Below are positions 1-20,080 of a stretch of DNA of 20,080 bases, one piece after another. Position numbers and translations under genes: made by a program. The notes under the pieces are model-generated. The model worked only from the letters and a program-made list of their open reading frames with translations, was not told where the DNA came from and did no database searches. Numbering within the stretch: the stretch's first letter is position 1; every line of letters starts with the position of its first letter. Source of the DNA: a virus; the IMG/VR virus record IMGVR_UViG_3300017771_000169, positions 1-20,080 of that record. One strand, 5' to 3'.

Positions 1-60
1 AAAGAGTTGAACGTTCAATATTGGATCGCACTCGAAAAAACATCTACCTTCGGAGGTTAA
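1..60 (+). CDS. 45: Sliding clamp gp45, C-terminal end only
   Basis: An open frame runs from the window edge to TAA at 58-60 and gives about 19 residues containing YWIALE and ending TSTFGG. T4 gp45 ends in a comparable VVALEADST-type tail, and the gene lies just upstream of gp44, as clamp does in T4-like genomes. The clamp is a trimeric ring that tethers gp43 polymerase to DNA and activates late transcription. Only the last strand and tail are visible, so the call rests mainly on position. The ribosome binding site of the next gene (GGAGG, 52-56) lies inside these last codons, which implies coupled translation. Confidence 0.7.
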   Translation, partial: KELNVQYWIALEKTSTFGG

Positions 61-67
61 TTATAAG

Positions 68-292
68 ATGGCAAATAAAGAACAAGTAGATCAACTTATG
101 GATCTAGGTAATAAAGTCGCACGCAGTACTATTGCAGTCGTTGATGCAATTACACAGCGTGGAGGTTTTAAAGGTGAAGAGTTGTCTACTATTGGCACTC
201 TTCGCGATCAAGCAGTTCAAATGGTACAAGCTGTAGAAACAATGCAAGCTGATGCAGAATTTGAAGATGATGAAGAAGAGGAAGCAGCATAA
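68..292 (+). CDS. Small acidic-tailed protein between gp45 and gp44
   Basis: This 74-residue protein has no function I recognise. The N-terminal 55 residues look helical, with a central GGFKGEEL segment followed by LRDQAVQMV. The end is a run of acidic residues (EFEDDEEEEAA). GGAGG at 52-56 precedes the ATG, so the start is well supported. Acidic tails occur in phage proteins that bind replication partners or mimic DNA, for example single-stranded DNA binding proteins, but that link is only an inference here. Its place between clamp and clamp loader suggests a replication or transcription accessory role. It is followed by a promoter at 296-324, so gp45 and this gene probably form the end of one transcription unit. 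Confidence 0.75.
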   Translation: MANKEQVDQLMDLGNKVARSTIAVVDAITQRGGFKGEELSTIGTLRDQAVQMVQAVETMQADAEFEDDEEEEAA

Positions 293-295
293 ACA

Positions 296-324
296 TTTAC
301 ATTTGGCTTAATTTGTGGTATAAT
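296..324 (+). promoter_or_regulatory. Early-type promoter upstream of gp44
   Basis: TTTACA at 296-301, a 17-bp spacer, and TATAAT at 319-324 preceded by TGTGG (extended -10). Transcription should begin near 331, giving a leader of about 20 nt with a GGAG ribosome site before the gp44 ATG at 351. Identical architecture recurs elsewhere in the window. Confidence 0.8.
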
Positions 325-350
325 TATTTTTTGTTATGGAGCTTTTGTAA

Positions 351-1292
351 ATGTCTAATGACTTCCTTTGGGTCGAGAAATATCGTCCCTCTAAAATAGA
401 AGACTGTATTCTTCCTACTAATTTAAAGAATACATTTCTCAAGATTGTAGAATCTGGTGAATTGCCTAATATGCTTTTCACTGGTTCTGCAGGTCTTGGT
501 AAAACAACTGTTGCTCGTGCACTATGTAATGAACTTGATCTCGATCATATCCTCATTAATGGTTCAGAAGAAGGTAATATTGATACTCTTCGTACGAAGA
601 TCAAGCAATTCGCGAGCACTGTTTCATTGCAGGGTGGCTACAAAGTAGTCATCCTCGATGAGGCAGATTACCTTAATCCTCAATCGGCACAACCAGCTCT
701 TCGTGGATTTATCGAAGAATTTTCTAATAACTGTCGATTTATTCTTACATGCAACTTTAAGAATAGAATCATTGAACCTCTTCATTCTCGTTGTGGTGTA
801 TATGAATTCAACACATCTAAAAAAGATATGGTTCAATTGTGTGGTCAATTCATGGATCGCGCTGCTAATATTCTGTATAAAGAAGAAGTATCATTTGATA
901 GTAAAGTTCTTGCCGAACTAATTATGAAATATACTCCAGATTGGCGTAGAGTTCTTAATGAATTGCAAAGATGTGGAATTGCCAACGGTCGTATTGACTC
1001 AGAAGTTCTAGCAAATGTTTCTGATGCAAACTACGATGCACTTTTTCTTCACTTGAAAAATAAAGATTTCAAGAAGATGAGATCGTGGGTAGTAAATAAT
1101 ATAGATACAGATGCTGCAGCAATATTTAGAGCAATTTATGATAGAATGTCTGATAAGGTATCATCTCAATCGATACCACAACTAGTGTTAATTCTTGCAG
1201 ATTATCAATACAAGAATGCATTTGTTGCAGATCACGAACTAAATATAGTTGCATGTTTAACAGAGGTAATGGCTAATGTACAATTCGATTAA
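351..1292 (+). CDS. 44: Clamp loader large subunit gp44 (AAA+ ATPase)
   Basis: gp44 is the ATPase subunit of the T4-type clamp loader, which opens the gp45 ring and places it on primer-template DNA. The 313-residue product is close to T4 gp44 in length. It shows the N-terminal WVEKYRP motif of clamp loaders, Walker A GSAGLGKT at about 45-52, Walker B LDEAD at 102-106, and the SRC box near 146-148, which carries the arginine finger acting in trans. The C-terminal third is the helical collar. It overlaps the glutaredoxin gene by 17 nt. Unlike in T4, gp62 does not follow directly: two small genes separate them. Confidence 0.96.
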   Translation: MSNDFLWVEKYRPSKIEDCILPTNLKNTFLKIVESGELPNMLFTGSAGLGKTTVARALCNELDLDHILINGSEEGNIDTLRTKIKQFASTVSLQGGYKVVILDEADYLNPQSAQPALRGFIEEFSNNCRFILTCNFKNRIIEPLHSRCGVYEFNTSKKDMVQLCGQFMDRAANILYKEEVSFDSKVLAELIMKYTPDWRRVLNELQRCGIANGRIDSEVLANVSDANYDALFLHLKNKDFKKMRSWVVNNIDTDAAAIFRAIYDRMSDKVSSQSIPQLVLILADYQYKNAFVADHELNIVACLTEVMANVQFD

Positions 1293-1563
1293 ACTAAATC
1301 TTTATACTCAAGATGATTGTCCTTATTGTTTTGTTATGAAACAAAAATTGACAGAATGGGGATATGATTTTAATGAGATCAATATTAGCTATGATCTTGA
1401 TAAGAAAAAATTCTTAAAAGAAGAAGGCCATAGAACTGTACCTCAGGTATATTGGAATAAAATACACCTAAATAAAGTAAACACCGAAGACTTTACTAAA
1501 GAAGTTTTAGAAGCCGAAATCGATTATGAGAAGTATCAAGGTGGAGTAGAGAACTTTGCTTAA
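1276..1563 (+). CDS. Glutaredoxin
   Basis: A small thiol-disulfide oxidoreductase of the thioredoxin fold, expected to reduce ribonucleotide reductase or other proteins with electrons from glutathione. The 95-residue product has the classic CPYC active site at 15-18 after a beta strand (KLNLYTQDD), and the cis-proline TVP motif at 54-56. The usual GG motif for glutathione binding is not obvious, and the C-terminal part is divergent. The ATG at 1276 lies inside the gp44 end, preceded by AGAGG. T4 and marine relatives often carry glutaredoxins with nucleotide metabolism genes; here it is embedded between the clamp loader subunit genes. Confidence 0.9.
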   Translation: MYNSIKLNLYTQDDCPYCFVMKQKLTEWGYDFNEINISYDLDKKKFLKEEGHRTVPQVYWNKIHLNKVNTEDFTKEVLEAEIDYEKYQGGVENFA

Positions 1564-1759
1564 ATGGTTACTTGACGGTGACGATAATTTGCAATATGAT
1601 CCAGTAACTCGTAAAAGAGATCTTACTACACTATTATTTACATTCATATTTAGCTTTGCGCTTTCTTTTGTGTGTGATTTTACAGGTGTGTTACTCGGCG
1701 GTTTAATCGTGTATATAGGTTTTAATTGGCTACAGCGCCATGAAAGTAATATAAAATGA
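1556..1759 (+). CDS. Small membrane protein
   Basis: A 67-residue protein of unknown function. A charged N-terminus (WLLDGDDNLQYDPVTRKRD) is followed by a strongly hydrophobic stretch at about 25-57 that could be one long or two short membrane segments (LLFTFIFSFALSF, then FTGVLLGGLIVYIGF), and a short polar tail. The start appears to be TTG at 1556, with GGTGGAG at 1540-1546 as ribosome site; the nearby ATG at 1564 is in another frame. The gene overlaps the glutaredoxin end by 8 nt and ends in an ATGA overlap with gp62, so it is part of a tightly coupled run. A hydrophobic protein encoded within a clamp loader operon is unusual. Confidence 0.75.
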   Translation: MLKWLLDGDDNLQYDPVTRKRDLTTLLFTFIFSFALSFVCDFTGVLLGGLIVYIGFNWLQRHESNIK

Positions 1760-2133
1760 ATCCATTTGAATATCTAAAAGCAATTAATGATACCAAAAAA
1801 GATATTATGGTTGATGATATTGCAGAAAAAGGATATAATGCATATATGGTTAATCGAGGCTTATCATACTTTAATGATACGGTTGTCATTGCCAATGAGA
1901 TGAATAAGTATCATCATATCGATAATCGTTTACAATTTGATTTTTATATAAATATAGTACGTAAACGGAAAAGGTTTTCTAAATGGTTAAAACCTGAAAC
2001 CGTCAGTGACGTGGAAGTAGTTAAGGAATATTATGGCTATAGTAATGATAAATCCCGCCAGGCCTTATCCCTTCTCACATCAGATCAAATTAATGAATTG
2101 AGAAAAAAGGTTTATAAAGGTGGAAGAAAATAA
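1756..2133 (+). CDS. 62: Clamp loader small subunit gp62
   Basis: gp62 is the non-ATPase subunit that completes the gp44(4)-gp62(1) clamp loader. The 125-residue product is shorter than T4 gp62 (about 187) but has the conserved block with VNRGLSYFNDTV, ANEMN and KRFSKWLK seen in T4-superfamily gp62 proteins. The C-terminal part is helical and basic. Its ATG overlaps the TGA of the membrane protein gene (ATGA at 1756-1759), and RegA starts 14 nt before its stop, so translation of all three is likely coupled. The function is inferred from motif likeness and from the order 44-62-regA. Confidence 0.88.
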   Translation: MNPFEYLKAINDTKKDIMVDDIAEKGYNAYMVNRGLSYFNDTVVIANEMNKYHHIDNRLQFDFYINIVRKRKRFSKWLKPETVSDVEVVKEYYGYSNDKSRQALSLLTSDQINELRKKVYKGGRK

Positions 2134-2530
2134 ATTAGTTGAGTGGACACCTGCCTCAATGCTTGAGGTAACTCTAAACGAACCAGATGATTTTCTGAAG
2201 GTTAGAGAAACACTCACACGTATTGGTGTCGCATCCCGTAAAGATCAAAAACTGTATCAGTCTTGTCATATTTTACATAAACAAGGCAGATATTTTATTG
2301 TTCATTTTAAAGAGTTATTTCTATTAGATGGTAAAAAATCTAATTTAGAAGAAAACGATATTGCACGTCGTAATACTATTGCTACATTGATGAGTGATTG
2401 GGGTTTAATTACAATTGATTCAGGTACAAAAACAGAACCAATTGCACCTATGAGACAAATTAAAATTATCCCTTATAGAGAGAAAAACTCGTGGGAGTTA
2501 TGTCCAAAATATAATATTGGAAATAAGTAA
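2120..2530 (+). CDS. regA: Translational repressor RegA
   Basis: RegA binds initiation regions of phage mRNAs, including those of replication genes, and represses their translation. Beginning at residue 14 (MLEVTL) the protein follows T4 RegA closely: DDFLKVRETLTRIG, LYQSCHILHK, YFIVHFKE, DWGLI and the C-terminal LCPKYNIGN. The start drawn here is GTG at 2120, preceded by AAAAAAGG, which adds 13 residues relative to T4; ATG at 2159 gives a product of T4 length and is a real alternative. It lies between gp62 and a 2OG oxygenase-like gene, whereas in T4 gp43 comes next; here gp43 begins about 2.3 kb further on. Confidence 0.95.
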   Translation: MEENKLVEWTPASMLEVTLNEPDDFLKVRETLTRIGVASRKDQKLYQSCHILHKQGRYFIVHFKELFLLDGKKSNLEENDIARRNTIATLMSDWGLITIDSGTKTEPIAPMRQIKIIPYREKNSWELCPKYNIGNK

Positions 2531-3051
2531 TGAATAATTTAATATATCATGTCGATTTTGATTTTGATATAGAAGCTCTAAAAAAAGAATGTGAAGATTT
2601 ACATAAGAAAAACCTACACAACAACACTTGGGAATATAGCGAGTATGGTCAAAATCATTTAGATGTAGAATCTTTTTCAATAGTACAAGAAAACTGGGGA
2701 CATATGCCAGTAGGTAGAAGAGAAAGAAAAAGATTTCTGCAGCATTTTGATTTATGGGAAGATGATTACGAAATTACTAATAGCAAATACCTAAAATTAC
2801 ATGCTAATACTATGTTATTGCCACATGTGGATGGCCATCCCTGTTCATTAAATATTATATTGAGCGAAGATCCTGGTCCTATAAATTTTTATGGTAAAGA
2901 TTATCAGTATAAGTCAGCTTTAGTAAATATATCAGAAAAACATGGTGTTAATAATATGGGTCAATCAGATAGATTGATGTGGAAAATATCTTTTTATAAA
3001 AATACGTTCGAGGAAATAAAAAATACTATATATAATTATGTACGCCGATAA
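2530..3051 (+). CDS. 2OG-Fe(II) oxygenase-like protein
   Basis: The 173-residue protein resembles the small 2-oxoglutarate/Fe(II) dioxygenase-fold proteins (aspartyl/asparaginyl hydroxylase-like) common in marine T4-like phages. The candidate iron ligands are H99 and D101 in LLPHVDGH and H138 in SEKHGV, with R148 ten residues later as the candidate 2-oxoglutarate anchor; this HxD...H...R spacing is typical of the double-stranded beta-helix. The 60 N-terminal residues are not recognisable. ATG at 2530 overlaps the RegA stop (TAATG). The substrate is unknown: protein, small molecule or nucleic acid are all possible. Since a DNA modification island lies downstream, oxidation of a modified base is conceivable but not shown. 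Confidence 0.72.
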   Translation: MNNLIYHVDFDFDIEALKKECEDLHKKNLHNNTWEYSEYGQNHLDVESFSIVQENWGHMPVGRRERKRFLQHFDLWEDDYEITNSKYLKLHANTMLLPHVDGHPCSLNIILSEDPGPINFYGKDYQYKSALVNISEKHGVNNMGQSDRLMWKISFYKNTFEEIKNTIYNYVRR

Positions 3052-3087
3052 TCGGGTACAATCAACTGTCCATAAACGGAGGTTAAC

Positions 3088-3555
3088 ATGACAGGAACTT
3101 ATGCACTGCCTAGACAGGCATTCATTGGGTTTGATCGGATTTTTGATCAGCTCGAAAATATCCACAGCCAAGCTAAGGATACGTATCCACCACATAACGT
3201 GGTACGTGAAGACGAGTTTCAATATATCGTCGAATTAGCAGTTGCTGGATTTACCGAAAAAGATGTTACAATTGAAGTGAAAGATCATATCTTGACTGTA
3301 ACTGCTCAACGTGAGCAGCGTAGAGAACAAGAGAAGTATCTTCATAAAGGTATCTCTGCTCGGAAGTTCAAAAAGTCGTTTCGTCTCTCAGAATACACTG
3401 AGGTACGTGGAGCTGAAATGAAGGATGGCATACTTGCGATTGGCCTCGAAGTAGTCCTTCCTGAAGAGAAGCGTCCCCAAATGATAACAATTAATAGTCA
3501 TAAGGGGAAAACTAATGACAGCAATAGTACTAAAAAACTTTTCAGTAGCGCGTGA
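3088..3555 (+). CDS. Small heat-shock protein (Hsp20/IbpA type)
   Basis: A chaperone of the alpha-crystallin family, which holds unfolding proteins in oligomers. The 155-residue product has a short N-terminal arm starting FIGFDRIFD, an alpha-crystallin domain at about 36-130 (YIVELAVAGF, VKDHILTVTA, FRLSEYTEV, MKDGILAIGL, then PEEKRP) and a short polar tail with an I-x-I-like ITI. A strong ribosome site, CGGAGG at 3077-3082, lies 5 nt before the ATG. Host-like Hsp20 genes are common in cyanophages and other marine T4-like phages. The next gene starts 41 nt before its stop codon. Confidence 0.95.
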   Translation: MTGTYALPRQAFIGFDRIFDQLENIHSQAKDTYPPHNVVREDEFQYIVELAVAGFTEKDVTIEVKDHILTVTAQREQRREQEKYLHKGISARKFKKSFRLSEYTEVRGAEMKDGILAIGLEVVLPEEKRPQMITINSHKGKTNDSNSTKKLFSSA

Positions 3556-3745
3556 AGTATTTGTAAATAAAATCTTCATGTTCATTGTAGGTCTTTTTAC
3601 TTCAATCGGTAAGTCGATTCAAGTTTCAAGACAGATCGAAGCTAATCGGCAAATTGCCAAACATTTATTGCAGGAATATCCTGAGCATACATATGAATCT
3701 TTGGTAGCAGAACTTAATCATAAAACAATTCAGAAGGAAATGTAA
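3515..3745 (+). CDS. Small protein with N-terminal hydrophobic segment
   Basis: This 76-residue protein is not recognised. An N-terminal hydrophobic stretch (FVNKIFMFIVGLFTSIG, about 16-32) could be a membrane anchor or amphipathic helix. It is followed by a basic/polar helix with RQIEANRQIAKHL and a tail with EYPEHTYESLVAELN. The start is supported by AGGGGA ahead of ATG 3515, although this places the first 41 nt inside the Hsp20 gene in another frame. It is the first of a run of small genes (3515-4278) joined by TAATG overlaps, probably translated together. It may be a host-takeover protein, but nothing in the sequence identifies a target. Confidence 0.7.
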   Translation: MTAIVLKNFSVAREVFVNKIFMFIVGLFTSIGKSIQVSRQIEANRQIAKHLLQEYPEHTYESLVAELNHKTIQKEM

Positions 3746-3879
3746 TGATTAAATTGTTCAAAACGCTGATGAAAAAAATGTCGCAAGATCCAGTAGAAAG
3801 GTATCTCGCCGAATCAGAAGATCTAATAGACTTAGAAAACCGTATGAAAGCTTTACGGCATAAGGGTATTTGGATCTAA
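3745..3879 (+). CDS. 44-residue protein resembling DUF3563
   Basis: ATG at 3745 overlaps the previous stop (TAATG) and the frame runs to TAA at 3877-3879. A basic N-terminus (MIKLFKTLMKKM) precedes DPVERYLAESEDLIDLENRM and then KALRHKGIWI. The YLAxSxDLxDLExRM pattern resembles the short DUF3563 proteins of proteobacteria, whose function is unknown. If right, this is a host-derived gene and hints at a proteobacterial host. The evidence is one short motif together with the coupled position. Confidence 0.6.
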   Translation: MIKLFKTLMKKMSQDPVERYLAESEDLIDLENRMKALRHKGIWI

Positions 3880-3920
3880 TGTGGCCATATACTGAAGAAG
3901 AAAATAAAAAGCTAAGCTAA
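3879..3920 (+). CDS. Possible 13-residue peptide
   Basis: ATG at 3879 overlaps the preceding TAA (TAATG) and the frame codes for MWPYTEEENKKLS before TAA at 3918-3920. The WPYTEEE pattern reminds me of very short proteins found in proteobacteria, but this is memory of a pattern, not a verified match. The coupled start is the same arrangement as for its neighbours. It could equally be a chance short frame. Confidence 0.3.
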   Translation: MWPYTEEENKKLS

Positions 3921-3937
3921 AAAATAGGGAGAATAGT

Positions 3938-4093
3938 ATGCAAAGTGCACCACGTTACTGTAAAAACTGCGGTCATAGGTGTCATTGCTATTCTCCCGAT
4001 TGTGAAGAATGTGTAAACGATGTGTGCACTACGTGTGACTGTAATAAGCCGAATATAAGAGATATTCCAGATTCATTTATAGGAGAAAATTAA
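3938..4093 (+). CDS. Cysteine-rich mini-protein, probably zinc-binding
   Basis: A 51-residue frame from ATG 3938 to TAA 4091-4093, with AGGGAG (about 3926-3931) ahead and a TAATG overlap with the next gene. It contains ten cysteines in the first 35 residues: CKNC at 8-11, CHC at 15-17, C22 and C25, then C30, C33 and C35, with two histidines among them. The spacing suggests one or two zinc-ribbon or treble-clef-like knuckles. Such small zinc proteins in phages can act on host RNA polymerase or nucleases, but no specific function can be assigned. Confidence 0.7.
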   Translation: MQSAPRYCKNCGHRCHCYSPDCEECVNDVCTTCDCNKPNIRDIPDSFIGEN

Positions 4094-4278
4094 TGAGCGA
4101 TTTTCATCCAGATCCAGACAAACGTCCATGGGTTTATGACTGCTCCGGAAATAAAGTAGCTCGCCTACCCACAGGCGAGCCTGATTACACAAAAATATAT
4201 AAAGAAAATTATGAAAAAAGCAAACGTGGTACCGCATCTATCGATAGCCAGTTGCCATATTACGTAGACTTGCCATAG
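4093..4278 (+). CDS. Small hypothetical protein
   Basis: A 61-residue soluble protein without recognised domain. It is polar and rich in Asp, Lys, Pro and Tyr (for example DPDKRPWVYD, and YYVDLP at the end), with no membrane segment. GGAG at 4081-4084 and a TAATG overlap with the cysteine-rich gene support the start. A GC-rich inverted repeat at 4159-4180 lies within it. It ends 9 nt before the lysozyme gene, with GGAGAG between, so it is likely co-transcribed with lysozyme. Confidence 0.65.
   Translation: MSDFHPDPDKRPWVYDCSGNKVARLPTGEPDYTKIYKENYEKSKRGTASIDSQLPYYVDLP
4159..4180 (+). repeat. Inverted repeat, 8-bp GC-rich stem with 6-nt loop
   Basis: GCTCGCCT (4159-4166) pairs perfectly with AGGCGAGC (4173-4180) around ACCCAC. 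It lies inside a small coding region, about 110 nt before the lysozyme start, and has no T-run after it, so it is not a standard terminator. It could be an mRNA stability or processing hairpin. Confidence 0.6.
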
Positions 4279-4287
4279 GAGAGAATA

Positions 4288-4734
4288 ATGAATATTGACG
4301 AACTAAGAGAACAACTAAAAATCGATGAGGGAGTTAAATATGAAATCTATCTCGATCATCTCGACCTTCCTACTTTTGGCATTGGTCATTTGGTTAGGGA
4401 CGACGATCCAGAATGGGGTGAACCCGTCGGAACGGAAATCTCAGAAGAACGAGTCAACGAGTGTTTCGACCGAGACGTCGAAATCGTATTGTCTGACTGT
4501 GAAACCCTCTATCCAGATTATTACGACTTGCCAGAAGAAGTCCAACAAATTATAGCCAATATGATGTTCAATATGGGTAGACCTCGTCTTTCAAAATTTA
4601 AAGGAATGAAACGTGGTGTAGATGCTCAAGATTGGAATGCAGCTGCAGATGAAATGGTTGATAGCGCATGGTATCGTCAGGTTACAAACCGTGCAGATAG
4701 GCTTGTAGAAAGAATGCGTGCTGTTGCTAATTAA
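4288..4734 (+). CDS. e: T4-type lysozyme (endolysin)
   Basis: A glycoside hydrolase family 24 muramidase that cuts the N-acetylmuramic acid to N-acetylglucosamine bond of peptidoglycan at lysis. The 148-residue product (T4 gpe has 164) aligns with T4 lysozyme: MNIDELREQL, then the catalytic triad E14 in IDEG, D23 in YLDHLD and T29 in PTFGIGH. Later come NMMFNMG and the SAWYRQVTNRADR block, matching T4 SRWYNQTPNRAKR. There is no signal peptide, so it should need a holin. GGAGAG lies just before the ATG. Lysozyme lying directly before gp43 is unlike T4. A second frame with a membrane segment is nested near its start. Confidence 0.96.
   Translation: MNIDELREQLKIDEGVKYEIYLDHLDLPTFGIGHLVRDDDPEWGEPVGTEISEERVNECFDRDVEIVLSDCETLYPDYYDLPEEVQQIIANMMFNMGRPRLSKFKGMKRGVDAQDWNAAADEMVDSAWYRQVTNRADRLVERMRAVAN
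4340..4555 (+). CDS. Nested out-of-frame ORF with N-terminal membrane segment (tentative)
   Basis: Inside the lysozyme gene, AGGGAG at 4328-4333 is followed 6 nt later by ATG 4340, opening a 71-residue frame. It begins MKSISIIS followed by a hydrophobic run ending in VIWLG (about 3-20), and continues as a polar, Ser/Thr/Lys-rich tail. The layout, a membrane anchor plus soluble tail nested in a lysis gene, recalls nested spanin or antiholin genes of other phages. However, the lysozyme frame here encodes conserved active-site residues, so the second frame may be a by-product of that. No family is recognised. Confidence 0.25.
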   Translation: MKSISIISTFLLLALVIWLGTTIQNGVNPSERKSQKNESTSVSTETSKSYCLTVKPSIQIITTCQKKSNKL

Positions 4735-4738
4735 ACTA

Positions 4739-4767
4739 TGTACATCCTTATGATTCTGTGGTATAAT
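4739..4767 (+). promoter_or_regulatory. Early-type promoter upstream of gp43
   Basis: TGTACA at 4739-4744, a 17-bp spacer and TATAAT at 4762-4767 preceded by TGTGG. The start of transcription near 4774 leaves about 16 nt of leader carrying TTTGGAGG before ATG 4790. Confidence 0.8.
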
Positions 4768-4789
4768 ACTACTATTATTTGGAGGTTGT

Positions 4790-7288
4790 ATGTCAGCATT
4801 TTATACATCAGTAGTTCGGTATGGCAATTCAATGTTGTATCGAGGCTATGACGGTCTTGGTAAAAGAGTTTATAAGAAAGATGTTTTCAAGCCTCGGTTT
4901 TTTGTGCCGTCAAAAACCGAGTCTCAATGGCGTGGATTAGATGGCGCTGTAATTGGCCCAGTAGAATTTGATTCTATGCGTGAGTCAAAGCAGTGGCTTG
5001 AACAATATCGTGATGTTCAAGGTTTAAAAATCTATGGTCACGCAAACTATATTCATCAATATATTACACAGCGATACCCAGGTGATATTCAGTGGGATCG
5101 CGACAAAATTAATGTAAGTACTATCGATATCGAAACTGCATATGAAGATGGGTTTCCTGAACCTGACATTGCAGACCAAGAAGTACTAGCTATTACAATC
5201 AAAAACAATATTGACGGTGTGTACCGAGTATGGGCTATGGGTGATTATGACACCGAAAAAGCTCTTATTAAACCTGTGCGCTATACCCGATGTGATAACG
5301 AGATAGATCTTCTTCTTAAATTTCTAGATTATTGGTCTATGCCTTCTGCATATCCTGATGTTATCACTGGTTGGAATGTTAAATTTTTCGATATTCCATA
5401 CCTAGTAAATCGAATTAATCGAGTGCTTGGACTAGAATCTGTAAAGAAGTTTTCTCCGTGGGGTATGGTTGATCATCGTAAAGTTAATAAGCGTGGTCAA
5501 GAAGCAACAACATATAATCTTGCTGGCATTCAAACACTTGATTATCTCGATCTATTTCAAAAATTTGGCTACACGTATGGTGCACAAGAATCGTATAAGC
5601 TTGATCATATTGCAAAGGTAGTACTTGGAGAAAAGAAACTTTCTTACGAAGAATCTGGCTCTCTTAAAAATCTTTACAAAGATGATTTCCAAAAATATAT
5701 TGATTACAACATGAAAGATGTTGAACTCGTCGATCGTCTCGAAGATAAGATGGGTTTGATTACTCTTGCTATGACTGTGGCTTATAAAGGTGGTGTAAAT
5801 TACACTGACACATTTGGTACCACTGCAATATGGGAATCAATCATATATCGTAAACTCAATTGGCAACGTACTGCTCCGCTTGTGCATGCAGACGAAATGC
5901 TTAAAGAAAGATTTGAAGGTGGTTATGTTAAATCGCCTCAAGTCGGTATGCACGATTGGGTAGTATCATTTGATTTGAATTCTCTGTATCCAAATATTAT
6001 TGTGCAGTGGAATATGTCGCCTGAAACCCTAAATAAAGATGCATCATATAATAAACCAAATGGTGTTGACTATTATATGAATGCAAATCAAAAACATGAT
6101 GACACTTTTACTGTAGCTGCAAACGGTTCGACATATAGTAAAAAGAATGATGGTATTATTCCTAATATTATTGTTGATTACTATGACGAACGTAAGTCTA
6201 TTAAAAAGATGATGCTTGCTGCAGAAAATCAATATCAAAAAGATAAATCAATCGAACTCGAAAAAGAAATTAGCCGTCTTACTAATTCACAAATGGCTAT
6301 TAAAATTCTTATGAATTCTCTATATGGTGCTATTGGTAATCAGTACTTCAAATATTTCGATCTACGTATTGCCGAAGGTATTACGCTTACTGGTCAGTTA
6401 GCTATTCAATGGGCTGAACGTGCAGTAAACGAAGAGATGAATAAAATTCTTAAATCAAAATCAGATTATGTGATTGCAATGGATACAGATTCATTGTATA
6501 TTAATTTTGGTCCACTCATAAAAAAACTAAATCCTGCAGATCCTGTTGCATTTCTCGATAAAATCTGTAAAGAACACTTTGAGCCGTGTATCTCTAAAGC
6601 ATATGATAAATTATATGCTAACATGAATTGTCATAAACCTCGTATGGAAATGGGTAGAGAAGCCATTGCAGATCGCGGCATATGGACAGCAAAGAAACGT
6701 TATATTCTTAATGTGCATAATAACGAAGGTGTTCAATACGAAAAGCCTAAACTTAAAATCATGGGCATCGAGGCTATTAAATCTTCTACTCCCGAAGTAT
6801 GTCGCGATAAATTCAAAGAAATATTTAATGTGATTATTTCTGGTACTGAATCAGATACGCAGGCATATATCCAAAGATTTAAATCGGAGTTCAAACAATT
6901 ACCTCCCGAACAGGTGGCATTTCCTCGAGGTGTAACTAATATTACGGATTGGCGTAATAGACAAACCGTCTATAAGAAAGGTTCACCTATTCATGTGCGT
7001 GGATCACTCATATATAATAAAGCACTTAAAGAATCTGGCATGATGAATAAGTACGAAGCTATTCAAAATGGTTCTCGTATTAAATTTGTGTACATGAAAA
7101 GACCTAATACTATCAAAGAAAATGTAATTGCATTTCCAGACGTGTTACCAAAAGAATTTGGTTTGCATAAACACATTGACTATGACAAGCAATTTGAAAA
7201 AACATTTATCGAACCACTAAAACTTATTCTTGATTCAATTGGTTGGACAGTTGAACCACAAAATACACTTGAAGATTTTTTCGTTTAA
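4790..7288 (+). CDS. 43: Replicative DNA polymerase gp43 (family B)
   Basis: The phage replicative polymerase with 3'-5' proofreading. The 832-residue product (T4: 898) carries Exo I D113-I-E115, Exo II with D201 in NVKFFD, Exo III with Y306 and D310 (YNMKDV), polymerase motif A SFDLNSLYP (about 393-401), motif B KILMNSLYG (505-513) and motif C MDTDS (564-568). The C-terminus TLEDFFV fits a clamp-binding peptide like that at the end of T4 and RB69 polymerases. The N-terminal region lacks part of the T4 length, but every catalytic residue I looked for is present. The gene has its own promoter and a GGAGG ribosome site. Confidence 0.98.
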   Translation: MSAFYTSVVRYGNSMLYRGYDGLGKRVYKKDVFKPRFFVPSKTESQWRGLDGAVIGPVEFDSMRESKQWLEQYRDVQGLKIYGHANYIHQYITQRYPGDIQWDRDKINVSTIDIETAYEDGFPEPDIADQEVLAITIKNNIDGVYRVWAMGDYDTEKALIKPVRYTRCDNEIDLLLKFLDYWSMPSAYPDVITGWNVKFFDIPYLVNRINRVLGLESVKKFSPWGMVDHRKVNKRGQEATTYNLAGIQTLDYLDLFQKFGYTYGAQESYKLDHIAKVVLGEKKLSYEESGSLKNLYKDDFQKYIDYNMKDVELVDRLEDKMGLITLAMTVAYKGGVNYTDTFGTTAIWESIIYRKLNWQRTAPLVHADEMLKERFEGGYVKSPQVGMHDWVVSFDLNSLYPNIIVQWNMSPETLNKDASYNKPNGVDYYMNANQKHDDTFTVAANGSTYSKKNDGIIPNIIVDYYDERKSIKKMMLAAENQYQKDKSIELEKEISRLTNSQMAIKILMNSLYGAIGNQYFKYFDLRIAEGITLTGQLAIQWAERAVNEEMNKILKSKSDYVIAMDTDSLYINFGPLIKKLNPADPVAFLDKICKEHFEPCISKAYDKLYANMNCHKPRMEMGREAIADRGIWTAKKRYILNVHNNEGVQYEKPKLKIMGIEAIKSSTPEVCRDKFKEIFNVIISGTESDTQAYIQRFKSEFKQLPPEQVAFPRGVTNITDWRNRQTVYKKGSPIHVRGSLIYNKALKESGMMNKYEAIQNGSRIKFVYMKRPNTIKENVIAFPDVLPKEFGLHKHIDYDKQFEKTFIEPLKLILDSIGWTVEPQNTLEDFFV

Positions 7289-7291
7289 TGG

Positions 7292-7320
7292 TTTACAATC
7301 GCTACAATATGTGGTATAAT
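7292..7320 (+). promoter_or_regulatory. Early-type promoter upstream of MazG-like gene
   Basis: TTTACA at 7292-7297, a 17-bp spacer and TATAAT at 7315-7320 preceded by TGTGG. It sits in the 57-nt gap after gp43. A start near 7327 leaves about 19 nt of leader with TGGAG before ATG 7346. Confidence 0.82.
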
Positions 7321-7345
7321 AATAGAAATAATGGAGTAAAGTATA

Positions 7346-7768
7346 ATGAATCAATGGCATCACGATATCAATGAAATGCACGCTAAATATGGTGTACATG
7401 ATTGGATTAAAGAAGAACTTAACCGCGAAGACAAAGATTGGTCACGGCTAAATAAGTTTTTACAATTTAGAATTAATTTTCTAAAAGAAGAATTGACCGA
7501 AACAGAAGATGCATTCAATAATAAAGATGCAGCAGAAGTTGTTGATGGTCTTATTGATTTGTGTGTTATTGCAATCGGTACACTCGATGCATTTAATGTT
7601 GACGCACAAAAAGCATGGGAAGAAGTGCACACTGCTAATATGATGAAAGAACGTGGTATTAAAGAATCTCGGCCAAATCCTCTCGGATTGCCAGATTTAA
7701 TTAAGCCACAAGATTGGGTTGGACCAAATCATGATGAAAACACCGGGAATATCAGCGACGCTCTTTAA
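7346..7768 (+). CDS. MazG-like / phosphoribosyl-ATP pyrophosphohydrolase-like protein
   Basis: An all-alpha NTP pyrophosphohydrolase-type protein of 140 residues. The magnesium-binding signature is visible: EExxE at 48-52 (KEELTETE) and ExxD at 64-67 (AEVVDGLID), followed by a helix and ANMMKERG. The C-terminal tail NPLGLPDLIKPQDWVGP is like that of cyanophage MazG-like proteins. Members hydrolyse (d)NTPs or related nucleotides to monophosphates. In a phage that makes modified precursors, a role in removing canonical dNTPs would make sense (inference; T4 uses gp56 for dCTP). The AEP-like gene begins before its stop codon. Confidence 0.85.
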   Translation: MNQWHHDINEMHAKYGVHDWIKEELNREDKDWSRLNKFLQFRINFLKEELTETEDAFNNKDAAEVVDGLIDLCVIAIGTLDAFNVDAQKAWEEVHTANMMKERGIKESRPNPLGLPDLIKPQDWVGPNHDENTGNISDAL

Positions 7769-8672
7769 TAGCGTCTTCGATAACAAAACAAACAAACGTG
7801 TTGATGTAGCTAACTTCAACGCGTTTGAACGTGTTCTATATACTCTATCAGAGAAATCTAAATCTTCTAAAAAAGAAGCTGATCTTATTTCGCCCGCTAT
7901 ATATAATACTGGTACTACTCGTGCAAATAAAAATGTTGTTGAGTGGGGTGCATGGTGTGCAGTTGATGTTGATGATCTGCAATTTGAAGGTGATTTAGAA
8001 GATGCAATTAGTAAGTATACTCGCAACTGGCGTCTCGTGTGTTATTCTACTGCTAGCAGTACTATCTCTTTTCCAAAGTTCCGTCTTGTATTTCCACTTG
8101 AAAGAGCGCTATCGAATGGCGAAATTTCTAGTTTCAATTACGCGTTACAAAAGGCCATCGGAGGAATTGGAGATGAACAGACAAAAGACCTTGCTAGAAT
8201 GTATTACATTCCTGCTAAGTATGATGGTGCTAACAATTTTATCTTCTCTTTCGATGGTGATTTTATTAATCCAAACGCATTAATGAAGGAATTTCCGTAT
8301 GAACAAAAAACTAGTTCCTCTAACTTCTTTGATAGACTCCCAGAAGAATTGCAACAACAAATCATCGAACATAGAAAAGGAAAGCTCGATAACACTAATG
8401 TGGTGTGGTCGTCCTATCGCGATTGTCCCTTCTTCCCTCGCAACATGGAAGCGGAATACAGAACAATAACAAATACTGGTTGGTATCATAAAATGTATCA
8501 AATTATGGTAGCAATCGCTAGTAAAGCTATAAGAAATAATTATCCGATTACAGCGAATGAAATTACTAAGCTATGTCAAGAGCTTGATTCAGAAACTGGA
8601 AATTGGTATAAAAATCGGCCTATAGATAAAGAAGCAGACCGAGCGTTAGAATATGTGTACAAAAATATGTAA
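7731..8672 (+). CDS. Archaeo-eukaryotic primase (AEP)-like protein
   Basis: The 313-residue protein looks like an AEP-superfamily primase/primase-polymerase. Counting from M7731, a metal-binding acidic motif (AVDVDD) is at about 77-82, the second motif region YSTASS with downstream PKFRLVFPL at about 105-123, and the third region DEQTKDLARMYYIP at 148-161. Family members have DxD, sxH and hD motifs; here the His of motif II appears to be replaced by Ala or Ser (STAS), which is odd and may affect nucleotide binding. The C-terminal half (from about 200) is not recognised. ATG 7731 and 7734 are both usable; a TTG at 7719 would add four residues. It lies directly after polymerase and MazG genes, and no DnaG-type gp61 primase is in this window. 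Confidence 0.65.
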   Translation: MMKTPGISATLFNSVFDNKTNKRVDVANFNAFERVLYTLSEKSKSSKKEADLISPAIYNTGTTRANKNVVEWGAWCAVDVDDLQFEGDLEDAISKYTRNWRLVCYSTASSTISFPKFRLVFPLERALSNGEISSFNYALQKAIGGIGDEQTKDLARMYYIPAKYDGANNFIFSFDGDFINPNALMKEFPYEQKTSSSNFFDRLPEELQQQIIEHRKGKLDNTNVVWSSYRDCPFFPRNMEAEYRTITNTGWYHKMYQIMVAIASKAIRNNYPITANEITKLCQELDSETGNWYKNRPIDKEADRALEYVYKNM

Positions 8673-8684
8673 ATGTGGTATAAT
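8656..8684 (+). promoter_or_regulatory. Early-type promoter for the modification region
   Basis: TGTACA at 8656-8661, a 17-bp spacer and TATAAT at 8679-8684 preceded by TGTGG, within the 3' end of the AEP-like gene. Transcription should begin near 8691, only about 3 nt before ATG 8694, so the transcript would be nearly leaderless. Confidence 0.78.
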
Positions 8685-8693
8685 AGGTGTATT

Positions 8694-9137
8694 ATGAAAG
8701 AATCAGTTAAAGTCCTACAAGAGTGTGCCGAACTTCAAGTGAAGAAAGGCAATGACTATCAAAACCCGCATTCGCGGATCAAGCAAGTTGATTATTACCC
8801 ACAAGGTGTTGCAACGTTGCTTGACATTGTACATGCTAAGATGCTTCGTATGCGATCAGTTATCGAAGCTATGCAATCAGATCCAAACTATAATCCTAAT
8901 TTCGAATCACTCGAAGATTCAGCAAAAGATATGATTAACTATTGTTCATTTATCGTTGAGTATTCTCGTGGTAAGATGCAAGGTCAAGATCCTAATAATG
9001 ATTTTTTAAATCGACCTAAAACTAAAGTACAATATACTGAACCTACAAAAGATGAAGTATATCCAGCAAGAGAAGATGTACCTGCTGAATTATGGGGTAA
9101 AAATATTAAGGAAGCTCTAGCAAATGATGAATGTTAA
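8694..9137 (+). CDS. Nmad1/DUF1599-like protein
   Basis: A 147-residue helical protein resembling the DUF1599 family, renamed nucleotide modification associated domain 1. Supporting patterns are KKGNDYQNPHSRIKQ, LLDIVHAKMLRM and FESLEDSAKDMINYCSF, that is, a K-x-x-DY motif, a conserved lysine helix and a D-x-x-NY helix. The fold is thought to be related to MazG-like pyrophosphohydrolases, and members co-occur with phage DNA modification genes. An upstream in-frame ATG at 8673 would add MWYNRCI, but that stretch is the -10 element itself, so 8694 is preferred. It overlaps the hydroxymethylase start by 14 nt. Confidence 0.6.
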   Translation: MKESVKVLQECAELQVKKGNDYQNPHSRIKQVDYYPQGVATLLDIVHAKMLRMRSVIEAMQSDPNYNPNFESLEDSAKDMINYCSFIVEYSRGKMQGQDPNNDFLNRPKTKVQYTEPTKDEVYPAREDVPAELWGKNIKEALANDEC

Positions 9138-9780
9138 AGACGTTAGAAATCATTTCATTGATGAATTAAAAAATGAAAGATTTACTATTGATAAAACAGG
9201 CCAAAAAACTATTGAAATGATTGGTGCTTCATTCATTGCAGATGATGAATCTATCTTCGGTCAACCAAATAAGGAATATATTAATGCAGAAATCGATTGG
9301 TATTTGTCTGGATCCACAAACATCAACGATATTTATGGAGACGATCGAGACCCTCCAAAAGCATGGCAGATGTCTGCAAATAAGTATGGAGAAATCAACT
9401 CAAACTATGGATACCTCGTATTTGACGATAAGTGGTATCGCCAATATGATAATGTCGTTAACGAATTAGCTGCAAATAAAGATTCGCGTAGAGCTTGTAT
9501 GGTCTATAATCGTCCATCAATTTGGGCTGAATTCGATGCAAATGGCAAGAATGATTTTATTTGTACAAATGCAGTTACATATTATGTTCGAAATGATATG
9601 CTGCATTCTGTTGTGCAGATGAGATCTAATGATGTAGTGTATGGCTATAAAAATGATTATGCATGGCAAAGCTATATGTTGCACTGTGTTGCAAATGACT
9701 TAGAAGTTGATCAAGGCACTATTACTTGGCAAGTTCAAAACCTACACGTTTATGAAAGGCATTTTGATCTTGTTAAATAA
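9124..9780 (+). CDS. 42: Deoxypyrimidine hydroxymethylase, gp42 type (probably dCMP)
   Basis: A thymidylate-synthase-fold enzyme that uses methylene-tetrahydrofolate to add hydroxymethyl to C5 of a deoxypyrimidine monophosphate. The product (218 residues; T4 gp42 has 246) tracks T4 gp42 closely: TIDKTGQKTIEMIGASF, GEINSNYG, DSRRACMVYNRPS, the nucleophile C147 in CTNAV, MRSNDVVYGYKNDYAW and NLHVYERHF. D178 falls at the position of T4 D179, which replaces the Asn of thymidylate synthase and selects cytosine, so dCMP is the predicted substrate. It is truncated after the RHF block relative to T4. The start overlaps the Nmad1-like gene, and dCMP deaminase overlaps its end. Confidence 0.9.
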   Translation: MMNVKDVRNHFIDELKNERFTIDKTGQKTIEMIGASFIADDESIFGQPNKEYINAEIDWYLSGSTNINDIYGDDRDPPKAWQMSANKYGEINSNYGYLVFDDKWYRQYDNVVNELAANKDSRRACMVYNRPSIWAEFDANGKNDFICTNAVTYYVRNDMLHSVVQMRSNDVVYGYKNDYAWQSYMLHCVANDLEVDQGTITWQVQNLHVYERHFDLVK

Positions 9781-10231
9781 ATGGGATACTCGATACCTTG
9801 AGCTTGCAGAGCGCGTAGCGTCGTGGTCGAAAGATCCATCGCGTCAGATTGGTGCTGTTGCAGTAGGATCTAAAGGACAAGTTCTTGCTCAAGGTTTTAA
9901 TGGTTTTCCCCGAGGAATTGTTGATACCGCAGATCGTTATAACAATCGCGAGATCAAATACAAATATGTTGTTCATGCAGAAATGAACGTCATATATAAT
10001 GCTACATATAACGGAGTTTCTTTAGACGGTTCTACGTTATATGTTTCTGGTTTGCCAGTTTGCTCTGACTGTGCAAAAGGTATAATTCAAGTCGGCATTT
10101 CAAGAGTTGTAATGAAAGAAGAAAATATCCCACAACATTGGGCAAAATCGTGGGCAATGACAGCTGGAATGTTTGACGAAGCAAATATTAATTGGGAGTT
10201 TATAAATGTCACAAGTTCAAGAACGTCATGA
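9752..10231 (+). CDS. dCMP deaminase
   Basis: Deaminates dCMP to dUMP, feeding thymidylate synthesis. The zinc site is clear: HAEMN (His ligand and catalytic Glu) and PVCSDC with two cysteine ligands, the proline immediately before the first Cys being replaced by Val. WDTRYLELAERVASWSKDPSRQIGAV and GFNGFPRG are the usual N-terminal landmarks. The start is uncertain: ATG 9752 is used here, but TTG 9764 or 9770 would match family length better and lie downstream of AAAGG (9755-9759). All overlap the end of the hydroxymethylase gene. Deaminases of T-even phages are reported to accept hydroxymethyl-dCMP, so the enzyme could also make hm-dUMP. It ends overlapping the next small gene by 26 nt. Confidence 0.92.
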   Translation: MKGILILLNKWDTRYLELAERVASWSKDPSRQIGAVAVGSKGQVLAQGFNGFPRGIVDTADRYNNREIKYKYVVHAEMNVIYNATYNGVSLDGSTLYVSGLPVCSDCAKGIIQVGISRVVMKEENIPQHWAKSWAMTAGMFDEANINWEFINVTSSRTS

Positions 10232-10415
10232 AGATTACATGAAGCGGCGTCTACGTGAAGAAAATATTGGTGTTAATACAGAATACACTAATATGAGACT
10301 TACAAAAGAAATTGAAGAACTTAAAGATAGAATTAAAACACTTGAAACTGATATGGCATACACAGCATATGCTACCAGCCCAGAAGAACAACGGATATAT
10401 GATTTAAAAAAATGA
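10206..10415 (+). CDS. Small coiled-coil protein
   Basis: A 69-residue highly charged protein without recognised family. Residues about 30-52 (RLTKEIEELKDRIKTLETDM) form a short predicted coiled coil with leucine/isoleucine heptad positions. The N-terminus is rich in Arg and Glu. GGGAG at about 10194-10198 precedes ATG 10206, and the end forms an ATGA overlap with the pyrophosphorylase-like gene. It may be an oligomerisation or adaptor partner of the neighbouring modification enzymes (inference from the coupling only). Confidence 0.7.
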   Translation: MSQVQERHEDYMKRRLREENIGVNTEYTNMRLTKEIEELKDRIKTLETDMAYTAYATSPEEQRIYDLKK

Positions 10416-11587
10416 GTTTAGAAACTACTGAATATTATGATGAATTTATTCGTTATTTTGATATGGCACAAGAACAACAAGTAAAGTGCAATGTTTCAGA
10501 AGAAGCTCCATATGGGATGATTCCCCATATGGAGTCTGGAATGAACGATGACTTAATGCATTGGATTGAATTATACGATGTTGTTGAGCGTAAATATGCT
10601 GGCTTCTCTCAAATTATGAATGATTGCTGGTCTGGTTGGACTGAAGATCATCCTTATTGGAAAAAGATGGAAGCTGGTTTACATTGTGATCAACGTAAAG
10701 TAGTAGCAGAAAATTGGACTGGTAAACATAAAGATTTTGATTTGCCAGAATGGCTATATCTTTTTATCTTACATCGTGTATGTGGTTCTGCTATTAATTA
10801 TGCAACTAAACCATCTGGTTATCATAATACATTATTATTTACACTTCATAAAGCTAAAACTATTGAAGACATGGTTTGGCATATGAAGAGGCATAAGACA
10901 CCATTTTATACTTCTGTTGGATACCAGTTTCCTAAATTTCCTAAACCACCACAAGGTTCAGATTATAAAAGAAGCGGTGATTACTACCTAGCAGAATTTG
11001 CTCCTCGTCTTGCAAGAGAGATGGCAGAGTGGCTACAAACTTCAAATGAAAGAAAAGATCTTCGAGAAATTGGAGAATATATGGGTAAATGGAATGAAAG
11101 AAACGGGCTTAATCGTTACACTTTTCAATATGCTGCCGTGGTTGCTGATATTGCAGATTGGTATCCTCAGTTTGTTAATAAAGAATCGCATTTTTATTAT
11201 GGTACTAACGCTGTTGAGTGCATTTCTTATCTTGCTAAACCAACCATAAAAATGAAAAAAGAAGTATTTCTCGACAAAGTTATGGATAAAATTTATGAAG
11301 ACACAAAATCATTTCCATATAATGCAGAAGATGTATGCTGTGACTTCATTCGTTGGGTAGAAAACTATATGAGACCAGGTGCACATTATTCACACGTAGA
11401 TATGGATACAGTATTTTCATCGAGCAAAATCAAAGATCATCCATTTGGTCGACAGAAGGCTATGCTCGAACTTGGTTTAGTTGATACATTTAATAATCGT
11501 AAACACCATCCATCAGATGATACAGTCTTAAAAGAAGTTAGTATGTCAATAGAGGAATACAAAGCTAAATGCGCCACGCTACATTAG
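10412..11587 (+). CDS. aGPT-pyrophosphorylase-like protein (DNA hypermodification)
   Basis: This 391-residue, mostly helical protein resembles the alpha-glutamyl/putrescinyl-thymine pyrophosphorylase families, which descend from HhH-type DNA glycosylases and act on pyrophosphorylated hydroxymethyl-pyrimidines in DNA. Supporting patterns are LYLFILHRVCGSAINYA (about 112-128), FRYTF-like and AADIADWYPQF-like helices, and a C-terminal DFIRWVENYMRPG...GRQKAMLELGL block. I know the family by pattern only, so the exact subgroup is uncertain. If correct, the enzyme would displace pyrophosphate from the activated base so that an amine or other group can be attached. It starts in an ATGA overlap with the coiled-coil gene, overlaps the next gene by 19 nt, and contains a perfect hairpin near its start. 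Confidence 0.55.
   Translation: MSLETTEYYDEFIRYFDMAQEQQVKCNVSEEAPYGMIPHMESGMNDDLMHWIELYDVVERKYAGFSQIMNDCWSGWTEDHPYWKKMEAGLHCDQRKVVAENWTGKHKDFDLPEWLYLFILHRVCGSAINYATKPSGYHNTLLFTLHKAKTIEDMVWHMKRHKTPFYTSVGYQFPKFPKPPQGSDYKRSGDYYLAEFAPRLAREMAEWLQTSNERKDLREIGEYMGKWNERNGLNRYTFQYAAVVADIADWYPQFVNKESHFYYGTNAVECISYLAKPTIKMKKEVFLDKVMDKIYEDTKSFPYNAEDVCCDFIRWVENYMRPGAHYSHVDMDTVFSSSKIKDHPFGRQKAMLELGLVDTFNNRKHHPSDDTVLKEVSMSIEEYKAKCATLH
10505..10533 (+). repeat. Perfect inverted repeat, 11-bp stem with 7-nt loop
   Basis: CTCCATATGGG (10505-10515) and CCCATATGGAG (10523-10533) are exact reverse complements around ATGATTC. It lies about 95 nt inside the pyrophosphorylase-like gene. There is no following T-run, so it is not an intrinsic terminator. 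It may be an mRNA hairpin that affects translation or processing, or a protein site (each arm contains the palindrome CCATATGG). Confidence 0.7.
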
Positions 11588-12555
11588 AAGCATTTATCGA
11601 ACAAGATAATAATTCTATTACATATAAAAATACAGTAGAACCTATATTAAAAAAAGGTAAAGTCACTAATCATCTATTAGAAAAGTGGCCGCTCGAAGAA
11701 AGAATACAAAAGTTCTTCGAGTTTTGTCGTGCGTATGATGTAAGAGAAGAACCTTTACTTAAATCTAATCCGCAACAATTTTCTCATCGATTGCATTGGG
11801 ATGAGATGCCATATGTAGAAGAAATGAAGAATGAAAAAGATGTAGAAAAACTTTTACATCATACTATTGTTTGGTCATTTAGTAACGAACATTGGTTGAC
11901 ATTTAGAGCATTAAGAGATCACGGTATTGAGGCCATGAAAAATAGATTTGTTACTGAGAGGCATGCAAGATCAGACTTATTTCAAATATATTATCCTAAA
12001 GGCACTAAAGTAAAAGAATGGCTATGTGAAACACCACAACGAATTGCCAAAGATTGTTATCCGCTTTTGCAGTCAAATCGCCCATTAAAAATGATGGAAC
12101 TAGCATCTAAACTTGAAAAACACACGAAAGAAAAATATGGATTTAGAAATGTTATGTACCCTTATAAGAACCTGTCTCGTCACATCGCCATGGCAAGACC
12201 AGATCTTGTCGATCCAGAATCGTGGGTTACACCAGGAACATTATCGTTCTATGGACTATGGCAAATATTTGGTGGAAAAAACCTCTTTGGTAAAACAAAA
12301 TTCAACTTAGATGAAAATGGTAACTATGAGCCAGTAAATGATCAAGCAAAATGGCTTGTAGAACAATTCAATACTTTAGCTGCGCATAAAGATAATCCTA
12401 TGCAACGGCAATATAATATCAACATCGAAGATAAAGCTTGTATGTGGTGTAAACATTTATTTATTAGACATGGTGTTAAATCTACTACAAAGAAAATTCC
12501 ATATGAATGGATTTATCCGCGTAATTTTTCTCTAAAAAAGAGTTTACATTCCTAA
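11569..12555 (+). CDS. Unknown protein in the modification cluster
   Basis: A 328-residue protein, largely helical, that I cannot assign. Visible features are aromatic-rich helices (VWSFSNEHWLTFRAL), a central segment with YPYKNLSRHIAMARPDLVDPESW, PGTLSFYGLWQIFGG at about 226-240, and CMWC near residue 285, which could bind metal or be structural. It overlaps the pyrophosphorylase-like gene by 19 nt, with AGAGGAA upstream as ribosome site, and is followed by the promoter for the PLP gene. The coupling suggests a partner in base modification, for example the enzyme that attaches an amino acid or amine to the activated base (inference). The start at ATG 11569 is well placed. Confidence 0.7.
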   Translation: MRHATLEAFIEQDNNSITYKNTVEPILKKGKVTNHLLEKWPLEERIQKFFEFCRAYDVREEPLLKSNPQQFSHRLHWDEMPYVEEMKNEKDVEKLLHHTIVWSFSNEHWLTFRALRDHGIEAMKNRFVTERHARSDLFQIYYPKGTKVKEWLCETPQRIAKDCYPLLQSNRPLKMMELASKLEKHTKEKYGFRNVMYPYKNLSRHIAMARPDLVDPESWVTPGTLSFYGLWQIFGGKNLFGKTKFNLDENGNYEPVNDQAKWLVEQFNTLAAHKDNPMQRQYNINIEDKACMWCKHLFIRHGVKSTTKKIPYEWIYPRNFSLKKSLHS

Positions 12556-12571
12556 TAAAATTTGGTATAAT
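12543..12571 (+). promoter_or_regulatory. Early-type promoter for the PLP-enzyme gene
   Basis: TTTACA at 12543-12548, a 17-bp spacer and TATAAT at 12566-12571 preceded by TTTGG. A start about 7 nt after the -10 would fall at 12578, the A of the start codon, so the transcript is predicted to be leaderless. No ribosome binding site is visible upstream of that ATG. Confidence 0.78.
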
Positions 12572-12577
12572 AGACCT

Positions 12578-13522
12578 ATGTCACACGATAAACATGTAAT
12601 TGATAATGTAAATAAAGACGTAGAAGTCTTAAGTCTTGATGGAATCCAAACTCGTCAAGAAGCAAAAGAATATTATCTAAAATTAGCTGATGGTTGGGAA
12701 GATCCTAATCCACAGCCAGTTATAAAGGAATATGATGGTGTACGAGTTGTTCGCGACGACCTCATTACAGGTAGTAAAGTACGAGGAGGAGATTTACTTA
12801 TTTCTCGTATTAATCAATCTCGTCTCGTTTATGTTCAGCCTCGCACTGGCTTGGCAGGAGTCTCGCTCTTGGATGTGGCAAAGAGACACAATAAAAGCGT
12901 TAGGCTATTCATGCCCTCATCGAAAAGAATTAGTCATCATCAAGCTTGTTGTATCGAGCGCGGTGCTGAGTATGATTTCTATCGTGTGGCTGCTATGCCT
13001 AACCTCAATAGGATAGCAAATAAATGGGCACAAGACAACGACGATGCGTTTTTTATCCCGTTAGGTTTAAAGCACGAACTCGTTACGGCAGGTATCGTAA
13101 AGGTAGCATCAGCAATTCCAGCACCAGAAGAAGTGTGGACCGTAGTATCTACAGGCGTACTACATCGCGCCTTGCAGATCGCTTGGCCAAAAGCTGAGTT
13201 TCATGCTGTTGCAGTTGCTCGTAATATGAAAGAAGGCGAAGTTGGTCATAGTAATATTATCTCTGCACCTGAGCCTTTTACTAAAGAAATTAAAGAAGGA
13301 CTGCCACCCTTCCCAAGTATAAACACATATGATGGAAAAGCATGGCGATATATCCCTAAAAATTCTGGTAGGGACATCTTATTTTGGAATGTTGGTGCTG
13401 AACCAGTACTAAACGATGATACTATATACGACAGAGTTGATTCATATAGAAAGTGGACTAAAGATGAAAAAAATACTACTCACGGGTCTGGGACCAATCT
13501 CGAACAAAATACATTCGCATAA
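12578..13522 (+). CDS. Fold-type II PLP-dependent enzyme
   Basis: The 314-residue protein looks like a tryptophan-synthase-beta/ACC-deaminase-fold PLP enzyme. After a 55-residue lead, VVRDDLITGSKVRGGDLL places K67 where the PLP-binding lysine sits in such enzymes. The helical repeats that follow (TGLAGVSLLDVAKRHNKSVRLFMP, then CCIERGAEYDFY) are the usual moving subdomain, and VVSTGVLHRALQIAWP with a later ILFWNVGAEP fits the phosphate-binding and closing region. Known phage pathways for 5-(2-aminoethoxy)methyl-uridine and 5-(2-aminoethyl)-uridine use PLP enzymes to process an amino acid attached to the base, so this is a likely step here; the reaction cannot be read from sequence. It has its own promoter and overlaps the next gene by 59 nt. 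Confidence 0.7.
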   Translation: MSHDKHVIDNVNKDVEVLSLDGIQTRQEAKEYYLKLADGWEDPNPQPVIKEYDGVRVVRDDLITGSKVRGGDLLISRINQSRLVYVQPRTGLAGVSLLDVAKRHNKSVRLFMPSSKRISHHQACCIERGAEYDFYRVAAMPNLNRIANKWAQDNDDAFFIPLGLKHELVTAGIVKVASAIPAPEEVWTVVSTGVLHRALQIAWPKAEFHAVAVARNMKEGEVGHSNIISAPEPFTKEIKEGLPPFPSINTYDGKAWRYIPKNSGRDILFWNVGAEPVLNDDTIYDRVDSYRKWTKDEKNTTHGSGTNLEQNTFA

Positions 13523-14525
13523 GGCAGCGCAAGCTATTATCTATGCTGATCAGCTCAAACAAGCTGGTATGGATGTGACAATCAATTTAGTCAGCAATAA
13601 AATTACTGATTATAGTCCATTCGAAGAAATTTATTTTTATCATGGATCAGATTGGAGTGGAAATCTAAATTTGTTTGGTGGTATTGAAGCATATGCTAAT
13701 ACTGATTTTGTTTCTGCCTTGTCACATTTCAATGGCAAAATTAAATCAATTATAGTTGACTTCCCCGATTATGCTTCTATGTTTCTCGATCGCTTAGCTA
13801 AAAAAGATATGACATGGAATACTGTACATTGGGAAAATCTACGTAAGTTACAAATAGAAGCTGAAACTGTTGATCCTAATATGATTAAGAGATATCGTAA
13901 GATTGCCTTTGGAGATAGTCATGCTATCTGCATGTACCGGCCCGGGTGGGAGAATGTATCAGTACCTTTCTCAACTTTACATGGTTCTATCAATAAAGGG
14001 TTTGAGACATTTGTACCAGAAAATGGCGAACCAATGAGAGAAGATAGATATGATGAAATCGAAACATATTTCGGTAATATTGATATTCGTCATCATCTTT
14101 GCAGATTTGATAATCCTATTGAAGAAGCGCATAAACTAGCTGATAGATATGGTAAAGAAATAGAACGTGTTCGCAAACTTTTTAAATCAAACGTCACTGC
14201 ATGGGAACCTCTACCAATTGAAGATGAAGCTCGTAAAATTCCAAAAACTGGATGGTATAAAGGTACACCATTTTACGGCAGCTGGCAACAACGAAATGAT
14301 GTGCGTAATGCTTTTACCGAAAGACTAAAATCTCATACACAAGTTTATGACTGGGTAGAATCACTATATAATCCTATAGGTCAACTAGGTTATGAGGCTA
14401 TGGAAAAGCCACAATCAGTGCATTTATCTCGAGCATCATATCCTCATTGGCAAGGAAAAAATTGGACTGCAGATACAGAATATCCAATTGAAGCTGCAGC
14501 TTCGCTTGAAGCATTCTTTGCATAA
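13464..14525 (+). CDS. SGNH-hydrolase-like protein of the modification cluster
   Basis: A 353-residue protein. Its N-terminus (MKKILLTGLGPI) looks like a Rossmann-type strand-loop, and the middle carries IAFGDSHA (a GDS block I-like motif with candidate serine nucleophile) and later YFGNIDIRHHLCR (a G-x-D/N-like block III), together suggesting an SGNH/GDSL-type fold. A C-terminal SRASYPHW might supply the Asp/His block, but this is not certain. Such proteins are esterases or acyltransferases; next to a PLP enzyme, transfer or removal of an acyl group on a modified base is one possibility. ATG 13464 is chosen over an upstream in-frame ATG at 13416 because MKKILLTG is a natural start. The 59-nt overlap with the PLP gene implies coupled expression. 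Confidence 0.5.
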   Translation: MKKILLTGLGPISNKIHSHKAAQAIIYADQLKQAGMDVTINLVSNKITDYSPFEEIYFYHGSDWSGNLNLFGGIEAYANTDFVSALSHFNGKIKSIIVDFPDYASMFLDRLAKKDMTWNTVHWENLRKLQIEAETVDPNMIKRYRKIAFGDSHAICMYRPGWENVSVPFSTLHGSINKGFETFVPENGEPMREDRYDEIETYFGNIDIRHHLCRFDNPIEEAHKLADRYGKEIERVRKLFKSNVTAWEPLPIEDEARKIPKTGWYKGTPFYGSWQQRNDVRNAFTERLKSHTQVYDWVESLYNPIGQLGYEAMEKPQSVHLSRASYPHWQGKNWTADTEYPIEAAASLEAFFA

Positions 14526-14530
14526 AACAG

Positions 14531-14559
14531 TGTACAAATAAGGAAAAATGTGGTATAAT
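14531..14559 (+). promoter_or_regulatory. Early-type promoter upstream of uvsX
   Basis: TGTACA at 14531-14536, a 17-bp spacer and TATAAT at 14554-14559 preceded by TGTGG. The predicted start near 14566 lies inside the first codons of the small gene that begins at 14548 or 14560, so the transcript probably serves uvsX (ATG 14752) rather than that gene. Confidence 0.78.
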
Positions 14560-14739
14560 ATGCCTTACAATAAAAAATTCGATCTAACGCCGAAAGAATT
14601 AGATTTAATCGAAATTGCACTAATAGCATATAGTACAAAGAACGTAAAATCTAAAAAAGAGATACAAAAATTACTAGCAAAATTTCATCATCAAAAACTT
14701 TGGTATCGACCAAAAGATGAAACATATATCAGTGGATAG
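14548..14739 (+). CDS. Small protein upstream of UvsX
   Basis: A 63-residue protein (59 if ATG 14560 is used). The pattern KFDLTPKELDLIEIAL, then KKEIQKLLAKFHHQKLWYRP and a final YISG looks like small helical proteins that accompany uvsX in marine T4-like phages, but I know no function. AGGA at 14541-14544 is close to ATG 14548 (3-nt spacing). Both possible ATGs overlap the promoter -10, so the gene would have to be read from a transcript that begins further upstream. It ends 12 nt before uvsX, with AGGAG between them. Confidence 0.65.
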   Translation: MWYNMPYNKKFDLTPKELDLIEIALIAYSTKNVKSKKEIQKLLAKFHHQKLWYRPKDETYISG

Positions 14740-14751
14740 CAGGAGAAATAT

Positions 14752-15795
14752 ATGAGTATTATGGATAAACTTAAAAAGAATAGTAAAATTAAAGAGTCTG
14801 ATGTGCTCTCTGATTCTAAGTTCTTTAATGAAAAAGATATGGTAGCAACAGATGTTCCAATGATGAATGTTGCGCTATCTGGTTCTATTGATGGAGGATT
14901 GGCACCAGGACTAACTGTATTAGCAGGTCCATCGAAACACTTTAAAACTTCTTTTGCTCTTATTATGGCATCAGCATATATGAAAAAATATCCTGATGCA
15001 GTAATGCTATTCTATGATTCAGAATTTGGTTCACCTCAATCTTATTTCGAACAGTTCAAAATTGATACAAGTCGTGTATTGCATACACCAATTGCAAACG
15101 TAGAAGAACTGAAATTTGATTTGATTGGTCAACTTGAAGGTGTAGAACGTGGCGATAAAGTCATTGTTGTTATTGATTCTGTTGGTAATTTGGCATCGAA
15201 GAAAGAATTAGAAGATGCTATCAATGAGAAATCAGTAGCAGATATGTCACGAGCTAAATCACTTAAGGGTTTATTCCGTATGACTACTCCATATCTGAAT
15301 ATGAAAGATATTCCTTTGATTGCTGTTAATCATACGTACATGGAGATTGGTCTATTCCCTAAAGCTGTAGTCTCTGGTGGTACTGGAATCTATTACTCTG
15401 CTGATAATATCTGGATCTTAGGTCGTCAGCAGGACAAAGTTGGTACAGAAATTAAAGGCTATCACTTTGTCATTAATGTGGAGAAGTCAAGATATGTTAA
15501 AGAAAAGTCTAAAATTCCTATTTCTGTTAGCTGGGACGGTGGCGTTCAGTCCTATAGTGGTCTTTTGGATGTTGCTATGTCTGGTAATTACGTTGCTAAG
15601 CCCTCTAATGGTTGGTATTGTAGGGTCGACCGTAGTACTGGAGAGTTGGTGGACCCAAAAGTTCGAGAAAAAGATACACTCACAGAGGAATTCTGGACCC
15701 CGATACTAGAAGAAACTGATTTTAAAGATTTTGTCAAAGAAAAATTTATGATTGGCGGTAAGGAAGACAATGAGCTTGATTTACAGGAAGCATAA
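14752..15795 (+). CDS. uvsX: RecA-like recombinase UvsX
   Basis: The strand-exchange protein of T4-type recombination-dependent replication and repair. The 347-residue product (T4: 391) has the UvsX-type Walker A GPSKHFKT at 59-66, Walker B VIVVID at about 137-142, and the preceding strand MLFYDSEFGSP with the candidate catalytic Glu at 91. VNHTYMEIG and GGTGIYYSADNIWIL are the loop and strand regions typical of UvsX. The C-terminus is shorter than in T4. A clear AGGAG precedes the ATG. It overlaps the next gene by 26 nt. Confidence 0.96.
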   Translation: MSIMDKLKKNSKIKESDVLSDSKFFNEKDMVATDVPMMNVALSGSIDGGLAPGLTVLAGPSKHFKTSFALIMASAYMKKYPDAVMLFYDSEFGSPQSYFEQFKIDTSRVLHTPIANVEELKFDLIGQLEGVERGDKVIVVIDSVGNLASKKELEDAINEKSVADMSRAKSLKGLFRMTTPYLNMKDIPLIAVNHTYMEIGLFPKAVVSGGTGIYYSADNIWILGRQQDKVGTEIKGYHFVINVEKSRYVKEKSKIPISVSWDGGVQSYSGLLDVAMSGNYVAKPSNGWYCRVDRSTGELVDPKVREKDTLTEEFWTPILEETDFKDFVKEKFMIGGKEDNELDLQEA

Positions 15796-16090
15796 AGAAA
15801 ACGAAACTTATCAACTTATTCCTGGTCCAGATTTTGCACAGAATTGGCATATTAGAATATTAGAAGGTAATTTCGTAGAAACTGTTATTGAAGTTGGAAC
15901 AATTTCTTATAATGAAACTAATGATGATGTATTGACCTTTAATTTTGAAATTGTAGAAACTCCAGATAATTCTTTAACAATAGAAAATATTGAATTACAA
16001 ATTACAGTTGGAGAAATTTTAGAGGAAATTATTACTGCAGCAATTGAGAATGATGATGGTAGTATTCAAATGAAAGAGAAAGAAACTTAA
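15770..16090 (+). CDS. Small acidic protein after UvsX
   Basis: A 106-residue protein without recognised family. It is rich in beta-like segments (FVETVIEVGTISY, LTFNFEIVETP, IENIELQITVG), followed by an acidic helix (EILEEIITAAIENDDG). ATG 15770 is preferred over the in-frame ATG 15752 because AAGGAAG lies about 6 nt ahead. It starts inside uvsX and ends in a TAATG overlap with the kinase gene. A role with UvsX or in modification is possible but only by position. Confidence 0.7.
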   Translation: MSLIYRKHKENETYQLIPGPDFAQNWHIRILEGNFVETVIEVGTISYNETNDDVLTFNFEIVETPDNSLTIENIELQITVGEILEEIITAAIENDDGSIQMKEKET

Positions 16091-16512
16091 TGAAGATTTT
16101 AATTTGTGGACTACCAGGTAGTGGCAAGACTACTCTAGCAGAACCATTGGCAGAATTACTTGGTGCAGTATGGATCAATGCCGATCAAGTAAGAAAACGG
16201 TATGATGACTGGGACTTTACACCTGAAGGTCGTATTCGTCAAGCACAACGTATGCGGCATCTATCAGATGGTGTTGTTATGGCAGGTAAAGTTGCTGTAA
16301 CAGATTTTGTAGCACCTACAGAAAAAGCTCGTGCAGAATTTGATGCTGATTATGTCGTGTGGATGGATACGATTGAAGAAGGACGTTTTGAGGATACAAA
16401 CAAAATGTTTGAAAAGCCAACAGATGTTAATTATCATGTTGCAAATTGGTTTGAAGATACTCATGCTCAATTGCTGCCAATTATTAAAAATTATATGGAA
16501 AGGAATAAGTAA
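16090..16512 (+). CDS. Small P-loop kinase, hydroxymethyl-pyrimidine DNA kinase-like
   Basis: A 140-residue P-loop kinase of the APS-kinase/nucleoside-kinase group. Walker A is GLPGSGKTT at 7-15, INADQVRKRYDDW at about 29-41 corresponds to the substrate-binding DxxR region, and WMDTI with RFEDTNKMF lies toward the C-terminus. Its size and this DTN-x-x-F pattern resemble phage kinases that phosphorylate 5-hydroxymethyl-uracil in DNA, the first activation step for hypermodified thymines. A kinase for another small substrate (adenylylsulfate, a nucleoside, RNA ends) is the alternative. ATG 16090 overlaps the preceding stop. It is separated from the modification island by the uvsX segment. Confidence 0.7.
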   Translation: MKILICGLPGSGKTTLAEPLAELLGAVWINADQVRKRYDDWDFTPEGRIRQAQRMRHLSDGVVMAGKVAVTDFVAPTEKARAEFDADYVVWMDTIEEGRFEDTNKMFEKPTDVNYHVANWFEDTHAQLLPIIKNYMERNK

Positions 16513-16733
16513 TGGAACTTTTACTTTTACTTGCAGCTGGAGCTGCAGCTCATCAATATCTAAAAGAACCTGATATTGCAATCCCACCGTCAGAGCATAA
16601 AGTGATGGTACAAAATGAACAAGTATGGATTCCTGATGATAACAGTCTAGCTATGATTGATTGGACAAAGGCAGGTAATTTTACTCAGACCTCTCATCAA
16701 CATAATGTAGTATGGGTGATGATCAGTGAGTAA
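16512..16733 (+). CDS. Small protein with hydrophobic N-terminus
   Basis: A 73-residue protein. Residues 1-13 (MELLLLLAAGAAA) are hydrophobic but carry no basic residue before them, so this is a weak signal peptide or anchor candidate. The remainder is polar, with PPSEHKVMVQNEQVWIPDD and a His/Gln-rich segment (TSHQHNVVW). ATG 16512 overlaps the kinase stop (TAATG), and the next gene starts within its last codons at a GTG. No family is recognised. Confidence 0.6.
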   Translation: MELLLLLAAGAAAHQYLKEPDIAIPPSEHKVMVQNEQVWIPDDNSLAMIDWTKAGNFTQTSHQHNVVWVMISE

Positions 16734-17145
16734 ATTTGACCCATTAAATCCTACTGTACAAATGCTTGGTAGGTGGCAACCTTGGCATGATGGCCATTCA
16801 GAATTATTTAAACGATGCCATGCTATGACAGGCCAAGTTGCTATTATGATTCGTCAAGTACCAGAGAAACGTGAAGCAAATTCTCGAGTTCCTGGTCAAG
16901 ATGATAATCCATTTAATATTGAAACAGTCAAAGAAAATATTATTACTGGACTTGCGCAAGAAGGGTTTACAATTGATGAAGACTATGTTATAATGGTAGT
17001 TCCAAATTTAGTTGACATTAGTTATGGTCGTGGTGTTGGCTACACATTTACAGAGCACGATCTTGGTAAAGCGATTCACGACATCTCTGCTACCAAGATT
17101 CGAGAACAAATGAGAGACGAAGGTAAACTTGCAGACAAATCTTGA
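16726..17145 (+). CDS. Nucleotidyltransferase (NMN adenylyltransferase-like)
   Basis: A 139-residue cytidylyltransferase-fold protein. HDGH at 21-24, after the strand LGRWQPW, matches the (H/T)xGH phosphate-binding motif, and ISATKIREQM near the C-terminus matches the ISxTxxR motif. Together these define the nucleotidylyltransferase superfamily. NMN adenylyltransferase (NAD synthesis) is the most likely member, since several large T4-like phages carry NAD salvage genes, but transfer of another nucleotide is possible. The start is GTG 16726, inside the previous gene. A promoter-like element lies within it, and gp41 begins 17 nt before its stop. Confidence 0.8.
   Translation: MSKFDPLNPTVQMLGRWQPWHDGHSELFKRCHAMTGQVAIMIRQVPEKREANSRVPGQDDNPFNIETVKENIITGLAQEGFTIDEDYVIMVVPNLVDISYGRGVGYTFTEHDLGKAIHDISATKIREQMRDEGKLADKS
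16966..16994 (+). promoter_or_regulatory. Intragenic early-type promoter ahead of gp41 helicase
   Basis: TTTACA at 16966-16971, a 17-bp spacer and TATAAT at 16989-16994 preceded by ATGT (extended -10 TG-T-TATAAT). It lies inside the nucleotidyltransferase gene, about 130 nt before the gp41 start. The upstream GG of the other copies is missing, hence lower confidence. Confidence 0.5.
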
Positions 17146-18505
17146 ACAGACAATCCTACGTAATCTTTTAACAGACGAGCAATATATGCGTAAAGTATTG
17201 CCGTTTATTAAACCAGATTATTTTGAAGGTGTCTATCGTATATTATTTAAAGAGGCTGGTAAGTTTGTTGGAAAATACAACAAGCTGCCAACTGCTGAAT
17301 CTTTTAAAATTGAATTAGATCAAGCTGATCGATTGACTGGTGAACAATACACCATGGCAGTTGATATTTTGCCTAATTTATTTTCACAAGAAAAGATCGA
17401 TGATCAATGGTTAATTGATACCACAGAAAAATGGTGTCAAGATCGTGCAATCTATAATGCAGTAATGGAATCAATTACAATCATAGATGGTAAACACGAA
17501 TCATTGACAAAAGGTGCTTTACCAGATTTGCTAAGTAAAGCCCTTGGTGTAGCATTTGATACTAACGTTGGTCATGACTATGTAGAGAATGCAGAACAAC
17601 GATTCGAATTTTACCATAAAGAAGAAGATAGGATTCCATTTGATCTCGAATATTTTAACAAGATTACAAAAGGTGGTGTACCGAGTAAAACACTTAACAT
17701 TGCCCTTGCAGGTACTGGCGTTGGCAAGTCTCTATTCATGTGTCATGTTGCTAGTGGTGCTCTTGTAGAAGGTCGTAATGTTTTATACATTACAATGGAA
17801 ATGGCTGAAGAACGTATCGCTGAACGTATTGATGCTAATCTATTGAATACACCTATTGATCAATTGCCGAATTTATCGAAAGATATGTTTACAACAAAAG
17901 TTCAAGATCTTGCTCGTAAGACCACAGGCAAATTAATTGTAAAAGAATATCCTACTGGTTCTGCACACTCTGGTCATTTTCGTGCATTATTAAATGAACT
18001 TAAACTCAAAAAAGAATTTGTGCCTGATATTATTTTTATTGATTATCTTAATATCTGTGCATCATCTCGTATGAAGGCAATGGGAGGATCGATTAATTCA
18101 TACACTTACATTAAAGCAATTGCTGAAGAGTTACGTGGTCTTGCGGTCGAGTTCGACGTACCGATCTTCTCTGCAACGCAAACGACTCGTAGTGGTTATG
18201 GTAACTCGGATGTTGGGCTTGAAGATACGTCCGAGTCTTTTGGATTACCCGCTACAGCAGATCTAATGTTTGCTCTTATCTCAACCGAAGAGTTAGAGAA
18301 GCAAGGTCAAATGATGGTTAAACAATTAAAGAATCGTTATAATGATCCTACAGCATATAAAAGATTTGTCATTGGTGTAGATAGATCAAAGATGAGGTTA
18401 TTTGATGTTGATGAGAATGAACAAACATTAACAGATGATACACCAGTTTTTGATAAAAGTGAAACACACGAAAATATGTCAAAGTTTAAGGACTTTAAAC
18501 TATAA
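17129..18505 (+). CDS. 41: Replicative DNA helicase gp41 (DnaB-type)
   Basis: The 5'-3' hexameric helicase that unwinds the fork and works with primase. The 458-residue product (T4: 475) aligns along its length with T4 gp41: NVGHDYVENAEQRF, IPFDLEYFNKITKGG, Walker A AGTGVGKS at 194-201, YITMEMAEERIAERID, Walker B IIFIDY at about 301-306, YTYIKAIAEELRGLAVE and the SFGLPATADLMFALI block. The start is TTG 17129, with GAAGGT just upstream, inside the nucleotidyltransferase gene. Its stop overlaps the ATG of the next gene (TAATG). A 7-bp inverted repeat at 18204-18236 lies within it. Confidence 0.97.
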   Translation: MQTNLEQTILRNLLTDEQYMRKVLPFIKPDYFEGVYRILFKEAGKFVGKYNKLPTAESFKIELDQADRLTGEQYTMAVDILPNLFSQEKIDDQWLIDTTEKWCQDRAIYNAVMESITIIDGKHESLTKGALPDLLSKALGVAFDTNVGHDYVENAEQRFEFYHKEEDRIPFDLEYFNKITKGGVPSKTLNIALAGTGVGKSLFMCHVASGALVEGRNVLYITMEMAEERIAERIDANLLNTPIDQLPNLSKDMFTTKVQDLARKTTGKLIVKEYPTGSAHSGHFRALLNELKLKKEFVPDIIFIDYLNICASSRMKAMGGSINSYTYIKAIAEELRGLAVEFDVPIFSATQTTRSGYGNSDVGLEDTSESFGLPATADLMFALISTEELEKQGQMMVKQLKNRYNDPTAYKRFVIGVDRSKMRLFDVDENEQTLTDDTPVFDKSETHENMSKFKDFKL

Positions 18506-19167
18506 TGAAAGCTATAGCTTTTAGTGGTGGTATGGATTCGACCATTATGGCATATGAATTATTCACCACTACTCAGGATAATTACTATATATTTACTATT
18601 GAAGATGAGCATTGGCCAATGAATTGGGCTTTTAACAATGTCAATTTTATTATGAATAAATGGTTTAGTAATTTTAAAGATAGAATTATTGATCATAAAA
18701 TAGTATTGAATGCTCGAGGTTATGGTAACAAATATTCACTTTATGCAGAATACTTGCAATGGGCAAAGGCAATATTAAAATATGATTTAACTCATTTATA
18801 TTCGGGCACTACAAAATTATATCCAGGATTAGAAGAAACAGAAGAATATAAAGGTTATGCTGAAGGTGCGCGAGTAGAATTCAAAGAGGCATTTGGAAAA
18901 TGTTATTTTCATCAACCATATTTTAATTTTTATAGGCATCAAGTAGCAAATAAATATATTGAATATAATGTTGTTGATATGATATTAGATACTCAGACAT
19001 GTAAAAGTATTGCACTCGATGGCAAATTGTGCAATAAGTCAAATTGTGAAGATTGTTCTGATAGGCACGAAGGATTAAAACGAGCATTCACTAATACAAA
19101 ATACGAATATATAATAGAGAGAGATAGAAATCGTAAATTGAAAGATGTAGTATGGACAAAATGTTAG
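18505..19167 (+). CDS. QueC-like PP-loop enzyme (7-cyano-7-deazaguanine synthase family)
   Basis: An N-type ATP pyrophosphatase of 220 residues. The PP-loop SGGMDST is at 7-13, and a C-terminal zinc site has cysteines at 166, 176, 181 and 184 followed by RHEGLKRAF, like the C-x-x-C...R-x-x-G-F end of QueC. QueC converts 7-carboxy-7-deazaguanine to preQ0 using ATP and ammonia; in phages, preQ0 can be inserted into DNA or used for tRNA. The middle is divergent from bacterial QueC, so another amidation or adenylation reaction is possible. No QueD, QueE, FolE or DNA-insertion enzyme is in this window. It starts in a TAATG overlap with gp41 and overlaps the methyltransferase by 16 nt. Confidence 0.7.
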   Translation: MKAIAFSGGMDSTIMAYELFTTTQDNYYIFTIEDEHWPMNWAFNNVNFIMNKWFSNFKDRIIDHKIVLNARGYGNKYSLYAEYLQWAKAILKYDLTHLYSGTTKLYPGLEETEEYKGYAEGARVEFKEAFGKCYFHQPYFNFYRHQVANKYIEYNVVDMILDTQTCKSIALDGKLCNKSNCEDCSDRHEGLKRAFTNTKYEYIIERDRNRKLKDVVWTKC

Positions 19168-19688
19168 GTACCACTGGAAGAGAAAAGTTTCCAGATTATG
19201 AACAATCGAGACGAAGCGTTCTAGATCGTTTAATTAAAGAAAACAATTTAGAATTTGGCGCTGAACTTGGTGTTCAATCTGGATATTTATTTTTCCATCT
19301 TTTAGATACACATCCTAATCTTATTCTTTTTGGTGTTGATGCATGGCTTGGCAATAATCAAACAGCATATGCTAAGATGAAAAAAGAAGTAAATGAAAAA
19401 GTGGCTAATTATAAAAATGGTATGATTATGAATATGACTACTAATGAAGCTGCAGAAAAAACACCAGATGATTCTCTTGATTTTGTTTTTATTGATGCTG
19501 ATCACTCATATCCTTCTTGTAAAATTGATATGCAAAAATGGTTGCCAAAAGTAAAGGTCGGCGGATATATCATTGGTCATGATTATAAGGTAAAACCAGT
19601 AAAAAAAGCTATTGAAGAAGTATTCGGAAAAAAAGGATATAAAACAGATGTTGATCAAGTGTGGTATGTAAAGAAAGTAAAGGCATGA
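19152..19688 (+). CDS. SAM-dependent methyltransferase (class I)
   Basis: A 178-residue class I methyltransferase resembling the Methyltransf_24 group. Motif I is GAELGVQSGYL at about 36-46, an acidic strand end FGVDAW near 60-65, the post-motif DFVFIDADHSY near 119-129, and IIGHDY at the start of the following strand. There is no DPPY or NPPY, so it is not a typical DNA adenine or cytosine-N4 methylase; sugars, small molecules or proteins are more usual substrates. It overlaps the QueC-like gene by 16 nt and is followed by a small gene in an ATGA overlap. Confidence 0.8.
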   Translation: MDKMLGTTGREKFPDYEQSRRSVLDRLIKENNLEFGAELGVQSGYLFFHLLDTHPNLILFGVDAWLGNNQTAYAKMKKEVNEKVANYKNGMIMNMTTNEAAEKTPDDSLDFVFIDADHSYPSCKIDMQKWLPKVKVGGYIIGHDYKVKPVKKAIEEVFGKKGYKTDVDQVWYVKKVKA

Positions 19689-19900
19689 TGAAAGAAATTA
19701 GTACTCATTGGGGATCTGATGAATATAAAGATAGAGAATCGATTATTTACCATGACACAAAAAAAGAAGTGTACGTAGTAGAATTTTGGCAAGATCAAAA
19801 TCTAGTTGAAAGCCGAGATATGGTAGATGATGGAGTGAAGAAAAGTATGAGATATGCTGAACGTGCAGCTGAAAATTGGGTATTAGGATACATAGCATGA
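19685..19900 (+). CDS. Small hypothetical protein
   Basis: A 71-residue soluble protein starting at ATG 19685, whose last bases overlap the TGA of the methyltransferase (ATGA). Beta-like segments (ESIIYHDTKKEVYVVEFWQD) are followed by a helical C-terminus (MRYAERAAENWVLGY). No family is recognised. A longer frame opens at 19661 within the methyltransferase, but the coupled start is preferred. It ends in an ATGA overlap with ThyX, so it is probably co-translated with it. Confidence 0.65.
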   Translation: MMKEISTHWGSDEYKDRESIIYHDTKKEVYVVEFWQDQNLVESRDMVDDGVKKSMRYAERAAENWVLGYIA

Positions 19901-20080
19901 CTGCAAGACTTATTAGTTATAGTAAACCACCGGAGGATTTATATGTTGGTAACGACATCCAAGAACTTATTGCGTATACAGCCCGTGTCTCGAATCCCTC
20001 GAACCAAGATAACACCGAAACCTCAGAAAAATTATTACGATATCTCATTAGAGAAAAACACTGGTCGCCATTTGAAATGG
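19897..20080 (+). CDS. thyX: Flavin-dependent thymidylate synthase ThyX (5' part)
   Basis: The frame opens at ATG 19897 and runs off the window end with 61 codons read. ARVSNPSNQ and HWSPFEM are the N-terminal landmarks of ThyX, the FAD enzyme that methylates dUMP to dTMP using methylene-tetrahydrofolate and NADPH. The signature RHR-x7-S and the rest of the protein lie beyond the window. With dCMP deaminase upstream it would provide dTMP. Its presence implies that the phage still makes ordinary thymidylate, which bears on what the hydroxymethylase replaces. Confidence 0.9.
   Translation, partial: MTARLISYSKPPEDLYVGNDIQELIAYTARVSNPSNQDNTETSEKLLRYLIREKHWSPFEM

What the first reader, a model, noticed from the sequence alone, without database searches (positions are those of the whole stretch)
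8694..16512. Candidate DNA hypermodification island built on a gp42-type hydroxymethylase
Within about 8 kb lie an Nmad1-like protein, a hydroxymethylase, dCMP deaminase, an aGPT-pyrophosphorylase-like protein, an unknown partner, a fold-type II PLP enzyme, an SGNH-like protein and a small kinase resembling hydroxymethyl-pyrimidine DNA kinases. Kinase, pyrophosphorylase and PLP enzyme are the steps known from hypermodified-thymine phages (phages ViI, M6, phiW-14, SP10). The SGNH-like protein and the protein at 11569-12555 do not fit a pathway I know, so the final modification may be new.
Basis: partly seen in the sequence, partly recalled or inferred. Interest (0 to 1): 0.85.

Follow-up and report, generated by a model that had tools for sequence, protein, structure and literature searches.

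The report
Cytosine DNA hypermodification genes in phage
Where phage T4 keeps the gene that coats its DNA with sugar, this T4-like virus carries a set of genes that probably puts an amino acid on the cytosines of its DNA, by a kind of route so far known on thymine, and relatives of its central gene are common in environmental virus sequence.

Summary
(1) The hydroxymethylase is a dCMP enzyme (T4 gp42 type; Cys148 and Asp179 in 67 of 67 sequences, 44 distinct), so the target is hydroxymethylcytosine (hmC), not hmU. (2) The 391- and 328-aa unknowns have no convincing match in Pfam, PHROGs, NCBIfam or PDB sequences. Their AlphaFold models best resemble the phage PaMx11 DNA glycinyltransferase and HhH DNA glycosylases: a probable pair of amino acid:DNA transferases. 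(3) The small kinase probably does not belong: it is half of a split kinase-nucleotidyltransferase and lies within 7.5 kb in 4 of 39 loci. The 'SGNH-like' protein has a T4 beta-glucosyltransferase-like N-terminus; its SGNH half rests on motifs. The module fills the T4 b-gt slot and is conserved (328-aa 49, PLP 48, SGNH 49 of 55 loci). A pattern scan of IMG/VR confirmed 571 stretches with relatives of the 391-aa protein; none was found in 50,697 phage records. Best reading: hmC in DNA receives an amino acid that the PLP enzyme makes or processes. What activates hmC, and the final base, are open. New variant of a known kind.

The parts
7346..7768 (+). MazG/PRA-PH-like nucleotide pyrophosphohydrolase; possible dCTPase (role inferred)
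   Evidence: Pfam PRA-PH 3.6e-11; family on 17 of 21 well-flanked loci
8694..9137 (+). Nmad1/DUF1599-like small protein (ORF opens at 8673)
   Evidence: Pfam DUF1599 0.026 and DUF6987 2.3e-4, both under cut-off; phrog_1485 3.8e-12; upstream of the 391-aa gene in 33 of 44 loci
9124..9780 (+). dCMP 5-hydroxymethylase (gp42 type), makes hm-dCMP
   Evidence: T4 enzyme 1b49 E 9.1e-65, best thymidylate synthase chain 3.8e-14; Cys148 and Asp179 in 67 of 67 sequences, 44 of them distinct
9707..10231 (+). dCMP deaminase (ORF opens at TTG 9707; true start probably further in)
   Evidence: Pfam 2.2e-19, phrog_174 4.4e-44
10206..10415 (+). small ORF, seen in few relatives; role unknown
   Evidence: its family lies within 8 kb in 16 of 130 loci
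10412..11587 (+). 391-aa probable amino acid:DNA transferase (aGPT/ADDT-type fold), core of the module
   Evidence: AF2 pLDDT 86.6; BFVD 'Amino acid:DNA transferase' 3.9e-40; PDB second look: PUGT 8z2n Z 9.6 at rank 1
11569..12555 (+). 328-aa second probable amino acid:DNA transferase, probably a paralogue of the 391-aa protein
   Evidence: AF2 pLDDT 86.7; BFVD 'Amino acid:DNA transferase' 8.4e-28; PUGT 8z2n Z 9.8 at rank 1; its HMM finds the 391-aa family at best 1.1e-4, best reversed decoy 0.05
12578..13522 (+). fold-type II PLP enzyme
   Evidence: phrog_7093 2.8e-39; 13 of 13 PDB profile hits at E <= 1 are cysteine synthase or cystathionine beta-synthase, best 0.0083; Lys67 invariant in 23 rows
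13464..14525 (+). protein with T4 beta-glucosyltransferase-like N-terminal region and SGNH-motif C-terminal half (ORF opens at 13416)
   Evidence: hhalign to BGT prob 91.7, E 7.7e-7 over residues 21-129; 5 of 28 members match Pfam T4-Gluco-transf, best 0.0015; GDSH, GNID and SVH motifs
14752..15795 (+). uvsX recombinase: downstream border of the module, as in T4
   Evidence: Pfam UvsX C-terminal 2.1e-13; T4 order 42, b-gt, segA, uvsX
16090..16512 (+). P-loop kinase half of a split kinase-nucleotidyltransferase; probably NOT part of the pathway
   Evidence: phrog_10255 positions 2-116, 3.1e-34; within 7.5 kb in 4 of 39 loci
16726..17145 (+). nucleotidyltransferase half of the same unit; probably NOT part of the pathway
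   Evidence: phrog_10255 positions 124-228, 3.7e-15

Best explanation
The island at 9124-14525 is an hmC hypermodification module that occupies the beta-glucosyltransferase slot of a T4-like phage. Step 1 (enzyme class shown by sequence, activity inferred): gp42 makes hm-dCMP, helped by dCMP deaminase and perhaps a MazG-like dCTPase; the phage polymerase puts hmC into DNA. Step 2 (inferred from fold): the two transferase-fold proteins, 391 and 328 aa, attach an amino acid to the 5-methylene carbon of cytosine in DNA, as PaMx11 PUGT is named for doing on phosphomethyl-U. Step 3 (inferred): the fold-type II PLP enzyme makes or processes that amino acid. Step 4 (inferred): the protein with a beta-glucosyltransferase-like head and an SGNH-like half acts on hmC in DNA, either activating the hydroxyl for step 2 or trimming or acylating the product. 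The kinase at 16090 is not needed. The purpose, by analogy with T4, is protection from host nucleases.
For: Position: T4 order 42, b-gt, segA, uvsX against gp42, module, uvsX here. gp42 specificity. Transferase fold of both unknowns: PUGT is rank 1 for each model, followed mostly by HhH DNA glycosylases; the top BFVD relatives are named amino acid:DNA transferase, and weaker rows (E 0.05 to 0.4) are named aGPT pyrophosphorylase or 5-hmdU DNA kinase (helical domain), including SP10 and PhiW-14 proteins. Likely paralogy of the two. Linkage: of 55 distinct loci with at least 4.5 kb downstream, 328-aa 49, PLP 48, SGNH 49; of 44 with at least 4.5 kb upstream, gp42 35, Nmad 33, deaminase 28. All 8 large IMG/VR records with the 391-aa gene that were tested hold a thymidylate-synthase-family gene (two of them, G003 and G007, look near-identical). 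BGT-like N-terminus. A PLP-like relative lies beside ParB-domain genes and is itself annotated DNA modification methylase in Microcystis phage Mae-JY30.
Against: No sequence-level match to Pfam ADDT. Foldseek alone against the PDB gives nothing for the 328-aa model (best E 0.76); the PUGT matches come from the VIA second look at Z 9.6-9.8, and the tool warns that helical folds can reach such values without kinship. The BFVD names come from UniProt tables, not from experiments seen here. Paralogy is not firm: the 391-aa HMM finds the 328-aa family only at 0.21 and hhalign gives probability 7.6. Six of 55 loci have the 391- and 328-aa pair without PLP or SGNH within 4.5 kb. SGNH assignment has no profile support. 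No activating enzyme is proven, and one module-bearing record (G006) has an AAA_33 kinase over the cut-off that I could not identify.
Confidence: 0.6

Rival explanations
1. The SGNH-like protein replaces the kinase: it acylates the hydroxyl of hmC in DNA, and the ester is the leaving group for the amino acid transferase.
For: SGNH is the steadiest partner of the 391-aa gene (20 of 21 loci with 6 kb on both sides), also in two loci without PLP (L045, L049), while the kinase is in 4 of 21. Aeromonas phage 44RR fuses this protein to a C-terminal part matching HMUDK_hel (9.4e-4), the helical domain named after the 5-hmdU DNA kinase.
Against: Phage 25 has the SGNH protein near a UDP-galactopyranose mutase (5e-54) and shows no HMUDK_hel match at E <= 10. 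The 49-kb record of L047, which has only the 391- and 328-aa genes, shows no SGNH. An ester is a poor leaving group (chemical judgement). The 44RR match is under the Pfam cut-off and has no support against the module proteins.
Confidence: 0.22
2. The SGNH-like protein is a tailoring enzyme (acyltransferase or esterase) that acts on the finished base, whether that base carries an amino acid or a sugar.
For: It occurs with transferase-fold proteins here and near a UDP-galactopyranose mutase in phage 25. Both 44RR and phage 25 also carry a gp42-type gene.
Against: It leaves the activation step unassigned.
Confidence: 0.4
3. Kinase route as in ViI or M6, but on hmC: the 16090 kinase, or another phage kinase, phosphorylates hmC in DNA.
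For: A P-loop kinase is near, and known routes use a 5hmdU DNA kinase (PMC6449724, passages). One module-bearing record, G006, has an unidentified AAA_33 kinase over the cut-off. Kinase families other than AAA_33, HMUDK_hel and phrog_10255 were not searched.
Against: The 16090 kinase is half of a kinase-nucleotidyltransferase, lies beyond uvsX, is within 7.5 kb in 4 of 39 loci, and its family is found in 2 of 14 records with the 391-aa gene.
Confidence: 0.08
4. The 391- and 328-aa proteins are base-excising DNA glycosylases (repair or attack on host DNA), not transferases.
For: HhH DNA glycosylases fill most of the other leading rows of the structural lists.
Against: PUGT stands first for both; linkage to gp42 and PLP fits synthesis better than excision.
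Confidence: 0.13
5. The target is thymine (hmU).
For: The kinase-and-transferase type of phage hypermodification is known to me only on hmU (recalled; PMC6449724, passages).
Against: gp42 Asp179 in 67 of 67 sequences; Asn to Asp at this site switches the preference from dUMP to dCMP (PMC8670742, passages).
Confidence: 0.05

Closest known systems
Thymine hypermodification pathways of phages ViI, M6, PhiW-14, SP10 and PaMx11 (5-hmdU DNA kinase, amino acid:DNA transferase, PLP enzyme; details recalled)
   Same: Hydroxymethyl-pyrimidine in DNA, aGPT/ADDT-type transferases by fold, PLP enzyme; some relatives add a radical SAM gene (L005:13814-15109)
   Different: Cytosine, not uracil; no conserved kinase found; transferases outside the Pfam ADDT profile; extra BGT-headed SGNH-like protein; T4-like replication locus
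T4 hmC glucosylation (gp42 plus beta-glucosyltransferase)
   Same: gp42, locus, BGT-like N-terminal region
   Different: C-terminal half does not align to BGT; amino acid type enzymes instead
5-carbamoyloxymethyl-C of environmental phages (MetaGPA study, PMC8670742)
   Same: hmC from an Asp177-type enzyme; thymidylate-synthase-family, dCMP deaminase and PRA-PH genes co-occur; then a reaction on the hydroxyl
   Different: Carbamoyltransferase there; none recognised here
5-carboxymethyl-C and its glycine amide (CmoX/CmoY, phage S-B43, PMC12783734)
   Same: An amino acid ends up on cytosine in phage DNA
   Different: Made by a Cx-SAM methyltransferase homologue and an ATP-dependent amide ligase, not by gp42 and a glycosylase-fold transferase
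Aeromonas phages 44RR, 31 and 25 (gene 42 present, no glucosyltransferase homologues; PMC2993671, passages)
   Same: Same SGNH family (43 phage records in all, duplicates of GenBank and RefSeq included); 44RR and phage 31 fuse it to a C-terminal part with a weak HMUDK_hel match (44RR tested)
   Different: No 391- or 328-aa gene found by tblastn at E <= 0.01; phage 25 has a UDP-galactopyranose mutase nearby instead

Membership tests
T4-type dCMP hydroxymethylase | Best match to the T4 enzyme, with catalytic Cys148 and dCMP-selecting Asp179 | tested here: met
   9.1e-65; 67 of 67 sequences for both residues; 44 distinct
Amino acid:DNA transferase (aGPT pyrophosphorylase / ADDT / PUGT) | Match to the Pfam ADDT profile | tested here: not met
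   no match in the window at E <= 10; ADDT also not among the families
Amino acid:DNA transferase (aGPT pyrophosphorylase / ADDT / PUGT) | HhH-glycosylase-like fold closest to PUGT | tested here: met
   rank 1 for both at Z 9.8 and 9.6 (next 7.7 and, after a second PUGT entry, 8.2); caveat: Foldseek alone finds nothing for the 328-aa model and Z under 13 is not proof for helical folds
Amino acid:DNA transferase (aGPT pyrophosphorylase / ADDT / PUGT) | Amino acid transfer to an activated hydroxymethyl-pyrimidine in DNA | not testable with these tools
   needs an assay
hmU-based thymine hypermodification system | dUMP-type hydroxymethylase | tested here: not met
   Asp at position 179 in 67 of 67 sequences
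hmU-based thymine hypermodification system | Dedicated hydroxymethyl-pyrimidine DNA kinase linked to the module | tested here: not met
   HMUDK_hel gives no match at E <= 1 in 14 of 14 IMG/VR records with the 391-aa gene. Other kinase families were not searched, and G006 has an unidentified AAA_33 kinase
T4 beta-glucosyltransferase | N-terminal domain | tested here: met
   prob 91.7; BGT HMM best 3.6e-4, best reversed decoy 0.026; 20 of 101 family ORFs score at or under 0.026, and the best domain lies in the N-terminal part in 77 of 77 hits
T4 beta-glucosyltransferase | C-terminal UDP-glucose domain | tested here: not met
   E 0.41 for the C-terminal half
SGNH hydrolase / acyltransferase | Ordered blocks GDSx, G, GxND, DxxH | tested here: inconclusive
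   GDSH, G190, G220, D223 and His336 conserved; the Asp of DxxH is not; motif definitions recalled
SGNH hydrolase / acyltransferase | Profile match to a Pfam or PDB member | tested here: not met
   0 hits at E <= 10; no SGNH family among the hits
Fold-type II PLP enzyme | Catalytic Lys and profile match to a fold-II enzyme | tested here: met
   Lys67 invariant; phrog_7093; 13 of 13 PDB hits at E <= 1 are fold-II enzymes, best 0.0083, so weak at PDB level; no Pfam or NCBIfam PLP match
Nmad1 (DUF1599) | Score above the Pfam cut-off | tested here: not met
   15.3 bits against a cut-off of 25

The most novel reading that the evidence does not exclude
A kinase-free route grafts an amino acid onto cytosine in viral DNA: a BGT-headed SGNH enzyme flips out hmC and turns its hydroxyl into an acyl leaving group, two new families of glycosylase-fold transferases put an amino acid on the methylene carbon, and a PLP enzyme (in some relatives with a radical SAM enzyme) finishes a base not yet described.
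Probability: 0.2. Interest if true: 0.88.

Novelty: new variant of a known kind. Interest (0 to 1): 0.7.

Why it matters
It would move kinase-and-transferase-like amino acid hypermodification from thymine to cytosine in T4-like phages, name two protein families that no profile library scanned here matches, and suggest what some T4 relatives that keep gene 42 but lack known glucosyltransferases do to their hmC, a question PMC2993671 (passages) raises for RB69, JS98 and Aeromonas phages 44RR, 31 and 25. New modifying enzymes could also serve to label hmC.

Tried and rejected
Sequence searches of the 391- and 328-aa proteins in INPHARED phages, Pfam, PHROGs (6; 28 for the 391-aa family only), NCBIfam, PDB sequences and the Pfam ADDT profile (51) gave nothing usable; one 328-aa member hit Agd3_CE at 7.7e-4, a single row of 26, set aside as chance. 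Foldseek against the PDB for the 328-aa model gave no match; it was not run for the 391-aa model. The 44RR C-terminal part was compared with both transferase families by hhalign and HMM: no support, so its link rests on HMUDK_hel at 9.4e-4, 4.1e-4 and 2.1e-4, all under the cut-off, and a weak BFVD row for the phage 31 protein (44, rank 26, E 2.7). The SGNH half alone found no PDB or Pfam SGNH family. Kinases in large records: AAA_33 passes its cut-off in 3 of 16 records; the 44RR one is pseT, polynucleotide kinase; the one in G006 (273-aa frame) showed no blastp match to the two Aeromonas ones at 1e-5 and stays unidentified. I considered that the whole SGNH protein is a glucosyltransferase and rejected it because its C-terminal half does not align to BGT (125). 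Controls: PLP against BGT (124, no match) and reversed decoys: at E <= 10 the BGT HMM also drew 31 decoys and 14 ORFs of other families, all worse than the best SGNH rows; the 328-aa HMM drew 28 decoys at E <= 1, and only 9 of its 63 hits in the 391-aa family beat the best decoy. In counting neighbours I collapsed 130 loci to 101 distinct 391-aa sequences and dropped loci with short flanks, as stated; contigs can be related, so counts are not independent events. Papers: PMC12783734 abstract, introduction and one results section; PMC8670742, PMC2993671, PMC6449724, PMC8056088, PMC11550810 passages; PMC5977210 searched for terms, no passage found; others search listings only. The Lee 2018 and 2022 and Iyer 2013 papers are not held; what I say of ViI, M6 and aGPT chemistry beyond the passages is recalled. 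The statement that I found no report of the module rests on searches of an open-access library only.

Full report
What is there. The window is a 20,080-base IMG/VR record from a T4-like phage: gp44, DNA polymerase, UvsX and gp41 are on the + strand. Between gp42 (9124-9780) and uvsX (14752-15795) lie a dCMP deaminase, a small ORF, a 391-aa protein, a 328-aa protein, a PLP enzyme, the SGNH-like protein and one more small ORF. In T4 the same interval holds b-gt and a homing endonuclease. So the island fills the slot of the beta-glucosyltransferase.

The base. gp42 matches T4 dCMP hydroxymethylase at 9.1e-65; the best thymidylate synthase chain is at 3.8e-14. Position 179 of T4, an Asp in the dCMP enzyme, is Asp in 67 of 67 family sequences of at least 190 aa, and Cys148 is Cys in 67 of 67; 44 of these sequences are distinct. 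The MetaGPA paper reports that Asn to Asp at the matching site switches the preference from dUMP to dCMP (PMC8670742, passages). The target is therefore cytosine. A MazG/PRA-PH-like gene at 7346-7768, whose family is on 17 of 21 well-flanked loci, may lower dCTP; that is inference.

The two unknown proteins. Neither has a convincing match in Pfam, PHROGs, NCBIfam or PDB sequences. AlphaFold models from 30 and 26 sequences have mean pLDDT 86.6 and 86.7. In BFVD their nearest relatives are named amino acid:DNA transferase (3.9e-40 and 8.4e-28); weaker rows, E 0.05 to 0.4, include aGPT pyrophosphorylase clade 1 (328-aa model) and the SP10 and PhiW-14 proteins named for the 5-hmdU DNA kinase or its helical domain. 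In the VIA second look at the PDB the PaMx11 glycinyltransferase PUGT is first for both (328 aa: Z 9.8, 225 residues, 4.0 A; 391 aa: Z 9.6, 208 residues, 4.0 A), followed mostly by HhH DNA glycosylases and the queuine salvage family DUF2419. Against this, Foldseek itself gives no PDB match for the 328-aa model and Z near 10 is not proof for a helical fold. The two are probably paralogues: an HMM of the 328-aa family finds 63 of 130 members of the 391-aa family at E <= 1, best 1.1e-4, with the best reversed decoy at 0.05; 9 of the 63 beat that decoy. The opposite search gives only 0.21 and hhalign probability 7.6, though with a colinear stretch.

The PLP enzyme matches phrog_7093 (2.8e-39). Its profile finds only cysteine synthase and cystathionine beta-synthase chains in the PDB (13 of 13 at E <= 1, best 0.0083), and one Lys, in a GSK or GTK motif in most rows, is invariant in 23 rows.

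The SGNH-like protein. Residues 21-129 align with T4 beta-glucosyltransferase (hhalign probability 91.7, E 7.7e-7); 5 of 28 members hit the Pfam T4-Gluco-transf model, best 0.0015. A BGT HMM run over 2,513 ORFs and their reversed copies gives 77 of 101 members of this family at E <= 10, best 3.6e-4, against a best decoy of 0.026 and a best other family of 1.2; 20 of 101 score at or under 0.026, 56 against 4 decoys at E <= 1, and the best domain is N-terminal in 77 of 77. The C-terminal half does not align to BGT. It carries GDSH, GNID and a late invariant His, which fit SGNH blocks from memory, but the Asp of DxxH is not kept and profile searches found no SGNH relative. I therefore call it SGNH-like only. 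In cultured phages the family is found in 43 records. In 44RR-type phages it is fused to a C-terminal part that weakly matches HMUDK_hel; in phage 25 one gene separates it from a UDP-galactopyranose mutase. 44RR and phage 25 each have a gp42-type gene besides a normal thymidylate synthase, and a review says that they lack glucosyltransferase homologues (PMC2993671, passages).

The kinase. The 16090 protein is a P-loop kinase that aligns to positions 2-116 of phrog_10255; the protein at 16726 aligns to positions 124-228 of the same family. In Stenotrophomonas phages DLP6 and Bhz60 the matching gene is long enough for both halves (244 and 247 codons), beside a NADAR-domain gene in Bhz60. This looks like a NadR-like unit (name recalled). 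The kinase family is within 7.5 kb downstream of the 391-aa gene in 4 of 39 loci, and phrog_10255 occurs in 2 of 14 IMG/VR records with that gene. One of those 14, G006, has another kinase of the AAA_33 family that I could not identify.

Linkage. From 130 loci, 101 distinct 391-aa sequences remain. Of 55 with at least 4.5 kb downstream, 49 have the 328-aa gene, 48 PLP and 49 SGNH; of 44 with at least 4.5 kb upstream, 35 have gp42, 33 Nmad and 28 the deaminase, all on one strand. The order of PLP and SGNH can be swapped (L086, L141). Smaller versions exist: 391-aa plus SGNH with gp42 and Nmad (L045, L049), and the 391- and 328-aa pair alone in six loci. GTDB genome contigs gave 5 loci, all titled MAG.

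Reading. Shown by computation: a conserved, gp42-linked module at the b-gt locus with two proteins whose predicted fold is nearest to a DNA glycinyltransferase, a fold-II PLP enzyme and a BGT-headed protein. Inferred: an amino acid is placed on the methylene of cytosine and processed. Open: what activates hmC, which amino acid, and the order of steps. The SGNH-like protein is the best candidate for the missing activation because it is the steadiest partner, but its presence near a sugar gene in phage 25 fits a tailoring role at least as well.

Novelty. Amino acids on thymine by kinase and transferase (recalled), and glycine amide on carboxymethylcytosine by a ligase (PMC12783734), are known. 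I found no report of transferase-type modification built on gp42-made hmC in the ten paper searches listed under Tried and rejected; the library is open-access only.

Noticed in passing
window 16090-17145: Kinase and nucleotidyltransferase match two halves of one PHROG (phrog_10255), split here by a small ORF (16512-16733); the longer form stands beside a NADAR gene in Stenotrophomonas phage Bhz60. Possibly NAD or nucleotide metabolism.
   Followed up: partly
L007:2661-3086 and 43 other family members: A UDG-superfamily-like gene (Pfam UDG 0.0011, under cut-off) just upstream of the 391-aa gene in many relatives; not seen in the window.
   Followed up: partly
L005:13814-15112 and relatives: A radical SAM/SPASM gene inserted between the SGNH gene and uvsX in some close relatives; could be an extra tailoring step.
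   Followed up: partly
L102:13119-14321, L026, L113: A C5-cytosine methylase-like gene directly after the SGNH gene in another group of relatives.
   Followed up: no
L181:4776-8047 (Aeromonas phage 25): UDP-galactopyranose mutase, an unknown 358-aa protein and the SGNH protein in a row, annotated hypothetical: a possible furanose modification of hmC.
   Followed up: partly
L174:2326-4764 and L175:4384-6702: PLP-like relatives in Erythrobacter and Microcystis phages, inside a gene annotated DNA methyltransferase or next to ParB-domain genes.
   Followed up: no
window 18505-19167 and 19152-19688: A QueC-like protein (Pfam 0.0016, under cut-off) and a SAM methyltransferase (Pfam Methyltransf_24 4e-14; phrog_2675 'DNA methyltransferase' 8.6e-17), which could also bear on DNA or nucleotide modification.
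   Followed up: no
window 19876-20079: ORF cut by the window end that looks like the start of ThyX (from memory, not tested).
   Followed up: no
L180 (WTIT01000131.1): A distant relative (34% identity) of the 391-aa protein on a contig binned as a Euryarchaeota MAG; perhaps an archaeal virus.
   Followed up: no
L149 (record G006 of L077, 68080-68469): An AAA_33 kinase over the Pfam cut-off in a module-bearing record, not matching the Aeromonas polynucleotide kinases by blastp; identity open.
   Followed up: partly
G004 (record of L141), 128584-129582: The SGNH profile match shows two TAA codons inside the aligned stretch; assembly error, broken gene or alignment run-on not settled.
   Followed up: no

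Follow-up and report, generated by a model that had tools for sequence, protein, structure and literature searches.

The window, by which we mean the whole 20,080-base stretch of the virus record that was analysed, is a fragment of an uncultured T4-like phage with genes for a clamp loader, gp43, UvsX and gp41, all of these names except UvsX being taken from the translations. It carries the overlapping genes for a PLP enzyme and an SGNH-fold protein that are the subject of this work (Table 1). The original prediction held that the two genes share 59 nt and are likely made together. Both ORFs are real and overlap by exactly that length. Such an overlap, mostly of 5-59 nt, occurs in 73 of 96 distinct homologous pairs, so translational coupling is the rule; the length of 59 nt is kept within the window's clade and is specific to it.

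Table 1. Features of the window discussed in the text.
Feature	Position	Strand	Basis or remarks
dCMP hydroxymethylase (T4 gp42-like), predicted maker of 5-hydroxymethyl-dCMP	9124-9780	+	profile, identity, Asp site
dCMP deaminase, usual neighbour	9785-10231	+	Pfam dCMP_cyt_deam_1, E 1.5e-18; phrog_174, E 8.6e-42
Third core protein, helical, like ADDT and the helical domain of 5-hmdU DNA kinase; proposed base-flipping transferase	10412-11587	+	AF2 model
Likely paralogue of 10412-11587, in some clades only	11569-12555	+	hhalign
Sigma-70-like promoter TTTACA-17-TGGTATAAT (TATAAT with extended TG)	12543-12571	+	consensus scan and comparison
PLP-enzyme ORF, fold type II, M6 gp52-like	12578-13522	+	314 aa; phrog_7093, PALP in relatives, M6 gp52 profile match
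Codon of K67	12776-12778	+	
Overlap of the PLP and SGNH frames	13464-13522	+	exactly 59 nt
SGNH-protein ORF: SGNH fold with extra N-terminal domain (about residues 1-136); S152 (GDSH), G174, N205, H320	13464-14525	+	353 aa; open frame extends back to 13416; AF2 model, conservation

The pair had also been credited with a promoter of its own. In a consensus scan the site just upstream of the PLP gene matched at 11 of 12 positions, the top score in the scanned region, tied with one other. Taken alone the scan was at chance level (39 sites found, 38.6 expected), and we counted it as evidence only together with a comparison of relatives. Among the window's relatives (19 distinct pairs) both hexamers are kept while the spacer diverges, as would be expected of selection on a promoter, and this comparison supports it. 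Other clades have no such promoter, and their PLP gene closely follows or overlaps its upstream neighbour. The prediction thus stands for the presence of a promoter but not for its being particular to the pair, as it is one of six near-identical ones in the window. Exact TGGTATAAT boxes lie on the plus strand at 316, 4759, 7312, 8676, 12563 and 14551, each preceded by T(T/G)TACA at a distance of about 17 nt from TATAAT and closely followed by a gene. The boxes at 8676, 12563 and 14551 end only 0-9 nt ahead of an ATG; with the -10 box less than 10 nt from the likely start codon in these three of the six, their transcripts may be nearly leaderless. Translation of ORFs 8673 and 14548 probably begins further downstream.

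The product of the upstream gene had been called a PLP enzyme with K67 as the cofactor lysine, and comparison with relatives bears this out. The protein matches phrog_7093 (E 2.8e-39), and Pfam PALP is matched by 17 of 24 relatives (best E 1.8e-10), the window protein alone giving no Pfam match. Its catalytic domain aligns with gp52 of Pseudomonas phage M6 over 217 columns (hhalign probability 97, E 5e-11), and the two have in common a C-terminal signature APFP..YDxKAW..FWNxG (PPFPSINTYDGKAWRYI...FWNVG in the window, APFPCNPFYDLKAWKWL...FWNIG in M6). We take M6 gp52 to carry out the decarboxylation in the M6 pathway. K67, in the N-terminal part and the predicted Schiff-base lysine, is invariant in all 110 distinct PLP proteins. 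Most relatives have the S191-T192-G193 motif (GSGTLTR in Erythrobacter phage ZS04), assigned to the phosphate-binding loop by motif only. Position 92 is Leu in 106 of the 110 proteins and His or Phe in the other four. In a by-eye alignment, the Asn that contacts PLP O3' in O-acetylserine sulfhydrylase (OASS) is replaced by Leu in the window enzyme; this Asn is usual rather than universal and does not decide membership in fold type II.

The SGNH-like fold suggested for the second protein is present in its predicted structure. An AlphaFold2 model built from 30 homologues (pLDDT 86.9, pTM 0.85) aligns with 2hsj over 168 residues, within residues 97-329 (Z 12.6, rmsd 3.0), and also matches sialate O-acetylesterase (Z 12.2-12.4), PAF acetylhydrolase (Z 11.5-11.7) and many other SGNH hydrolases, as well as the OSK domain of Oskar; the window protein alone has no Pfam match. 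The residues of the SGNH blocks are nearly invariant among distinct proteins: S152 in 135/135, G174 in 134/135, N205 in 132/135 and H320 in 134/134. A Ser-Asp-His triad built on the GDSH serine had been anticipated, and of this the serine and histidine are conserved but the aspartate of the DxxH motif, three residues before the catalytic His, is missing, position 317 being Q, K, S, R or H. This aspartate is a common member of the triad and lies outside the four residues that give the SGNH family its name. E314 is conserved and could stand in for it. We therefore regard the protein as a divergent member of the SGNH fold in which the Ser-His pair is intact and the third member unusual. Together with the Asn-to-Leu change in the PLP enzyme, the missing aspartate suggests that both reactions may be unusual. 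Two further resemblances were set aside. The model resembles T4 beta-glucosyltransferase in two entries with Foldseek probabilities of 0.95-0.99, but at a TM of about 0.3 the likeness is too weak. A profile match between the N-terminal part and 10412-11587 was an artefact of over-extended ORFs in two contigs (L073 and L078), where the 3' end of the PLP gene is translated in a different frame.

The base on which these proteins would act is suggested by the gene at 9124-9780. Its profile matches T4 dCMP hydroxymethylase (1b49) with an E of 1.6e-98, as against about 1e-17 for thymidylate synthases, and the protein is up to 51% identical to gp42 proteins of T4-like phages. At the base-specifying site, the position of N177 in E. 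coli TS, 62 of 63 relatives have Asp, and an Asp at TS position 177 marks modified-cytosine contigs (PMC8670742). The closeness to T4 gp42 and this Asp point to 5-hydroxymethylcytosine as the likely starting base. Among the homologues of dCMP hydroxymethylases are 5-hydroxy-dCMP synthases of the RB69 type (PMC13390438), and 5-hydroxy-dCMP may be the product instead.

Two further proteins are encoded between the deaminase and the pair. For 10412-11587, the best matches of the AF2 model (pLDDT 88) are uncultured-phage proteins, the first of them (A0A6J5L8T5, 64% identical) being named amino acid:DNA transferase. Lower in the BFVD ranking, the model matches the ADDT-named A0A6J5LCY1 and the phiW-14 HMUDK_hel protein C9DG43 with a Foldseek probability of 1.00, but with E-values of only 2.4e-3 (TM 0.41-0.47) and 1.1e-2, respectively. 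Its top PDB matches are 8-oxoguanine (OGG) glycosylases, with a Z of 7.6 that is low for a helical protein. The protein has no Pfam match, hhalign linked it to neither of two small alignments, one of ADDT and one of HMUDK_hel proteins, and a search with the amino acid:DNA transferase family PF18724 at E 1 yielded nothing from the window or from 11 related contigs. Given modest structural matches (TM about 0.4), to named family members from other sequence groups, and none by sequence, we describe the protein as one that works like ADDT or HMUDK_hel rather than as a member of either family. The next gene, 11569-12555, whose product alone has no Pfam match, probably encodes a paralogue of it (hhalign probability 69-79, E 4e-5 to 2e-5, unrelated pairs scoring at most 2%). 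Across the gene set, PDB searches with single sequences turned up no convincing relative.

The PLP and SGNH genes form a larger unit together with 10412-11587, 11569-12555 and the hydroxymethylase gene 9124-9780. Two viral scans yielded at least 579 contigs with SGNH relatives and at least 543 with PLP relatives, of which the best 80 of each were read. Among the matches listed, the commonest order is hydroxymethylase, 10412, 11569, PLP, SGNH, and 87 of 88 distinct PLP genes lie beside an SGNH gene. Conversely, a PLP gene lies within 4.5 kb of 49 of the 55 distinct SGNH genes that have enough upstream sequence, and two of the other six have one at a greater distance within their locus. All genes counted here belong to relatives of the window proteins and do not represent independent events. 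A relative of 10412-11587 and a dCMP hydroxymethylase usually accompany the pair, a protein of the hydroxymethylase family being present in 14 of 16 SGNH-bearing records, although some of the weaker matches may be thymidylate synthases. Distant phages tell more: within 21 kb, two contigs (L056 and L059) have nothing in common with the 32 window genes except the trio of 10412, PLP and SGNH genes, and in L057, a T7-like podovirus that encodes an RNA polymerase of its own, polymerase A and a T7-type primase, the trio lies between the primase and ThyX. The co-occurrence of the pair with DNA-modification genes elsewhere, by which the original prediction was to be judged, is thus very strong.

Hypermodified phage DNA is a known kind of system, and it is the combination of base and enzymes that is new here. 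One of the closest known systems is the thymidine hypermodification cluster of phage M6 (gp51-gp58), which shares with the window the homologous fold-type-II PLP protein gp52, a nearby gene of the thymidylate synthase family and helical DNA proteins. There, gp52 is flanked by genes for an amino acid:DNA transferase and a radical SAM enzyme, and a 5-hmdU DNA kinase with its helical domain is encoded a little further along. M6 DNA contains 5-(2-aminoethyl)deoxyuridine, and in the 5-hydroxymethyluracil (hmU) pathway a kinase acts first and an amine transferase follows (PMC6449724). Unlike the window, the M6 cluster acts on uracil, has a PF18748 kinase, radical SAM and ADDT proteins, and lacks an SGNH relative. 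Phages with the 5-hydroxymethylcytosine (5-hmC) carbamoyltransferase found by MetaGPA are like the window in having a dCMP hydroxymethylase with Asp177, a dCMP deaminase and a further group on 5-hmC, with a pyrophosphohydrolase in the deaminase/hydroxymethylase cluster, but have a carbamoyltransferase in place of the helical, PLP and SGNH proteins (PMC8670742); the main text of that paper makes no mention of PALP, pyridoxal or SGNH. T4-type glycosylation likewise starts from hmC made by a gp42-type hydroxymethylase in a T4-like phage; the groups added are sugars (PMC13390438), and no glycosyltransferase was recognised in the window. The pathways described in the literature that we compared do not contain the combination of hydroxymethylase, helical, PLP and SGNH proteins. 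The remark that the pair was not familiar from characterised pathways must accordingly be narrowed: the PLP enzyme is related to M6 gp52, from a known cluster, and only the combination is unfamiliar.

Other settings of the two families show which parts of the set vary. The SGNH family is also found in the Aeromonas Biquartavirus 44RR (ORF233) and phage 31 (ORF233c), at 29-30% identity and in a genome with a dCMP hydroxymethylase. These differ from the window in having the SGNH protein fused to an HMUDK_hel-like domain, a symporter gene adjacent and no PLP neighbour seen, and Aeromonas phage UP87 is without a relative of 10412-11587. In 44RR and UP87 the fused domain is homologous (hhalign 99.6, E 1e-23) to a protein of contig L052 that, at 37.8 bits, clears the HMUDK_hel cut-off of 25; the gene for this protein overlaps the L052 SGNH gene. 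The sodium:solute symporter gene adjoining the fusion gene in UP87 (L001 3259-7264) and 44RR (L258 5423-9403), where it is sodium/glucose-cotransporter-like, perhaps imports a modification precursor. Three contigs (L052 1501-5352, L249 1593-5358 and L253 5061-9101) have, behind a dCMP hydroxymethylase and a deaminase, genes for myo-inositol-1-phosphate synthase (read from sequence similarity in L253) and a HAD-like protein, then HMUDK_hel-like and SGNH genes, which suggests an inositol-type cytosine decoration. In L253 these are followed by a gene with a match to C-5 cytosine methylases, in L249 by a similar ORF. In phiAS4, ORF25-27 (L259 3775-7047) encode in a row a UDP-galactopyranose mutase, a 358-aa protein also present in other phages and the SGNH protein, so that galactofuranosyl-hmC is possible; ORF26 was considered as an HMUDK_hel protein and matched none. 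The company of a mutase in phiAS4 and a symporter in 44RR indicates that the SGNH step need not involve an amino acid. The PLP domain, for its part, occurs at 35-36% identity in Erythrobacter phages ZS04 and R6L, where, unlike in the window, it lies inside a ParB/N6-N4 methyltransferase protein. In ZS04 (L002 2326-4764) this gene comes a few genes after a PAPS-reductase-like gene, and the protein is another DNA-modification setting of the PLP family. In one further contig (L252), binned as Rhodobacteraceae and probably phage, an aspartyl/asparaginyl beta-hydroxylase-like gene (2344-2862) lies between the deaminase and SGNH genes.

Taken together, these data make us confident that the pair belongs to an hmC modification pathway, and it is very probable that the gene set puts a small group, perhaps amino-acid-like, on the phage's own modified cytosines and trims it. 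We can propose an order and kind of steps for such a hypermodification cassette, which we consider reasonably probable as a whole, with the details of the second and fourth steps less sure. On strong grounds, 9124-9780 would make 5-hydroxymethyl-dCMP, which would then be built into DNA. The fold and neighbours of 10412-11587, which falls in the glycosylase-like ADDT/HMUDK_hel fold group, suggest that it would flip out the base and attach a small group, probably of amino-acid type, at the hydroxymethyl carbon or oxygen. By homology to M6 gp52, the PLP enzyme would bind the attached unit through its amino group as a Schiff base and trim it, most likely by decarboxylation or elimination; that the adduct is of amino-acid type and is trimmed by this enzyme has, in our estimate, about an even chance of being right. 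Least certain is the fourth step, an acyl-transfer or ester reaction that the SGNH protein would carry out on this base with its Ser-His centre. It would serve either to activate the hydroxymethyl group, as the DNA kinase does in the thymidine pathway, or to cap or deprotect the attached unit. The 59-nt overlap would couple translation for the third and fourth steps, and the final product should shield the phage genome from host nucleases. The earlier proposal that the pair removes or transfers part of an amino acid or acyl group on a base fits the company of the genes; the chemistry itself we infer.

The role of the SGNH protein can be read in more than one way. SGNH relatives are absent from the known hmU phages M6, ViI and phiW-14, whereas the window and 11 related contigs, which may be fragments, yielded no 5-hmdU DNA kinase of family PF18748; this suggests that the SGNH protein may take the kinase's place next to a helical base-flipping partner. 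Extended to the whole family, SGNH and helical base-flipping proteins would replace phosphorylation and yield an ester- or acyl-linked group on 5-hmC, the core being kept and the supply genes swapped. We hold this extension only tentatively; if it is true, the swapping of supply genes (PLP enzyme, inositol, galactofuranose, solute import) would give amino-acid-, inositol- or sugar-type cytosines. A somewhat better prospect, still short of probable, is that within the same hmC pathway the SGNH protein has no part in attachment and is a late capping O-acyltransferase or esterase acting on a hydroxyl of the attached sugar, polyol or amino acid. This would suit the sugar O-acetylesterases and PAF acetylhydrolase among the nearest solved folds, and the variety of its supply neighbours: UDP-galactopyranose mutase in phiAS4, a cotransporter-like gene in 44RR, myo-inositol-1-phosphate synthase and the HAD-like gene in L052, L249 and L253, PLP in the window. 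However, the fusion or overlap with HMUDK_hel-like proteins suggests that the protein acts at the base-flipping step, and no acyl-donor gene is constant. The Oskar OSK domain has been reported as a dead nucleic-acid-binding scaffold, and its presence among the structural matches, with the loss of the DxxH aspartate, might suggest that the SGNH domain likewise merely binds nucleic acid; we find this very improbable because S152, H320, G174 and N205 are near-invariant over 135 proteins and a dead enzyme would not need them.

Two alternatives to an hmC pathway were considered. The likeness of the PLP enzyme and the helical protein to hmU pathway parts would allow a 5-hydroxymethyluracil pathway as in M6 and ViI, with 9124-9780 acting as a dUMP hydroxymethylase or thymidylate synthase. 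This is very improbable, since the profile of 9124-9780 is far nearer T4 gp42 than thymidylate synthases and has, in 62 of 63 relatives, the Asp that marks modified-cytosine contigs (PMC8670742). Hardly credible is an amino-acid dehydratase or cysteine-synthase-like enzyme that with an esterase serves host metabolism and lies by DNA genes accidentally: metabolic genes are common in phages and the PHROG label is threonine dehydratase, but linkage to hmC genes is near-perfect across unrelated phages, and both M6 gp52 and the ParB-methyltransferase fusion tie the PLP family to DNA modification.

An hmC pathway of the kind we favour would widen the known range of cytosine modification. In the literature compared, the cytosine decorations described for T4-like phages are sugars (PMC13390438), carbamoyl is the one further group reported on 5-hmC (PMC8670742), and amine or amino-acid-type decoration is described for thymine. 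The gene set predicts a non-sugar hmC decoration in hundreds of uncultured phages and names candidate enzymes for it. For the SGNH proteins of the culturable Aeromonas phages 44RR, 31 and phiAS4, which have long been called hypothetical, it points to a possible function.

A search for co-occurrence with kinases of the window's type had been proposed as well. The kinase meant is probably 16090-16512, which is not a constant partner. This P-loop kinase and the nucleotidylyltransferase at 16726-17145 match two halves of one PHROG (phrog_10255) and are present only in the window's closer relatives. The PP-loop protein at 18505-19167, which has weak similarity to QueC, also varies among relatives.
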